The notes below the pieces were generated by a model. The model had not been told where the DNA came from. It was given only the letters and a program-made list of their open reading frames with translations, and searched no databases. Made by a program: the position numbers and the translations under genes. From NCBI RefSeq assembly GCF_020850895.1, contig NZ_JADZDS010000043.1, positions 1 to 57,827 on the forward strand: DNA of 57,827 nucleotides, in the 5' to 3' direction. Source of the stretch: Thermomonas sp. GTDB lineage: Bacteria; Pseudomonadota; Gammaproteobacteria; Xanthomonadales; Xanthomonadaceae. Of the stretch, positions 1 to 57,827 are shown piece by piece. Within the stretch, counting starts at the first letter, position 1. The number at the start of each line of letters is the position of its first letter.

Positions 1-2
1 AA

Positions 3-87
3 TGGTGCCCAAGGGGGGACTCGAACCCCCACGACCTAAGCCGCTACCACCTCAAGGTAGTGCGTCTACCAATTCCGCCACCTGGGC
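3..87 (-). tRNA. tRNA-Leu (anticodon GAG)
   Basis: Read on the minus strand the segment starts GCCCAGGTGGCGGAATTGG and ends with an encoded CCA. The acceptor stem GCCCAGG pairs with the 3' end, the anticodon stem CTACC/GGTAG encloses the loop TTGAGGT (anticodon GAG), there is a long class II variable arm, and the T-loop is TTCGAGT. The length (85 nt) and D-arm are typical of bacterial leucine tRNAs. It lies 56 bp downstream of secG on the same strand, the usual secG-tRNA-Leu arrangement of gammaproteobacteria. Confidence 0.97.
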
Positions 88-143
88 TTTGTGTTTTTTG
101 CTCGCAACGCAGTGCGGGCCATACGGATCTGAATTCTCTGTCG

Positions 144-623
144 TCATTGACCCTGCTGAGGCGTCGGCGTAGTCGGTGCAGTTGCGCCTGTCGCTGGGGA
201 AACGGCGGCAGGAACGGCAGCAGGAGGAGGCATCTGCTGCTGTGCAGGCACCGATTCTGCCGTCGCCGGTTGAGCGGGTGCGGTTGGAATCTGCGGCATG
301 CCCGCGGGCACCGTCGGTGCGGTTCCCACCGGTCCCTGTTGCGCCATGACGCCCAGATCCGGGGCCCCGGCTGGTCCGGTTCGATTCGCCTGCCTGCTTG
401 CGTACATCGCCATGCCGAGGCTGATCACGAAGAACGCAACCGCCAGCCACTTCGTGCTTTTGCTCAGGAAACTGGAGGAGCCACGGGCACCAAAGACCGT
501 GGCCGAAGCCCCGCCGCCGAATCCCGATCCGGCCTGTGCACCACTGCCTTGCTGCAGCAATACAAGGGCAATGATCGCAATGGCGATCAGCACGAACAGG
601 ATGTTGACCAACTGCATCAGCAT
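144..623 (-). CDS. secG: Preprotein translocase subunit SecG
   Basis: SecG is the small accessory subunit of the SecYEG inner-membrane channel, which exports unfolded proteins with SecA. The 159-residue protein has the SecG pattern: a first membrane helix (residues about 5-23), the conserved loop with QQGSGAQAGSGFGGG and the ATVFGARG segment, then a second helix at about 57-76. The C-terminal half (about 80-159) is a Pro/Ala/Thr/Gln-rich low-complexity tail longer than in E. coli (110 aa), as in relatives with extended SecG. The start ATG at 623 opens directly on the first helix. It lies just downstream of tpiA (17 bp apart), so the two are probably co-transcribed. Confidence 0.95.
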   Translation of the reverse strand: MLMQLVNILFVLIAIAIIALVLLQQGSGAQAGSGFGGGASATVFGARGSSSFLSKSTKWLAVAFFVISLGMAMYASRQANRTGPAGAPDLGVMAQQGPVGTAPTVPAGMPQIPTAPAQPATAESVPAQQQMPPPAAVPAAVSPATGATAPTTPTPQQGQ

Positions 624-640
624 GAAACGTTTCCTTCGGG

Positions 641-1390
641 TCAGGCAGCCCGGGCAATGGCCAGGAAATCAGCAGCCACCAGTGAGGCGCCGCCGATCAG
701 GCCACCATCGACATCGGCCTGCGCGAACAGGCTGGACGCATTGCCGGGCTTGACGCTGCCCCCGTACAGGATTGGCAGCGAGCCGGCGATTGTAGCATCT
801 CCAGCCGCGATCTGGCCACGAATGAATGCATGGACGTCCTGCGCCTGCTCCGGGCTGGCGGTACGGCCGGTACCAATTGCCCAGACCGGCTCGTAAGCCA
901 CCACGGCTCGGGCAAACGCGATGGTTCCGACACGATCCAAGATCGGCTGCAACTGTCCCGCGATCACGGATTCGGTTTGGCCAGATTCCCGCTGTTCCAA
1001 ACTTTCGCCTACGCATAGGATCGGGACCAGACCGGCATGCTGTGCTGCTTCGAACTTGCGAGCCACCAGCTCACTTGATTCGGCATGGTATTGGCGTCGC
1101 TCTGAATGCCCGACCAGGACATGGCGTGCACCGATATCCGCCAGCATCGCTGCTGAGACTTCGCCGGTGAACGCGCCCTCTGCGTGCTCACTCACGTCCT
1201 GTGCTCCAAATGACAGGGCAGACCCGGCAAATCTGGCAACCAGCTTCCCGATGTAAGGGAAGGGCGGCAGGATCACCAGCTCAACCGCCCCTACCGAATC
1301 TGCGGCGGCTGCTATCTCTGTCACGAGTGCCGCAGCAAAAGCGCGGGTGCCGTTCAGCTTCCAGTTTCCGGCGACGATCGTGCGACGCAT
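641..1390 (-). CDS. tpiA: Triosephosphate isomerase
   Basis: TpiA interconverts dihydroxyacetone phosphate and glyceraldehyde 3-phosphate in glycolysis and gluconeogenesis in the cytoplasm. The 249-residue protein covers the whole TIM barrel. It has the substrate lysine in GNWKLNG near residue 11, the catalytic histidine in VGHSERR, and the catalytic glutamate in the AYEPVWAIGTG signature, followed by the phosphate-binding YGGSVKP loop. The start is supported by AAGGA about seven bases upstream of ATG. The gene order tpiA-secG-tRNA-Leu is conserved in relatives. Nothing looks disrupted. Confidence 0.97.
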   Translation of the reverse strand: MRRTIVAGNWKLNGTRAFAAALVTEIAAAADSVGAVELVILPPFPYIGKLVARFAGSALSFGAQDVSEHAEGAFTGEVSAAMLADIGARHVLVGHSERRQYHAESSELVARKFEAAQHAGLVPILCVGESLEQRESGQTESVIAGQLQPILDRVGTIAFARAVVAYEPVWAIGTGRTASPEQAQDVHAFIRGQIAAGDATIAGSLPILYGGSVKPGNASSLFAQADVDGGLIGGASLVAADFLAIARAA

Positions 1391-1798
1391 GGGTATCCTT
1401 CGGCGCTCAAATCATGAGTCTATCAACCGTCAGGTCGATGTGCATATTTCCGGCGTCGACCACCCATTCCCGATATTGCTTGCATTGCCCGACCGCAAGT
1501 CGAACCGTACCTCGACTGCAGGGGTCCAATGACGGGCGGGTGTCGAACTGGCTCAATCGCCTGCTGGTCGACAATGCAGCCATGATCCATTGCGCCACCG
1601 CCGACTGCGGCAGCCTGCCGGTGGACGCGGGGATGCCCACGCGAGGACGCCCCTGACGGGACCGCGCCGCGTGGAAGAGACGCCACGACAAAGTCCCACT
1701 CGGCGGCCGATGCCGACCGCACAGAGCCTGCGCGGCACAGCCGACTCGGCGCGGGTTGACGCCGCCACAACCGATCCGGTGTCCGCGGCGCGCTCTGG
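1391..1798. other. Intergenic stretch, no gene recognised
   Basis: This 408-bp gap lies between the tpiA start and the end of the 2OG oxygenase gene. Short open frames exist on both strands, but none has a ribosome-binding site plus a recognisable protein. A stretch at about 1515-1600 faintly resembles a tRNA T-loop, but its stems do not pair. The tpiA promoter should lie near its left end: the minus strand has TAGACT at roughly 1417-1422. It may hold remains of a decayed gene. Confidence 0.4.
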
Positions 1799-2758
1799 TT
1801 AGATCAGCTTGATTTCGCGGAGGCGTTGTTCCAGATACGCCTGCGCAGTGATTGGCTCAGGGTAGCGCTTGGGAGTGTCCGGCGTGATGCACGAAGGCAG
1901 CACGTCGATCAGGAAGTCCGGGTTCGGGTGCAGGAAGAACGGCACCGAATAGCGCGGCTCGCGCGCTTTCGGCCCCAGGGGATTGACCACGCGGTGGGTG
2001 GTCGAGGGATAGACATGGTTGGTCAAGCGCTGGAGCATATCGCCGATGTTGACGACGATGGTGTCGGCATCGGCCGTAAACGGCACCCATTCGCCCTGAC
2101 GTGACAACACCTGCAAGCCTTCAGCGCTGGCGCCGACCAGCAGGGTAATCAGGTTGATGTCCTCGTGGGCGCCGGAACGGATGTTGGGAATGTCGCCTTC
2201 CGGGATTGGCGGATAGTGCAGCGGACGCAGGATCGAATTACCGCAGTTGGTCTTGTCTGCGAACCAGTCGGCTGGCAGGCCGATATGCAGCGCCAGCGCG
2301 GAGAGCACCTTTGATCCCAATGCGTCCAAGTCCCGGTAAAGGCGGTAGCCCTCACTCCGGAACGCCGGGACTTCATCGGGCCACAGGTTCTTCGGCATCA
2401 CGTCGCAATACTGCGAGTCATCCGTAATGTCCCGACCGATGTGCCAGAACTCCTTGAGGTCGAAGTGGTTGGAATCCTTTGCTGTTTCAACGCCGAACGG
2501 GGTGTAACCGCGGGCGCCTCCACTGCCGGCAAGGTGGTAACGCATCTTGGTGTCGACGGGCAAGGCGAAGAATTCGCGGAACGCGGCATAGGCGGCATCG
2601 ATCCGTGCCTGCGGGATACCGTGGTTGCGAATGCCGGCAAAACCCCATTCTCGGTAGGCCGCGCCCAACGCGTCCACGAACGCCTGGCGTTCGGAAGGGC
2701 TGGAGGGATGGCTGAAACGGCGAATATCAAAGGTTGGGATTGGTGAAGTCATGGGCAT
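1799..2758 (-). CDS. Isopenicillin-N-synthase-like 2-oxoglutarate/Fe(II) oxygenase
   Basis: This 319-residue protein belongs to the IPNS/DIOX family of non-haem iron oxygenases. The N-terminal DIOX_N region includes the family pattern WGFAGIRNHGIP and the stretch YTPFGVETAKD. The jelly-roll core carries the iron triad H198-x-D200 (AHED) and H255 (THRVVNP), and the 2-oxoglutarate-binding R269-x-S271 (RYS). All key residues are present, so it should be active, but the substrate cannot be read from sequence. ATG 2758 was chosen because AGAGGA lies just upstream; an in-frame ATG at 2752 also fits. It follows glmM by 45 bp and is likely the last gene of that transcript. Confidence 0.88.
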   Translation of the reverse strand: MPMTSPIPTFDIRRFSHPSSPSERQAFVDALGAAYREWGFAGIRNHGIPQARIDAAYAAFREFFALPVDTKMRYHLAGSGGARGYTPFGVETAKDSNHFDLKEFWHIGRDITDDSQYCDVMPKNLWPDEVPAFRSEGYRLYRDLDALGSKVLSALALHIGLPADWFADKTNCGNSILRPLHYPPIPEGDIPNIRSGAHEDINLITLLVGASAEGLQVLSRQGEWVPFTADADTIVVNIGDMLQRLTNHVYPSTTHRVVNPLGPKAREPRYSVPFFLHPNPDFLIDVLPSCITPDTPKRYPEPITAQAYLEQRLREIKLI

Positions 2759-2803
2759 GTCATCCTCTGCCAAGCCCCCGCGCCATGGGGGGCGGTGCAT
2801 CAC

Positions 2804-4165
2804 TCATGCAACGGCCGCCCGCACACTCTCCGCGAGCGCCAGCAAGGTGGAATCGACCAATGCGACATCATCGGCTTCCACCGTGACCCGCACCACCGGC
2901 TCCGTCCCCGATGGGCGCAGGAACGCACGCCCCCTGCCCTCGACCATGCCTTGGGCCTGCGCCAGCGCAAGCTTGACACTGTCCGTCTCGGTCGGCTGGC
3001 ATTTGCCGTCATATCGCACATTGACGGTTTTCTGCGGCACCTTGCGCAGGCCTGCCAGTGCCGTCGAAAGATCCGAACCGCACCTTTGCAGGACGTCCAG
3101 CACCTGCAGTGCGCTGACGATGCCATCGCCCGTGCTGGCGCGATCCAGACACAGGATGTGCCCACTGGCTTCGCCACCCAGCACGCCGCCGTGCACCAGC
3201 AGCTGCTGGTGGACATGGCGATCACCGACCTTGGCGCGCAGGAAGGGAATTCCGCGAGCGGCCAACGCCTGTTCCAAACCGAAATTGGTCATCAGCGTGC
3301 CGACCACCGGCCCACGCAGGCGACCGGAGTCCTGCCAATCGCAAGCCAGCAGGTAGAGAATTCCGTCACCATCGCGTACCTGTCCATTGCCGTCGACCAG
3401 CAGCACGCGATCACCATCGCCGTCAAAGGCAATGCCCAGGTCAGCACCGGTTTCCTGCACCCGCAGGGCAAGCAATTCGGGATGCGTCGACCCGACGCCA
3501 TCGTTGATGTTCAGTCCGTTGGGTTCGATGCCGATTGCATCGACGTGTGCACCCAGTTCGCGCAACACCAAGGGCGCGAGTTGGTAGGTCGCGCCATTCG
3601 CACAATCCACGACGATCCGCAGGCCGTTGAGATGGAAATCCTTGGGTACCGAATTCTTGCAGGCCTCGACGTAACGTCCCACTGCATCGCGGGTGCGTAC
3701 GGCCTTGCCCAACTGCTCCGAGGGAACGGTGGAGAACGGCTGCTCGAGCGCGGCTTCGATGGCCAATTCGGTGGCATCATCGAGTTTTTCACCGAGCGAG
3801 GAAAAGAACTTGATGCCGTTGTCGTGGTGTGGATTGTGCGAGGCGGAAATCACGATGCCACCGTCGGCGCGCATCGAACGGGTCAGGTGCGCAACCGCCG
3901 GGGTCGGCATCGGCCCCATCAGCTGCACGTCCACCCCGGCAGCCACCAGGCCGGCTTCCAGCGCAGCTTCGAACATGTAATTCGAGATGCGCGTGTCCTT
4001 GCCGATCACCACCATGGGCTTGCGCCATTCCGGAAGTGAGCGCGCCTCGGCGACAAGTGCATGGCCGTAGGCATTGCCAAGGCGAAGTACGAAATCTGCC
4101 GAAATCGGCGCTTCGCCAACCCTTCCGCGGATGCCGTCGGTCCCGAAATACCTACGCTGGCTCAT
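2804..4165 (-). CDS. glmM: Phosphoglucosamine mutase
   Basis: GlmM converts glucosamine-6-phosphate to glucosamine-1-phosphate, the step before GlmU makes UDP-GlcNAc for peptidoglycan and lipid A. The 453-residue protein has the four-domain alpha-D-phosphohexomutase layout. It begins [11 protein letters not shown], carries the phosphorylated serine in ISASHNP (S109), and binds Mg through DGDGDR (D248, D250, D252). The C-terminal phosphate-binding loop is RPSGTEP. Length and start match the family. It overlaps the accD stop by 4 bp (ATGA), so the two are translationally coupled. Confidence 0.97.
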
Positions 4166-5046
4166 GCTGCCCCTCCGTTTGGGACAGGCTGCTTCATCAG
4201 CAATGCCAACAACCGCGACAGGCGATTGCGCAGTTCACGTCGGTCGACGATCTGGTCTACCGTGCCGTGCCGGAGCAGGAATTCACTGCGCTGGAAGCCG
4301 TCCGGGAGTTTTTCGCGCACGGTTTGCTCGATCACGCGCTGGCCGGCAAACCCGATCAAGGCGCCAGGCTCGGCAATATTGAGATCGCCCAGCATTGCGA
4401 AGCTGGCGGATACTCCGCCGGTGGTCGGATGGGTCAACACGGAAATGAACGGCAGGCCCGCGGCACGCAATCGGCCCAATGCCGCCGAGGTCTTGGCCAT
4501 TTGCAACAGTGACAGCAGGCTTTCCTGCATGCGCGCTCCACCGCTGGCGGTAAAGCAGACAAACGGACAGCGCAACTCCAGCGCACGCTCGGCGCCTAAG
4601 GTGAAGCGCTCTCCGACCACCGAACCCATCGATCCACCCATGTAGGCAAAATCAAACGCTGCTGCAATCAGGTCATGGCCAGCCAGCTTGCCCTCGAGGA
4701 CAACCAAGGCATCGCGCTCGCCGGTGGATTTCTGCGCCGCCTTGATGCGGTCCGCATATTTTTTCTGATCCTTGAACTTGAGCACGTCGATCGGGCCGAG
4801 GCTGGCGCCGATTTCCCGCACCTCGCCTTCGTCCAGCAATGCCGCAAGCCGTGTGCGCGCGCGAATCGCCATGTGAAACCCGCACTTGGGGCACACCTCG
4901 AGGTGTTCTTCGAGCTCTGGCCGGTACAGCGCCACGCCACAGTTGGCGCACTTTTCCCACAGGCCCTCGGGGACATTGCGCTTGCGCTCGCCGCCTGCCT
5001 CGGTGCGGATGCCGGTGCTAGGCATCAGTTTCTTGAGCCAACTCAT
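4162..5046 (-). CDS. accD: Acetyl-CoA carboxylase carboxyltransferase subunit beta
   Basis: AccD is the zinc-bearing half of the carboxyltransferase that moves CO2 from carboxybiotin to acetyl-CoA, the first step of fatty-acid synthesis; its partner AccA is encoded at 34752-35714. The 294-residue protein starts [10 protein letters not shown] and has the four-cysteine zinc ribbon C33-x2-C36 and C52-x2-C55. A crotonase-fold core follows, with the acyl-CoA binding [10 protein letters not shown] and ASGGARMQE motifs. It is followed by glmM with a 4-bp overlap and preceded by trpA after 41 bp. Confidence 0.97.
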
Positions 5047-5087
5047 CGAATTCGACCAGTCTCGGTTTCGGTCGGGCGTTCGGAAGT

Positions 5088-5894
5088 CTAGCGCGCGACG
5101 TTGTCGAGCGCTGCGCGGAGGGGACGCAGGAATTCCGCGGCCACCACGCCTTCCGACCCAGGTGAGGCCATGGCCAAGGCCGAAACAAGTGCACTGCCCA
5201 CCACCACGCCGTCGGCACGGGCCGCAATCGCCGACGCGCTTTCGGCATCACGGATCCCGAACCCGACCAGCACCGGAACCCGTGCCCATTCGCGCATCGC
5301 CTCGAGATGCTGCCCGATTTCGCTGGCGTCCGGCCTTGCGGCTCCGGTGACGCCGGCATAACTGACGTAATAGAGATAGCCCTCCGCCTGTTCACACAGG
5401 CGTTCCAGACGATCCCGGGGCGTTGTCGGCGCGACCAGGGTAATCAGTTCCAATCGGTGTGCAGAAAAAGCAGCTCGATAGGCTCCTGCCTCTTCCTGCG
5501 GGAGATCGACCAGCAGCATGCCGTCGACGCCCGCTTCCGATGCCTCGGCCGCGCATGCATCCACGCCGTGGACCTCGACCGGATTGAGGTAGCCCATCAG
5601 CACGATCGGGGTGTCCCGGTCGCGCTGCCTGAATTCGCGCACACAGCCCAGCACGTAGCCCAGTCCGGCGCCACGCGTCAGCGCACGCTCGGAGCTGCGC
5701 TGGATCACCGGGCCATCAGCCATCGGGTCGGAGAACGGCACGCCCAACTCGATCACATCCGCACCGGCATCGGCCAAGGCATGCAAGACCGATACCGTTG
5801 CTTCGAGCGAAGGGTCGCCTGCCGTGATGAACGGCACCAGCGCCTTGCGACCGGACGCACGCAGCGCGCCAAGTCGTTGCCCAAGTCGGGTCAT
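5088..5894 (-). CDS. trpA: Tryptophan synthase alpha chain
   Basis: TrpA cleaves indole-3-glycerol phosphate to indole and glyceraldehyde 3-phosphate and passes indole to TrpB through the tunnel of the alpha2-beta2 complex. The 268-residue TIM barrel has the signature [16 protein letters not shown], including the catalytic Glu-Asp pair (E in [11 protein letters not shown] and D in VLMGYLNPV-adjacent helices), the loop [11 protein letters not shown], and the phosphate-binding GFGIRDAES. Its start overlaps the stop of the DUF3144 gene by 4 bp. It sits two genes below trpB rather than directly after it. Confidence 0.97.
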
Positions 5895-6358
5895 TCTGCG
5901 TTGGCGGCAGGTGGCGTAGGCCGGGCTGCAGCGACATAGCCCTCCGCGGGGGTTTTCGCAGCGCTGTCTTTCTCACGCCCGACCTTGAGCCCTGCGGCCG
6001 CGTATTCAGCCGCCAATTCGGACTCCCCGACGTCGATGCCGCGTTCCTCCCCGATCCCATCCAGATGCTGGTTGAGCATCTTGCGGAAGACCTCGGTCGT
6101 CTGGTCGAGGAAGTTCTTGCGCTCCTGCGCTGCATACATCGGCTTGACGGCCATCAGGAAGTGATGGGCGTTGAATCGTGCGGCGGCGAACTGGATCGCC
6201 AGTCCGGGGCCTCCCGGGCCCACTTTCTGGGCTTGGGCGTCGGCGACGGTGAGATATTCATTCACGGCATCGATGAACGCCGGGTCGATCGTGCCATTGT
6301 TGTTTTGTTGTGCGGCTTGAGCCGCATTGGCGGGCTGCGCCTGAGTGTCTTCGGCCAT
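5891..6358 (-). CDS. DUF3144-like protein of unknown function within the trp operon
   Basis: This 155-residue soluble protein lies between trpB and trpA. After a low-complexity Ala/Gln/Asn-rich start (residues 1-18), the segment at about 20-100 resembles the DUF3144 family: an N-terminal FIDAVNEY helix, the QFAAARFNAHHFLMA helix, and an EVFRKMLNQHLDGI segment. The C-terminal 45 residues are Ala/Pro-rich and likely disordered. No catalytic motif is visible. ATG 6358 was chosen because AGGAG lies seven bases upstream; an upstream ATG at 6424 would add non-family residues. Its stop overlaps trpA, so both are expressed together. The family assignment is from remembered motifs and moderately sure. 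Confidence 0.75.
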   Translation of the reverse strand: MAEDTQAQPANAAQAAQQNNNGTIDPAFIDAVNEYLTVADAQAQKVGPGGPGLAIQFAAARFNAHHFLMAVKPMYAAQERKNFLDQTTEVFRKMLNQHLDGIGEERGIDVGESELAAEYAAAGLKVGREKDSAAKTPAEGYVAAARPTPPAANAE

Positions 6359-6445
6359 GGCCGGCTCCTGCTGGATGTGCGGTGGGGAATCGCGCATTGT
6401 CGCGCAATTCCCTTCGAGGTCCAAATCCGACGTCCGACCTACCTG

Positions 6446-7684
6446 CTACAACGCAAGCCCCTCGCGCGCAGCAATCGTGTGCACGTCCTTGTCGCCGCGG
6501 CCGGACAGATTGCAAAGCACCAGCGCGTCCTTGGGCAGGCCTTCCGCCAGCTTGATCGCCTGCGCCACCGCGTGGCTGGATTCCAGCGCCGGCAGAATCC
6601 CCTCGCTGCGGGTCAGACGATGGAAGGCGGCCAGCGCCTCGGCGTCGGTGACGCCAATGTACTCGGCACGTCCCGTGTCCTTCAGGAAGGCGTGTTCGGG
6701 GCCAACGCCGGGATAGTCGAGACCTGCGGAAATCGAATGGGTCTCGATGATCTGGCCATCGTCATCGCAAATCACATAGGTCCGATTGCCGTGCAAAACC
6801 CCGACCCGGCCAGCGGCAAGCGAGGCGGCATGACGCCCGGTCTCGATGCCGTCACCGGCCGCCTCGGCACCGACGATGCGCACGTCGGGGTCATTGAGGA
6901 AGGCATGGAACAGGCCGATGGCATTGCTGCCGCCGCCGACGCAGGCGGTGATGACGTCCGGCAGGCGGCCGTAGTCGGCCAGCATCTGCGCGCGCGCCTC
7001 GCGCCCAACCACCGCGTTGAAATCGCGCACCATGCGCGGGTACGGGTCAGGGCCGGCGACGGTGCCGATGATGTAGAAGGTGTCGCGCACGTTCGTCACC
7101 CAGTCGCGCATCGCCTCGTTGAGCGCGTCCTTGAGGGTGGCGCTGCCGCTGGTGACCGGGACGACCGTCGCACCCAGCAATTTCATCCGATGGACATTGA
7201 TCTTCTGCCGCTCGATGTCGGTCACACCCATGTAGACCACGCATTCCAGCCCCAGCCGGGTGGCCACGGTGGCGCTGGCCACACCATGCTGGCCGGCACC
7301 GGTCTCGGCGATGATCCGGGTCTTGCCCATTCGACTGGCGAGCAGGGCCTGGCCGATGGTGTTGTTGATCTTGTGTGCGCCGGTGTGGTTCAGGTCTTCG
7401 CGCTTGAACAGGATCTGCGCGCCGCCGACCTCGCGTGACAGGCGCTGGGCGTGGTAGATCGGGCTGGGCCGACCGACATAGTGCTTGAGGTCGTGATCGA
7501 ACGCGGCGATGAAGGTCGGATCGACCCGCGCGGCATCGTAGGCGGCTGCCAGTTCCTGCAAGGGGCCGATCAGGGTTTCGGCGACGAAGCGGCCGCCGTG
7601 GCGGCCGAAATGACCGGCGGCGTCGGGATAGGCGTGGTAGTCGATCGCCGCGGCGGGCGCGGACTGGTCAGGCAGGACGGTCAT
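6446..7684 (-). CDS. trpB: Tryptophan synthase beta chain
   Basis: TrpB condenses indole with L-serine to L-tryptophan using pyridoxal phosphate. The 412-residue protein has the signature [11 protein letters not shown] with the Schiff-base lysine K105. It also has the serine-binding ETGAGQHG loop and the PLP-phosphate loop GGGSNAIG, ending with the C-terminal NLSGRGDKD motif. The N-terminal 12 residues ([12 protein letters not shown]) are a short extension before the conserved core. No LysR-type trpI-like regulator lies next to it; the gap to trpF is 183 bp and holds a small hairpin on the minus strand at 7756-7771. Confidence 0.97.
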
Positions 7685-7867
7685 GTGGTGACTCCGGAAG
7701 CGTCATTCAGACGGGTTGCGAGTGCGGCGAACGCGCTCGCGCAGGCAGTGCTTGGGCGAACGCCCGTTCGCTGCTTATCTGACGGCCGCCGCAGGCACGC
7801 GCCGCCAACGCCGCAGCGAGCGGCCGAAGGGTGCGCGTGGGCGATGGGAGGACTTCACCCGCATAGC

Positions 7868-8518
7868 CTACCCGATCGTCGGGTCAGCCGCGCCAACATC
7901 GGCGGCGCGCACCGCGGCGACGAAGCGTCGCATCGCCTCCGGGTCCTTGATCCCGGGTGCACATTCAATCCCGCTGGCGACATCCACCCCCCAGGGCCGG
8001 GCTGCCCTGACCGCAACGCCGACATTGCCTGCCGTCAATCCACCCGCGAGCAGGATCGGGCGCTCGGCATCCCGCGGCAAACGGTCCCAGTCGAAGCGCC
8101 GCCCACTGCCTCCTGCCTCGCCGGCAGCATGGCCATCGAGCACGAATCCATCGGCAGCGGGATGGCGCGCCATCGCGGGCAAGGGGTCGCCACCCTCGCC
8201 CATCGCGATGGCCTTCCAGAACGGCAGGCCGAAGCTCGTGCAAAACCCATTGTCCTCGCCGCCGTGGAACTGCAGCACGTCCGGTCGCACGCGCGAAACA
8301 ACCGCGTCGACGTCGGCGCGCGGGTTGTCCATCAACAGCGCCACCACCGCTGTGGTCGATGGCAGCAGGGCGCGCAGGGCCGCTGCTTGTTCAAGCGCCA
8401 CACGGCGTGGGCTGCGTTCGGCGAAGATCAACCCGATGAAATCGACCTCCAACGCAACCGCCAGCGCCACGTCCTCGGCGCGGGTCATGCCACACAGCTT
8501 GATCCGAGTCCGGCTCAC
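7868..8518 (-). CDS. trpF: Phosphoribosylanthranilate isomerase
   Basis: TrpF performs the Amadori rearrangement of N-(5'-phosphoribosyl)-anthranilate, the third step of tryptophan synthesis. The 216-residue barrel starts [16 protein letters not shown], the KxCG motif with the catalytic cysteine. It keeps the LQFHGGED motif, the catalytic-aspartate region [14 protein letters not shown], and [12 protein letters not shown] for phosphate binding. GTG at 8518 is the best start: it opens directly on the family core and its GTGA overlaps the truA stop by 4 bp, while an upstream ATG at 8545 lies inside truA. Confidence 0.95.
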
Positions 8519-9300
8519 AGCGTGACCTCGGCCGGCAGGCCGCACGCGACCGGATAGCGCGGCCCGAGGAACAACAATCCGGCCGACGGCGCGGTGGGGC
8601 CAGCGGCAGTGCGATCACGCCCGTCCAGCACCTCTGCCATCCAGTCGACCGGGCGTTCGCCGCGCCCGATGAGCAACAGCGAACCCACGAGGTTGCGCAC
8701 CATGTGATGCAGGAAGGCATTGGCCTGCACTTCGACCACCACCTCGTCGTCCATGCGGACCACATTGATGTGTTGCAGGTTGCGGCGCGCGTGGGTGGCT
8801 TGGCATTGGGTGCTGCGGAACGCGGAGAAATCCCGTTCGCCGAGCAAGGCCTGCGCTGCGGCGTGCATGGCATCGGCATCCAGTGGCAAGGGCTCCCAGC
8901 CCAGGAACTGGCGCGCAAGGCCCGGCCGCGCGCTGCGGTTGAGGATGCGATAGCGATAGCGGCGTGCGCGTGCGGAGAACCGCGCATTGAACTCGGCGTC
9001 CACCGGCACGCACCAGCGCACTGCCAACGTCGGCGGCAGGTTGGCGGTGGTGCCAAGGATCCAACTGCGCTGTGTGCGCTGGGCGTCGCTGTCGAAATGC
9101 ACCACCTGGCAACGCGCATGCACGCCGGCATCGGTGCGGCCGGCGCAAACGGTCGTCACCGGGGCATCGGCCACCCGAGACAATGCAGATTCCAACGCGT
9201 TCTGCAGGCTGCCATCAGGCTCCGCGCTTCCGGGCTGGCTCAACCGTTGCCAGCCCGAAAACCCACTGCCGTCGTATTCGATCCCCAGCGCGTACCGCAT
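8515..9300 (-). CDS. truA: tRNA pseudouridine(38-40) synthase TruA
   Basis: TruA isomerises uridines 38-40 of the tRNA anticodon stem. The 261-residue protein starts [17 protein letters not shown] and carries the catalytic aspartate in the hallmark [11 protein letters not shown]. It then has the conserved [11 protein letters not shown] and [11 protein letters not shown] segments. ATG 9300 is preferred over an upstream in-frame ATG at 9336 because the family begins at MRYAL and the upstream choice would overlap fimV. It is followed by trpF with a 4-bp overlap, an order shared with other gammaproteobacteria (fimV-truA-trpF). Confidence 0.96.
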
Positions 9301-9316
9301 ACTCGCCCGTGCGCGG

Positions 9317-11374
9317 TCAGCCCATGATCCGTGCAAGCATCTTGCCGGCCTTTTCGCTCACCGCGTCGTCTTCGTCGTTCAGCAATTCGGCGAGCAACTG
9401 TTCGGCAGACGTGCGATCGCCCATGTCGAGGAAGGCGTCGACCAGCTTGAAGCGCTGTTCGGCACTGGCGCGTGCCGGGGGTTCACTGCCGCCTTCACCC
9501 GAACCGTGTGCTGTCGCCTGCGCTGTCGAAACAGCGGGTGTTGCCTTTGGCTCCTCTCCCGCTGCCGGATTCTGGCCCGCACCGCCCTGTCGGGAGGCGG
9601 GCTCCTTCATCACCCAGCCGGAATGCCACGCAGGGGCATCGGTGCGCCCTCCAGAGGTTGGCGCAGGGGGCACGGGCGCAGTTGGCGTTGGCGTTGCCGC
9701 CTTCTCCCCGGAGGACGCCGGGGTGGAATCTTGCGGGCGCGCACTGGACCGCTTGCTGTCGATCTGCCGCATGCTCGCCGCCAGCGCTTCGTGATCCAGG
9801 CCACGACGCCGAACCGGTGCCGGCTCTCCAGGCTTTTGTCGCCTGAGCATGAACCAGACCAGCGCACCCACCAACAGCGCGCCACCAATGCCTCCACCCA
9901 GGTAATACATCCCGTTGTCGGAATGTTCTCCCGCCGGGGCTTGTGCCGCTGCCGTCGCCGGATTTGCCGTTGCCTGGTTCGCGGCGGCCAGTCGATGCTG
10001 GGCGGCCGCAAGCTCGGTGTCCTTCATCGCCAGCAACTGCCGCTGCTCGTTGCGAATCCGTTCCAATTCGGCGACGCGCTCCTTCAACTCGCTGACTTCA
10101 GCGGTTTTAGCGGCAATCTCTTCGTCACGCTGGGCCAACTCCTGTTGCAACATGCTTCCCCCACCGCCATTGCCGGTTCCAGTATTTGCCCCCGTCGCAG
10201 GCTGGTTGCCCGACGGCGGAACGATATGCAGACGCGCCTCGCTTCGCCTTGACGGAGCCGACGCCGGGCGCCCAGCGGGGCTCGCGATTCGTCCGGACGG
10301 GGCTGCAGCAGCGCTCGCGGCAGTTGCGGCCGCAGTTGATGGCTGGTTGCCGGCGGTCAGGCCGGGAGTCGACTCGGGCTGCAACACGGTTCGCTGCGCC
10401 TGGCGCCAGGCCTGCATCTGCTGATGGACCACCGCAGTGGCCTCGTCAGCCGTGATCCTCGCCACCTCCCCGCCCTCGGGGATCCGCAGCACCGAACCAC
10501 GACGCAGGCGGTTGATGTTGTCGCCAACGAACGCATCCGGATTGGCTTGCAGCAGGGCCAACATGGTTTGGTCGAGGCTGTAGGTGGCCCGCAGGCCGAG
10601 GCCGCTGGCAATTGTCGAAAGGGTTTCGCCGCGCTTGACCGGACCGTACTGGCTGGCGTCCGAACTCGCCGCTGCAACCGGTGGAGCGGGAGCCGCCTCC
10701 ACCGGCACAGCTGGCATCGGCGCAGGTGGCGGCGGTGCCTCCGCAGGTGGCGCCACGTCCACGGCATTTGCCTGCCCTTCAGCCCCCTCCGCACTGGCGG
10801 GTGTCGGTGCTGGCGGCGTGCTCGCAACCGGCTCCGGTTGCTGTGCCGGTTCCGATTGCACTGGCGCTTGCTCAGATGCAGTCGCTGCGGCAGCCGGCAG
10901 GTCCGGGCGCTGCACGAGGTTGGACGGTGCGACCGTCGCCATCTGCACATTCGCCTGCGGAAGTGCGCTGGTGGTGTTCGGCGCATCGACCAAGGCCGAA
11001 TATTCGCGAACCAGCTTGCCTTCGCCCCAATCGACCTCGATCAGGAAATTCAGCACCGCCTGATCCACAGGCCGGATGCTGGTGACACGAATCACCGGCC
11101 GGCCGTGGGCATCGCTGCCAAGGCTGAACTGGAGATCCGCCGCAGCGCCGGTGGGGGGCGGCAGGCCGATCCGCCGGAAGGTCTCGGGCGAGGCCATGCG
11201 TGCCCGCAGAGCGGCCAGTTCACCTGGTGTGGTGGAAATGATCGGGATTTCAGCCACCAGTGGCTGATTGCGCTTCGACTTGACCTGGATCTGGCCCAGA
11301 CCCAATGCCCAGACATTGCCGGCCGCCGCCATCAACAGCGCGGCGATCGCTGTTTTGCGCAAAAATCCGATCAC
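9317..11374 (-). CDS. fimV: FimV-family pilus/polarity assembly protein
   Basis: FimV proteins are inner-membrane, peptidoglycan-binding scaffolds that help assemble type IV pili and polar complexes. The 685-residue protein has a signal/anchor helix (about 5-22), the FimV N-terminal domain starting [10 protein letters not shown], and an Ala/Pro/Glu-rich linker. A LysM-type domain follows ([17 protein letters not shown] to GSVLRIPEG), then a coiled coil ([15 protein letters not shown] onward), one membrane helix ([18 protein letters not shown]), and a C-terminal FimV motif ([12 protein letters not shown] to KMLARIMG). GTG 11374 is chosen because GGAG precedes it and a -10 box lies just upstream at 11404-11412; farther in-frame ATGs (11425, 11455) would lie upstream of that box. 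Confidence 0.9.
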
Positions 11375-11403
11375 ATAGGCTCCGTCATTGCGGCTGCGCG
11401 TCG

Positions 11404-11412
11404 ACTCTAGCA
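11404..11412 (-). promoter_or_regulatory. Extended -10 promoter candidate for fimV
   Basis: The minus strand reads TGCTAGAGT here, a TGn plus TANNNT extended -10 element, about 30 bases before the GTG start of fimV. No clear -35 hexamer is seen at 17 bp, which is compatible with an extended -10 promoter. Confidence 0.45.
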
Positions 11413-11569
11413 GATTGTCGCGCATTCCCGACACAGGTCCAGTCCATCGATGCAATGGCCGTCACGAATCCATTGCTGTTCGATGATCGCACGCATGACC
11501 GCACGCACGCATCGCCCGATCCGCGCCGCAGCCCATCGGCAGCGGCACGCAAGGGCGATTGTTCGTGGC

Positions 11570-12610
11570 TCAGGAGGCGTCGGCCTTCGGCGCCAGCCCG
11601 TCGGCCACCAGCAACTCGGCGATCTGCACGGCATTGAGCGCCGCACCCTTGCGGATGTTGTCGGACACCACCCACAGGTCAAGCCCACGCGGATGCGACA
11701 AGTCCTCGCGGATGCGACCGACGAACACCGCATCCTTGCCGGAAGCGTGGGTGACCGGGGTCGGATAGCCGCCCGGCTTGCGCTCATCGACCACTTCCAC
11801 GCCCGGCGACTTCGCCAGCAGCGCGTGCGCTGCGTCGGCGGTGATCTTTTCGCGGGTCTCGATATGCACCGCCTCGGAATGCCCGTAGAACACCGGCACC
11901 CGCACCACGGTCGGGTTCACGCCGATGGTCGGGTCGTCCAGGATCTTGCGGGTTTCCCAGACCAGCTTCATCTCTTCCTTGGTGAAGCCGTTGTCCTGGA
12001 AGTCGTCGATCTGGGGGATCAGATTGAAGGCGATCTGGACCTGGAATTTCTTCGGCTCGATGTCCTGGAAACTCAGCAACTGGGCTGTCTGCCGGCCCAA
12101 TTCCTCCATGCCGGACCGACCCGCGCCCGATGCCGATTGGTAGGTGGCGATATTGATCCGCTCGATGCCGTAGGCGCGGTGGATCGGCGCCAGCGCCACC
12201 ATCAGCTGCATGGTCGAACAATTGGGATTGGCGATGATCCCGCGTGGACGCGCCTTGGCCGCATCCGGGTTCACTTCCGACACCACCAGTGGGACGTCGT
12301 CGTCGTAGCGGAAGGTGGAGGAATTGTCGATCACCACCGCGCCCTCGGCGGCGAATTTCGGCGCGTACTCCTTGCTGATCGCGCCGCCGGCGGAGAACAG
12401 CGCGATATCAATCGACGACGGATCAAACGTGGCCAAATCCTGCACCACCAGCTCATCGTCACCAAAGGCCACCCGGCTGCCGGCCGAACGCTCGCTGGCC
12501 ACCGCCACCACGGCACTGGCGGGGAACTTGCGCTCGGCGAGGATCGACAACATCGTTTCACCCACCGCGCCGGTCGCGCCGACCACGGCTACCTTGTATT
12601 GCTTGCTCAT
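11570..12610 (-). CDS. asd: Aspartate-semialdehyde dehydrogenase
   Basis: Asd reduces aspartyl-4-phosphate to aspartate-4-semialdehyde with NADPH, the branch point to lysine, diaminopimelate, methionine and threonine. The 346-residue protein has the Rossmann motif VVGATGAVGE at residues 9-18, the catalytic cysteine C131 in NPNCSTMQL, and the conserved QSASGAGRSGMEEL and FYGHSEAVHIET segments (the latter with the active-site histidine). ATG 12610 matches the family start MSKQYKVAVVG; upstream in-frame codons give a non-family extension. A 195-bp gap separates it from fimV. Confidence 0.97.
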   Translation of the reverse strand: MSKQYKVAVVGATGAVGETMLSILAERKFPASAVVAVASERSAGSRVAFGDDELVVQDLATFDPSSIDIALFSAGGAISKEYAPKFAAEGAVVIDNSSTFRYDDDVPLVVSEVNPDAAKARPRGIIANPNCSTMQLMVALAPIHRAYGIERINIATYQSASGAGRSGMEELGRQTAQLLSFQDIEPKKFQVQIAFNLIPQIDDFQDNGFTKEEMKLVWETRKILDDPTIGVNPTVVRVPVFYGHSEAVHIETREKITADAAHALLAKSPGVEVVDERKPGGYPTPVTHASGKDAVFVGRIREDLSHPRGLDLWVVSDNIRKGAALNAVQIAELLVADGLAPKADAS

Positions 12611-12718
12611 CTGATTGTTTGCCTTGTAGTTGCGGCGCAGACCGCGCCTGCATGTCAGGGTGTTCACACAATCCTTGCGGCGCGTCGCTGCCCAATGGGC
12701 CTGCTTGGCGATGCGCCG

Positions 12719-13828
12719 CTATCGTTTGGGGTCGGGCATCGCGCTGGCGGCTGGAATCCTCGGCGTGATCTCGCCGACATCCCCGCACTGGGCGCGGTGG
12801 CGCAGTGCCTGATCCATCAGCACCAAGGCCAGCATCGCCTCGCAAATCGGGGTGGCGCGGATGCCGACGCAGGGGTCGTGGCGGCCGGTGGTGACGATCT
12901 CGACCGCGTTGCCGTCCACGTCCAGCCCGGCCACTGGCAGGCGCAGGCTGGAGGTGGGCTTGAACGCCACCGACACACTGATCTGCTGGCCGCTGGAGAT
13001 GCCGCCGAGGATGCCGCCGGCATGGTTGGACAGGAAGCCCATCGTGGTCATCACGTCCCGGTGTTCGCTGCCTGTTTGCGCCACGGCGGCAAACCCGTCG
13101 CCGATCTCCACGCCCTTGACCGCGTTGATCGACATCATCGCCGCCGCCAGTTCTGCATCGAGCTTGCCGTAGATCGGCTCGCCCCAGCCCGGCGGCACGC
13201 CATCGGCCACCACCGTCACCCGCGCGCCGACCGAATCGCCGGATTTGCGCAGCGCGTCCATATAGGTTTCGAGCTCCGGCACCTGCGCGGAATCCGGCCA
13301 GAAGAACGGGTTGGACTCGATCGCATTGGCATCAAACCCGGTCGGCACGATCTGGCCGATCTGCGATAGCCAGCCGCGCACCGTCACGCCACGCGGCGCC
13401 AGCCATTTCTTGGCAATCACCGCCGCCGCCACCCGCATCGTGGTCTCGCGTGCGCTGCTGCGGCCGCCACCGCGCGGGTCGCGGATGCCGTACTTCTGCC
13501 AATAGGTGTAGTCGGCGTGACCGGGCCGGAATTGGTCAGCGATCTTCGCGTAATCGCGGCTGCGGGCATCGGTATTGCGGATCAGCAGCGCGATCGGGGT
13601 GCCGGTGGTGATGCCCTCGTACACGCCGGACAGGATTTCGACCGCGTCGGCCTCATGCCGCGCCGAGGTGTGGCGGCTCTTGCCGGTGGCACGCCGCGCC
13701 AGGTCATGGACGAAATCTTCCGGCGCAATGGCGATCCCCGGCGGGCAGCCGTCCAGCACACAGCCGATCGCCGGCCCGTGCGATTCGCCGAAGGTGGTGA
13801 CGCGCAGCAGCTGGCCGAAGGTATTCAC
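12719..13828 (-). CDS. aroC: Chorismate synthase
   Basis: AroC makes chorismate from 5-enolpyruvylshikimate-3-phosphate using reduced FMN, the last shikimate-pathway step. The 369-residue protein begins [18 protein letters not shown]. It carries the family signatures [14 protein letters not shown], the [32 protein letters not shown] region, and near the C-terminus [15 protein letters not shown] with the conserved Arg-His-Asp. Length and start are typical. The next gene upstream runs divergently; the expected glutamine methyltransferase gene (prmB) of related genomes is not next to it. Confidence 0.97.
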
Positions 13829-14033
13829 GTTCAGGGGGAGGCGTCACGGGTCGCCGGCACGCCGGATGGCGCACTGCAGCATCAATCTGCGACTGTACAG
13901 CAAGCCGGCGCCCCGCGGCGGACTTGCCGCTGTCTGGCGACATGGCTGAATGGCATGAGCGGCCCAGCGTCCAGGGCAGCCCCAGCGCCCCGGCCACGCC
14001 TGTCCCACGTCAAAGCACGCCCCGGCGCGACCG

Positions 14034-14039
14034 TATAAA
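14034..14039 (+). promoter_or_regulatory. -10 box candidate for the five-gene operon
   Basis: TATAAA (followed by AT) stands out in GC-rich DNA 26 bases before the ATG of the first gene at 14066. The -35 region at 17 bp is weak. It would give a leader of roughly 20 bases containing the AGGA ribosome-binding site. No operator-like palindrome is seen in the 237-bp divergent gap to aroC. Confidence 0.5.
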
Positions 14040-14065
14040 ATGGGCGGCCTTGATCAGGATTCGTC

Positions 14066-15313
14066 ATGTCTGCGATCCAGCTCAGCTACAGCACCTTCGG
14101 TTTGACCAACCTCGACTTCCTCGACGCGATCGATGCGGTGGATCGCGCCGGTTACGCCGGGATCGAAATCTCGTTCCATCGCGACCAGTTCAACCCGTTC
14201 GACATCGACGACGCCTATCTCGATGTCGTGAAGCAACGGCTGGACGCACGCCGGGTCCAGGCCTGCTGCGTGGCCACCGCTTCGCACTTCTTCGACCCGC
14301 ACCGCCCCCACGAGCCGTCGCTGATGGCGCTGGAGAAGGCCGCGCGGATGCGCCGGATCGACCTCGTCAAGCGCGGCATCCACGTCGCCCGCAAGCTGGG
14401 CGTGAACCTGGTCACCTTCGGCAGCGGCTTCATCCGCGACGACCACGTCGCGCATCCGGAGGTGGACCCGACCGCGCTGCTGGTGGATTCCATTCGCGAA
14501 TGCCTGCGCGAAATCCGCGATGACGAGGACATCACCCTGCTGATCGAGCCGGAGCCCGGCATGTACATCGAGACCATGGCGCAGGGCCTCGATCTGCTGG
14601 AAAAAGTCGGCTCGGAGAAGTTCAAGCTGCATATCGACATCTGCCACGCCTATTGTTCGGAAACCGACTACATCGGTGCGCTGCGTGCCGCCGCGCCGCA
14701 GGCGCGCTACCTGCACATCTCCGACGCCCGCAAAGGCTACAACCTGAAGATCGTCCACGACCACGACGCGCTTGCTCCCGATTTGAATTTCGCCAGCACG
14801 CTGGTGCATTTCCCGGACACGGCCGATTTCCTGTTGCTGGATCGCACGCATCCGATCCATTTCCCGCTCGAAGCCCCGTCGGTGGCCCGCAAGGCCCGGA
14901 TCGACGCCCTGCTGCAACGCGCTGGCGTCAGCGCCGACCTGCAGGTCGTGCCCTATTCCAGCCTGTATGCCGGCGCCTCGCCGCTGGATGACGAGCTGTT
15001 CACCTACCTGATCTCGATGCCCGGCCTGAGCTACGACGTGCTGGAGCGCGCCCGTCCGGTGCTCGGCCACCTGCGCGGCGTGAAAGGCCCGGTCCTGATC
15101 GACAGGATGGTGGCCAATACCCTCACCGGCATCGTGCATTTCCACGAGATCCCGGGCGAAGGCACGCTGGATCTGGCCGGCAGCTTCCGGGCGCTGGAGG
15201 CCGGCGGTTTCCAAGGCTACGGCTCGGTCGAGCTGTACCACCACGTCGAAGGCTGGCAGAAAGCGCTGGACGACAGCTACCGCCATCTCGCGGCGATCAA
15301 TGGTGGGCGCTGA
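14066..15313 (+). CDS. Xylose-isomerase-like TIM-barrel sugar isomerase/epimerase protein
   Basis: This 415-residue protein looks like the sugar-phosphate isomerase/epimerase (AP-endonuclease family 2) barrel. The start LSYSTFGLTNLDFLDAID is strand 1, followed by GYAGIEISF, GVNLVTFGSG, the metal-site glutamate in LLIEPEPGM, HIDICHAY, and LHISDAR. Near the C-terminus HFHEIPGEGTLDL and GYGSVELY are the last metal-binding strands. Between LHISDAR and the final HEIPGEG lie about 110 residues that look like an insertion, making it longer than the usual 260-300 aa. An AGGA precedes ATG. It heads an operon with luxS-like, cyclase, ubiG-like and ubiA-like genes; its substrate is unknown, but a sugar or cyclitol phosphate fits. 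Confidence 0.8.
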   Translation: MSAIQLSYSTFGLTNLDFLDAIDAVDRAGYAGIEISFHRDQFNPFDIDDAYLDVVKQRLDARRVQACCVATASHFFDPHRPHEPSLMALEKAARMRRIDLVKRGIHVARKLGVNLVTFGSGFIRDDHVAHPEVDPTALLVDSIRECLREIRDDEDITLLIEPEPGMYIETMAQGLDLLEKVGSEKFKLHIDICHAYCSETDYIGALRAAAPQARYLHISDARKGYNLKIVHDHDALAPDLNFASTLVHFPDTADFLLLDRTHPIHFPLEAPSVARKARIDALLQRAGVSADLQVVPYSSLYAGASPLDDELFTYLISMPGLSYDVLERARPVLGHLRGVKGPVLIDRMVANTLTGIVHFHEIPGEGTLDLAGSFRALEAGGFQGYGSVELYHHVEGWQKALDDSYRHLAAINGGR

Positions 15314-15322
15314 GGGCGAACC

Positions 15323-15805
15323 ATGATCGACGTTGCCTCCCTCGGCTGGCCAGAAGGGCTGGTCGGTGAACTCGACCACCGCCGGTTCAAGGCGCCCAGC
15401 GTCAAGCTGCGCTCGGCGCGGCTGGGCGAGCACGGGGACGCGCTCTACTGCGTCGACCTGCGCATTCGCCTGCCGAATGCCGATGCCTTCCTCACCTCGA
15501 CCGAGCTGCATTCGGTCGAACATTTCCTGCTCGAAGGCTTCCAGCGCCTGCTGCCCGAGCACTTCGTCTCGGTCGGCCTGATGGGTTGCCAGACCGGCTT
15601 CTACCTCGGCTTCGTCAACGAGGGCCGCAGCGAAGTGCTGTGCGCCTGCCTCGCGCGCATTCTCGAGGAGATGCAGGCGGCCACGGCCGTGCCCTACGCC
15701 AACATCGAACAATGCGGCCACTGGCGCAATCACAGCCTTGCCGATGCGCAGCGGGTGGCGCGGGAAATCCTCGCCCGCCGCGCACACTGGCTGGACGCCG
15801 CATGA
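15323..15805 (+). CDS. luxS: LuxS-family protein (S-ribosylhomocysteine lyase-like)
   Basis: The 160-residue protein aligns by motif along all of LuxS. It has the metal pair H63-x-x-E66-H67 (HSVEH), the catalytic cysteine C89 in MGCQTGFY, and the third metal ligand C131 in EQCGHWRNHSL. LuxS is an Fe/Zn enzyme that splits S-ribosylhomocysteine into homocysteine and DPD, the AI-2 precursor, by moving a carbonyl along a pentose. All key residues are kept, but the rest is divergent (it opens MIDVASLGWP rather than a typical LuxS start). It lies 9 bp after the isomerase gene and its stop overlaps the cyclase start (ATGA). In this setting it may act on another sugar thioether or ketose; the alternative is a real AI-2/methyl-cycle enzyme. 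Confidence 0.85.
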   Translation: MIDVASLGWPEGLVGELDHRRFKAPSVKLRSARLGEHGDALYCVDLRIRLPNADAFLTSTELHSVEHFLLEGFQRLLPEHFVSVGLMGCQTGFYLGFVNEGRSEVLCACLARILEEMQAATAVPYANIEQCGHWRNHSLADAQRVAREILARRAHWLDAA

Positions 15806-16953
15806 TTACCCGCGCCGACCGCTGGCAGGTGCGCACCCAGCGCCCGATCGCCTATGACGTGATCAAGGCGGCGGGCCTGTTCGATGCCGACAATCGCCGC
15901 CTGCTCGACTACGGTCGCAGCGACGGCGGTCGCCGCTTCGTGGTGGTCGATGCCAATGTGGACCGCCTGCATGGCAAGGCGATCCGCGACTGGTTCGCGC
16001 ACCACGGCATCGAAGCGCGTGTCGTGGTGTTCCCGGGCGGCGAAGAACACAAAACGATCGACCTCTACCAGGACATCCTGCGCGAGCTCGACGGCTTCCC
16101 GATCCACCGCCGCGACGAGCCCATCATCGCCATCGGCGGCGGCGTGCTGACCGACGTGGTCGCCTTCGTCGCCGCCACCTACCGCCGCGGCATCCCGCAC
16201 ATCAAGGTGCCCACCACACTGATGGGCTACATCGACGCGGCGCTCGGGATCAAGGCCGGGATCAACTTCAACGGCAACAAGAACCGCCTGGGCAGCTTCG
16301 AGCCGCCCGCTGCGGTCCTGCTCGACAAGCACTTCCTGCGCACGCTCCCCGCCCGCCACCTGCGCAACGGCGTGTGCGAGATCGTCAAGCTGGCGGTGGT
16401 CTGCGACGCAGACCTGTTCACCCGGCTCGAACGTGACGGCGCGCGCTGCATCGAAACCGCGTTCCTGGATACCGCCGGCGACGCCATCCTCGACGCCGCG
16501 ATCCAGGGCATGCTCACCGAACTGGAACCGAACCTGCACGAGGACCAGCTGGCGCGCAAGGTCGACTTCGGCCACAGCTTCAGCTACGGGCTGGAGACGC
16601 GTCACGAGCAGCACCTGCTGCACGGCGAGGCGGTGCTGCTCGACGTGCTGGTCTCGACCGAACTCGCGCTGAGCCGCGGCCTGCTGGGGCAACGCCAGGC
16701 TGAGCGCGTGTTCGGGCTGGTCGCAAGCCTGGGCATCGACCTCGACCCCGGCGTCCTCGATGCCGAGGTGATGTGGCGCTCCCTGCTCGACCGCATCGAG
16801 CACCGCAATGGCTTGCAGCGCGTGCCGGTGCCCAACGGCATCGGCAGTTGCACCTTCCTCAACGATATCGCCCGCCACGAGCTCGAAGCCACGGTGCCGG
16901 CCCTGCACACCCGCCTCCAGGTCAACCATGAATCAAGCTGCGAACGTCGATAG
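15802..16953 (+). CDS. Sedoheptulose-7-phosphate-cyclase-like / 3-dehydroquinate-synthase superfamily protein
   Basis: This 383-residue protein is a sugar-phosphate cyclase. It shows FPGGEEHKT (77-85), the NAD loop IGGGVLTDVV (111-120), the substrate lysine in DAALGIKAGIN (K151), and zinc ligands E193 (CEIVK), H258 (DFGHSF) and H274 (LLHGEAV). The segment GINFNGNKNRLGSFEPP and the RNGVCEIVKLAVV helix resemble the C7-cyclitol branch (2-epi-5-epi-valiolone synthase, EboD) more than AroB, as remembered. It would cyclise a heptulose phosphate such as sedoheptulose-7-phosphate. Start ATG 15802 overlaps the LuxS-like stop; its end overlaps the methyltransferase start by 26 bp. The exact product needs biochemistry; aroB cannot be excluded from sequence alone. 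Confidence 0.82.
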   Translation: MITRADRWQVRTQRPIAYDVIKAAGLFDADNRRLLDYGRSDGGRRFVVVDANVDRLHGKAIRDWFAHHGIEARVVVFPGGEEHKTIDLYQDILRELDGFPIHRRDEPIIAIGGGVLTDVVAFVAATYRRGIPHIKVPTTLMGYIDAALGIKAGINFNGNKNRLGSFEPPAAVLLDKHFLRTLPARHLRNGVCEIVKLAVVCDADLFTRLERDGARCIETAFLDTAGDAILDAAIQGMLTELEPNLHEDQLARKVDFGHSFSYGLETRHEQHLLHGEAVLLDVLVSTELALSRGLLGQRQAERVFGLVASLGIDLDPGVLDAEVMWRSLLDRIEHRNGLQRVPVPNGIGSCTFLNDIARHELEATVPALHTRLQVNHESSCERR

Positions 16954-17641
16954 TTCCGAAGTCAGCAAGTTCGACCGCGTCGCCCAACTCTGGTGGGACC
17001 CCACCGGCAAGATGGGCATGCTGCACGTCATCAACCCGCTGCGCAGCCAGTTCACCTTCGATCATGTGGAGAACATCCAAGGCGCGAAGGCGGTCGACGT
17101 CGGCTGCGGCGGCGGCATCCTGACCGAAACCCTGGCCAAGGCCGGCGCGCAGGTGATCGGCATCGACCAATCCGAGATGAGCCTCGCGGTGGCCCGCCAG
17201 CACGCCGAGAAAAGCGGCTTGTCGATCGACTACCGGCTGCAGCGGGTCGAGGAGCTGGTCGAACTGGAAGCCGGCACGTTTGACGTCGTCACTTGCCTGG
17301 AAATGCTTGAACACGTGCCCGATCCGGCCGCGATCATCGACGCCTGCGCGCGCCTGCTCAAGCCCGGCGGCCACGTGATCTTCTCGACAATCAATCGCAG
17401 CTTCAAGGCCTGGCTGTTCGCCATCGTTGGCGGCGAATACGTGATGCGGATCCTGCCGAAAGGCACCCACCAGTACGAAAAACTGATTCGCCCCAGCGAA
17501 CTGCGGCAATGGGCGCAGGCCGCCGGCCTCACCCACCTGCGCAGCGCCAGCTTGATGTTCAATCCGCTGAACAAGCGCTTCAAGGTGGCCGAAGGCAAGG
17601 AAGACGTGAACTACATGATGAGCTACGTCAAGCAGGCCTGA
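16928..17641 (+). CDS. ubiG: UbiG-family SAM-dependent O-methyltransferase
   Basis: The 237-residue protein matches UbiG over its full length. It has KFDRVAQLWWDP near the start, INPLR, the SAM-binding VDVGCGGGILTETLA, VTCLEMLEHVPDP, and the IFSTINRS segment. The UbiG membrane-binding region SFKAWLFAIVGGEYV followed by KGTHQY is also present, ending in DVNYMM. UbiG performs both O-methylations of ubiquinone. Here the gene is locked between a cyclase and a UbiA-like prenyltransferase, with a 26-bp overlap upstream and 5 bp downstream. It may be the cell's ubiquinone enzyme moved here or a paralogue for another lipid-linked catechol or cyclitol. Sequence alone does not decide. Confidence 0.85.
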   Translation: MNQAANVDSSEVSKFDRVAQLWWDPTGKMGMLHVINPLRSQFTFDHVENIQGAKAVDVGCGGGILTETLAKAGAQVIGIDQSEMSLAVARQHAEKSGLSIDYRLQRVEELVELEAGTFDVVTCLEMLEHVPDPAAIIDACARLLKPGGHVIFSTINRSFKAWLFAIVGGEYVMRILPKGTHQYEKLIRPSELRQWAQAAGLTHLRSASLMFNPLNKRFKVAEGKEDVNYMMSYVKQA

Positions 17642-17646
17642 GCCGG

Positions 17647-18549
17647 ATGCGCAGCTTCCTCGCCCTGTCGCGCTCCACCCACGGCGTGCTCGATATCGCC
17701 ATGCCGGGCTTCGCCGCGCTGTTGTGGCTTGGCCACTTCCCGCGCTGGCCGGTGCTGCTGGTGGCGCTGCTGACCGCGCTGGCCGGCTACACCGCGCTGT
17801 ACGCGCTGAACGACATCATCGGGGTCAAGGTCGACCGCGAGAAATTCGCCGGTGCCGGCCCCAACGCCGGTTATTCGGTGGAAGCCTCCGACCTGCGCTA
17901 CCCCATCGCCCAGGGCAAGCTCAGCCTCGGCAAGGGGATCGCCTGGTTCTCGGCCTGGTTTGTGATCGCCCTGATCGGCGCGTACTGGCTCAACCCGCTG
18001 CTGGTCTGGGTGGTGCTGGCCGCGCCGATCCTGGAAACCGTCTACTGCCTGCTGTTCAAGGTCAGCTGGTGGCGGGTGCTGGTCAGCGGCGTGGTGAAAT
18101 CGCTGGGCCCGGTGGCGGCAGTGCTGGCGGTGGTGCCACGCCCGGACCCGGCCCTGTTGGGGCTGATGGTGGCCTGGCTGATGGCTTGGGAAATCGGCGG
18201 CCAGAACGTGCCCGCCGACTGGAACGATGTCGAGGAAGACCGCCGCGTCGGTGCGCGCACGATCCCGCTGGTGTTCGGTGAGAAGGTGGCCGGCCGGGTG
18301 GTGGTGGTCGCCCTGCTGGCCACGCTGGCGCTGGGCTGGCTCCTGCCGCGGATGGCTGCGCCCGAACTCGGGCTGGGACTGCGCTTCCAGCTCGGGATGC
18401 TGGCGATCGGCGTGGTCCTGCTGCTGATCCCCGGCGTGCAACTGCTGCGTTCCCATGAAGGCCGCCGCGCCGCGAAATTGTTCGACCGTGCCAGCCTGTA
18501 TCCGCTTGCGTTGCTGGCCTTGATCACGGCATGGATCCTGCTGGGTTAG
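17647..18549 (+). CDS. UbiA-family membrane prenyltransferase (EboC-like)
   Basis: The 300-residue protein has about eight hydrophobic helices and the UbiA fold signs. The second Asp-rich motif is intact (DWNDVEED: D191, D194, D198, followed by RRVGARTIPLVFG). The first motif reads NDIIGVKVD (N55, D56, D63), lacking the middle Asp of the canonical NDxxDxxxD. UbiA enzymes move a polyprenyl group from a diphosphate onto an acceptor at the inner membrane. The company of a cyclitol-type cyclase recalls EboC of the cyanobacterial/Pseudomonas ebo operons, where a UbiA-like protein serves metabolite traffic. Start ATG 17647 lies 5 bp after the methyltransferase stop. The altered first motif leaves catalysis uncertain. 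Confidence 0.82.
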   Translation: MRSFLALSRSTHGVLDIAMPGFAALLWLGHFPRWPVLLVALLTALAGYTALYALNDIIGVKVDREKFAGAGPNAGYSVEASDLRYPIAQGKLSLGKGIAWFSAWFVIALIGAYWLNPLLVWVVLAAPILETVYCLLFKVSWWRVLVSGVVKSLGPVAAVLAVVPRPDPALLGLMVAWLMAWEIGGQNVPADWNDVEEDRRVGARTIPLVFGEKVAGRVVVVALLATLALGWLLPRMAAPELGLGLRFQLGMLAIGVVLLLIPGVQLLRSHEGRRAAKLFDRASLYPLALLALITAWILLG

Positions 18550-18593
18550 AAGCGCGCCGCGCTGTCGCGCCATCGCGAGCGCGGCCTTTCCGT

Positions 18594-18599
18594 TAGAAT
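18594..18599 (+). promoter_or_regulatory. -10 box candidate for pyrH
   Basis: TAGAAT lies 33 bases before the pyrH ATG in the short gap after the UbiA-like gene. A clear -35 is absent. If used, pyrH is transcribed separately from the five-gene operon upstream. Confidence 0.4.
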
Positions 18600-18632
18600 T
18601 CGCGCGCCTTCCTTTCGTCCGTCCGGTGCCCC

Positions 18633-19355
18633 ATGTCCGAACTCGCCTATCGCCGCGTGCTGTTGAAACTCTCCGGCGAGGCGTTGATGGGGGACGAGGA
18701 TTACGGCATCGATCCCAAGGTGCTGGGCCGACTGGCGCGCGAGGTCATCGAGGCCCGTGACGCAGGCGCCGAGATCGCGCTGGTGATCGGTGGCGGCAAC
18801 ATCTTCCGCGGCGCCGGGCTGGCCGCCGGCGGCATGGATCGTGTCACCGGCGACCAGATGGGCATGCTGGCCACGGTGATCAATGCGCTGGCGATGCAGG
18901 ATGCACTGGAGAAGGCCGGCGCCAAGTGCCGGGTGATGAGCGCGCTCAAGATCAACGACGTCTGCGAGGATTACATCCGCCGCCGCGCCATTCGGCATCT
19001 GGAAAAGGGCCGCATCACGATCTTCGCCGCTGGCACCGGCAACCCGTTCTTCACCACCGACTCCGGCGCGGCGCTGCGCGCGATCGAGATTGGCGCCGAC
19101 CTGCTGCTCAAGGCCACCAAGGTCGACGGGGTCTATGACAAGGACCCGGAAAAACACGCGGACGCGGTCAAACTCGATAACCTGAGCTACGACGATGTGA
19201 TCCGCCACGACCTGCGGGTGATGGACACCGCCGCCTTCGCGCTCTGCCGTGACGCCAAGCTGCCCCTGCGGATCTTCGACATGGCCCAGCCCGGCGTGCT
19301 GTTGCGCATCCTGCGCGGTGAACACATCGGCACTCTGGTGGGTGGCCCGGGCTGA
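18633..19355 (+). CDS. pyrH: Uridylate kinase (UMP kinase)
   Basis: PyrH phosphorylates UMP to UDP in pyrimidine nucleotide synthesis; it is a hexameric amino-acid-kinase-fold enzyme. The 240-residue protein starts [20 protein letters not shown], with the LKLSGEAL phosphate loop. It has the [10 protein letters not shown] motif, [10 protein letters not shown] near the C-terminal third, and DTAAFALC for ATP binding. Length is normal. In related genomes rpsB and tsf usually precede it; here the five-gene operon is immediately upstream instead, so local gene order has been broken. Confidence 0.97.
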
Positions 19356-19372
19356 GTTCGCCCAAGCCCGCC

Positions 19373-19378
19373 TATAAT
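19373..19378 (+). promoter_or_regulatory. Consensus -10 box (TATAAT) for frr
   Basis: A perfect TATAAT lies 17 bases after the pyrH stop and 32 bases before the frr ATG. The corresponding -35 position falls in the last codons of pyrH and is not a good match. It implies that frr has its own promoter besides read-through from pyrH. Confidence 0.55.
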
Positions 19379-19410
19379 GGCCCGTTTGCGGAACTTCGGA
19401 GAACGCGGCC

Positions 19411-19968
19411 ATGCTGAACGAGATCAAGAAAGACGCCCAGTCGCGCATGGGCAAGAGCATCGAAACCCTGCGCCATAACCTCGTCAAGGTCCGTACCGGG
19501 CGTGCGAACACCGGCCTGGTCGACAGCATCAAGGTCAACTACTACGGCTCGGACGTGCCACTGTCGCAGGTCGCCAGCGTCTCGATCGGGGACGCGCGCA
19601 CGATCATGATCGTGCCATGGGAAAAGCAGATGGTCGGGGCGGTCGAAAAGGCGATCCTGGCCTCCGACCTCGGACTGACCCCGAACACCGCCGGCACCAC
19701 CATCCGCCTGAACATCCCGGCCCTGACCGAAGAGCGCCGCCGCGACCTGACCAAGGTCGTGCATGGTGAAGGCGAGGACGCCAAGGTCGCGATCCGCAAC
19801 ATCCGCCGCGATGCCAACCACCACGTCAAGGAATTGCTGAAGGACAAGCAGATCAGCGAAGACGACAGCGCGCGCGCCGAGGTCGAGATCCAGAAGATCA
19901 CCGACGCCGCGATCAAGGAGGTGGATGACGTGATCAAGGGCAAGGAAACCGAGTTGATGTCGGTCTGA
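19411..19968 (+). CDS. frr: Ribosome recycling factor
   Basis: RRF, with EF-G, splits the post-termination ribosome. The 185-residue protein has the two-domain RRF pattern: [18 protein letters not shown] opening helix, [16 protein letters not shown], the beta domain [16 protein letters not shown], and the C-terminal helices with [20 protein letters not shown] and [15 protein letters not shown]. Length matches the family exactly. A GGAG-type ribosome-binding site lies just upstream. It is followed by a short GGGATT repeat and uppS. Confidence 0.98.
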
Positions 19969-19976
19969 GAGGAGCC

Positions 19977-20005
19977 GGGATTGGGGATTCGGGATTCGGG
20001 ATTGG
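19977..20005. repeat. GGGATT-type short intergenic repeat
   Basis: A 29-base run of GGGATT units (GGGATTGGGGATTCGGGATTCGG...) begins 9 bases after the frr stop. The same GCCGGGATTGGGGAT sequence begins right after the lpxA stop at about 29104. Such G-rich repeats are scattered between genes in Xanthomonas-like genomes. Its role is unknown. Confidence 0.75.
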
Positions 20006-20051
20006 TGATCCGTGAAAGCGTTGCAGCCTTGCCTTCGACGGGAGTGTTTCC

Positions 20052-20843
20052 TTGACTGACGCGTTGGCCGCGCCGGGAACCATACCGTCGGGCGATCGGG
20101 CGAGCGGCGCGGTGCCACAGCACATCGCCATCATCATGGACGGCAACGGCCGCTGGGCGCAGGCACGGCATCGCCCACGTCTGATCGGCCATCGCGCCGG
20201 GGCCCGCGCGGTCAAGCGCTGCGTGGAGTTCTGTCTCCAGCGCGGGATCGGCGCCTTGACTCTGTTCGCGTTCTCCAGCGAAAACTGGGACCGTCCGAGC
20301 GATGAAGTCAGCGGCTTGATGAGGCTGTTCATCGGCGCACTCGATCGTGAGGTTGACGAATTGGCACGCCTTGGCGTACGGCTGCGCTTCATCGGCGAAC
20401 GCGAACGTTTTCCCACCGGAATCCGTGAGCGCATGCATTCCACCGAAATCCGGACCGCCGGCAACGCGCGCCTGCACCTGAACATCGCGGCGAGCTACGG
20501 CGGCCAGCAGGACATCGCACGCGCGGCACGCGAATTGGCCAGCGAAGTCGCCGCAGGCCGGCTGCAGCCGGAACAGATCGATGCGACGGCGCTGTCGTCG
20601 CGCATGGCACTCGCCGACCTGCCACCGCCCGACCTGTTCATCCGTACGGGTGGCGAACTGCGAATCAGCAATTTCCTGCTCTGGCAGCTGGCCTACACCG
20701 AACTGTGGTTCACCGAAGTCCTGTGGCCTGATGTCGATGCTGTCCTGCTGCAGTCGGCACTCGACGCTTACGCGGCGCGTGAACGTCGATTCGGCCTGAC
20801 CAGCGAACAGATCCAGGCCAAAGACGGAGCGAAGGCGCCATGA
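20052..20843 (+). CDS. uppS: Undecaprenyl diphosphate synthase
   Basis: UppS adds eight cis-isoprene units to farnesyl diphosphate to make the C55 carrier for peptidoglycan and O-antigen. The 263-residue protein has the catalytic aspartate in HIAIIMDGNGRWA, LTLFAFSSENWDRP, the RLRFIGER motif, and the C-terminal PDLFIRTGGELRISNFLLWQ to ELWF segment. The start is TTG 20052, seven bases after GGAG; about 22 residues precede the conserved core. A later in-frame GTG at 20112 would trim them. Its end overlaps cdsA by 4 bp. Confidence 0.96.
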   Translation: MTDALAAPGTIPSGDRASGAVPQHIAIIMDGNGRWAQARHRPRLIGHRAGARAVKRCVEFCLQRGIGALTLFAFSSENWDRPSDEVSGLMRLFIGALDREVDELARLGVRLRFIGERERFPTGIRERMHSTEIRTAGNARLHLNIAASYGGQQDIARAARELASEVAAGRLQPEQIDATALSSRMALADLPPPDLFIRTGGELRISNFLLWQLAYTELWFTEVLWPDVDAVLLQSALDAYAARERRFGLTSEQIQAKDGAKAP

Positions 20844-21691
20844 CGAAAACCCGCGTCCTCGCCGCACTGGTGATGGCCCCGGCGGCCATTACAGCTGTCC
20901 TGCTGTTACCCACCGCCTGGCTGATGCTGCTCAGTGCGCTGCTGTGCCTGCTGGCGCTGTGGGAATGGCTGAAGCTGGTCAACATCGAGGACACCCTCGC
21001 CCGCACCGTCCTGCTGGCCTGCAACCTGGCACTGATGGTGGCCCTGGTCTGGGCTTCGCGCTCGTCGCGGACCAGCGCGCTGCCCTTGTTCGAATTGACC
21101 GCCATGCTCGGCGTCATCTGGTGGCTGCTGTCCCTGCTGTGGATGCTTCACTATGACTTCGCTTCGCGAGCCGGAAGCCAGGCTCGCGTCTTCAAACTGG
21201 TTGCCGCCACCGCAGCCGTGGTCCCGGCCTGGTGCGCACTGGCGCTGATCCACGCCGGGACACCCCATGGTCACGCTTGGCTGCTGCTGGCGCTGCTGCT
21301 GGTCTGGGCCGCGGACAGCGGCGCGTATTTCGCCGGCCGGCGCTTCAGTGGCCAATGGTTCGGCGGCCGCAAGCTGGCGCCACGCATCAGCCCGAACAAG
21401 TCGCTGGAAGGCTTGGTTGGCGGCCTCGTGCTGGCGGCCTTGGTCGCCGTTGCCGGGGCCCTGCTGCTGGAGGTTCCGACCCGCAAGTTGGCGGGCGTCA
21501 TCCTGATTGCCATGGTGACGGTGCTGTTCTCGGTCGCCGGCGACCTGTTCGAAAGCCTGCTCAAGCGCCACGCCGGGGTGAAGGATTCCGGCACCCTGAT
21601 CCCCGGGCATGGTGGCATCCTCGATCGCGTCGACAGCCTGCTCGCGGCACTCCCCGTGTTCGCGGTCGGCAAGGCCTGGCTCGGATTCTGA
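20840..21691 (+). CDS. cdsA: Phosphatidate cytidylyltransferase (CDP-diacylglycerol synthase)
   Basis: CdsA makes CDP-diacylglycerol, the precursor of all phospholipids, at the inner membrane. The 283-residue protein has about eight hydrophobic helices. The C-terminal CDS signature is intact: [25 protein letters not shown], with the Asp pair for Mg/CTP. Earlier it shows [15 protein letters not shown]-like and [12 protein letters not shown] motifs typical of the family. It overlaps uppS by 4 bp and its TGA overlaps the dxr ATG by one base, so three genes are coupled. Confidence 0.97.
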
Positions 21692-22863
21692 TGATGCGCA
21701 AGGTTGCCGTGCTCGGTGCCACCGGTTCGATCGGCGCGTCCGCGCTGGATGTGATCGCCCGTCACCCGGACAGCGTGCGCGCCAGCGTGCTCGCGGCCGG
21801 CACGCGGGTGGACGCATTGCTCGCGCTGTGCCGCACGCACCGGCCCGAGCATGCAGTCATCGCCGATCCTCGCCTTTACGCCTGCTTGCGCGACGGCCTG
21901 CGCGACGCCGGACTCGCGACCGAGGCGCATGCCGGCGACGCCGCCATTGCCGCACTTGCGGCAGGTGCCGCCTGCGACATCGTGGTGGCCGCGATCGTCG
22001 GCGCGGTCGGCCTGTCATCGACCTTGGCGGCTGCACGCGCTGGCAAACGGTTGCTGCTGGCCAACAAGGAATCGCTGGTCCTCGCCGGTGAACTGCTGAT
22101 GCGCACAGCCGAGGCCGCGGGCGCCACCATCGTGCCGATCGACAGCGAGCACAACGCCGTGTTCCAGTGCTTGGGCGACGGCACGTCGACACCGACGCGG
22201 ATCACCCTGACCGCCTCGGGCGGTCCGTTCCGGGGCTGGACCCGCGATGCCTTGGCCAAGGTCACACCGGCGCAAGCCGTGGCCCACCCGAAGTGGTCGA
22301 TGGGGCCGAAGATCTCGGTGGATTCGGCCACGCTGATGAACAAGGGCCTCGAAGTCATCGAAGCCCACCACCTGTTCCGGATCCCGGGTGCCGCCATCCG
22401 CGTGCTGGTGCACCCGCAGTCACTGGTCCACGCCATGGTGGATTTCGCCGACGGCAGCACGCTGGCGCAACTGGGCCTGCCCGACATGCGCACCGCGCTG
22501 GCGGTGGGTTTGGGTTGGCCGCAGCGCATCAGCTCCGGCGTGTCCGCGCTCGACCTGCTCAGCCAGGGCGGGCGGCTGGACTTCGAGCAACCCGACCTCG
22601 ACGCGTTCCCCTGCCTGCGGCTGGCAACAACCGCGCTGGCAGCGGGTGGCACGGCCCCGGCGGTGCTCAACGCCGCCAATGAGGAAGCCGTTTCAGCCTT
22701 CCTTCAGGGCGACATCGGTTTTCTGGACATTCCCGATACCATTTCCGCAGTCTTGGACGCCCTTCCACCCGCCCGTGCCAACACCCTGGATCCCCTGCTC
22801 GACGCCGACCGTGCGGCGCGATCGATTGCCCGTTCGCGCATCCATGCGAGGCGACGGGCATGA
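21691..22863 (+). CDS. dxr: 1-deoxy-D-xylulose 5-phosphate reductoisomerase
   Basis: Dxr converts DXP to 2-C-methyl-D-erythritol 4-phosphate with NADPH, the first committed MEP-pathway step toward isoprenoids such as the UppS and IspA substrates. The 390-residue protein has the NADPH motif [18 protein letters not shown] near the start, [29 protein letters not shown] (metal Asp/Glu), and [21 protein letters not shown]. Length is typical. Two ATGs are adjacent (21691 and 21694). The end overlaps rseP by 4 bp. Confidence 0.97.
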
Positions 22864-24218
22864 ATGAGTTCTTTGGCTCGGTCTGGTGGCTGCTGGTTGC
22901 CTTGGGCGTGCTGGTGACCTTCCATGAATTCGGTCATTTCTGGGTGGCACGCCGCTGCGGGGTGAAGGTCTTGCGCTTCTCGGTCGGCTTCGGCAAGCCG
23001 CTGTGGTCGCGCCGCGGGCGCGATGGCACCGAATATGTGATCGCCGCGATTCCACTCGGCGGCTATGTGCGCATGCTGGACGAGCGCGAGGACGATGTTG
23101 CCGAATCGGAGGTTGCCCTGGCATTCAACCGCAAGCCGGTCTGGCAACGGATCGCGATCGCTGCGGCCGGCCCGTTGGCGAACCTGCTGCTGGCCTTCCT
23201 GCTGCTCTGGGCGATGCTGGTCGTCGGTCGTCCGGATTACGCGCCGGTGGTGGGATACGCCAAGGGCATCGCCGCCCAAGCAGGCTTGCACCCGGGAGAT
23301 CGCATCACGGCGGTAGGGGAACGGCAAACGCCGACCTGGAGCGAGTTGGGCATCGCCCTGTCGGTCGCTGCGCTCGACCGCAAGCCCGTGACCTTGGCCA
23401 TCCGCACACCGGGCGGCCTCGACACGACACGCCAACTGGCATTGCAGGACCTGCCGGCACAGATGGATGAAACCCAGGCGTTGGCAAAGATCGGCCTGCT
23501 TCCGCGGCATCTGCTGATGCCGGCCATCATTGGCCGCGTGAAAGAGAGCACCCCAGCTTGGGGCGTGCTGGCGGAAGGTGACAGGATCACCGCGATCGAC
23601 GGCACGCCGATCTCCAGCTACGAGGACATTGCCCCCCAGGTCGAGCGGCTTGGACTGCGCGGCGGCCCAGGAATGATCGAGGTCGAACGCGACGGCCAGC
23701 GGCTTGCCCTGGAGCTGACCCCGCAACGCGGGGTGGACGCTTCCGGGAAGGCTCGCTGGTACCTCGGGATTCTCAGCAGCGTACCGGTCGAGATGCCGCA
23801 CGACGCCGTGCTGCGCCTCGGGCCGATTGCCGCAATTCCGGCCGCGGCCCGCGAAACCGTCTTCCAGAGTGCGCTGATCGTGGAAATGATCAGCCGCGCG
23901 GTCAGCGGCCAGATTGCGGTGCGGAACACCGTTTCAGGACCAGTCACGATTGCCCGCGCGGCCAATGATTTCGCCGCCCGCGGCCCGGCATGGTTCCTCG
24001 AATTCCTCGCCCTGCTCTCGGTCAGCCTCGGCCTGCTCAACCTCCTGCCGATCCCGGTCTTGGACGGGGGGCACCTGCTGTATTACCTTATCGAGCTTGC
24101 CAAGGGCCGCCCATTGGGCGAACGCGCCCAGGCCATGGGCCAGTACATCGGTCTTGTGCTGATCGCAGGATTGATGGGACTGGCCTTCTACAATGACATC
24201 CTGAGCATGATGTCGTGA
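22860..24218 (+). CDS. rseP: Site-2 intramembrane metalloprotease RseP
   Basis: RseP cuts the anti-sigma factor RseA inside the membrane after DegS, releasing sigma-E, and also clears signal peptides. The 452-residue protein has the zinc motif HEFGH (H22, E23, H26) in the first membrane helix, the GFG segment, two periplasmic PDZ domains (about residues 130-300), and the third metal ligand in PVLDGGHLL near the C-terminus, with four membrane segments. The position between dxr and bamA is the usual one and links it to envelope-stress control of outer-membrane assembly. Confidence 0.96.
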
Positions 24219-24286
24219 TCCATTCACCCGACGCCCCGCACCGCGTGGCCTCCCCGAACATAGCTGCACCAAACAGGACGTTTCGA

Positions 24287-26809
24287 ATGACCCGAGCCCC
24301 ATCCCGCCGTCTCCTGGCCATTGCACTGGCCTCGGCGCTTTCGATTCCTGCCTGGGCCCAGACGACGTCCACGCCACCGGCGCCCGCGGCACCAACGCCG
24401 ACGCCGAATGTGCCGTTCTCGCCGTTCACGGTCCAGGACATCCGCATCGACGGCCTGCAGCGGATCGGCGCCGGCGCCGTGTTCACCTATCTTCCGGTCG
24501 AGCGCGGCGACACCATTGACCAGGCCAAGGCAGCAGAGGCACTGCGCGCCCTGTACAAGACCGGGTTCTTCGAGGATGTCCGGCTTGATCGCCAGGGAAA
24601 CATCTTGGTGGTCACGGTGATCGAACGGCCTGCGATCAACAAGCTGACCCTGACCGGCAACAAGGACATCAAGACCGAGGACCTGCTCAAGGGCCTCAAG
24701 GAAATCGGCCTCTCCGAGGGTGAAACCTTCAACCTGCTCAACCTCGACCGCCTGACCCAGGAACTCAATCGCCAGTACAACAACCGCGGCAAGTACAACG
24801 TCGAGATCACGCCAACGATCGAACGCCTCGACCGCAACCGCATCAACCTGACCATCACGGTCAAGGAAGGCAAGGCGGCGCGCATCCGCCACATCAACCT
24901 GATCGGCAACGACACGTTCCCGCAGGAAGAGATCACGGAGAGCTGGGAGTCCCATACCTCGAACTGGCTGAGTTGGTACAAGCGCGACGACCAGTATTCG
25001 CGCGAAAAACTCTCCGGCGACATCGAACGGCTCACGTCTTGGTACCTGAACCGCGGCTACGTGGACTTCAACCTCGATTCGGCCCAGGTCGCGATCAGCG
25101 GCGACCGCAACGACATGTACATCACTGCCGGGATCACCGAAGGCGAGGTCTACAACTTCGGCGAGATCACCGTCTCCGGGAACACCATCCTCCCGAAGGA
25201 AGAAATCGAATCGATGGTCGGATACATCCGCCCGGGCGGGACCTTCTCGCGCGCGCAGCTGGAGTTTGCCACCAAGACGATTTCCCTCCGCCTTGCCAAC
25301 ATCGGCTACGCCTTCGCCCAGGTCAATCCGGTTCCGCGCATCGATCGTGACAAGCGCACCGTGGCCGTCGATTTCCAGATCCAGCCCGGCCCGCGGGTGA
25401 CGGTGCGCCGGATCGTGTTCAAGGGCAACACCCGCACCGCCGACCCGGTGCTGCGCCGCGAGATGCGCCAGTTCGAAGGTAGCTGGTATTCGCAGGCAGC
25501 CATCGACCGCGGCAAGGTGCGCTTGGACCGACTGGGCTACTTCGAGGAAGTCAGCGTCGAGAAGACCGTTGTCCCGGGAACCACTGACCAGGTCGACGTC
25601 GTCTACACGGTCAAGGAAACCAATTCCGGCACCATTTCGGCCGGATTCGGCTATTCCCAGCTCTCCGGCGTCAACCTGTCCCTGCAGTTGTCCGAAAAGA
25701 ACTTCCTGGGCACCGGCAACATGCTGTCGGTCGCCATCTCGACCAGCGCCTACCAGAAGCGCTACGACTTTTCGTTCATGAATCCCTACTTCACGGACGA
25801 TGGCCTCTCGCTCGGCTACAACATCTGGTGGCGGGAGTTTGACTATTCAAACTACAACGTCGCCCAGTACTCCTCGAACAGCGGCGCATTCCAAGTGCTG
25901 CTGGGCATCCCGCTGAGCGAGAGCGACACGGTGTCGCTGATGATCGGCGCGGACACCAACCAGATCGACGCCTTCGCCGGTACCACGCCCCAGCCCATCA
26001 TGGACTACCTGTTTGCGATCGGCGAACGCACGTTCCGCTCCTTCCGCATGCAAGGATCGTGGTCCCGCGACACCCGCAACAATTACCTGATGCCGGTGAC
26101 CGGAAGTTCCCATGCGTTGACTGCGGAGCTCACCTTGCCGGGATCGACGGTCGGCTATTACAAGATCCAGTACGACTTCGCCAGATACTGGCCGCTGAAC
26201 CCGAACCTGGTGCTTCGTACCGCCATGACGGTGGGATTCGGCGACTCCTACGGCAGGGATTACGCCCGCAACGTCTGCTACACGCTGCCGACGCCACCGA
26301 CGCCGCCAACCCCGGACAATCCGAACCCACCGCCACCGCCTGCTCCACCACCGCCGAGCAATCCCTGTCTGACGACGTCACCGGATTTCAAGCGCGTGGC
26401 CGTCGCCGCTGGCCTGCCGTTCTTCGAGAATTTCTACGCGGGCGGCATCAATTCCAGCGGGCGCGTCCGTGGCTTCATGGACAACACCCTTGGGCCGGCC
26501 TACGTCGCCGCAACCGGCTACCGGCAGCCGCTGGGTGGTTCGATGTTGTTCGCAGGCTCGATCGAAGCCATCTTCCCGAAGCTCATCGACAGCCCTTCGG
26601 CCCGGTTCTCCGCGTTCCTCGATTTCGGCAACGTGTACGACGGCTGGAGGAATTTCCGCGCCAACGACCTGCGCGCTTCGGTCGGCATCTCCATGCTCTG
26701 GCGCTCCCCGATGGGGCCGTTGTCGATCAGCTACGCGATCCCGGTGCGCACACGCCCCGGCGACCAGCTCGAACGCCTGCAGTTCACCTATGCGGGCTCC
26801 CAGCTCTGA
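24287..26809 (+). CDS. bamA: Outer membrane protein assembly factor BamA
   Basis: BamA is the Omp85 core of the BAM complex that folds beta-barrels into the outer membrane. The 840-residue precursor has a signal peptide ending near AIALASALSIPAWAQ, five POTRA domains (about 35-430), and a 16-stranded barrel with the L6 lock motif VRGF. A striking insert lies just before L6: residues 664-694 hold a 17-proline stretch with two cysteines (C664, C694) at its ends. ATG 24287 follows AGGACG and gives a proper signal peptide; an earlier ATG at 24215 would sit in front of it. No skp gene lies between bamA and lpxD, unlike E. coli. Confidence 0.96.
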   Translation: MTRAPSRRLLAIALASALSIPAWAQTTSTPPAPAAPTPTPNVPFSPFTVQDIRIDGLQRIGAGAVFTYLPVERGDTIDQAKAAEALRALYKTGFFEDVRLDRQGNILVVTVIERPAINKLTLTGNKDIKTEDLLKGLKEIGLSEGETFNLLNLDRLTQELNRQYNNRGKYNVEITPTIERLDRNRINLTITVKEGKAARIRHINLIGNDTFPQEEITESWESHTSNWLSWYKRDDQYSREKLSGDIERLTSWYLNRGYVDFNLDSAQVAISGDRNDMYITAGITEGEVYNFGEITVSGNTILPKEEIESMVGYIRPGGTFSRAQLEFATKTISLRLANIGYAFAQVNPVPRIDRDKRTVAVDFQIQPGPRVTVRRIVFKGNTRTADPVLRREMRQFEGSWYSQAAIDRGKVRLDRLGYFEEVSVEKTVVPGTTDQVDVVYTVKETNSGTISAGFGYSQLSGVNLSLQLSEKNFLGTGNMLSVAISTSAYQKRYDFSFMNPYFTDDGLSLGYNIWWREFDYSNYNVAQYSSNSGAFQVLLGIPLSESDTVSLMIGADTNQIDAFAGTTPQPIMDYLFAIGERTFRSFRMQGSWSRDTRNNYLMPVTGSSHALTAELTLPGSTVGYYKIQYDFARYWPLNPNLVLRTAMTVGFGDSYGRDYARNVCYTLPTPPTPPTPDNPNPPPPPAPPPPSNPCLTTSPDFKRVAVAAGLPFFENFYAGGINSSGRVRGFMDNTLGPAYVAATGYRQPLGGSMLFAGSIEAIFPKLIDSPSARFSAFLDFGNVYDGWRNFRANDLRASVGISMLWRSPMGPLSISYAIPVRTRPGDQLERLQFTYAGSQL

Positions 26810-26822
26810 ACGACCTGCCGAG

Positions 26823-27842
26823 ATGAAACCACCGGCGCTGACCGCAGCCGCCCTGGCCGAGCGCTTCGGGCTCACCTTGCGCGGCGCGGACCGGACCATC
26901 ACCGGGGTTGCCGCCTTGGCCAGCGCGACCCCGGAACAGCTGTCCTTCCTGGCCAATCCACGCTACCGGGCCCAGCTTGCGCACACCCACGCCGGCACCG
27001 TCGTGCTGTGCGCAACAGACGCGGATGTGTTTGCAGGGACTGCCCTGCTGACCGAAAATCCCTATGTCGCCTTTGCGAAGATCTCCGCCCTGTTCGCCCC
27101 GGGGCAGGAATCGATTCCCGGCATCCATCCGACCGCAGTGATCGACGCTACGGCAGTGATCGACCCCACCGCCAGCATTGGCCCGCATGCGACTGTCGGT
27201 GCGCGTAGCCGGATCGGCGCTGGCGCGACGATTGGGCCTGGCTGCGTGATCGGCCCGGATTGCGAGGTCGGCGATGGGTGTCTGTTGGTGGCGCGTGCGA
27301 CCCTGGTCACGCGCGTACGGCTGGGCCAGCGCGTCCTGATCCATCCCGGCGCCGTGCTCGGCGCCGACGGCTTCGGCCTTGCGATGGATGCCGGGCGCTG
27401 GATCAAGGTGCCGCAATTGGGCGGCGTGGTGGTAGGGGACGATTGCGAAATCGGCGCCAACACCACCATCGACCGCGGCGCCTTGGACGACACCGTGCTG
27501 GAACAGGACGTGCGCCTCGACAACCAGATCCAGATCGGCCACAACGTCCATATCGGCGCGCATACCGCGATGGCCGGCTGCTCGGCGGTGGCCGGCAGTG
27601 CCCGCATTGGTCGCCGTTGCCTGATCGGCGGTGGTGCCGGCATCCTGGGCCATCTTGAACTGTGCGATGGCGTGGTCATCACGGCCATGTCGCTGGTCAC
27701 CCACTCGATCAACGTCCCTGGTGAGTATTCCTCCGGGACCCCACTGATGGACAACCGCAGCTGGCGCAAGAATGCCGCGCGGTTCCGACAACTCGACCGC
27801 ATCGCCCGCCGACGGGCGGGCGATGCCAAGGACCACGAATGA
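26823..27842 (+). CDS. lpxD: UDP-3-O-(3-hydroxyacyl)glucosamine N-acyltransferase
   Basis: LpxD adds the second hydroxyacyl chain to UDP-3-O-acyl-glucosamine, the third lipid A step, using acyl-ACP. The 339-residue protein has the N-terminal uridine-binding domain (LAERFGLTLRGADRTITGVAAL) and a left-handed beta-helix of hexapeptide repeats from about residue 100 on. The conserved DNQIQIGHNVHIGAH segment contains the catalytic histidine. Length is that of E. coli (341 aa). ATG 26823 lies 13 bp after the bamA stop, with GAG-rich DNA before it; the end overlaps fabZ by 4 bp. Confidence 0.97.
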   Translation: MKPPALTAAALAERFGLTLRGADRTITGVAALASATPEQLSFLANPRYRAQLAHTHAGTVVLCATDADVFAGTALLTENPYVAFAKISALFAPGQESIPGIHPTAVIDATAVIDPTASIGPHATVGARSRIGAGATIGPGCVIGPDCEVGDGCLLVARATLVTRVRLGQRVLIHPGAVLGADGFGLAMDAGRWIKVPQLGGVVVGDDCEIGANTTIDRGALDDTVLEQDVRLDNQIQIGHNVHIGAHTAMAGCSAVAGSARIGRRCLIGGGAGILGHLELCDGVVITAMSLVTHSINVPGEYSSGTPLMDNRSWRKNAARFRQLDRIARRRAGDAKDHE

Positions 27843-28303
27843 GCACGACTCCCGATCTGTCGCTTCCGCTTGGCACCGCCGCCATCGAATACCTGCTGCC
27901 GCACCGCTATCCCTTCCTGCTGGTCGATCGCGTGGTCGAACTGGAGCCGGAGAAGCGCGTGCTGGCCTACAAGAACGTCAGCTGCAACGAGCCCTTCTTT
28001 CAGGGCCATTTCCCCGGCAAGCCGGTGATGCCGGGCGTGCTGGTGATCGAGGCGCTGGCCCAAGCCGGTGGTCTGCTCTCGCAACTGTCGCGCAATCCCT
28101 CCGATCCGCTGACCGAGACCTTCTATCTGGTCAAGGTGGACAATGCCAAGTTCAGCCGGATGGTGGTGCCAGGCGATCGTCTTGAACTCGATGTCGAACT
28201 GAAGCGGCGGATCCGCAACATGGCCCAGTACGTCGGCATCGCCCGCGTGGATGGCCAGCAAGTGGCCTGCGCGGAAATCCTGTGCGCCGCGGCGCGCGGT
28301 TGA
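27839..28303 (+). CDS. fabZ: 3-hydroxyacyl-ACP dehydratase FabZ
   Basis: FabZ removes water from 3-hydroxyacyl-ACP in fatty-acid elongation and competes with LpxA/LpxD for the same substrate, which explains its place here. The 154-residue hot-dog protein has [13 protein letters not shown], the catalytic histidine H57 in [14 protein letters not shown] and glutamate E71 in IEALAQAGG, then [15 protein letters not shown]. Its start overlaps lpxD by 4 bp and lpxA starts 13 bp after its end. Confidence 0.97.
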
Positions 28304-28316
28304 GCCTGCGCCTGCC

Positions 28317-29102
28317 ATGACCACCAGTCGCATCCACCCCAGCGCCGTGATCGCGGCCGATGCACGCCTGGGCAATGGCGTGCAGGTGGGTGCGTTCGCG
28401 GTGATCGGGCAGGAGGTCGCCATCGGGGACAACACCCGCATCGGCCCGCACTGCACGATCGAAGGCCCGACCCGGATCGGTCGCGACAACATCTTCCACG
28501 GCCACGCCGCGATCGGCGGCGAACCGCAGGACAAGAAATACCGTGGCGAGCGGGTCGAGCTGGAAATCGGCGACGGCAATTCGATCCGCGAATTCGTCAC
28601 CATCAACCGTGGTACCGGCGACGGTGGCGGTATCACCCGCATCGGTCACCGCAACTGGATCCTCGCCTATAGCCACATCGCCCACGACTGCATCGTCGGC
28701 GATGACTGCGTGTTCTCCAACAACGCCACCCTCGCCGGGCACGTGGTGGTCGGCAACCATGTCATTCTCAGCGGCTTCACCGGCGTCCATCAGTTCTGTC
28801 GGATCGGTGACCACGCCTTCATCGGCATGGGCGCCTTCGTCAATGGCGACGTGCCTCCATTCCTGATGGTCGCGCAGGAAAAATACGCACGCCCGCGCGG
28901 GATCAATGCCGAAGGCCTGAAGCGGCGTGGCTTCGATGCGCAGCGCATCGCCGCGATCAAACGCGCCTACCGTGCGCTGTACATGGGAGAGGCCAAGCTC
29001 GACGAGGCCAAGGCCGAACTGGCCGAAATCGCCGCAGGCAGCGACGATGTGCGTGCCTTCCTCGATTTCATCGACGCCAGCGAACGGCCGTTGCTGCGGT
29101 GA
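28317..29102 (+). CDS. lpxA: UDP-N-acetylglucosamine 3-O-acyltransferase LpxA
   Basis: LpxA starts lipid A synthesis by moving a 3-hydroxyacyl group from ACP to UDP-GlcNAc. The 261-residue protein consists of hexapeptide repeats ([24 protein letters not shown]...) forming a beta-helix, with the catalytic histidine H123 in HIAHDC, the [10 protein letters not shown] loop, and the C-terminal helical domain ([20 protein letters not shown]). Length is normal. ATG 28317 begins at the family start [12 protein letters not shown]. Its stop is followed directly by a repeat hairpin that precedes lpxB. Confidence 0.97.
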
Positions 29103-29105
29103 AGC

Positions 29106-29196
29106 CGGGATTGGGGATGCGGGATTGGGGATTCGGAAAGGCAGGAATGACGTGAATCCATCTTCTTCGAATCCCCAATTCCCAATTCCCAATCCC
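29106..29196. repeat. Inverted GGGATT repeat pair forming a hairpin around the lpxB start
   Basis: Two oppositely oriented GGGATT-type repeats face each other. The left arm GGGATTGGGGATTCG (29121-29135) pairs with CGAATCCCCAATTCCC (29168-29183) with one bulged base, and the outer arms 29106-29117 and 29185-29196 extend the pairing. The 32-base loop (29136-29167) contains the AGGA ribosome-binding site and the GTG start of lpxB. The pairing is read directly from sequence; an effect on translation is inference. Confidence 0.8.
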
Positions 29197-30342
29197 GAAC
29201 CCAGGCGCTTCGCTCTCTGCGCCGGTGAAACCTCGGGCGACCAACTTGGCGCAGGATTGATCGACGCACTGCGCATGCGATTCCCCGATGCGCAATTCGC
29301 CGGCATCGGCGGCCCCGGTATGCGTGCCGCCGGCATGGAGACCTGGTTTGATGCCAGCGCGCTTGCGGTGATGGGCTTGGCCGAAGTGCTGGCGCATTTG
29401 CCGCGCCTGCTGCGTCTGCGCAAGCAGTTTCGCCAACGCGTCCTCGACTGGAAACCCGACGTCTACATCGGCATTGACGCACCCGACTTCAACCTCGGCG
29501 TCGAACGCTGGCTGAAGCAGCGCGGCGTGCGCACCGTGCATGACGTCAGCCCGTCGATCTGGGCTTGGCGGAAGGGCCGTGCCGCGAAGATCGGGCAAAG
29601 CGCCGACCGCGTGCTCTGCCTGTTCCCGATGGAGCCACCGATCTATGCGCGACATGGTGTGGATGCCCGTTTCATCGGCCATCCGCTGGCTGATGCGATC
29701 CCCTTGCAGCCGGACCGCTCGGCCGCGCGCGCTGCATTGGGTGAAGAAACCGACACACCGATCCTCGCCCTGCTGCCCGGCAGCAGGCTGGGCGAAATCC
29801 GCCGCATGTTGCCGGACTTCGCCGAAGCAGCGCGTCGTCTCGCAGCTGACATACCCGGCCTGCGCGTGCTGGTGCCTGCCGCGAATGCACAGTGCCGTGC
29901 CGCCATCGACACCATCCTTGGCGATGCGGCATCGTTCCGGATCATCGACGGACAGGCGCAGCAGAGCATGATCGCCAGCGATTGCGTGCTGCTGGCATCG
30001 GGCACCGCCGCGCTGGAGGCAATGCTGTGCAAACGCCCGATGGTGATTGGCCATCGCATTTCCGCACTGACCTACCGCATCGTCAAACTGTTCGGACTGC
30101 TCAAGTCCACGCATGTCAGTCTGCCCAATGTGCTGGCAGGCGAAGCCCTGGTTCCGGAATTGCTGCAGGACACGTGCACGCCGGAAAATCTGCACGCCGC
30201 GCTGCTGCATTGGTTTCGCGACCCGCAGGCGGTTGCCGCGCTGCAGCCGCGCTTTCTTGCCCTGCACGAACAGCTGCGCTGCGATGCCTCGCAACGGGCG
30301 GCGGAGGCCGTGACGGAACTGCTGGTCGGCAAGTCGAGCTGA
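29152..30342 (+). CDS. lpxB: Lipid-A-disaccharide synthase
   Basis: LpxB joins lipid X with UDP-diacylglucosamine to make the lipid A disaccharide backbone at the inner membrane. The 396-residue GT19 protein has the family core FALCAGETSGDQLGAGLIDALR, the FAGIGGPGM motif, DFNLGVERWLKQ, HDVSPSIWAWRKGR, and ALLPGSRLGEIRRML, ending in the usual SGTAALEAMLCKRPMV region. GTG 29152, six bases after AGGA, is the only sensible start. The first about 16 residues (VNPSSSNPQFPIPNPEP) are coded by the right arm of a repeat and are not part of the family core. Confidence 0.95.
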   Translation: MNPSSSNPQFPIPNPEPRRFALCAGETSGDQLGAGLIDALRMRFPDAQFAGIGGPGMRAAGMETWFDASALAVMGLAEVLAHLPRLLRLRKQFRQRVLDWKPDVYIGIDAPDFNLGVERWLKQRGVRTVHDVSPSIWAWRKGRAAKIGQSADRVLCLFPMEPPIYARHGVDARFIGHPLADAIPLQPDRSAARAALGEETDTPILALLPGSRLGEIRRMLPDFAEAARRLAADIPGLRVLVPAANAQCRAAIDTILGDAASFRIIDGQAQQSMIASDCVLLASGTAALEAMLCKRPMVIGHRISALTYRIVKLFGLLKSTHVSLPNVLAGEALVPELLQDTCTPENLHAALLHWFRDPQAVAALQPRFLALHEQLRCDASQRAAEAVTELLVGKSS

Positions 30343-30354
30343 GTTTTCTGAGCC

Positions 30355-31023
30355 GTGGTTGATCACAGCCAGTCCCGACCCTCACCCCAACCCCTCTCCC
30401 CGGGGGAGAGGGGCTTCATTGCAGGTATCGACGAAGCCGGGCGCGGGCCGTTGGCCGGGCCGGTGGTGGTGGCTGCCGTGGTCTTCGCAGCCGGACGCAC
30501 CCCGGTGAACGGGCTGGATGATTCCAAGGTCCTGAGTGAGAAACAACGCGAGGCCCTGTATCCGCGCATCCTCGAACGCGCACTGGCGTGGAAGATCGTG
30601 TTCGTGGAGGCGGACGAAATCGACCGTCGCAATATTTTTCAGGCGACGATGCACGGCATGCGCGAAGCCTTGCTCGGCGTCGCCCATGTCGCCGACTGCG
30701 CACGCATCGACGGCAACAAGTTGCCGAAGGACTTGCCCTGTCCAGCCGAAGCCTGGGTGGGTGGTGATGCGCGCGACCGCAGCATCATGGCCGCCTCGAT
30801 CCTCGCCAAAGTGACGCGCGACGCCCGTATGTGCGAACTGCACGCACACTACCCGCAGTACGGCTTCGACCGTCACAAGGGCTACCCCAGCCCGGCCCAC
30901 CTTGCTGCCCTGCGCGAATTTGGCCCCTGTCCGCAGCATCGGCGCAGCTTCGCGCCGGTGCGCGCGGCAATGGCGACCCGGCCCACACAGGGCGTCTTGC
31001 CGGGATTGCCCTTGCCCGACTGA
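30355..31023 (+). CDS. rnhB: Ribonuclease HII
   Basis: RNase HII removes RNA, including single ribonucleotides, from DNA duplexes. The 222-residue protein has the DEDD active site: D and E in [18 protein letters not shown] in RIDGNKLP, and D near [12 protein letters not shown], then [14 protein letters not shown]. The only standard in-frame start before the core is GTG 30355, with a weak ribosome-binding site. Residues about 8-20 ([13 protein letters not shown]) are translated from a CCCTCACCCC repeat and are foreign to the family. An ATT at 30418 preceded by GAGAGGGG is a remote alternative start. Confidence 0.93.
30379..30413. repeat. CCCTCACCCC-type palindromic repeat inside the rnhB 5' end
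   Basis: CCCTCACCCCAACC is followed by the near-perfect palindrome 30391-30413 (CCCCTCTCCC / GGGAGAGGGG). The same element occurs in the other orientation at 47018-47052 after darP. It is a REP-like sequence common in many proteobacteria; here it lies within a coding region. Confidence 0.75.
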
Positions 31024-31106
31024 CCCGGCTGCACTTCACGCCACTGTCAAGCCTTGCCCGGTCCGTCCCCGCGCCCTACTCTGCGGGTTCAACACGCGCC
31101 GACGCG

Positions 31107-34100
31107 ATGCCCGCACGTTTCGTCCACCTGCATCTGCACACCGAGTTCTCGCTCGTGGATTCCACCATCCGCGTGCCCGAGAAGCCCGACGACGCGCGCC
31201 CGGAAAAGGCCGGTGATCGCCCCAACCTGCTGAGCCGCGCGGTCGAATTGCAGCTGCCTGCGCTGGCCGTCACCGATCGCAACAACCTGTTCGCCCTGGT
31301 CAAGTTCTACAAGGCGGCCGAGAACGTGGGCATCAAGCCGATCGCCGGCGCCGATGTGCTGGTGGCCAACGGTGGCGATGCGCCGTCCATGCTGACCCTG
31401 CTCTGCCGCGATCAATCGGGTTATCTGAGCCTGTCGCGCCTGCTCAGCCGCGCCTGGCTGGAAGGCCAACATGGCGACTGCGTGGCGATCGATCCGGATT
31501 GGCTGCAGGGTGATCATGCCGGCTTGTTCGCGATCGCAGGACGCAACAGCCTGGCCGGGCGTCTGGCCTTGTCAGGTCGAGACGACCTGGCCGAGGCACA
31601 ACTCGGGCATTGGCGGAGCGTGTTCGGCGAGGACCTGCATCTGGAACTCACACGCACCGGCCGCGAAGGGGAAGAGGCGTTCAACCAATTCGCCCTGCAC
31701 GCTTCCGGCAAGCTCGGCCTGCCGGTGGTCGCCAGCAATGACGTGCGCTTCCTCGATGCCGCCGGCTTCGATGCGCACGAGGCCCGTGTCTGCATTTCGA
31801 CCGGGCGCGTACTGGACGATCCACGACGGCCGCGCGATTACAGCCCGCAGCAAAACCTGCGCTCGACCGAGGCCATGGTCGAACTGTTCGCCGACGTGCC
31901 AGATGCGCTGGACAATACGGTGGCATTGGCGCAGCGCTGCAATCTGCAGTTGAAGCTGGGCACCTACTTCCTGCCCGCCTATCCGGTGCCGTCGGATGAA
32001 ACCCTGGAAAGCTGGATCCGCAGCGAAGCACACGCTGGCCTTGAAGCCCGCCTGCAAAAGAATCCACTGGCTCCCGGCAAGACCCGCGAGGATTACATCG
32101 CACGACTGGACTTCGAGCTGGACACGATCATCAAGATGGGCTTCCCCGGCTACTTCCTGATCGTGGCCGACTTCATCCAGTGGGGCAAGCACCAGGGCAT
32201 CCCGATCGGCCCCGGCCGCGGCTCCGGTGCCGGCTCGCTGGTCGCGTGGGCGCTGCAGATCACCGACCTCGACCCGCTGCCCTACAACCTGCTGTTCGAA
32301 CGCTTCCTCAACCCGGAACGCGTGTCGATGCCCGACTTCGACATCGATTTCTGCATGGATCGGCGCGATGAAGTCATCGACTACGTCGCGCGCAAGTACG
32401 GCCGCGACCGCGTGTCGCAAATCATCACCTACGGCACGATGGCGGCGAAAGCGGTGCTACGCGACTGTGGCCGCGTGCTCGGCCTCGGCTACGGCATGGT
32501 CGATGGCATCGCCAAGCTCATTCCCAACGTCCTCGGCATCACGCTGAAGGATGCGATGGGCGAAGGCAAGGATGGCATGGATCCCGAGCGAGCCTCGCTC
32601 GAACTGATCCGACGCTATCAGGACGAGGAAGAAGTCCGCGACCTGATCGACCTTGCACTGCAACTGGAAGCCCTGACCCGCAACGCCGGCAAGCATGCCG
32701 GCGGCGTGGTGATCGCGCCCTCGTCCTTGTCCGATTTCTGCCCGCTGTACGCTGAACACGACCGAGGCACCCTGGGCAAGAATCCAGTCACCCAATTCGA
32801 CAAGGACGACGTCGAAGCGGTCGGGCTGGTGAAGTTCGACTTCCTCGGCCTGCGCACGCTGACCATCATCGATTGGGCGGTGAAGGCGATCAACGCACGT
32901 CGCGCCAAGGACGGTGCCGCACACATCGACATCACCACCATTCCGCTGGACGATGCCAGCGTCTATCGCAACGTGTTCGCCAACGGCAATACCGGCTCGG
33001 TGTTCCAGTTCGAATCCCACGGCATGCGGCGCGCGCTGAAGGACGCCAAGCCCGACCGCTTCGAAGACCTGATTGCACTGAACGCGCTGTACCGCCCCGG
33101 CCCGATGGACATGATTCCGTCGTTCGTGGCGCGCAAGCACGGGCGCGAGGAGTTCGAGTACCCGGATCCACGGACCCGGGCCATGCTCCAGGAGACCTAC
33201 GGCATCATGGTCTACCAGGAACAGGTCATGCAGATGGCGCAGATCGTCGGCGGATACACGCTGGGCGGCGCCGACCTGCTGCGCCGCGCGATGGGCAAGA
33301 AAGTGCCGGCCGAGATGGCCAAGCACCGCGAGATCTTCCGCGAGGGCGCGGCCAAGGGCGGGGTCAGCGCAGCAAAGGCCGACGAAATCTTCGACCTGAT
33401 GGAAAAGTTCGCAGGTTACGGTTTCAACAAATCGCACGCTGCCGCCTACTCGCTGGTCGCCTACCAGACGGCGTGGCTGAAGAAGCACTTTCCAGCCGAG
33501 TTCATGGCGGCCACGCTGTCCTCGGACATGGACAAGACCGACAAGGTGGTGGGCTTCGTCGACGAGACGCGCATGCTCGGCTTGACCCTGCTGCCACCGG
33601 ATGTGAACGCCTCCGGCTACATGTTCGAGGCCATCGACGAGGCCACGATCCGCTATGGCCTGGGCGCGGTGAAGGGCGTGGGCCATGGCGTGTGCGATGC
33701 GATTTCCAGCGCACGCAAGGACGGCGGGCCATTCCGTGACCTATCCGATTTCTGCCAGCGCGTTTCCGCCGGCGGCATGAACAAGCGCACGCTGGAGGCG
33801 CTGATCCATGCCGGGGCGATGGATGCTCTGGCCGCCAACCGTGCCTCGCTGATGCTGCAACTGCCCGAAGTGCTGAAAGCCACCGAACAGATGGCGCGAA
33901 ACAGGAACAGCGGCATGTTCGACATGTTCGGTGGCGGTGGCGGCAGCGACATCCACATCGATTTGCCGGAGACCGGCGAATGGCCGTTGGCGCAAAAGCT
34001 GGCACGTGAGCGCGACACGCTGGGGCATTTCCTCAGCGGCCATCCGATGGATCCCTATCACGAGGATCTGGTGAAACTGGTGGGCCATGACCTGTCCGCG

Positions 34101-34679
34101 CTGGAAGCCCTGTGGGAGCGCGGCGCACAGGGCTTCCGCCAGAACGAGGGGCGCAACCGGCGGCCATCGGTGCACACCCACGTCGCCGGGCAAGTGATCG
34201 CGATCCGAAAGCGCGGCGAAACGGAAACCGCCGTGCAATTGGAGGACGGCCGGGGACGGGTGGAGTGCACGTTCATCGACGAGGCCTGGACGCAGTACGC
34301 GCCACTGCTGACGCGCGATCGCATCCTGGTCGTGGAAGGCGGACTCCGCGAAGACAGCTTCAACGAAGGCTATGCTCTCCGTGCCAGCCATTGCTGGGAT
34401 TTCTCGCAACTGTGCAAAGGCCACGCCCAACGGGTGGCGATCCGCATCGATTTGCGTCAACCCCAGTCGCTGAAGGGACTCGAACGGATCCTGGCGGGCC
34501 ACGCCGGCACCACCCCGGTCCTGATCGAGGCCATGACCAACGCCGGCATCGGCAGGCTTAGGCTCGACGCCGGCCATGGGCTGTGCATGGACGAATCCCT
34601 CCCGGCCATCCTTCGCGACCTCCCAGGCGTCGACAAGGTCAGTTTGCATTTTACGAGGCCATGGGCCGACGCTGGCTGA
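31107..34679 (+). CDS. dnaE: DNA polymerase III subunit alpha
   Basis: DnaE is the replicative polymerase of the holoenzyme. The 1190-residue protein has an N-terminal PHP domain starting FVHLHLHTEFSLVDS, and the C-family polymerase core with catalytic aspartates D410 and D412 in PDFDIDF and the third in a later palm motif. It has the LDPLPYNLLFERFLNPERVSMP segment, the YGFNKSHAAAYSLVAYQTAW fingers region, tandem HhH motifs, and an OB fold near residue 1020 (VAGQVIAIRKRGE). ATG 31107 opens on the PHP domain; the 83 bp before it have no clear promoter. Order rnhB-dnaE-accA is that of relatives. Confidence 0.97.
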   Translation: MPARFVHLHLHTEFSLVDSTIRVPEKPDDARPEKAGDRPNLLSRAVELQLPALAVTDRNNLFALVKFYKAAENVGIKPIAGADVLVANGGDAPSMLTLLCRDQSGYLSLSRLLSRAWLEGQHGDCVAIDPDWLQGDHAGLFAIAGRNSLAGRLALSGRDDLAEAQLGHWRSVFGEDLHLELTRTGREGEEAFNQFALHASGKLGLPVVASNDVRFLDAAGFDAHEARVCISTGRVLDDPRRPRDYSPQQNLRSTEAMVELFADVPDALDNTVALAQRCNLQLKLGTYFLPAYPVPSDETLESWIRSEAHAGLEARLQKNPLAPGKTREDYIARLDFELDTIIKMGFPGYFLIVADFIQWGKHQGIPIGPGRGSGAGSLVAWALQITDLDPLPYNLLFERFLNPERVSMPDFDIDFCMDRRDEVIDYVARKYGRDRVSQIITYGTMAAKAVLRDCGRVLGLGYGMVDGIAKLIPNVLGITLKDAMGEGKDGMDPERASLELIRRYQDEEEVRDLIDLALQLEALTRNAGKHAGGVVIAPSSLSDFCPLYAEHDRGTLGKNPVTQFDKDDVEAVGLVKFDFLGLRTLTIIDWAVKAINARRAKDGAAHIDITTIPLDDASVYRNVFANGNTGSVFQFESHGMRRALKDAKPDRFEDLIALNALYRPGPMDMIPSFVARKHGREEFEYPDPRTRAMLQETYGIMVYQEQVMQMAQIVGGYTLGGADLLRRAMGKKVPAEMAKHREIFREGAAKGGVSAAKADEIFDLMEKFAGYGFNKSHAAAYSLVAYQTAWLKKHFPAEFMAATLSSDMDKTDKVVGFVDETRMLGLTLLPPDVNASGYMFEAIDEATIRYGLGAVKGVGHGVCDAISSARKDGGPFRDLSDFCQRVSAGGMNKRTLEALIHAGAMDALAANRASLMLQLPEVLKATEQMARNRNSGMFDMFGGGGGSDIHIDLPETGEWPLAQKLARERDTLGHFLSGHPMDPYHEDLVKLVGHDLSALEALWERGAQGFRQNEGRNRRPSVHTHVAGQVIAIRKRGETETAVQLEDGRGRVECTFIDEAWTQYAPLLTRDRILVVEGGLREDSFNEGYALRASHCWDFSQLCKGHAQRVAIRIDLRQPQSLKGLERILAGHAGTTPVLIEAMTNAGIGRLRLDAGHGLCMDESLPAILRDLPGVDKVSLHFTRPWADAG

Positions 34680-34739
34680 CCCGGGACCCCTGCCAAACCA
34701 ACCCGCACGCCAGGCAGGCGCTGCATTGCGGGTGACTGG

Positions 34740-34745
34740 TAAAAT
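34740..34745 (+). promoter_or_regulatory. Leaderless-type -10 box before accA
   Basis: TAAAAT is followed by exactly six bases and then the accA ATG (34752), so transcription would begin at or near the start codon. No Shine-Dalgarno sequence is present between the box and ATG. Confidence 0.55.
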
Positions 34746-34751
34746 CCTGCC

Positions 34752-35714
34752 ATGAACCCGAATTACCTCGACTTCGAGCAGCCCATCGCCGACCTGGAAA
34801 CCAAGATCCAGGAATTGCGACTTGCCGGCAGTGGCACCGCAGTCAATGTCGATGCCGAAGTCCACGCCCTGCAGGAAAAGCTGCGCAAGCGCACTGCGGC
34901 GATCTTCCGCGACCTGACCCCGTGGCAGATCTCGCAGCTTTCCCGCCACCCGCAGCGCCCCTATACGCTGGACTACCTGCGGGTGATGTGCGACGAATTC
35001 CAGGAACTGGCCGGCGACCGCGCGTTTGCCGATGACAATGCCATCGTCGGTGGCCTGGCCCGGATCGATGGAAGCCCGGTCGTGGTCATCGGCCATGAAA
35101 AAGGCCGCGACAACAAGACCAAGGTCAAACGCAACTTCGGCATGCCCAAGCCCGAGGGCTATCGCAAGGCGCTGCGCCTGATGAAGCTTGCGGAACGGTT
35201 CGGGCTGCCCCTGCTGACCTTCATCGACACCATGGGCGCGTGGCCCGGCATCGATGCCGAAGAACGCGGCCAGTCCGAGGCGATCGCCCGCAACCTGCTG
35301 GAGATGGCGGAATTGCGCGTGCCGATCGTGTGCACGGTGATCGGCGAAGGTGGCAGCGGCGGCGCGTTGGCCATCGGGGTGGGCGACCGCACCCTGATGC
35401 TGGAATACAGCACCTACTCGGTCATCACACCGGAAGGCTGCGCCTCGATCCTGTGGCGCGATGCCGGACGGGCCAAGGAAGCTGCCGAACAACTCGGCAT
35501 GACTGCCCAGCGCCTCCACGCGCTGGGGCTGATCGACAAGGTGGTGCGCGAACCCATTGGCGGTGCCCACCGCAACCCGGTGCAGATGGCGCGTCGACTC
35601 AAGGCGGTGCTGCTGAACGAACTCGACGCCCTTGCAAGCACCCCGGTCGATACCCTGCTGGAGCGTCGCTACCGGCGCCTGCGCGGCTACGGCGCCTACG
35701 ACATCGCATCCTGA
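34752..35714 (+). CDS. accA: Acetyl-CoA carboxylase carboxyltransferase subunit alpha
   Basis: AccA forms the carboxyltransferase with AccD (encoded at 4162-5046). The 320-residue protein starts [19 protein letters not shown]. It has the conserved [12 protein letters not shown], the [19 protein letters not shown] segment, the acyl-CoA site [33 protein letters not shown], and [17 protein letters not shown]. Length matches E. coli (319 aa). The TANNNT box six bases upstream suggests a leaderless transcript. tilS follows 46 bp later. Confidence 0.97.
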
Positions 35715-35748
35715 AGGCGGCATGACGTGGCGGGTCGAAACCCGCGCT

Positions 35749-35754
35749 TACACT
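35749..35754 (+). promoter_or_regulatory. Leaderless-type -10 box before tilS
   Basis: TACACT is followed by six bases (TTCACC) and ATG 35761. An upstream ATG (35722) with AAGG is the other possible tilS start, but the box lies inside that longer reading. Confidence 0.5.
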
Positions 35755-35760
35755 TTCACC

Positions 35761-37047
35761 ATGCGATTGCCCGAGCCCCCGAGACGTGCACCGATCCTGC
35801 TGGGCTTCAGCGGCGGGATGGACTCCACGGTCCTCCTGCATCTGCTCGCCACGGATCCAGGGATCCGCGCAACCGGCCTCGGCGCGATCCACGTCCACCA
35901 CGGCCTGCACGCTGCGGCAGACGCGTGGGCAGACCACTGCCTGCGCGCATGCACTGCGTTGGGCGTGCCGTTGCAGGTCGTTCGGGTCGAAGTGGACCGT
36001 TCATCCGGCCTCGGTCTAGAAGGGGCAGCGCGCGCGGCCAGACAACGTGCATTTGCCGCGGCGCTGGACATTGCTGCCATCCTCGCCCTCGCCCACCATC
36101 GCGACGATCAGGCGGAAACCTTCATGCTCCGCGCCCTGCGAGGCGCCGGCACGGATGGGCTTGGCGCAATGCAACAATGGCGACCCTTCCACCGAGGCCA
36201 CCTGTGGCGCCCGCTGCTGGACACCGCCGGCACCGCCCTGCGCGCCTACGCCCAGGAGCATGGCTTGCGCTGGATCGAGGATTCCAGCAATGCGGATGAC
36301 CGCCATGACCGCAACTTCCTGCGCCACCGTGTGCTGCCGCTGCTTCGCGAGCGCTGGCCGCACGCTGACGCCGCCCTGGCGCGAAGTGCGCATCACAGCG
36401 GCAACGCCAGTCGGCTCCTGCTGGCATTGGATCACGCCAACCTTGCCCAAGTCCGGCCCACCGCGCCTGATCGCATCGCGATCCCGGAACTGCTCGCGCT
36501 TGGGCCCGAAGCGCAGGCCCGTGTACTGCGCCTGTGGATGCACGAGCTGGGCCTGCCACCGCTGTCCGACAACGGCGTGGCGCGCGTGCTCCGAGAAGTG
36601 GTCCCTGGCCCGCGCGATCGCCAACCCAGCTACACCTGGCACGGCGCGACAATTTCCCGCTGGTGCGACAGCCTGCACGCAGGCAGTGCGCAATCGTCCG
36701 CGCCGGTTGCCTGGACACTTGCCTGGGACGGTCGCTGCCCGTTGACGCTACCGGACGGCAGTCAACTCATCCTGGAAGGGAACACGGCACTCGATGCCCC
36801 GATCCAGATCCGCACGCGGCACGGGGGGGAACGCATTCGCCTGCCCGGACGCACACATTCGAGCAGCCTGAAACACCTGCTGCAGGCACTCCAGCTTCCG
36901 CCGTGGGCGCGCGCCAGGCTGCCCCTCCTGGTCGCTGCCGACGGTGAAATCCTTGCCGCTGGCGACCAGTTGGTCTCGGATCGACTGGCGCGCATGCTCG
37001 GTGCTGACCCGGAGAGCCCCGCACGAATCCGATGGCAGCGCGCCTGA
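35761..37047 (+). CDS. tilS: tRNA(Ile)-lysidine synthase
   Basis: TilS makes lysidine at position 34 of the AUA-reading tRNA-Ile, which is essential for decoding. The 428-residue protein has the ATP loop FSGGMDSTVLL near residue 20, the HHGLHAAADAWADHC motif, LALAHHRDDQAETFMLR, and an NFLRHRVLPLL segment, then the TilS C-terminal domain with LRL and the final PWARARLPLLV motif. ATG 35761 is preferred because a TANNNT box sits six bases before it; ATG 35722, with AAGG upstream, would add 13 non-family residues (MTWRVETRAYTFT). Confidence 0.94.
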   Translation: MRLPEPPRRAPILLGFSGGMDSTVLLHLLATDPGIRATGLGAIHVHHGLHAAADAWADHCLRACTALGVPLQVVRVEVDRSSGLGLEGAARAARQRAFAAALDIAAILALAHHRDDQAETFMLRALRGAGTDGLGAMQQWRPFHRGHLWRPLLDTAGTALRAYAQEHGLRWIEDSSNADDRHDRNFLRHRVLPLLRERWPHADAALARSAHHSGNASRLLLALDHANLAQVRPTAPDRIAIPELLALGPEAQARVLRLWMHELGLPPLSDNGVARVLREVVPGPRDRQPSYTWHGATISRWCDSLHAGSAQSSAPVAWTLAWDGRCPLTLPDGSQLILEGNTALDAPIQIRTRHGGERIRLPGRTHSSSLKHLLQALQLPPWARARLPLLVAADGEILAAGDQLVSDRLARMLGADPESPARIRWQRA

Positions 37048-37065
37048 CCAAGCCGACGGACGTAT

Positions 37066-37071
37066 TAGAAT
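37066..37071 (+). promoter_or_regulatory. Leaderless-type -10 box before xseB
   Basis: TAGAAT is followed by exactly six bases (CCAATC) and the xseB ATG at 37078, the same geometry as accA, tilS, darP and maf. No ribosome-binding site is present. Confidence 0.55.
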
Positions 37072-37077
37072 CCAATC

Positions 37078-37335
37078 ATGGCCAAGCGCTCCCATCCCGA
37101 ACCGTCCCCAGTTGCCGATTTCGAAGCCTCGATGCAGGCATTGGAGGACTTGGTCGGGAAAATGGAAACCGGCGGCATGACTTTGGAAGAATCGCTTGCC
37201 GCCTACGAGTGCGGCGTACAACTCTACCGGCGCCTGCAGGCGGCGCTGGAACAAGCGGAACAGCGCGTGCGCACGCTGGCCGATCCTGCTGCACCCGAAG
37301 ACGCCCGCAACTTCGATCCCGGCCGCGATGGCTGA
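37078..37335 (+). CDS. xseB: Exodeoxyribonuclease VII small subunit
   Basis: XseB forms with XseA (not in this window) the processive single-strand exonuclease VII. The 85-residue protein has the family helices: [32 protein letters not shown] followed by [18 protein letters not shown]. Size and motif (LExLVxxMExGxxxLEESLxxYExG) are typical. Its last 8 bases overlap ispA, so xseB and ispA are coupled, the usual xseB-ispA order. Confidence 0.95.
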
Positions 37336-38242
37336 AGGCTCCCTCGAGCGCTGGGGCAACCGGATCGAAGCGACGCTCGGACGCCTCCTCGACGCCCCGG
37401 GACACACGCCGCAACGCCTGCATGCCGCGATGCGGCACGCAACCCTCGCCGGCGGCAAGCGCGTGCGTCCGCTGCTGGTCTATGCCACCGGAACAGCCTT
37501 CGATATGGCCGAAGCGGATCTGGACCACGTCGCCGCGGCTGTCGAACTCATCCATTGCTACTCGCTGGTCCACGACGACCTGCCGTCGATGGACGATGAC
37601 ACACTGCGCCGCGGCCGCCCAACCGTGCACGTCGCCTACGGCGTGGCCACCGCAATCCTGGCCGGCGACGCCCTGCAGGCGCTGGCCTTCGAAACGCTCG
37701 CCAGCGCACCCCTCCCTTCAGAGCGGCGCTGCGCCATGCTGGCCGAACTCGCGCAGGCCGCAGGCGCAGGCGGCATGTGTGGTGGACAAGCGCTGGACAT
37801 CGACGCGACCGGCGGCCATGAACCGAAGCCCCCTGCGGACCCTGGGTCGCCATCCACCCAGCGACTGGCCGCACTGGAGCACATGCACGCACTGAAAACC
37901 GGAGCGCTGCTGCGCTGCGGGATCCGACTCGGCGCACTCGCCGCAGGCGTTGACGCCGCCACCCGCGACAGCTTGGATCGCTACGCCGACGCGCTGGGCC
38001 TGGCTTTCCAGATCCGCGACGACCTGCTCGACGTCGAAGGGGACAGCGACCTGCTGGGCAAGACCGCCGGCAAGGACGTTGCCCAAGGCAAGGAAACCTT
38101 TCCCGCATTGCTGGGGATCCATGCCAGCCGCGACCGCCTCGTGCACCTGCTGGCAGTGATGCAGCAGTCGCTCTCGGACGCCGGCATCCAGGCCACCGCC
38201 CTGTCCAAACTGGCACGACAGGTGGTCGAACGCAGCCACTGA
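37328..38242 (+). CDS. ispA: (2E,6E)-Farnesyl diphosphate synthase
   Basis: IspA makes farnesyl diphosphate from IPP and DMAPP, feeding UppS and ubiquinone side chains. The 304-residue protein has [10 protein letters not shown], the first Asp-rich motif in [18 protein letters not shown], the QALDIDATG segment, KTGALLRCG, and the second Asp-rich motif [14 protein letters not shown], followed by [12 protein letters not shown]. All metal ligands are present. ATG 37328 overlaps the xseB end by 8 bp. dxs does not follow; a CHASE2 gene comes 12 bp later. Confidence 0.96.
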
Positions 38243-38254
38243 TGGACTGAAACC

Positions 38255-40132
38255 ATGGCGCAGAAGAAACGCATCCGCCACCTGCAGGACAGCTTCGACG
38301 CCTCCATCGCGTCGTTGGCGGTGTGGTTCATGGAAACCTGGTCGCGGGTCGAACGCGGCTACCGGCGTCCGCTGACGCGCCTCGCCCTGCGCCTGAAGTT
38401 CGCGTTCTATCCACTGCTCGCGTTCGCCGCAATCGGCTGGCTGGGATGGGACTACGGGAATAACCGCAACCTGAACTCTGCCGAGGACAGCGTCTTCGAC
38501 ACCATTCTCCGCTGGCGTCCGGCTGAGCCAAAGCCGTCCAACCAGACCGTGGTTGTCGAGATTGACGATTGTTCGCTGGAATGGACGCGCGCGCAGGGCA
38601 TCGGGGTCTGGCCGTGGCCGCGGTCGGTCCATGCCGACCTGCTGGACGCACTGGACCGTGCCGGGGTCAAGGCGATCGGGGTCGACGTGCAGTTCATCGA
38701 CCGCAACCCTGCCGACCCGGACGGCGACGGCATGCTGGACGCCATCGCAGCCGGGAGCAACGGGCGGTTCATGTTCGCGTCCGCACGCCAAAACGAGGCT
38801 TTTGACCCAGTCTCCCCACTCCATGCCGCACAGGTCCCGGGCGCGTTTCGGCTCACCCCGGAGGCAACTGCGCCCGGGCCCAAGGTCGCAATCCTGCTGC
38901 CCTACGGCGCGGCCATGACCCGCAACTCTGCGCTGACCAACGTCAATCGCGGCGAAGACGGCATCCTGCGCGACGTGCCCTTGCGCGCTGAGATCGGGGA
39001 CTGGGGCCTGCCCACACTGCCGCTGCGGATCGCCACCCGCCTGCAGCACCGGCCCGCAGACAGCTATCCCGCCTCGGTACGGGTGAACTGGCGCGAACAT
39101 TCCAAGATCCCCTACATCAGCGCTGCCAACCTGCTTGCCGGCGAACGCGTCTGTGGCGACAGGACGCAGGCACCTCCGAACCTGCGCGGCACCGTCGCAC
39201 TGGTGGGCTACACCGCTTCCGGGATCAGCGACAGCAAGCCGACGCCGCTGAATTCCTCCATGCCTGGGGTCGAAGTGTGGGCCGAGGCCACCGACGCCCT
39301 GATCCATGACAGCGCGATCTGGATGCCGCCGCCTTCGTTCAAATACATGCTGGCCGCTCTGTTGGTGATCCTGACCTGCTATGCATTTTGGCGCGGCGAG
39401 CCGCATGAGGACATGGATGCGATCTTCTTCGCCGTGAACCTGCTGATCCTGCTGGTCGCCTGCATCGGATTGACCTATTTCGGCATTTTCCTCGACGTTT
39501 TCGCCTCCATCGGCTTCATCAGCCTCTGTTTCGGGCTGTGCCGCTCGTATGCTTCGGTGCAACGCGGCCACGCGGTCGGCAACAACGACTACCGCGATGA
39601 ATACGACCCGCAGAAACACGCCAGCCTGTCGATGGCGCGACTGCGCTTCGTCGCCAATCCGGATCTGGATGCCTTCGCCGCGCTGCGCGGACGGCGCGAA
39701 TACCGCCGCCTGCTGCGGCGCATGATCTACTCCGGCAGCAAGGCAGTGATGGTCGAGGGCATCGTCGAGCGCAAGAGTTGGCTGCACGCCATCCTCGACG
39801 ACCTCATGGTCCTGATCTGGACCGGAGACACCACCAAGGATGCCCTGGCCGAGGCCAAGCTCGAGCTGGACAAGTTGCATCGCCACCTGAATGGGGGTGA
39901 CTTGCGACTGGAAGACTATGGCCGGGTTCTGGTATGTATTTCCGTTGCAGAGATAGACGATGATGATGACAGCACCAGCCGAGGCGAGCGCCTGCGCCTG
40001 CGCGAACTCCTCGGCCAAGACCTGAACAACAACGACGAATACCCGCTGGTCGCCGACAACGCCCTCACCATCAAGTCGGCACACACACTCGATTTCGACC
40101 TCGAACCGCCACGAGACAAGGAAGATCCATGA
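38255..40132 (+). CDS. CHASE2-domain membrane sensor protein with unknown C-terminal output
   Basis: The 625-residue protein has a first membrane helix (about 46-64), an extracytoplasmic CHASE2 region (about 75-355) with VVVEIDDCSLEW, WPWPRSVHADLL, and VKAIGVDVQF, and then three membrane helices (about 362-432). CHASE2 domains sense unknown outside signals and usually feed cyclase, kinase or diguanylate-cyclase domains. Here the cytoplasmic tail (about 433-625) is none of those: it is charged, rich in Arg and Leu early, and has an acidic run (EIDDDDDS). No catalytic motif was recognised. It overlaps the next gene, an M48 protease, by 4 bp. Confidence 0.83.
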   Translation: MAQKKRIRHLQDSFDASIASLAVWFMETWSRVERGYRRPLTRLALRLKFAFYPLLAFAAIGWLGWDYGNNRNLNSAEDSVFDTILRWRPAEPKPSNQTVVVEIDDCSLEWTRAQGIGVWPWPRSVHADLLDALDRAGVKAIGVDVQFIDRNPADPDGDGMLDAIAAGSNGRFMFASARQNEAFDPVSPLHAAQVPGAFRLTPEATAPGPKVAILLPYGAAMTRNSALTNVNRGEDGILRDVPLRAEIGDWGLPTLPLRIATRLQHRPADSYPASVRVNWREHSKIPYISAANLLAGERVCGDRTQAPPNLRGTVALVGYTASGISDSKPTPLNSSMPGVEVWAEATDALIHDSAIWMPPPSFKYMLAALLVILTCYAFWRGEPHEDMDAIFFAVNLLILLVACIGLTYFGIFLDVFASIGFISLCFGLCRSYASVQRGHAVGNNDYRDEYDPQKHASLSMARLRFVANPDLDAFAALRGRREYRRLLRRMIYSGSKAVMVEGIVERKSWLHAILDDLMVLIWTGDTTKDALAEAKLELDKLHRHLNGGDLRLEDYGRVLVCISVAEIDDDDDSTSRGERLRLRELLGQDLNNNDEYPLVADNALTIKSAHTLDFDLEPPRDKEDP

Positions 40133-41478
40133 AACACGCAATCGCACGCATGGTCCTCGCCAGCGTCACGCTCGCAGTGTCCGGAGTACTGATGGCTGCA
40201 CAGGCCGGTTCCCCGGCCACCGTGGTCAAGCCCAAGGTTGACGTCCACGCAACCGCCTCCTTCAGCGCACCCACCGTCACCACCCTCAACAACAGGGCCA
40301 GTGTCAACGTCATCGGCCAGGAAGGCCTGTGGTTCAAACTGGCCCTCGCCGATGGCCAAACCGGCTACGTGCGCGTCAATGAAATCCGGATTGCCTACGG
40401 CAGGAACGACAGCGGCGGCAGTGCGGCGGCGTTGTTCTCCGGCCGATCCGGCGGCGGCCGAACGGCCGAAACCGCGAGCGTGCGCGGCCTCGACGAAAGC
40501 AAGCTGAAGGCAGCCAACTTCGATGCCGAACAACTCGCGCTCATGGAGTCCTACCGCGTCTCGATCGATGAAGCCAACAGCGCGGCGGCGCGCAACCATT
40601 GGGTGGCCACGTCGGTGCCGTACGCCAGCGAGTTCAAGCCGAGCCAGAACCAGGCCAGCAGCCAAACGTCGCGCAGCGGCGCCCGTACCGGCCTGCGCGC
40701 CCTCGGAGGGGCACTCTCGTCCTTCCTTCCGGGCAGTTCCGGTAGCGCGGCAAGGGCAGCCTCGAACCACAGCGACGCCATCGTCGGCAAATCCGATGCC
40801 GAGGTCCTGCAGGAAGAACTCGAGCTCGGGCCGTTGATCGCCGGGCGGGTCTTGGGCGCGGCGCCATTGGTCAACGATCGGGCCATCCAGCATCGTGTCA
40901 ACCTGATTGGCCGCTGGCTGGCTTCCCAGACCAGCCGGCCGGACCTGCCGTGGACGTTCGGCGTGATCGATGATGGTGAAATCAATGCATTCGCCGCACC
41001 CGGCGGCTACATCCTGATCACGCGCGGCCTATACGACCTGCTGTCAAGCGACGCAGAGGTGGCCGCAGTGCTGGGCCACGAACTCGGCCACGTCGTCCAG
41101 CGCGATCATTACGAAGTGATCCGCAAGCAGGAACTCCAGGCGGCCGGGCGCGAGGTGGTGATGAGTCAGGTCAACACCGGCGGCGGCTTGGCCGGCAGCC
41201 TTGCGCGCGACTTCATCGAGCGCAATGGCGCGGCGATCATGATGACCCAACTCGACCGAAACGCTGAATACCGCGCCGACCAAGCGGCCGGCATCTACCT
41301 CGCCCGTGGCGGTTTCAACCCACTGGAACTGTACGTCGTGCTGCAGAAGATGGCTTCGGAGGGCTCCTCCTCGCCACGCATGGCCGGGCTGTACAAGACC
41401 CATCCCTCGCTGGACAAGCGGCTGGATGCCTTGGACAAGAGTGGTTACAAGGACCTGCAGGCCTATCTCGATCGTTGA
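40129..41478 (+). CDS. SH3-domain M48-family metalloprotease
   Basis: This 449-residue secreted or periplasmic protein has a signal peptide (residues 1-26, cleaved after MAAQA), an SH3-like domain (about 32-90, KVDVHATASFSAPTV...), and a Ser/Gly/Arg-rich linker. An M48 peptidase domain follows with zinc motif HELGH (H317, E318, H321) and the third ligand E380 in NAEYRADQA, ending with THPSLDKRLDAL. BepA-like M48 enzymes degrade or mature outer-membrane proteins. It is co-translated with the CHASE2 protein (ATGA overlap), so the sensor may control or stabilise it. Its substrate is unknown. Confidence 0.9.
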   Translation: MKHAIARMVLASVTLAVSGVLMAAQAGSPATVVKPKVDVHATASFSAPTVTTLNNRASVNVIGQEGLWFKLALADGQTGYVRVNEIRIAYGRNDSGGSAAALFSGRSGGGRTAETASVRGLDESKLKAANFDAEQLALMESYRVSIDEANSAAARNHWVATSVPYASEFKPSQNQASSQTSRSGARTGLRALGGALSSFLPGSSGSAARAASNHSDAIVGKSDAEVLQEELELGPLIAGRVLGAAPLVNDRAIQHRVNLIGRWLASQTSRPDLPWTFGVIDDGEINAFAAPGGYILITRGLYDLLSSDAEVAAVLGHELGHVVQRDHYEVIRKQELQAAGREVVMSQVNTGGGLAGSLARDFIERNGAAIMMTQLDRNAEYRADQAAGIYLARGGFNPLELYVVLQKMASEGSSSPRMAGLYKTHPSLDKRLDALDKSGYKDLQAYLDR

Positions 41479-41498
41479 CTCCGGCAGGTTGAAGGATC

Positions 41499-41528
41499 GA
41501 ATCCGGCCGCTCACCCGCGGCCGGATTC
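41499..41528 (+). terminator. Terminator-like hairpin after the M48 gene
   Basis: GAATCCGGCCGC and GCGGCCGGATTC form a perfect 12-bp stem with a 6-base loop (TCACCC), 20 bases after the stop codon. Only a short ATTT follows, so it may act as a weak intrinsic terminator or protect the mRNA end. Confidence 0.6.
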
Positions 41529-41824
41529 ATTTCGGCACCAACCGATCCTGATGGGATGCACGAGGGGCGGCAAGCCCCACCTTCCGGAACGCATCCACGA
41601 GGAACGGGGGCGACGATGATCCGGCCGAATTGACCCTGCGACACCCGCGGCTGCCTGATCGACCTGGTGCGATCGCCATGAAACCCGGGTCACCGCGCTC
41701 CCATGCAAACCGCTGCCCGATTCTCCGCCAGGCCTGCGTGCAGTGCCCCTCCCTCCCGCACCAACGACAACGCCGACAGCCTCGCGGCCGTCGGCGCTGT
41801 TCCGGCACGACCGGATCGGAACGC
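41529..41824. other. Intergenic stretch between convergent genes
   Basis: No gene is supported in these 296 bases between the M48 protease gene and the DUF4870 gene. Small GC-rich hairpins are seen, for example GGGGCGGCAAGCCCC near 41562 and CGCCGAC/GTCGGCG at 41771-41796, which could end the DUF4870 transcript from the other side. Confidence 0.4.
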
Positions 41825-42166
41825 TTACTTGATCAGACGCAGCGAGAATGGGTAGCGATAGTTTTCGCCCTTGTTGACGGCGACGCCGGCAAGGATGCAG
41901 AAGACGAGGTTGACCAGCCACACAACCGGCATCAACAAGCCGCCGATGATGATGATCGCCAGGATCATGCAGGCGACATAGGCAATCGCGATCATGATCT
42001 GGAAGTTCAATGCTTCCTTGGACTGTTCGATCAGCCACGCTTTCTCGGCCTTGTCCTTGTTGGTCAGCCAGATGATCAGGGGGACGATGAAGCCCAGCAG
42101 GATGCCGGACAGGTGGGTCAGCATTGCCAGCGAACGGTCTTCAGAAGGTGCAGTGGTCTCATTCAT
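41825..42166 (-). CDS. DUF4870 (Tic20-like) small membrane protein
   Basis: The 113-residue protein has an N-terminal soluble tail with EDRSLAMLTHLSGILLGFIVPLIIWL (first helix), then the conserved KDKAEKAWLIEQSKEALNFQIMI segment, then two membrane helices ending in VNKGENYRYPFSLRLIK. This is the DUF4870 family, of unknown function and distantly like Tic20. ATG 42166 is preferred over an in-frame ATG at 42211 because the family core starts about 5 residues later; GGGGA lies upstream. It stands alone, with a TATGCT box (minus strand, 42208-42213) as possible promoter. Confidence 0.88.
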   Translation of the reverse strand: MNETTAPSEDRSLAMLTHLSGILLGFIVPLIIWLTNKDKAEKAWLIEQSKEALNFQIMIAIAYVACMILAIIIIGGLLMPVVWLVNLVFCILAGVAVNKGENYRYPFSLRLIK

Positions 42167-42300
42167 TGTTTGTTTCCCCGATGTCGGCGCAGGCCCGCGC
42201 CCAAACAGCATAACGCGAATCCGGAAAAATGCAGGCCAATTTCAGCATCCAGGGCAACGCTGATTGAGTCGGCATTGCCTGCCGACCAGGGATGGTTGGC

Positions 42301-42332
42301 CGCGGATCGATCACCGAAGTGATTGATCCGCG
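42301..42332 (-). terminator. UUCG-tetraloop hairpin after the DUF1501 gene
   Basis: On the minus strand CGCGGATCAATCAC-TTCG-GTGATCGATCCGCG forms a 14-bp stem (one mismatch) with a C(UUCG)G tetraloop, 58 bases downstream of the DUF1501 stop. No U-run follows, so it may be a terminator with Rho help or an RNA-end stabiliser. Confidence 0.5.
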
Positions 42333-42389
42333 TGAGCCAGAAGGCGGATTCGGGCCCGACCCTCGCTCTACTGCAGCTGCATCGATGGA

Positions 42390-43538
42390 TCAGACCAGAC
42401 CCGACAGGGGCGGCAATCCCACGCTGTCCGGAAACACCCGACCAGCCAGCACGTCGCCGGCAACCCCGAGGTGGTCGCGTAGCACGCCCTTGAACATTGC
42501 CCGCAAGTCAGTGGTGGTCCGCAGGTCACGCCCTTCGTTGAGCTGTGATTGACCCAGCCCCGGCCAATCGCCGGCGATGCGCCCGCCCTTGACCGCACCA
42601 CCGACCAGCAGCGCCGTACCGCCGGTGCCGTGGTCGGTGCCACCGGTGCCGTTGATCGCTGCGGTGCGCCCGAATTCCGTCACCACTGCCACCACGGTGT
42701 TCCTCCAGATCGGCTGCGCACCGCCGTGAAACGCCTTCAAGCCCTCGTCCAACTCGGCGAGTTTGCGGTTCAGCACCGCCAGTTCATTGCCGTGGGTGTC
42801 CCAGCCTGTGTCCTCGACGAATCCGATCCGCGGCCCGGTGGCGGCGGACATGAATTTCGCGGCCGCCGCCATCGCCTGTGGCAATCGCAGTCCTCCCTGG
42901 CCACGTCCGGCCGGGGTGCCCTCCATCCCGGTATCGATTGCTGCAAAGGTGGGCGCCAAGGCGGGATCAGCCGCGTACAACATCTGCAGCTGCTGCCACA
43001 GGATCGGGTCCACTCCGGTCGCCAGCGGGGGCGACCAAGTCGAGACATCGCCACTGCCGCGCATCGCCAGCGGCATCACCGCCGACAGCGCCAAGCCCTT
43101 GCTGTCCGGCATGGAAGCCACGCAACGGTTGAGCCAGCCGGAGGTGCCGCCGGTGCCTGCAGTGCCGTTCTCCACGCAATCCTGGGCTTCGAAGTGCGAA
43201 CGCTGGCGATACGGCGGCGCCACCGCCACCACCGGTAGCAGCTGCCGTTGTGCGAACAGGCTGGCGGAGAAAGCCAGACTGCCGTGCAGGGAGAAATCGC
43301 CATCCAGAGGCAACGCTGCAGGCTGTCCCTGGGCATGCACGAAAGTGCCACGCAATGCCGCAAACGCTGGATCCCCCTGGGCCTGCAACAGGTGCATGCC
43401 GTCCAGTCCGCCGCGCAACAACACCAGCAAGAATCGGGAGTCCGTCGCCGAAGTCGCTGCCAAGGCGAATTTGGGAAGTATCGCCAGCGCCAGCGCGCCG
43501 GAACCGAATTTCAGGAAACCACGTCGATCAAGTTGCAT
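42390..43538 (-). CDS. DUF1501 Tat-exported protein (sulfatase-like fold)
   Basis: The 382-residue protein begins MQLDRRGFLKFGSG with the twin-arginine pair R5-R6, so folded Tat export is expected. The body has LVLLRGGLDGMHLL near residue 37 and GWDTHGNE in the second half, plus the VTEFGRTAAINGTGGTDHGTGG motif of the family. DUF1501 resembles the alkaline-phosphatase/sulfatase fold; its substrate is unknown. ATG 43538 lies one base after the DUF1800 stop with GGAGGG upstream, so the pair is coupled. Confidence 0.92.
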   Translation of the reverse strand: MQLDRRGFLKFGSGALALAILPKFALAATSATDSRFLLVLLRGGLDGMHLLQAQGDPAFAALRGTFVHAQGQPAALPLDGDFSLHGSLAFSASLFAQRQLLPVVAVAPPYRQRSHFEAQDCVENGTAGTGGTSGWLNRCVASMPDSKGLALSAVMPLAMRGSGDVSTWSPPLATGVDPILWQQLQMLYAADPALAPTFAAIDTGMEGTPAGRGQGGLRLPQAMAAAAKFMSAATGPRIGFVEDTGWDTHGNELAVLNRKLAELDEGLKAFHGGAQPIWRNTVVAVVTEFGRTAAINGTGGTDHGTGGTALLVGGAVKGGRIAGDWPGLGQSQLNEGRDLRTTTDLRAMFKGVLRDHLGVAGDVLAGRVFPDSVGLPPLSGLV

Positions 43539-43539
43539 C

Positions 43540-44976
43540 TCACGCCCTCCACTGGAACGCAGGGCTCGCCAACAGCAAAGCCACGCCCTGTTGCACCGAT
43601 TCGGCACGCCGCAACGCAGTGGCGGTCTGCCCGTCCAGCGCACCGCCCAGAACGGCCTGGCCAAGTTGGAGCGGCGTGCTCCCTGCCATCGCAGGCAAGC
43701 GGTCGGCCATCTCCTGCGCAGCCTGCACGCGCTTGTACAGGGCATCGGGCCCGCCCCAATCGGCGGCGACGTCGCCAAACCCAGCCGGTGATCGCGGTTG
43801 GAACGGAGGTTGGCCCAAGCGTGCCTGAAGCTGCAGGGCCAGGGTGATGTCGGCCCGGTCATCGAGTCGGCAAGCGCGCAGGGAGGAAATGATGAAGTCA
43901 TCCGGCGTCTTGAACTTGCGCGCCTGGTCCGACCACGCTTCGTCGGATGCCAGCAGGGTACGGCAGACATCCGCGATGTCCCCGCCGCTGGCCAACCAGG
44001 TGCGCGCCATGCGCTCCACCAGGACCGCGGGAGGATCGTCGGCCACGAAGTGCCGCGCCAACTTCAACGACAGGTGATGCGCAGTGGCGGGGTGGACGGC
44101 AAGGTCGTGCAGGATCGCCACCCCCTGCGCTTCTCCCTGCTGACGATACGTTTTCCCGAACACCTTGCGCCCACCGGGTTCGTGGGCAGCCGCCCTGAAC
44201 ACGAAACCCAGCCCGCCACCCGCACCAATGCGATCCCTTGGGCGCAGCACGCTCCAGCCGGTGATCGCCTTGGCGAACTCGACGACGTCGGTTTGGCTGT
44301 AGCCAGCGTTCACGCCCAGTGTGTGCAATTCCATGATCTCGCGGGCCAGGTTTTCGTTCAGGCCGAGCCGACGCGCCTGCTGCGGCCGGTTGGAACGTCG
44401 GGCCGCACCCATCGCAATCCGCGAGTCGTCGCCGATCGATCGCTGGTTGTCCAGATAAAGCAGCATCCCGGGATGTCGCTCCACCGCCAGCAGCAGGTCG
44501 GCAAAACGTCCGGTCGCGTTTGGACGGATCGCCTCGCGCTCCATCGGTGCCGCGAACAGCGAGGCAATACGCTTGTCGACTGAAATCGCGAAATGGTTCG
44601 ACCAGAACCGCACCAGCCGCTCGCGGAAGCTGTCGCTGCTGGCCACCGCCACGCCCTGGCGCACGAGCAGTTCGTTCATCAGCGCCCGGCGCAGGCCATC
44701 GCGCCTACCCGCCCGCGGCGGCGTGCCGCGATCCGCACCTGCAGCAGGCGCATCCGCCCTCCGCATTCGGGCATCGCGACGCTGCTGCTGAACCTGCGCG
44801 TACAGCGCCAGATAACCGGGGCTGTCGGTCAGCCCGTCGAAAGCCGCGATGCGCGGCGGCGACCCCAGTTGTGCCAGCAACCAACCGCGCGGATCGCCAT
44901 TGATGGCGGACAGTTCACCCGCGCGCGCACCCAGCCCGAAACGGTTGGCGGCGGCACTGGCCTGCTGGATCGTCAT
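43540..44976 (-). CDS. DUF1800 family protein
   Basis: The 478-residue protein starts IQQASAAANRFGLGARAGEL and has the DUF1800 motifs: ERLVRFWSNHFAISVDK, NENLAREIMELHTLGVNAGYSQTDV, AITGWSV, and HHLSLKLARHFVADDPP, ending AFQWRA. The family regularly pairs with DUF1501 proteins, one gene behind the other, and nothing is known of the chemistry. No membrane anchor is seen, although the partner has a Tat signal, so the two may be exported as a complex. ATG 44976 matches the family core; the earlier in-frame ATG at 45024 adds 16 unrelated residues. Confidence 0.92.
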   Translation of the reverse strand: MTIQQASAAANRFGLGARAGELSAINGDPRGWLLAQLGSPPRIAAFDGLTDSPGYLALYAQVQQQRRDARMRRADAPAAGADRGTPPRAGRRDGLRRALMNELLVRQGVAVASSDSFRERLVRFWSNHFAISVDKRIASLFAAPMEREAIRPNATGRFADLLLAVERHPGMLLYLDNQRSIGDDSRIAMGAARRSNRPQQARRLGLNENLAREIMELHTLGVNAGYSQTDVVEFAKAITGWSVLRPRDRIGAGGGLGFVFRAAAHEPGGRKVFGKTYRQQGEAQGVAILHDLAVHPATAHHLSLKLARHFVADDPPAVLVERMARTWLASGGDIADVCRTLLASDEAWSDQARKFKTPDDFIISSLRACRLDDRADITLALQLQARLGQPPFQPRSPAGFGDVAADWGGPDALYKRVQAAQEMADRLPAMAGSTPLQLGQAVLGGALDGQTATALRRAESVQQGVALLLASPAFQWRA

Positions 44977-45059
44977 GGCCTTGCTCCATCGGGAACAGGA
45001 TCGACAACGAACAAGTCCTGCCATCGGTTGACAGGCCGGGCATCAGCCGAGCAAGCGCA

Positions 45060-46436
45060 TCAGCCGGTGCCAGCCACCGTCATTCGGCCGACCAGGATCG
45101 ATCCCGTGCGCACATGCGAGCGTGGGTCGATGTCATCACCCACCGCCTCGATGCCTGCGAACATGGCCTTGAGGTTTCCGGCGATGGTGATGCCGTCCAC
45201 CGGATAGGCAACTTCGCCGTTTTCGATCCAGAAGCCGGCCGCGCCGCGCGAGTAGTCGCCGGTGATCGCATTCACGCCCTGCCCCATCAACTCAGTCACC
45301 AGCAGGCCTGTGCCCATGCCGCGCAGCAGGGCCTCGAGGCCGCCGGCATTGGCCCTCACTTGCAGGTTGTGCGCGCCGCCTGCGTTGCCGGTGCTCTGCA
45401 GTCCCAGCTTGCGCGCCGAGTAACTACCCAGCAGGTAGCGCTGCACCACGCCACCGTCGACCAGCAGCGAGCGACGCGTGGCCACACCCTCGGCATCGAA
45501 GGAGGCCGAACGGAAGCCGCGCGGCAGGAAAGGATCTTCCTCGATCGTGAACCAGCCGGGGAACACCTGTGTGCCCGCACTGTCCAGCAGGAAGCTGGCA
45601 CGGCGGTACAACGCTCCGCCCGAGACCGCACCGAGGAAGCTGCCGATCAGCGAGCGCGCCATTTCGGCACAGAACAGCACCGGCACCTGCCCAGTGGGCA
45701 GGGTGCGCGGATCCAGTCGATCCAACGTGCGCTGCGCGGCCCTGCGGCCCACGGCGTCGGGCGTCTCCAGGTCACCCTGCGCCAGCGCCACGCTGTACCA
45801 GCCATCGCGCTGCATGGCTTCGCCGGTGCCCGCAATCAGCGCGCAGCCGATGCTGTAGGAGGTGCTGCGTTCGGCACCGAGGAAGCCGTGGGAATTGGCG
45901 TACACGCTGATCGACGCATTGGAATTCATCGACGCACCATCGGAATTCCCGATCCGCGCATCCACCGACCTGCCCGCGGATTCCGCCGCCAGCGCGGTAT
46001 CCACGGCCCGTTCGGCATCGAGCGCCTGCGGGTGCCAACTGTCGAATTCGTGCAGCGTTGTGGCCATCAGTCCGGCATCGGCCAAGCCGGACGCCGGATC
46101 GTCCTCGGTGTAGCGGGCGATCGCACACGCCTGCGCGACGGTGGCAGCCAGGCTGTCCTCGCGCAGGTCGGCGGTGCTGGCGCTGCCCTTGCGTTGGCCG
46201 AAGTACACGGTGATGGACACGCTGCGGTCGCGGGTGGCTTCCACCGTTTCCACCTCGCCCATGCGCACGTTGACCGCAAGCCCGGCGTCCTCGCTGCAGG
46301 TGACCTCCGCTTGGCTGGCACCGGCGGTGCGGGCAAGCTCCAGCTGTTGTTGCGCAATGGCAGCCAGGTGCTGCTGGCGGGCACGGCTGTCATCGGTAAC
46401 GGCGGTGGCAATCACATCGGCCTGCTGTGTGTTCAA
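45060..46436 (-). CDS. pmbA: TldE/PmbA metalloprotease-family subunit
   Basis: TldE (PmbA) and TldD form a heterodimeric protease that trims peptides such as microcin B17 precursor and the CcdA antitoxin. The 458-residue protein has [31 protein letters not shown] near the N-terminus and [20 protein letters not shown] and [19 protein letters not shown] in the C-terminal half. It lacks the TldD zinc motif, as expected for TldE. The start is uncertain: TTG 46436 has AGGATAA upstream, while GTG 46418 with AGCAGG is a shorter choice. It runs divergently from darP with only about 17-35 bp between starts. Confidence 0.93.
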
Positions 46437-46441
46437 TGGCT

Positions 46442-46447
46442 TATCCT
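46442..46447 (+). promoter_or_regulatory. Leaderless-type -10 box before darP (overlaps pmbA ribosome-binding site)
   Basis: TATCCT is followed by six bases and ATG 46454. The reverse complement, AGGATA, is the ribosome-binding site for a TTG start of pmbA (46436), so one six-base element serves both strands. Confidence 0.5.
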
Positions 46448-46453
46448 GTCGCA

Positions 46454-47017
46454 ATGCGAGGACGTGACGAAGACACCGGAGAATTCTTCAGTCCCAGCCG
46501 GAGCGCGCAGCGGCGCGCGGCGCTGGACGTGCTGGAGTTGGGCGCACAATTGGTGGCGCTGAGCGAGGCGCAACTGGCCCTGCTGCCGGTACCGGAAGGG
46601 CTGCTCGCGCACATCGAGGACACCCGCAAGATCCCCTCGCATGGCGCGCGCAAACGGCAACTGGCGTTCCTGGCCAAGCAGATGCGCAAGCTGGACAGCG
46701 CCGTGCTGGATGCCCTGCGCGATGCGATGCGCAAGGACGGCGAAACCGCGCGGCGCGAGGTCGCCGCCATGCACCGCGCTGAAGCCCTGCGCGATCACCT
46801 GCTCGGCGATGCCGGTGACGATGCGCTCACGGCGCTGCTTGCGGAGTTCCCGCAGGCCAACCGCCAGAAGTTGCGGCAATTGGTGCGCAATGCGCGCGAG
46901 GAAAAGGCGAAGCACAAACCGCCACGGGCATTCCGTGAACTGTATCGGGAGTTGCGGGAGTTGTTGGCGAATGGCAGTGAGGATGGGGACGACGCATTCA
47001 ATGGCGACATGGCATAG
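46454..47017 (+). CDS. darP: DarP/YjgA family 50S assembly factor
   Basis: DarP (formerly YjgA, DUF615) is a dual-action ribosome assembly factor that checks the 23S rRNA peptidyl-transferase region in the 50S subunit. The 187-residue protein is helical and charged, with [20 protein letters not shown], the [22 protein letters not shown] motif, and [22 protein letters not shown], matching the family. ATG 46454 was preferred over upstream ATGs at 46427 because [15 protein letters not shown] is the family start. Pairing with pmbA and tldD is seen in E. coli for pmbA-yjgA. Confidence 0.94.
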
Positions 47018-47052
47018 CCCCTCTCCCCTCGGGAGAGGGGTTGGGGTGAGGG
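47018..47052. repeat. CCCTCACCCC-type palindromic repeat after darP
   Basis: The palindrome CCCCTCTCCC-CTC-GGGAGAGGGG (47018-47040) followed by TTGGGGTGAGGG begins on the base after the darP stop. It is the inverted form of the element at 30379-30413 and could end the darP transcript. Confidence 0.75.
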
Positions 47053-47128
47053 TTTGGCGAAGCGGGGGCGCTTGAACGTCCAAGAATATTCCAATCTCTC
47101 TGCAATTTTCTTTCCACCGTTTCGCCGC

Positions 47129-47173
47129 ACCCTCATCCGGCGCGACGTGCCACCTTCTCCCGAAGGGAGAAGG
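47129..47173. repeat. CACCCTCATCC/CCTTCTCCC palindromic repeat after tldD
   Basis: CACCCTCATCCGGCGCG... continues into the palindrome CCTTCTCCCGAAGGGAGAAGG (about 47153-47173), ending 6 bases before the tldD stop on the minus strand. It is a second REP-like family member, so the two convergent transcripts are separated by two such elements. Confidence 0.7.
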
Positions 47174-47178
47174 AAACA

Positions 47179-48627
47179 TCACGCCTGCGTTCCGCCCACC
47201 GTCAATTCCGAAATCAGCAACGACGGCTGGCCCACGCCCACCGGCACACTCTGTCCGTCCTTGCCGCAGATCCCGACGCCGTCATCCAGGGCGAGGTCAT
47301 GGCCGATCATCGCCACCTTCTGCATGGTCTCGGGCCCATTTCCAATCAAGGTGGCACCCTTCACCGGCGCGGTGACCTTCCCATCCTCGATCAGATAGGC
47401 CTCGGTGGCCGAGAACACGTACTTGCCGCTGGTGATGTCGACCTGGCCACCGCCGAAATTCACCGCGTACAGGCCGCGCTTGACCGACCGGATCATCTCC
47501 TCCGGATCGTGGCTGCCCGCACGCATGTAGGTATTGGTCATGCGCGGCATCACCAGGTGCGCGAACGACTCACGGCGGCCGTTGCCGGTCGGCGCCATCC
47601 CCATCAGCCGGGCGTTGAGGGTGTCCTGCATGTAGCCGACCAACACGCCATCCTCGATCAGCGTGGTGCACGCCGTTGGCGTGCCTTCGTCATCGATGTT
47701 GAGTGAACCGCGGCGGCCATCGAGGGTGCCGTCATCGACGATGGTGACGCCCGGTGAGGCCACGCGCTGGCCGATCCTGCCGGAGAACGTGCTAGTGCCC
47801 TTGCGATTGAAGTCACCCTCCAGTCCATGGCCGACCGCCTCGTGCAGCAGCACGCCGGGCCAACCGTGGCCGAGCACCACCGGCATCACGCCAGCGGGTG
47901 CATCGATCGCTTCGAGGTTCACCAGTGCCTGGCGCAGGGCTTCGCGGGCGAATTTCTCCGGCTTGCCTTCGGCCAGCAACTCCGCGTACGAATAGCGCCC
48001 ACCGAAGCCGGCATAGCCCGATTCGCGGCGGCCGCCCTGCTCCACGATCACCTGCACGTTCATCCGCACCAGCGGGCGCACATCACCCGCCAGCACGCCA
48101 TCGCTGCGCGCCACCAGCACGGTGTCGACGCCGCCGCTGAGACCCACCATCACCTGTTGCACACGCGGATCCAGCGCACGCAGCAGGCCATCCACGCGCC
48201 GCAAGGCCTCGACCTTGGCGGCATTGTCCAACCCATCGACCGGATCCAATGGGACATACAGGCTGCGCGCAGTCGAAGGCGCCAGCGCCCTTGGCTGCTG
48301 GCTACGGCCGGCGCGGGCAATGGCGCGCGCGGACTGCGCTGATGCGATCAGGGCGTGTGCGTCCAACGCATCGGAATAGGCAAAGCCGGTCTTTTCCCCG
48401 GACATCGCGCGAACACCGACGCCCTGCTCGATGCTGTGGGATCCGGATTTGACGATGCCGTCTTCCATGCTCCACGCCTCGCCGCGGGAATGCTGGAAAT
48501 ACAGGTCGCCGCAATCGACTCCCGGGCCGAGCAGCGCTGAAAACGCACGATCGACATCCGGGAAACCCAGCCCGGTGGGATCGAGGAGTCGGGATTGCGC
48601 AAGGAGTAATGGGTTCATCATTGTCAT
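47179..48627 (-). CDS. tldD: TldD metalloprotease subunit
   Basis: TldD is the zinc-bearing half of the TldD/TldE protease. The 482-residue protein has the metal motif HEAVGH in [20 protein letters not shown], the conserved [26 protein letters not shown] near the N-terminus, and [17 protein letters not shown] near the end. Length with ATG 48627 matches E. coli (481 aa). A farther ATG at 48678 has a good GGAAG ribosome-binding site, adds 17 residues, and overlaps the YhdP stop by 17 bp, so it may be the real start. Confidence 0.93.
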
Positions 48628-48661
48628 CGGCTGTTTGGCGGCCATCCCGGGTCGAGGATGA

Positions 48662-51600
48662 TCAGCTTTTTTCGGCATCGATCGCTTCCGTCTCGGCTGC
48701 CGCAGGATCGGGCGCGTCCGCTGGCCCGGGTGTCGGCTCCGCGCGGGGCAGGACTTCGACCGTTGGTTTCGACCATGGGCCAGTGACACGATAGGTCTTG
48801 GCGCCGATCCCGCCCATCGGCCTGTCAAGGACCGCGTTGGCCACGGCCCCGACGGCGGCCCCCATAGGTCCTCCGGCAAGTGCGCCCACGGCCGTCAGCA
48901 GGCCGCCCGGGTGGGGTTTGACTTCCACCGTCTGGTCAAAACGCTGATTGCGCAAATCGGTGCTTCCGCGCACCGTCATGTCCGCAGCGGGGGCCCGGAC
49001 CTTCAGGTCGTCGGTCCGCATCAGACCGTTGGCGAGACTGGCCTGCCCCTGGATGCGATCGAAGGCAAACCCCTTCGCGAAGATGTCGCTGAAATCCAGC
49101 GTCAAGCGCCGTCGCAGTTGGGTAACGCCCAGCAGGCCGAGCAAACGCCCGGCACCCGGCTCGACCTCCAGCAAGCGGCCGTCACGAGCATCGAGGGTCA
49201 ATGTCGCGTTCACCCCCAACAGATCGAACTGCTCGGGACCGCCCCGCCAATTCGCCACCACGCCCAGGGTTCCCTTTCCGCCGGCCACCTGACCTCCCAG
49301 TCCCAGGCCGGCAAGCAATGCGCCGATGTCGTCGCTTGACACATCGAGTTTCAGGTCGCTGCGCGCAGCCTGCCCGCGACCGATCCAGGATCCACTGGCC
49401 TTGATCCGCTGCTTGCCTTCCGTTGTCGTGAACTCATCGAGCCGAAAACCACTTGCCGTCGGCGAGCTGCGAAAGCGTGCACGTCCCAATGGCGTCGAGC
49501 CGATCCGCAGCTCATCCACGTCGATCGCCAGCGGGGGGATCGTCGCCGGATCGAACTGCGCCGTTTCATCTTCCTTGGCCACGGAATTCGGATTCGCCGC
49601 CCGCGGGGACAGGCTGGCAGCCACCGGAGCGGGCAGGTGCAGGCGATCGAAACGACCTGACACCACCGCACCGTCCTGCTCCGGAACCAGCAGGACGCCA
49701 TTGATTCCAGGCGACTGCACGGTGACCCGGGTGCTGCGACCTGCGGTTTCGGCCCGCAGGTGTGCATCGGGGAAATCCGCGCCCAGCAGGCGCAGGTGCT
49801 GGGCCGCGACGTTTGCCCCGAGCAACGGCATGCTGCCCACGCTCTTCATTCCGGCCAATGCCCCCGTCCAGCCCAGCACATCAAGCTGACCGGTCTTGCC
49901 CCCCACCAACAACCCGTGGTGCGGAGCCTCCCCAGCCGGGGCACCTCCCAGTTCAATCCGCAGTCCAGTCTTGTCGCCTCGGATGCGTGCGTGCAGCGCA
50001 AGCAGATCACCCAGGCGTGCATCGACCTCACCCTGCTCGAACGGCAGGCGAATGGCGATGTCGGCAGCCAGCGCCTGCGCAGCCGGCTTGCGCAACGGCA
50101 TGGGCAGGTTGAACTCGGTCCCCACCAGGTCAGATCTCAGCCGCAGGAAGGAAGGTGCGGCCGGGCTTCCCGGCGCCCCCGACCCGCGCGGCACCGCGAT
50201 CGTGGTGGTCCACGTCGAACTTCCGCGCAGGTACGGCTTCAGCCAATCCAAGCCTCCGGCGCGCTGCAGCATTCCATCGATATTGGCCTTGGCTTGCAAC
50301 TGTGCTTCGAATGCCTGCGCCGGATCCTGCACATGCGGCCCCGCACGCAGGGTCAGCAGCGCAGGGGCCCCTTCGCTGCGAACCTGCAGCCCGTTGGCGA
50401 TGAACCCACCCTGGTCATAGCGTGCCTCACCGTGAACTTGCTGGAAATCGAGGTTCCAGCGTTGTTCGCGCAAACGCACGCCATCCAAGGCGACAGCGCC
50501 ATCGACCTTGGCGACATTCGGCTGGTCACGACCCAGCGGCAGCGTCATCCCGAAGCGCGCCCGCGCTGGTCCTTCCGCACGCAGTTGATCCATGACCTCG
50601 CCATAGTCCTCGTGCAGCGGACTGGCGGTCAGCAGCGCGAGGTAGCGCGACGCATCACCCGCAGTCGTCGCGTCCACCTTGAGCTCCGAAGCACTGAATC
50701 GCTGGATGCCTGCCTTCAGCGCACTGACACCAACGCCCGCCAGTTGCGCACGCCCGTCGACCGTGAAGCCATCGGCAATGAAGCTGAGGTTGGCATCCAT
50801 GTGCTCGACAGCGGGCCAATCCGGCCGGAATTTCACCGTGCCGTTATCGATCTGCGCTTCGGCGCGGAATACGCCGGCACCGGCCATGCCCGGCTCGTTG
50901 CGGAACGGCCAATCGCCAAGGTCTCCGGCGACGACCGCGTGGACCCGGCGCAAGGTGCCGCCCCGCAACGCCGCATCCAACCATGCGACCGTGGACTTGG
51001 GCATCAGGTGGTGGATCCAGAAGCCATGCGCCAGCGCGATGGGCGTGTCGCCAATGTCGGCGGAGATATCCAAGTGCGGTGAACCACGGTCGCTGCGGAA
51101 GCTGATCCCGCCACGCGCACGCGCCTGCAAAGGTCCGCCATCGATCCGCAACCCAGGCGTTCGGACAGTCCAGCCCTCGGCATCGCGCCACAGCACGGCC
51201 TCGCCATCCATGTGGAATTCGTGCACGACGCCGAACCCTGCCGGCCAGTCGAACGCGGCCAATGCAGTGCGGTCGAAGCGCATCCGCAAACCGTCCTGAT
51301 CGCCCTGCAACCAGCCGGAAACCCCGCGCATGCCAGGGTCATGCCCGACTGGATCGAACCTGAAGCCACGGATGCGCGCGCTGGCGCGCAAGCTGGCACC
51401 AAGGGTTCCGCGGACATCGACAGACTCCAGCAGGGCATCCGGTGCCGCTGTCCGCAGCCAGCGCCGCATGCCCGGTGGAAGCGCATTGCTCAAGGCGGCT
51501 AGCTGCAACAGGGGGGCAGCCTGCAGGCTTCGAGCGCGCAACGCGAAATGACGTCCACCGGCCACGGCGATTCCGTCGAGCGTCCATTTCCTGCCGTCAT

Positions 51601-52540
51601 CGATCCGCAGTGCGGGAACCCGCAACTGCCAGTCATCGACGGTTCCCGACCAGGCAGCATCAAGCTGCAGCATTGGCCACCGACGCGTCACCGCAGGCGC
51701 ATTGGCAAGGCCAGCACCGCGCAATACCACGTCACGGAGGGCGGCATCGACCCGAATCCCGACGATGCGATACCCGCGCAGCAGGCCCCAGGTGCGCAAT
51801 CTCCCCACCCCTTCGGCTGGCGCGACCCCGGCAATGGCGATCGTCCCGGCAAGGACACGCAGGTCTGCCTGATAGGTGCCCACATACACCCGGCCATCGC
51901 CTGAACCACGATCGAAATCCACCGCGACCGACACCGGCCGCGCGTCATCGCGAAGCCAGGCCTGCGCACCGAGGCGCAGCCGCGACCCATTGACCCGCAT
52001 GCGCATGTCGATCTTCGGCACGCGCAAATCGATGCCCAATTCGGTGGCGAGTATGCGCAAGCGCGCTTGGACCAACTGCAGTTCGCCCAAATGCTCCAGC
52101 GCAGCCAGCGGATCATCGCCCACCTGCTGACCCGGCAAACCGCGCACCCGCCACTGGCCGTTGGCAGCGCGCTGCAGGGTCAGGTCCAAGCCACGTAGCC
52201 GGACCTCGGTGAACGAATGGTCGGGCAAGAGTCCGCTGTACTGCGCAATCTGGATTTCAGCGGCACCGATATGCACCGGGTCTCGCGGGTCACCGACGCG
52301 AAGGCCTTCCACGCGCAGCAATGGCCCGCGCCGGGTCCAGCGTGTACTCAGGCTGTCGAAAGCCACCGGTCGCCCGGCGCGTGCGCTGAGCCATTCCGCG
52401 ACCCGTTGCGGATGGCGCTCGACCACCGGAAGCAACAGCATGCCGAGGCCATTCACCAGCGCCAGCAGCGCCAGCAACGTGGCCAGAGCATGCACGCCAT
52501 GGCGGCGCAACCCGGACAGCCATTCGCGCCAAGGCCTCAT
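48662..52540 (-). CDS. yhdP: YhdP/AsmA-like (TIGR02099) inner-membrane lipid-transport protein
   Basis: YhdP-type AsmA-like proteins span the periplasm and help move phospholipids to the outer membrane. The 1292-residue protein has one N-terminal membrane helix (about 15-40, with [23 protein letters not shown]), then a long periplasmic region of repeated beta-strands. It includes the DUF3971-type middle and an AsmA C-terminal region ([22 protein letters not shown], followed by GFAFDRIQG), and finishes with a Pro/Glu/Ala-rich tail. E. coli YhdP has 1266 aa. ATG 52540 was chosen over GTG 52546. It lies between rng and tldD as in E. coli (maf-rng-yhdP-tldD). Confidence 0.92.
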
Positions 52541-52612
52541 GCGCACGTTGCCGATTCCGTCCGCGGAGGATTCCGGCCCGCAACGCGGGAAAGACCGCCG
52601 TAGACTTTCACT

Positions 52613-54088
52613 TCAGAGCAGCACCACATCGAACTGCTCCTGCAGGTACTGCGCATCGGACTGGAAGCGGATCGACTTGCCGAGGAATTCCTCGAGTTCG
52701 GCAACCGCGCTGGACTCCTCCTCGGTGATCCGCGTCACCACCTTGGGCGAAGCGATCACCAGCAACCGCGCTGCGTCGAACTGGCGTACCGCGCGCACGA
52801 TCTCGCGGAAGATTTCGTAGGTGACCGTTTCCGCAGTGCGCACCATGCCGCGACCGCCGCATTCGTGGCAGGGCTCGCACAGGCGGCGCTCCAGGCTTTC
52901 GACGGTGCGCTTGCGGGTCATTTCGACCAGCCCCAGCGGCGAGAAATCGTGCACGGTGGTCTTGGCGTGATCCTTGGTCAGCGATTTCTCCAGCGTGCGC
53001 AGCACCTGCCGGCGGTGCTCGGCGTCCTGCATGTCGATGAAGTCGATGATGATGATGCCGCCGAGGTTCCTGAGCCGCAGCTGCCGCGCCACCGCCTGCG
53101 CCGCTTCCAGATTGGTGCGGAACACGGTCTCTTCGAGGTTGCGCTGGCCGAGGAAACTGCCGGTGTTCACGTCCACCGTGGTCATCGCCTCGGTTTGGTC
53201 GATCACCATGTAGCCACCGGATTTCAACGGCACCTCCTTGTCCAGCGCGCGCTGGATTTCGTCCTCGACGCCAAACATGTCGAAGATCGGTCGCGAACCG
53301 GAGTAATGCTCGATCTTGTCGGCCAACGCCGGCATGTAGCGGGCGGCGAACTCGCGCAGGCGCTCGCAGGTTTCACGCGAATCGACCTTGACCTTGTCGA
53401 CGTCACGGCGGATCAGGTCACGCACCGCACGCAGCGGCAGGCTCAGGTCCTCGTAGATGCAGCTGCCGACACCGGCACCTTCCGAGGATCGTTCGATCAA
53501 TGCCCACACGCGCCCGAGATAGGCGACATCCTCCGCCAAGGCCTCGGCCGGCTGGCCTTCGGCATTGGTACGCACGATGTAGCCATGGCCGGTACCGCTG
53601 GCCAGCCCGGCAACCTGATCGCGCAGCCGCGTGCGCTCGTCCTCGTCCTCGATCCGCGCCGACACACCGACCACCTTGGTGCGCGGAAGCAAGACCATGT
53701 AGCGCGAGGGGATGCTGATTTCCGTGGTCAGGCGGGCGCCCTTGCTGCCGATCGGGTCCTTCACGACCTGCACCACGATCTCGGCGCCGTCGCGCAACAA
53801 TTCGGTGATCGGCGGCGTCGGCATGCCTTCCACACCCGTTTCGGCCGTCTCGAGCGATACCGCCCGGTAGATGTCATTGGCATGCAGGAAGGCCGCGCGA
53901 TCCAGCCCGATGTCGACGAACGCGGCCTGCATGCCAGGCATCACCCGCTGCACCTTGCCCTTGTAGATATTGCCGACCACGCCGCGCTGGCTGCCACGCT
54001 CGATGTGCAGCTCCTGCAGCATTCCGTTTTCCACCACCGCAACGCGGGTTTCACGTGGGGTGACGTTGACCAGCAGATCCTCGCTCAC
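52613..54088 (-). CDS. rng: Ribonuclease G
   Basis: RNase G matures the 5' end of 16S rRNA and decays some mRNAs; it is the short relative of RNase E. The 491-residue protein has the S1 domain (IYKGKVQRVMPGMQAAFVDIG), the catalytic aspartates in TTVDVNTGSFLG and IIIIDFIDMQ, and a C-terminal zinc-link-like CEPCHECGGRG. Length matches E. coli (489 aa). The start is GTG 54088: its GTGA overlaps the maf stop by 4 bp and the family core starts within a few residues. Confidence 0.95.
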   Translation of the reverse strand: MSEDLLVNVTPRETRVAVVENGMLQELHIERGSQRGVVGNIYKGKVQRVMPGMQAAFVDIGLDRAAFLHANDIYRAVSLETAETGVEGMPTPPITELLRDGAEIVVQVVKDPIGSKGARLTTEISIPSRYMVLLPRTKVVGVSARIEDEDERTRLRDQVAGLASGTGHGYIVRTNAEGQPAEALAEDVAYLGRVWALIERSSEGAGVGSCIYEDLSLPLRAVRDLIRRDVDKVKVDSRETCERLREFAARYMPALADKIEHYSGSRPIFDMFGVEDEIQRALDKEVPLKSGGYMVIDQTEAMTTVDVNTGSFLGQRNLEETVFRTNLEAAQAVARQLRLRNLGGIIIIDFIDMQDAEHRRQVLRTLEKSLTKDHAKTTVHDFSPLGLVEMTRKRTVESLERRLCEPCHECGGRGMVRTAETVTYEIFREIVRAVRQFDAARLLVIASPKVVTRITEEESSAVAELEEFLGKSIRFQSDAQYLQEQFDVVLL

Positions 54089-54654
54089 GTCAGCACCCCG
54101 AACTTGCGCAGCAATGCCGCGGTTTCGCGCAGCGGCAGCCCCATCACCCCGGAATAACTGCCCTCCAGACGCACGATATGTGCCTCGAATACGCCCTGGA
54201 TCGCATAGCCGCCGGCCTTGCCCCGCCACTCGTCGCTGGCCAGGTAGCGCGTGATCGCGTCTTCCGACAAGCGTTCCAAGGCGACCGTCGTGAGCGCTTC
54301 GGCCCTCGCCTCGCGCCCCGCCGTCACCACCGACAAGGCCGTGAGGACCTCGTGCGTGCGTCCGGACAGGCGCCGCAGCATCGCCGCAGCTGCATCGGCG
54401 TCGGTCGGCTTGCCGAACACCTCGCCGTCGAGGATCACCTCGGTATCGGCACCCAGCACCACCGCGCCGGGGACGGCAACGACTTCGAGCAATCCAGCCC
54501 CGGCCTTCTCCCGGGCAACCCGTCGCACATAGTCGTGCGCGGTTTCGCTGCTCCCCTGTTGCTCGGGAACATCGAGGTCGAGGATGCCGAAGGCCAGCCC
54601 GAGCCGGGCCAGCAGTTCAGCGCGGCGCGGGGAACGCGAGGCCAGATGCAGCAT
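54085..54654 (-). CDS. maf: Maf family nucleoside triphosphate pyrophosphatase
   Basis: Maf (YhdE-type) hydrolyses non-canonical or excess dTTP and UTP and has been tied to septum control. The 189-residue protein starts [20 protein letters not shown] with the SxSPRR motif. It also carries the nucleotide-binding glutamate and lysine in VARDKA-like VAREKAGAG, VLGADTEVILDGEVFGKP, and the C-terminal GYAIQG with VMGLPL. Its last 4 bp overlap rng. A TANNNT box six bases upstream of ATG suggests a leaderless start. Confidence 0.95.
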   Translation of the reverse strand: MLHLASRSPRRAELLARLGLAFGILDLDVPEQQGSSETAHDYVRRVAREKAGAGLLEVVAVPGAVVLGADTEVILDGEVFGKPTDADAAAAMLRRLSGRTHEVLTALSVVTAGREARAEALTTVALERLSEDAITRYLASDEWRGKAGGYAIQGVFEAHIVRLEGSYSGVMGLPLRETAALLRKFGVLT

Positions 54655-54660
54655 GCGTGC

Positions 54661-54666
54661 AGTCTA
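54661..54666 (-). promoter_or_regulatory. Leaderless-type -10 box before maf
   Basis: On the minus strand TAGACT is followed by exactly six bases (GCACGC) and the maf ATG at 54654, the fifth case of this spacing in the window. The maf-rng-yhdP-tldD set would be transcribed from here. Confidence 0.55.
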
Positions 54667-54911
54667 AGGCAAGCGGGCTTCACCACACGGAACCGGGTCA
54701 CAATCGACCCACGCAGCACCTAACCTACGTTCAGGCCGGACCTGCTCGGATGTCCGCCATCACGGTTTCACCTGCCCTGCATCCAGCCGATCCCCCTGCC
54801 CAACATGCCGCCTCCAACCGTCGTGCATGCTCGAATCACCCCGATCGAACCACCGCTGCGTATACCCCTGCATTCCTGTGCCTGTATCCCCCCTTCACGC
54901 CGGAGTCCACC

Positions 54912-55646
54912 ATGTCGCTGCGCTTGCCGTCACTTGCCCTTGCCCTTGCCCTCACGAGCCTCACGCCGATGACCACGTCCGCCCAGCAATCCTCCGCCGA
55001 AGTTTCCACCGCGGCGCAAGGCACCATCTTGACTGTCTCCGCCACCGGAGCTGCCCATCGCATGCCGGATTTCGCCACGGTCTCTGCAGGCGTGGTCACC
55101 CAGGCCACGGCAGCCGATGCCGCCATGCGCGACAACGCGACGCGGATGAACGCCGTGTTGGCCGCCCTGAAGTCCGCGGGGATTGCAGAACGCGACATCA
55201 GGACCAGCCGGATCACGCTGGAGCCGCAATATCGCTATGAACAGAATCAGGCCCCGGCCATCGTCGGCTACCGGGCCAGCAACTCCGTCTCGGTCAAGAT
55301 CCACGACCTGGCCCGGCTCGGTCGCGTACTCGATGCCCTGATCGGGCAGGGCGCCAACCAGATCAATGGCCCCAGTTTCGGCATCGAGCACCCGGAAGCG
55401 GCGTATGCAGAAGCCCGTCGCAACGCAGTGCACGCGGCGATGGAGCAGGCTCGAGCCTACGCCGAGGCACTGGGCGTGAAGGTGCGTCGTATCGTCAGCA
55501 TCAACGAGGGCGGCAGTCGCGGGAGCATGCCGATGCCGATGGCAAGGCTTGCAGCGGCGCCGCCGCCAGAGAGTGCAACGCCGATTGCCGGTGGCGAAAC
55601 CGAGCTCGACATCCACATCGAGGTGGTGTTCGAACTCGGGAGCTAA
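54912..55646 (+). CDS. SIMPL-domain (DUF541) periplasmic protein
   Basis: The 244-residue protein has a signal peptide (1-25, ending near TTSAQ) and a single SIMPL/DUF541 domain with the TGAAHRMPDFATVSAGV start, RDIRTSRITLEPQYRYE, and YRASNSVSVKIHDLARLGRVLDAL, then ARAYAEALGVKVRRIVSI. SIMPL proteins of the Irak-binding/BP26 type form periplasmic assemblies of mostly unknown role. A linker rich in Met/Pro/Ala precedes the last strand. ATG 54912 gives a complete signal peptide. It is divergent to maf and separated by 257 bp. Confidence 0.9.
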   Translation: MSLRLPSLALALALTSLTPMTTSAQQSSAEVSTAAQGTILTVSATGAAHRMPDFATVSAGVVTQATAADAAMRDNATRMNAVLAALKSAGIAERDIRTSRITLEPQYRYEQNQAPAIVGYRASNSVSVKIHDLARLGRVLDALIGQGANQINGPSFGIEHPEAAYAEARRNAVHAAMEQARAYAEALGVKVRRIVSINEGGSRGSMPMPMARLAAAPPPESATPIAGGETELDIHIEVVFELGS

Positions 55647-55989
55647 TCGGCCCGCCATCGGAGGGCACATGGGCTTCCCGTTCGGAATACGTTCAGCCAA
55701 GGAAGCCGCTTCGGCGCCCTCCAAACCGACATCCACGGACCCACGCACGCGCTCGACTCCGGGGTGGAACCCAGTGCTGGTGCGGCAGACAGGTGGATAC
55801 CGGCGGCGCTTCAGTCCCTCACCCAGGCGCCCGGCAGTCGCGGTCACTCACGGACATCCGCTGCTTGACGGAATTGGAATCAGGTCTCAGGTTGGAATCG
55901 CACCACGGGCACACGGCAAACCCCATTCCGGACGTCCGCGCGTTACATGGATAGAAGTCCCCACCACCCAGTTCGGAAGGAGGTCGACC
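55647..55989. other. Intergenic stretch with possible 5' extension of the TonB-like gene
   Basis: This 343-bp gap is open in frame with the following TonB-like gene. An ATG at 55669 preceded by GGAGGG could extend that protein by 107 residues, but the extension resembles no domain. A TTGACG at about 55865 could be part of a promoter, without a good -10. Otherwise nothing is recognised. Confidence 0.4.
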
Positions 55990-56709
55990 ATGATCCAAGC
56001 CCTCGCCCATTCCCACGCCGGTGCAAGCGGTTTCGCATTGGCGTCCCCGGCCTGTGCACCGCATCCTCAGCCCAGCCGAATCGTCGCGCTCAGCAGCGCC
56101 ATCGCGCTCAACCTGCTGCTGTTCGGCATCGTGATGATGCCGATTTCCGTACCACCGCCATCCCTCACATCCATGCTGCCGCCGACCCTGCAGCTTCGGG
56201 TCATCCCCAAGCCCGAGGAAATCAAGGTGGTGCCGATTGAGCACCGTCAAACGCAGCTTCCGCCGCCAAGATACAACCGGGACGTCGCGGTCCGGCCACG
56301 CGACCCCGCGCCCTTGCTCGCCAGTTCGGAGGCGGTGATCCCCACCACCTCCGTCGAAACACCGGCGCTGGACAGCACGGCGACCAGTGATCTGGGCACC
56401 GCGACCGACATTGGCCCGGCGATCGAACCGGCACCCGTGCAACTGGCCTACCGCACCGCGCCGCCGCCGGCCTATCCGCGCAGCGCCATGCGCATGGGCT
56501 TGGGCGGCACGGTGTTGCTGCGCATCCTGGTCGATACCGACGGACGCCCGTTGCAAGTGACGATCGAACGCAGCAGCGGGCACCGGGACTTGGATGAAGC
56601 TGCACGCACCCAAGTGCTCTCGCGCTGGCTGTTCCAGCCGGCGATCCGCAACGGACTCGCGGTCCAGGCCATCGGTCTGGTTCCGGTGACGTTCGAGCCC
56701 CATCGCTGA
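55990..56709 (+). CDS. TonB-like energy transducer
   Basis: TonB proteins carry inner-membrane energy from ExbB/ExbD to outer-membrane receptors. The 239-residue protein has one membrane helix (about 30-51, AIALNLLLFGIVMMPI), a Pro-rich stretch, and a C-terminal TonB domain (about 155-239) with PPPAYPRSAMRMGLGGTVLLRILV and ERSSGHRDLDEAARTQVLSRWLFQPA. ATG 55990 follows a near-perfect AGGAGG six bases upstream. No ExbB/ExbD genes are nearby, so it must pair with proteins elsewhere or act alone as in many Lysobacterales with many TonB copies. Confidence 0.9.
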   Translation: MIQALAHSHAGASGFALASPACAPHPQPSRIVALSSAIALNLLLFGIVMMPISVPPPSLTSMLPPTLQLRVIPKPEEIKVVPIEHRQTQLPPPRYNRDVAVRPRDPAPLLASSEAVIPTTSVETPALDSTATSDLGTATDIGPAIEPAPVQLAYRTAPPPAYPRSAMRMGLGGTVLLRILVDTDGRPLQVTIERSSGHRDLDEAARTQVLSRWLFQPAIRNGLAVQAIGLVPVTFEPHR

Positions 56710-57085
56710 AGGAAATCAGAGTAGTCGTGGATCCGGACTCACGGGACGCGCATTCAGCGTCCCTTCCGGCTCCCGCCAATTCCAGTCACCTGATACGGCT
56801 TGATCCGGCAACCTCGGTTTGAGACGGTCTGAGCAACTCCATCCAAGAGGTGCCAGTCCAGCTATCCAAGACTGGCAGGAACCGCTGAATTGATCGGAAG
56901 TCCCTGAGCACGCGGCGCGGGCCCTCCGCGCCGCGCTGCATTCCGAACCGGCATATTCCCATGGCCAAAACTGCCGCCTCCGGCATATGCGGCCATCGTA
57001 TGCACGCATAGCCCGCATTCCTTTCCCCTCGCGTGGCGCGACACCTAGCCTGCATCGGCACTCCTTAAGCCTTGCAGCACCCGCC
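56710..57085. promoter_or_regulatory. Upstream region of cysJ with a direct repeat
   Basis: No gene fits in these 376 bases. A CCGGCATAT sequence followed by a GGCCA occurs twice, at 56948 and 56980, 32 bp apart (about three DNA turns), about 100-140 bases before cysJ. Such spaced repeats could bind a LysR-type regulator such as CysB, but no known CysB consensus is recognised. A GCGCGG/CCGCGC hairpin lies near 56920-56940. Confidence 0.35.
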
Positions 57086-57827
57086 ATGTCGAACGTCGTC
57101 CCCGCCCACCGGATCGCAGCACCGCTCAGCGCCAGCCAACACGCCTTGCTGGAGCGTTTTGCCGTGGATGCCGACGGCTCGGCCCTGCTCTGGGCCTCCG
57201 GCTTCCTGGCCGGGCTGGCGCGTGGGCAGGCGCCGGCAAACGCAGCAGCACTGGCACCGGCCGTCGCCACGGCTGCACCGGCGACGATCCTCTACGGCAG
57301 CCAGACCGGCAATGCCAAGCGTGCCGCCGAAGCGCTGCTGGCACAACTGGAAGCCGCCGGACTGCCGGTGCGGCTGCTGCGTACCGACGCCTACGCCACC
57401 CGTGAACTGGCCAGCGAGACGTTGCTGTATCTGGTCATCAGCACCCAGGGCGAGGGCGATCCGCCGGATGACGCCATTGGCTTCACCGAATTCCTGCTGG
57501 GCAAGCGTGCACCCAAGCTGCCGCAGCTGAAGTTCGGCGTGCTGGGGCTGGGTGATTCCAGCTATGCCGACTTCTGCGGCATCGCCCGCAAGCTCGATGC
57601 CCGTTTGGCCGAACTCGGCGCGAGCCGCATCCACGCCTTGGGCGAAGCCGATCTCGACATCGACGTCGTGGCCGCACCGTGGCGCGAAACCGCACTGGGT
57701 CATGCCCGCGAGCTGCTCAAGCCGGCCGCGCCCGCGCATCTGGCCACGGTGACGCCGCTGCGTCCGCAGGCCACGCCAGCGTGGACCCATGACAAGCCCT
57801 TCGCCGCTGAGTTGCTGGGCAACCAGC
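57086..57827 (+). CDS. cysJ: Sulfite reductase flavoprotein alpha subunit (3' end cut by the window)
   Basis: CysJ passes electrons from NADPH through FAD and FMN to CysI, which reduces sulfite to sulfide for cysteine synthesis. The visible 247 residues begin MSNVVPAHRIAAPLSASQHALL, the short CysJ N-terminal tail. The FMN flavodoxin domain follows: ILYGSQTGNAKRAAEALL, STQGEGDPPDDAIGFTEF and GVLGLGDSSYADFCG. The sequence then enters the linker and the FAD-domain start (KPFAAELLGNQ). The reading frame is open to base 57827, so the FAD and NADPH domains lie outside. cysI should follow. Confidence 0.95.
   Translation, partial: MSNVVPAHRIAAPLSASQHALLERFAVDADGSALLWASGFLAGLARGQAPANAAALAPAVATAAPATILYGSQTGNAKRAAEALLAQLEAAGLPVRLLRTDAYATRELASETLLYLVISTQGEGDPPDDAIGFTEFLLGKRAPKLPQLKFGVLGLGDSSYADFCGIARKLDARLAELGASRIHALGEADLDIDVVAAPWRETALGHARELLKPAAPAHLATVTPLRPQATPAWTHDKPFAAELLGNQ

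Follow-up and report, generated by a model that had tools for sequence, protein, structure and literature searches.

According to our analysis, five consecutive genes at positions 14066-18549 of the 57,827-nucleotide stretch of DNA examined (the window) probably encode a second, self-contained and O2-independent route that would start from sedoheptulose 7-phosphate and not from 4-hydroxybenzoate and lead to a prenylated benzoquinone of the ubiquinone type, ubiquinone being the most likely product. Gene content, protein families, gene order, spread and the absence of canonical genes from operon-only genomes are read from sequence; each reaction of the route, and what it produces, we infer from these. 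On balance, we also favor the broader view that this would be a second ubiquinone pathway in which the whole benzoquinone ring and its methyl group come from sedoheptulose 7-phosphate, by cyclization and two dehydrations, without O2 or a chorismate- or tyrosine-derived precursor, and that it would have spread horizontally through Chloroflexota and Proteobacteria, the latter including several denitrifiers, wholly displacing the classical pathway in some lineages.

Organization and spread of the operon

All five genes lie on the plus strand. The first (15313 being its last position, from 14066) encodes a TIM-barrel protein of 415 amino acids that is isomerase- or dehydratase-like (Pfam AP_endonuc_2, 120.5 bits), and the second a LuxS-fold protein of 160 amino acids (15323 to 15805; Pfam LuxS, 94.9 bits). 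Gene 3, whose start overlaps the end of gene 2 by 4 bp, encodes a protein of 383 amino acids of the sedoheptulose-7-phosphate cyclase type (15802 to 16953; Pfam DHQ_synthase, 122.8 bits). It is followed by gene 4, for a UbiG-type O-methyltransferase of 237 amino acids (16928 to 17641; Pfam methyltransferases and NCBIfam UbiG), and gene 5, for a UbiA-superfamily prenyltransferase of 300 amino acids (17647 to 18549; Pfam UbiA, 93.8 bits). The layout given in the first-pass annotation, with gaps of +9, -4, -26, and +5 bp, is thereby confirmed. Outside the operon lie the divergent aroC, encoding chorismate synthase (12719 to 13828, minus strand), and downstream pyrH, encoding UMP kinase (18633 to 19355, plus strand), then frr, uppS, and cdsA. 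A terminator-like stem-loop is found at 18564 to 18585 (plus strand), in a region where the number of stem-loops is at chance level. The TATAAA box reported earlier is present at 14034 to 14039 (plus strand) as a possible -10 element, and TATAAA also occurs just upstream of the operon in loci L043 to L047 and L049; however, a pattern scan of 13830-18660 returned no sigma-70 site or sigma-70 pair, there or elsewhere in that interval.

A genome scan identified at least 31 related loci in Gammaproteobacteria, Betaproteobacteria, and Chloroflexota, a number to be taken as a lower bound since the loci were sought with the TIM-barrel protein alone, via two short peptides. The order and strand of all five genes are the same in 29 of the 31 loci, the other two being cut by a contig end, so the arrangement goes beyond chance; this is the cross-genome co-occurrence of the five families in order that had been proposed as a check. 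The 4-bp overlap between the LuxS-like and cyclase genes recurs in 27/31 loci, with start codons chosen by script. The 18 flanking genes scanned were of varied content, and no match to the UbiA-like protein turned up when plasmids were searched. From the alignments we dropped the UbiA-like row of L070 (broken frame), the UbiG-like row of L044, and the cyclase row of L067 (both truncated). The LuxS-like alignment comprises 27 of 32 rows, and the omitted L044, L046, L051, L055, and L063 were included in the LuxS residue check.

Predicted enzymes and the proposed route

Gene 3 appears to encode a predicted sedoheptulose-7-phosphate cyclase of the 2-epi-5-epi-valiolone synthase (EEVS) type. Its profile scores 373 bits against the EEVS ValA, 301 against 5tpr, and 166 against the best AroB, and both these bits and the tree show its sequence to be nearer EEVS/DDGS than AroB. 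In the tree, which had been suggested as a check on the first-pass assignment to a C7-cyclitol-type cyclase, the protein groups with the sedoheptulose-7-phosphate cyclases, separate from EboD and AroB (97/97), and the operon cyclases form a clade of their own (100/100); profile and tree thus agree with that assignment. We rejected an AroB identity, since the protein is under the NCBIfam AroB cut-off (211.5 versus 305 bits), the tree excludes it, and a true AroB is encoded elsewhere in the genome (367 bits). At 14 sites the cyclase matches the five EEVS-type references and not the two DDGS ones, while F166 and Y262 match neither group, so its product may differ.

The LuxS-like protein retains the metal-ligand positions H63, H67, and C131 and the catalytic E66 and C89 in 32/32 sequences, residue roles being those given in the available part of PMC8233902. 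In the same 32/32 sequences the canonical F, T, R, D, and S at window-protein positions 7, 20, 28, 83, and 85 are altered, as judged against only four LuxS references. Some of these positions presumably contact the substrate in LuxS. Gene 2 also scores under the cut-offs of all ten NCBIfam LuxS models that it matched. We do not expect the normal substrate of LuxS, S-ribosylhomocysteine, to be made here, since MTA/SAH nucleosidase is above cut-off in 0/16 operon genomes (10/16 have weak matches, the best being 63 of the required 73.8 bits in G080, in one of two pieces) versus 7/14 controls. With LuxS-invariant residues changed as well, we consider a true S-ribosylhomocysteinase role unlikely. 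In the TIM barrel, E161, D191, H217, and E389, which we suppose to bind metal, are invariant in 32/32, and the AlphaFold model (pLDDT 84.4) has a fold resembling ketose 3-epimerases, IolI, the 3-dehydroshikimate dehydratase 3dx5, and the 2-hydroxy-3-keto-glucal hydratase 8ro4.

Gene 4 is above the NCBIfam UbiG cut-off (263.8 versus 102.95 bits) and encodes the sole protein above it in the window genome. In a tree that includes 11 canonical UbiG sequences and 23 of the 32 from the operon, operon UbiG forms its own clade (100/100) beside canonical UbiG. The UbiA-like protein keeps the motifs NDxxGxxxDxxK and ADWNDxxxD in 29/29 aligned sequences, with G in the first Asp motif where D is usual, a departure that weighs against the proposed pathway, and its score with the canonical UbiA model is 35 bits, the cut-off being 275. 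The enzymes predicted earlier to prenylate and methylate a ring are borne out as putative UbiA-superfamily and UbiG-type members.

A route can be drawn from these families. The cyclase would form the C7 cyclitol ketone 2-epi-5-epi-valiolone (C7H12O6), in which C1 to C4 bear oxygen, C5 bears the branch carbon, and C6 is a CH2. In the second and third steps, the TIM-barrel and LuxS-like enzymes would shift the carbonyl and eliminate water twice, once at C5 and once at the CH2OH branch, to give 2,3,4,5-tetrahydroxytoluene (C7H8O4); the order of the dehydrations, and which enzyme carries out which, is a guess on our part. The formulas balance, the cyclitol less two waters being the tetrahydroxytoluene. 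LuxS chemistry offers a precedent, as it converts CH2-X to CH3 beside a carbonyl. Tetrahydroxytoluene would be the ubiquinone ring with only prenylation and two O-methylations to go: the UbiA-like enzyme would prenylate the free C6 and the UbiG-like enzyme would add both O-methyl groups, yielding ubiquinol. No hydroxylase, decarboxylase, C-methyltransferase, or O2 would be needed.

Canonical ubiquinone genes and alternative readings

Eight proteobacterial genomes, the window genome among them, have no UbiG besides that of the operon. We inspected these eight and 20 comparison genomes for UbiA, UbiH/I/F, UbiD, and UbiE; this set of 28 leaves out six Chloroflexota and loci L044, L048, L056, L058, L064, L067, and L070. 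Canonical UbiA is above cut-off in 20/28 genomes, namely in 20/20 comparison genomes and 0/8 operon-only ones, six of which hold UbiA-like remnants without the NDxxDxxxD motif. In the window genome, the three UbiA-superfamily matches are a heme O synthase (identified by eye), a degenerate UbiA, and the operon UbiA. UbiH/I/F hydroxylases, present in two to three copies in each comparison genome, were not found in 8/8 operon-only genomes (E up to 1e-30). UbiE is above cut-off in 21/28 genomes and is absent from 7/8 operon-only and 0/20 comparison genomes, the exception being HdN1. UbiD, found in 7/28, is uninformative as a marker since 13/20 comparison genomes are also without it. The operon would thus stand in where canonical genes are missing (UbiA and UbiH/I/F, 8/8 versus 0/20; UbiE, 7/8 versus 0/20), a correlation in which the eight genomes, judging by record names, represent about three lineages and not eight independent events. 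Five of them are 95 to 99% complete; G065, G066, and HdN1 carry no completeness value, HdN1 being recorded as a complete genome. HdN1 also carries a PRK05951 prenyltransferase, possibly MenA-like, and since it keeps UbiE too, its main quinone may be menaquinone. Among Chloroflexota, both of the operon genomes tested have MenA.

By the strict consensus, FNR-type anaerobic boxes lie upstream of the operon in 7/11 genomes that keep the canonical pathway versus 0/8 that lost it. This consensus is the one to weigh because the relaxed one, with Y and R, was picked after the sites were seen; under the latter, HdN1 gains an FNR-like site at -293. Chloroflexota operons have no FNR-like site under either. 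Chance levels were obtained by first-order Markov resampling. The window itself holds a weak CRP/FNR-like site, CTGTCCCACGTCAA (14000 to 14013, plus strand), which matches 8/10 positions of the relaxed consensus TTGAYNNNNRTCAA, was not counted as a site, and is perhaps a relic.

The first-pass annotation had the operon make a methylated cyclitol or similar ring and attach it to a polyprenyl lipid, or move it with one. A ubiquinone-type respiratory quinone explains the data better because the operon-reliant genomes are without canonical ubiquinone genes, although a change to an unrelated quinone, or the uptake of quinone, could instead account for these losses. It is unlikely, but deserves consideration, that the same route leads to another ubiquinone-like respiratory quinone, for example one with the hydroxymethyl kept or with fewer oxygens. 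The missing UbiE, hydroxylases, and canonical UbiA would suit any such quinone, the deviating F166 and Y262 leave room for a different cyclase product, and a recent survey, in its available part, holds that further quinones may await discovery (PMC13386864). However, the UbiG-type methylation argues for ubiquinone, the cyclitol skeleton fits its ring exactly, and ubiquinone-adapted respiratory enzymes would presumably be common to these bacteria and their close relatives that have the canonical pathway.

We give very little credence to an ebo-like pathway, unconnected with respiration, whose product would be a cyclitol that is prenylated and methylated and then exported or transported. The enzyme types are shared (a sedoheptulose-7-phosphate-type cyclase, a TIM barrel, and a UbiA-type protein), and the TIM barrel resembles EboE faintly (BLAST E 8e-4; hhalign E 9.5e-5, probability 59%). 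Yet tree, BLAST, and hhalign comparisons with annotated ebo-cluster proteins show that EboD, EboC, and EboE are not close relatives: the cyclase groups apart from EboD, and the UbiA-like protein is no more similar to EboC than expected by chance (BLAST E 2.4; hhalign probability 0.5%). The operon is therefore not the ebo variant first suspected. EboA, EboB, and EboF were not recognized in the 18 flanking genes, a scan that was not systematic, and such a pathway would not account for canonical UbiA, UbiG, UbiH/I/F, and UbiE all being missing together. Equally remote is a reading in which only the operon UbiG and UbiA serve ubiquinone, displacing the canonical copies, with the other three genes separate and unrelated enzymes replacing the hydroxylases and UbiE: it suits a UbiG that is above the curated cut-off and is the only one in eight genomes, but not the cohesion of the five genes, the low score of the operon UbiA against the canonical model, or the several unseen replacements required in about three lineages.

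Comparison with known pathways

In the literature that we compared, 4-hydroxybenzoate is the starting point for ubiquinone whether O2 is present or not, the O2-free version altering only hydroxylases and accessory factors. Among titles and abstract openings of the open-licence literature, we found no paper proposing a valiolone, sedoheptulose, or LuxS-like route to a quinone. If our preferred reading of a sugar-derived route to ubiquinone is true, that route would be to ubiquinone what the futalosine pathway is to menaquinone, and would explain bacterial respiration without canonical UbiA, UbiE, UbiG, and hydroxylases. Chloroflexota would be predicted to hold a ubiquinone-like quinone, LuxS-fold enzymes would gain a role beyond the methyl cycle, and genome-based quinone predictions would need correcting.

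With the canonical 4-hydroxybenzoate pathway (UbiC/A/D/X/I/G/H/E/F), the operon shares UbiA-superfamily prenylation and UbiG-family O-methylation, whereas the proposed route would dispense with 4-hydroxybenzoate, decarboxylation, hydroxylases, and C-methylation and take its ring from a sugar phosphate. In E. coli, ubiquinone synthesis needs UbiA, UbiE, and UbiG both aerobically and anaerobically, according to the available part of PMC6747719. The UbiTUV pathway is likewise O2-free, and the control of its genes by Fnr in E. coli, described in the available part of PMC10470549, parallels the FNR-type boxes of the operon; unlike the proposed route, it swaps out hydroxylases only and still needs UbiA, UbiE, and UbiG.

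The ebo/EDB cluster has in common with the operon a cyclase superfamily, the UbiA superfamily, and a TIM barrel. LuxS and UbiG are missing, however, from the annotated parts of two such clusters, and the searched text of two ebo papers mentions neither, in line with the earlier remark that both are foreign to ebo. The EEVS (ValA) and C7-cyclitol pathways share the cyclase family and a prenylated cyclitol-derived ring, as in BE-40644, where the available text of PMC5133447 describes an EEVS with a UbiA-superfamily farnesyltransferase. In contrast to them, the operon has LuxS-like, TIM-barrel, and UbiG partners, a cyclase clade of its own, wide conservation, and genomes from which respiratory-quinone genes are absent. 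A published match is the nirS neighborhood of SURF MAG 42, for which Table A1 of PMC8756737 gives a xylose isomerase-like protein, LuxS, EEVS, UbiG, and UbiA in the same order; in its available part that paper presents the set merely as neighbors with no function proposed, and a word-start search of it returned "quinone" 0 times.

Organisation and distribution of the operon

All five genes that the first-pass annotation had joined into one operon are present as it described: they encode a 415-aa TIM barrel of the AP_endonuc_2 family (14066 to 15313), a LuxS-like protein (15323 to 15805), a cyclase of the DHQ_synthase superfamily (15802 to 16953), a UbiG-type protein scoring over the curated cut-off (16928 to 17641), and a UbiA-superfamily prenyltransferase (17647 to 18549). 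A divergent aroC lies upstream and pyrH-frr-uppS-cdsA downstream. The nearest named operon relative of this genome (2.5 Mb, 95% complete, 146 contigs) is a Thermomonas assembly. Among the genome and 59 relatives, the LuxS-like protein was found in 7 of 60, the window genome included; all 7 are among the 25 same-genus genomes and none among the 35 others.

Scanning a one-genome-per-species collection with an alignment of the TIM-barrel protein yielded 31 loci, hosted by Thermomonas, Dokdonella, Luteimonas, Rhodanobacter, Lysobacter, strain HdN1, Candidimonas, Alcaligenaceae, Burkholderiaceae, and Chloroflexota (Anaerolineae). Co-occurrence of the five families in order, a point raised by the first-pass annotation, was found at 29 of these loci, while at the other two (L044 and L067) the sequence ends within the operon. 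Identity to the window proteins falls as low as 51 to 64%, according to the gene, without any change in order; at 27 of the 31 loci, the luxS-like and cyclase genes overlap by 4 bp. Flanking genes showed no recurring shared partner among the 18 scanned. At locus L059, a UbiB-like kinase (5237 to 6916; 462 bits against a cut-off of 487.55) immediately precedes the operon and was not found at the 30 other loci. Two Rhodanobacter loci (L055 and L062) have cytochrome c domain proteins upstream, L055 also having a below-cut-off flavohemoprotein-like reductase gene downstream, and in Alcaligenaceae bacterium CGII-47 (L071) a chlorite-dismutase-family gene (6064 to 6732) lies just upstream. At L070, the operon UbiA match (9706 to 10601) is split between approximately residues 120 and 133, through sequencing error or decay.

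Canonical ubiquinone genes in operon genomes

Judged by gene loss, it is strongly suggested that this conserved pathway makes a ubiquinone-type quinone without O2. UbiG counts in 21 genomes showed the operon copy to be the sole UbiG in five same-genus genomes, window genome included, one UbiG in each of 14 family genomes without a detected LuxS-like protein, and two in two operon genomes. Of 23 operon genomes reached through the loci, 12 have a single UbiG (7 Proteobacteria and 5 Chloroflexota) and 11 have two; operon and canonical UbiG form separate clades (100/100). We then compared 28 genomes: eight proteobacterial genomes whose sole UbiG is that of the operon (operon-only; seven found via loci plus the window genome), 11 in which the operon coexists with a second UbiG, and 9 of the same genus that lack the operon. 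Twenty of the 28 have a canonical UbiA over its cut-off, none of them operon-only. The same 20 each encode two or three UbiH/I/F hydroxylases, of which none was detected in the operon-only genomes at E up to 1e-30, and UbiE is over its cut-off in these 20 and in HdN1 and in none of the other seven operon-only genomes. The two known E. coli ubiquinone routes both require UbiA, UbiE, and UbiG (PMC6747719). UbiTUV alone could thus not make up for the lack of these three.

HdN1, which gave no match in the canonical UbiA search, carries a PRK05951 prenyltransferase (L107; 402 bits against a cut-off of 239) that appears MenA-like and suggests menaquinone synthesis, which would explain why UbiE/MenG is kept. 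In six of the eight operon-only genomes (five Thermomonas-type and G065), a UbiA-like remnant scores 113 to 180 bits against a cut-off of 275 and lacks the NDxxDxxxD motif; in another, G066, the best UbiA match looks by eye like heme O synthase. The UbiA superfamily is represented in the window genome by three matches: heme O synthase (by eye), a degenerate UbiA (153 bits), and the operon protein. The homologue without the Asp-rich prenyl-diphosphate motif still has an open reading frame in six genomes, five Thermomonas-type and one named Dokdonella (39479 to 40285 of contig C41 in the window genome, L155; equivalents L148 to L151, and L152) and is perhaps retained in a non-catalytic role. UbiD does not discriminate between operon-only and comparison genomes; in 13 of the 20 comparison genomes, all of which keep canonical UbiA, UbiG, UbiE, and the hydroxylases, the TIGR00148 model for UbiD finds no match. 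Since the eight operon-only genomes fall by record names into about three lineages (Thermomonas-type, a Dokdonella/Lysobacterales pair, and HdN1), they represent few independent events. The Chloroflexota were covered by the UbiG and UbiA-superfamily searches, and MenA is present in the two operon genomes of this phylum tested by family models.

An FNR-type box (TTGATNNNNATCAA, at least 9 of 10 positions matching, within 300 bp upstream of the operon) occurs in 7 of 11 operon genomes keeping the canonical pathway (0.05 expected), at 2 of 7 loci not classed, and in none of the eight operon-only genomes or six Chloroflexota, the background being 20 of 1367 300-bp tiles over all loci. With a relaxed consensus, chosen after the sites had been seen, the counts are 10/11, 5/7, 1/8 (HdN1, at -293), and 0/6, respectively (background, 49/1367). 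HdN1 is described as a facultative denitrifier in the accessible text of PMC3413370. The pattern of boxes fits an anaerobic pathway that would complement the aerobic one and whose switch would be lost once it is the sole pathway.

Enzymes and proposed chemistry

A profile built from seven operon cyclases scored 373 bits with ValA (4p53, an EEVS), 301 with 5tpr, and 166 with the top AroB. A phylogeny of 44 proteins places all 31 operon cyclases (30 loci plus the window) in a single clade (100/100) within a group shared with sedoheptulose-7-phosphate cyclases; since branches are long, we claim no finer placement. Of the five EEVS-type references, ValA is characterised as an enzyme and the other four are EEVS by annotation. 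The group excludes three EboD proteins, two AroB proteins, and an uncharacterised protein of Streptomyces (97/97). The cyclase is thus not AroB, in line with the first-pass annotation, which took it for a C7-cyclitol-type cyclase; a true AroB is encoded elsewhere in the window genome. The operon cyclase agrees with EEVS and not with DDGS at 14 sites, while its F166 and Y262 are unlike every EEVS-type and DDGS reference compared.

The predicted model of the LuxS-like protein (pLDDT 94.9) matches solved LuxS structures. All 32 operon proteins conserve the metal-ligand positions and those of the catalytic Glu and Cys. All 32 also differ from four true LuxS proteins at five residues that are invariant among those four, one being an Asp located six positions ahead of the catalytic Cys. 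MTA/SAH nucleosidase, the producer of the usual LuxS substrate, passes its cut-off in none of 16 operon genomes, 10 of which have weak matches. On these grounds, the enzyme probably performs LuxS-type chemistry on a different substrate. The TIM-barrel model (pLDDT 84.4) resembles ketose 3-epimerases, IolI, 3-dehydroshikimate dehydratase, and keto-glucal hydratase, enzymes that act on keto-polyols by isomerisation, dehydration, or hydration and of which one forms an aromatic ring.

Sedoheptulose 7-phosphate minus phosphate is C7H12O6, which minus two waters is C7H8O4, and two added methyls give the formula of ubiquinol-0, C9H12O4. In the classical route, UbiG is responsible for both O-methyl groups. 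2-epi-5-epi-Valiolone and ubiquinone both bear oxygen on C1 to C4; C5 carries a carbon branch in the former and a methyl in the latter, and C6 is a CH2 in the former and prenylated in the latter. Removal of the C5 and branch hydroxyls would yield the ubiquinone ring with no redox change. Ubiquinone itself is the likely but unproven product.

Comparison with known systems

The first-pass annotation considered the operon a possible new ebo variant, a reading not borne out by comparison with EboD, EboE, and EboC from annotated ebo clusters of Mycetohabitans and Ketogulonicigenium. EboD lies outside the cyclase group, EboC has no similarity beyond chance to the operon UbiA-like protein, which also has no match to the NCBIfam EboC model at E up to 0.001, and EboE shows a short, weak resemblance to the TIM barrel (BLAST E, 8e-4). 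A study of nitrite reductases in Chloroflexi, published in 2022 (PMC8756737), lists the same five genes in the same order among those surrounding nirS in one assembly; its available text gives no function for the set. No proposal of a sugar-derived ubiquinone pathway was found in the literature searched. For prenylation of an EEV-derived compound, BE-40644 offers a precedent, according to the available text of PMC5133447.
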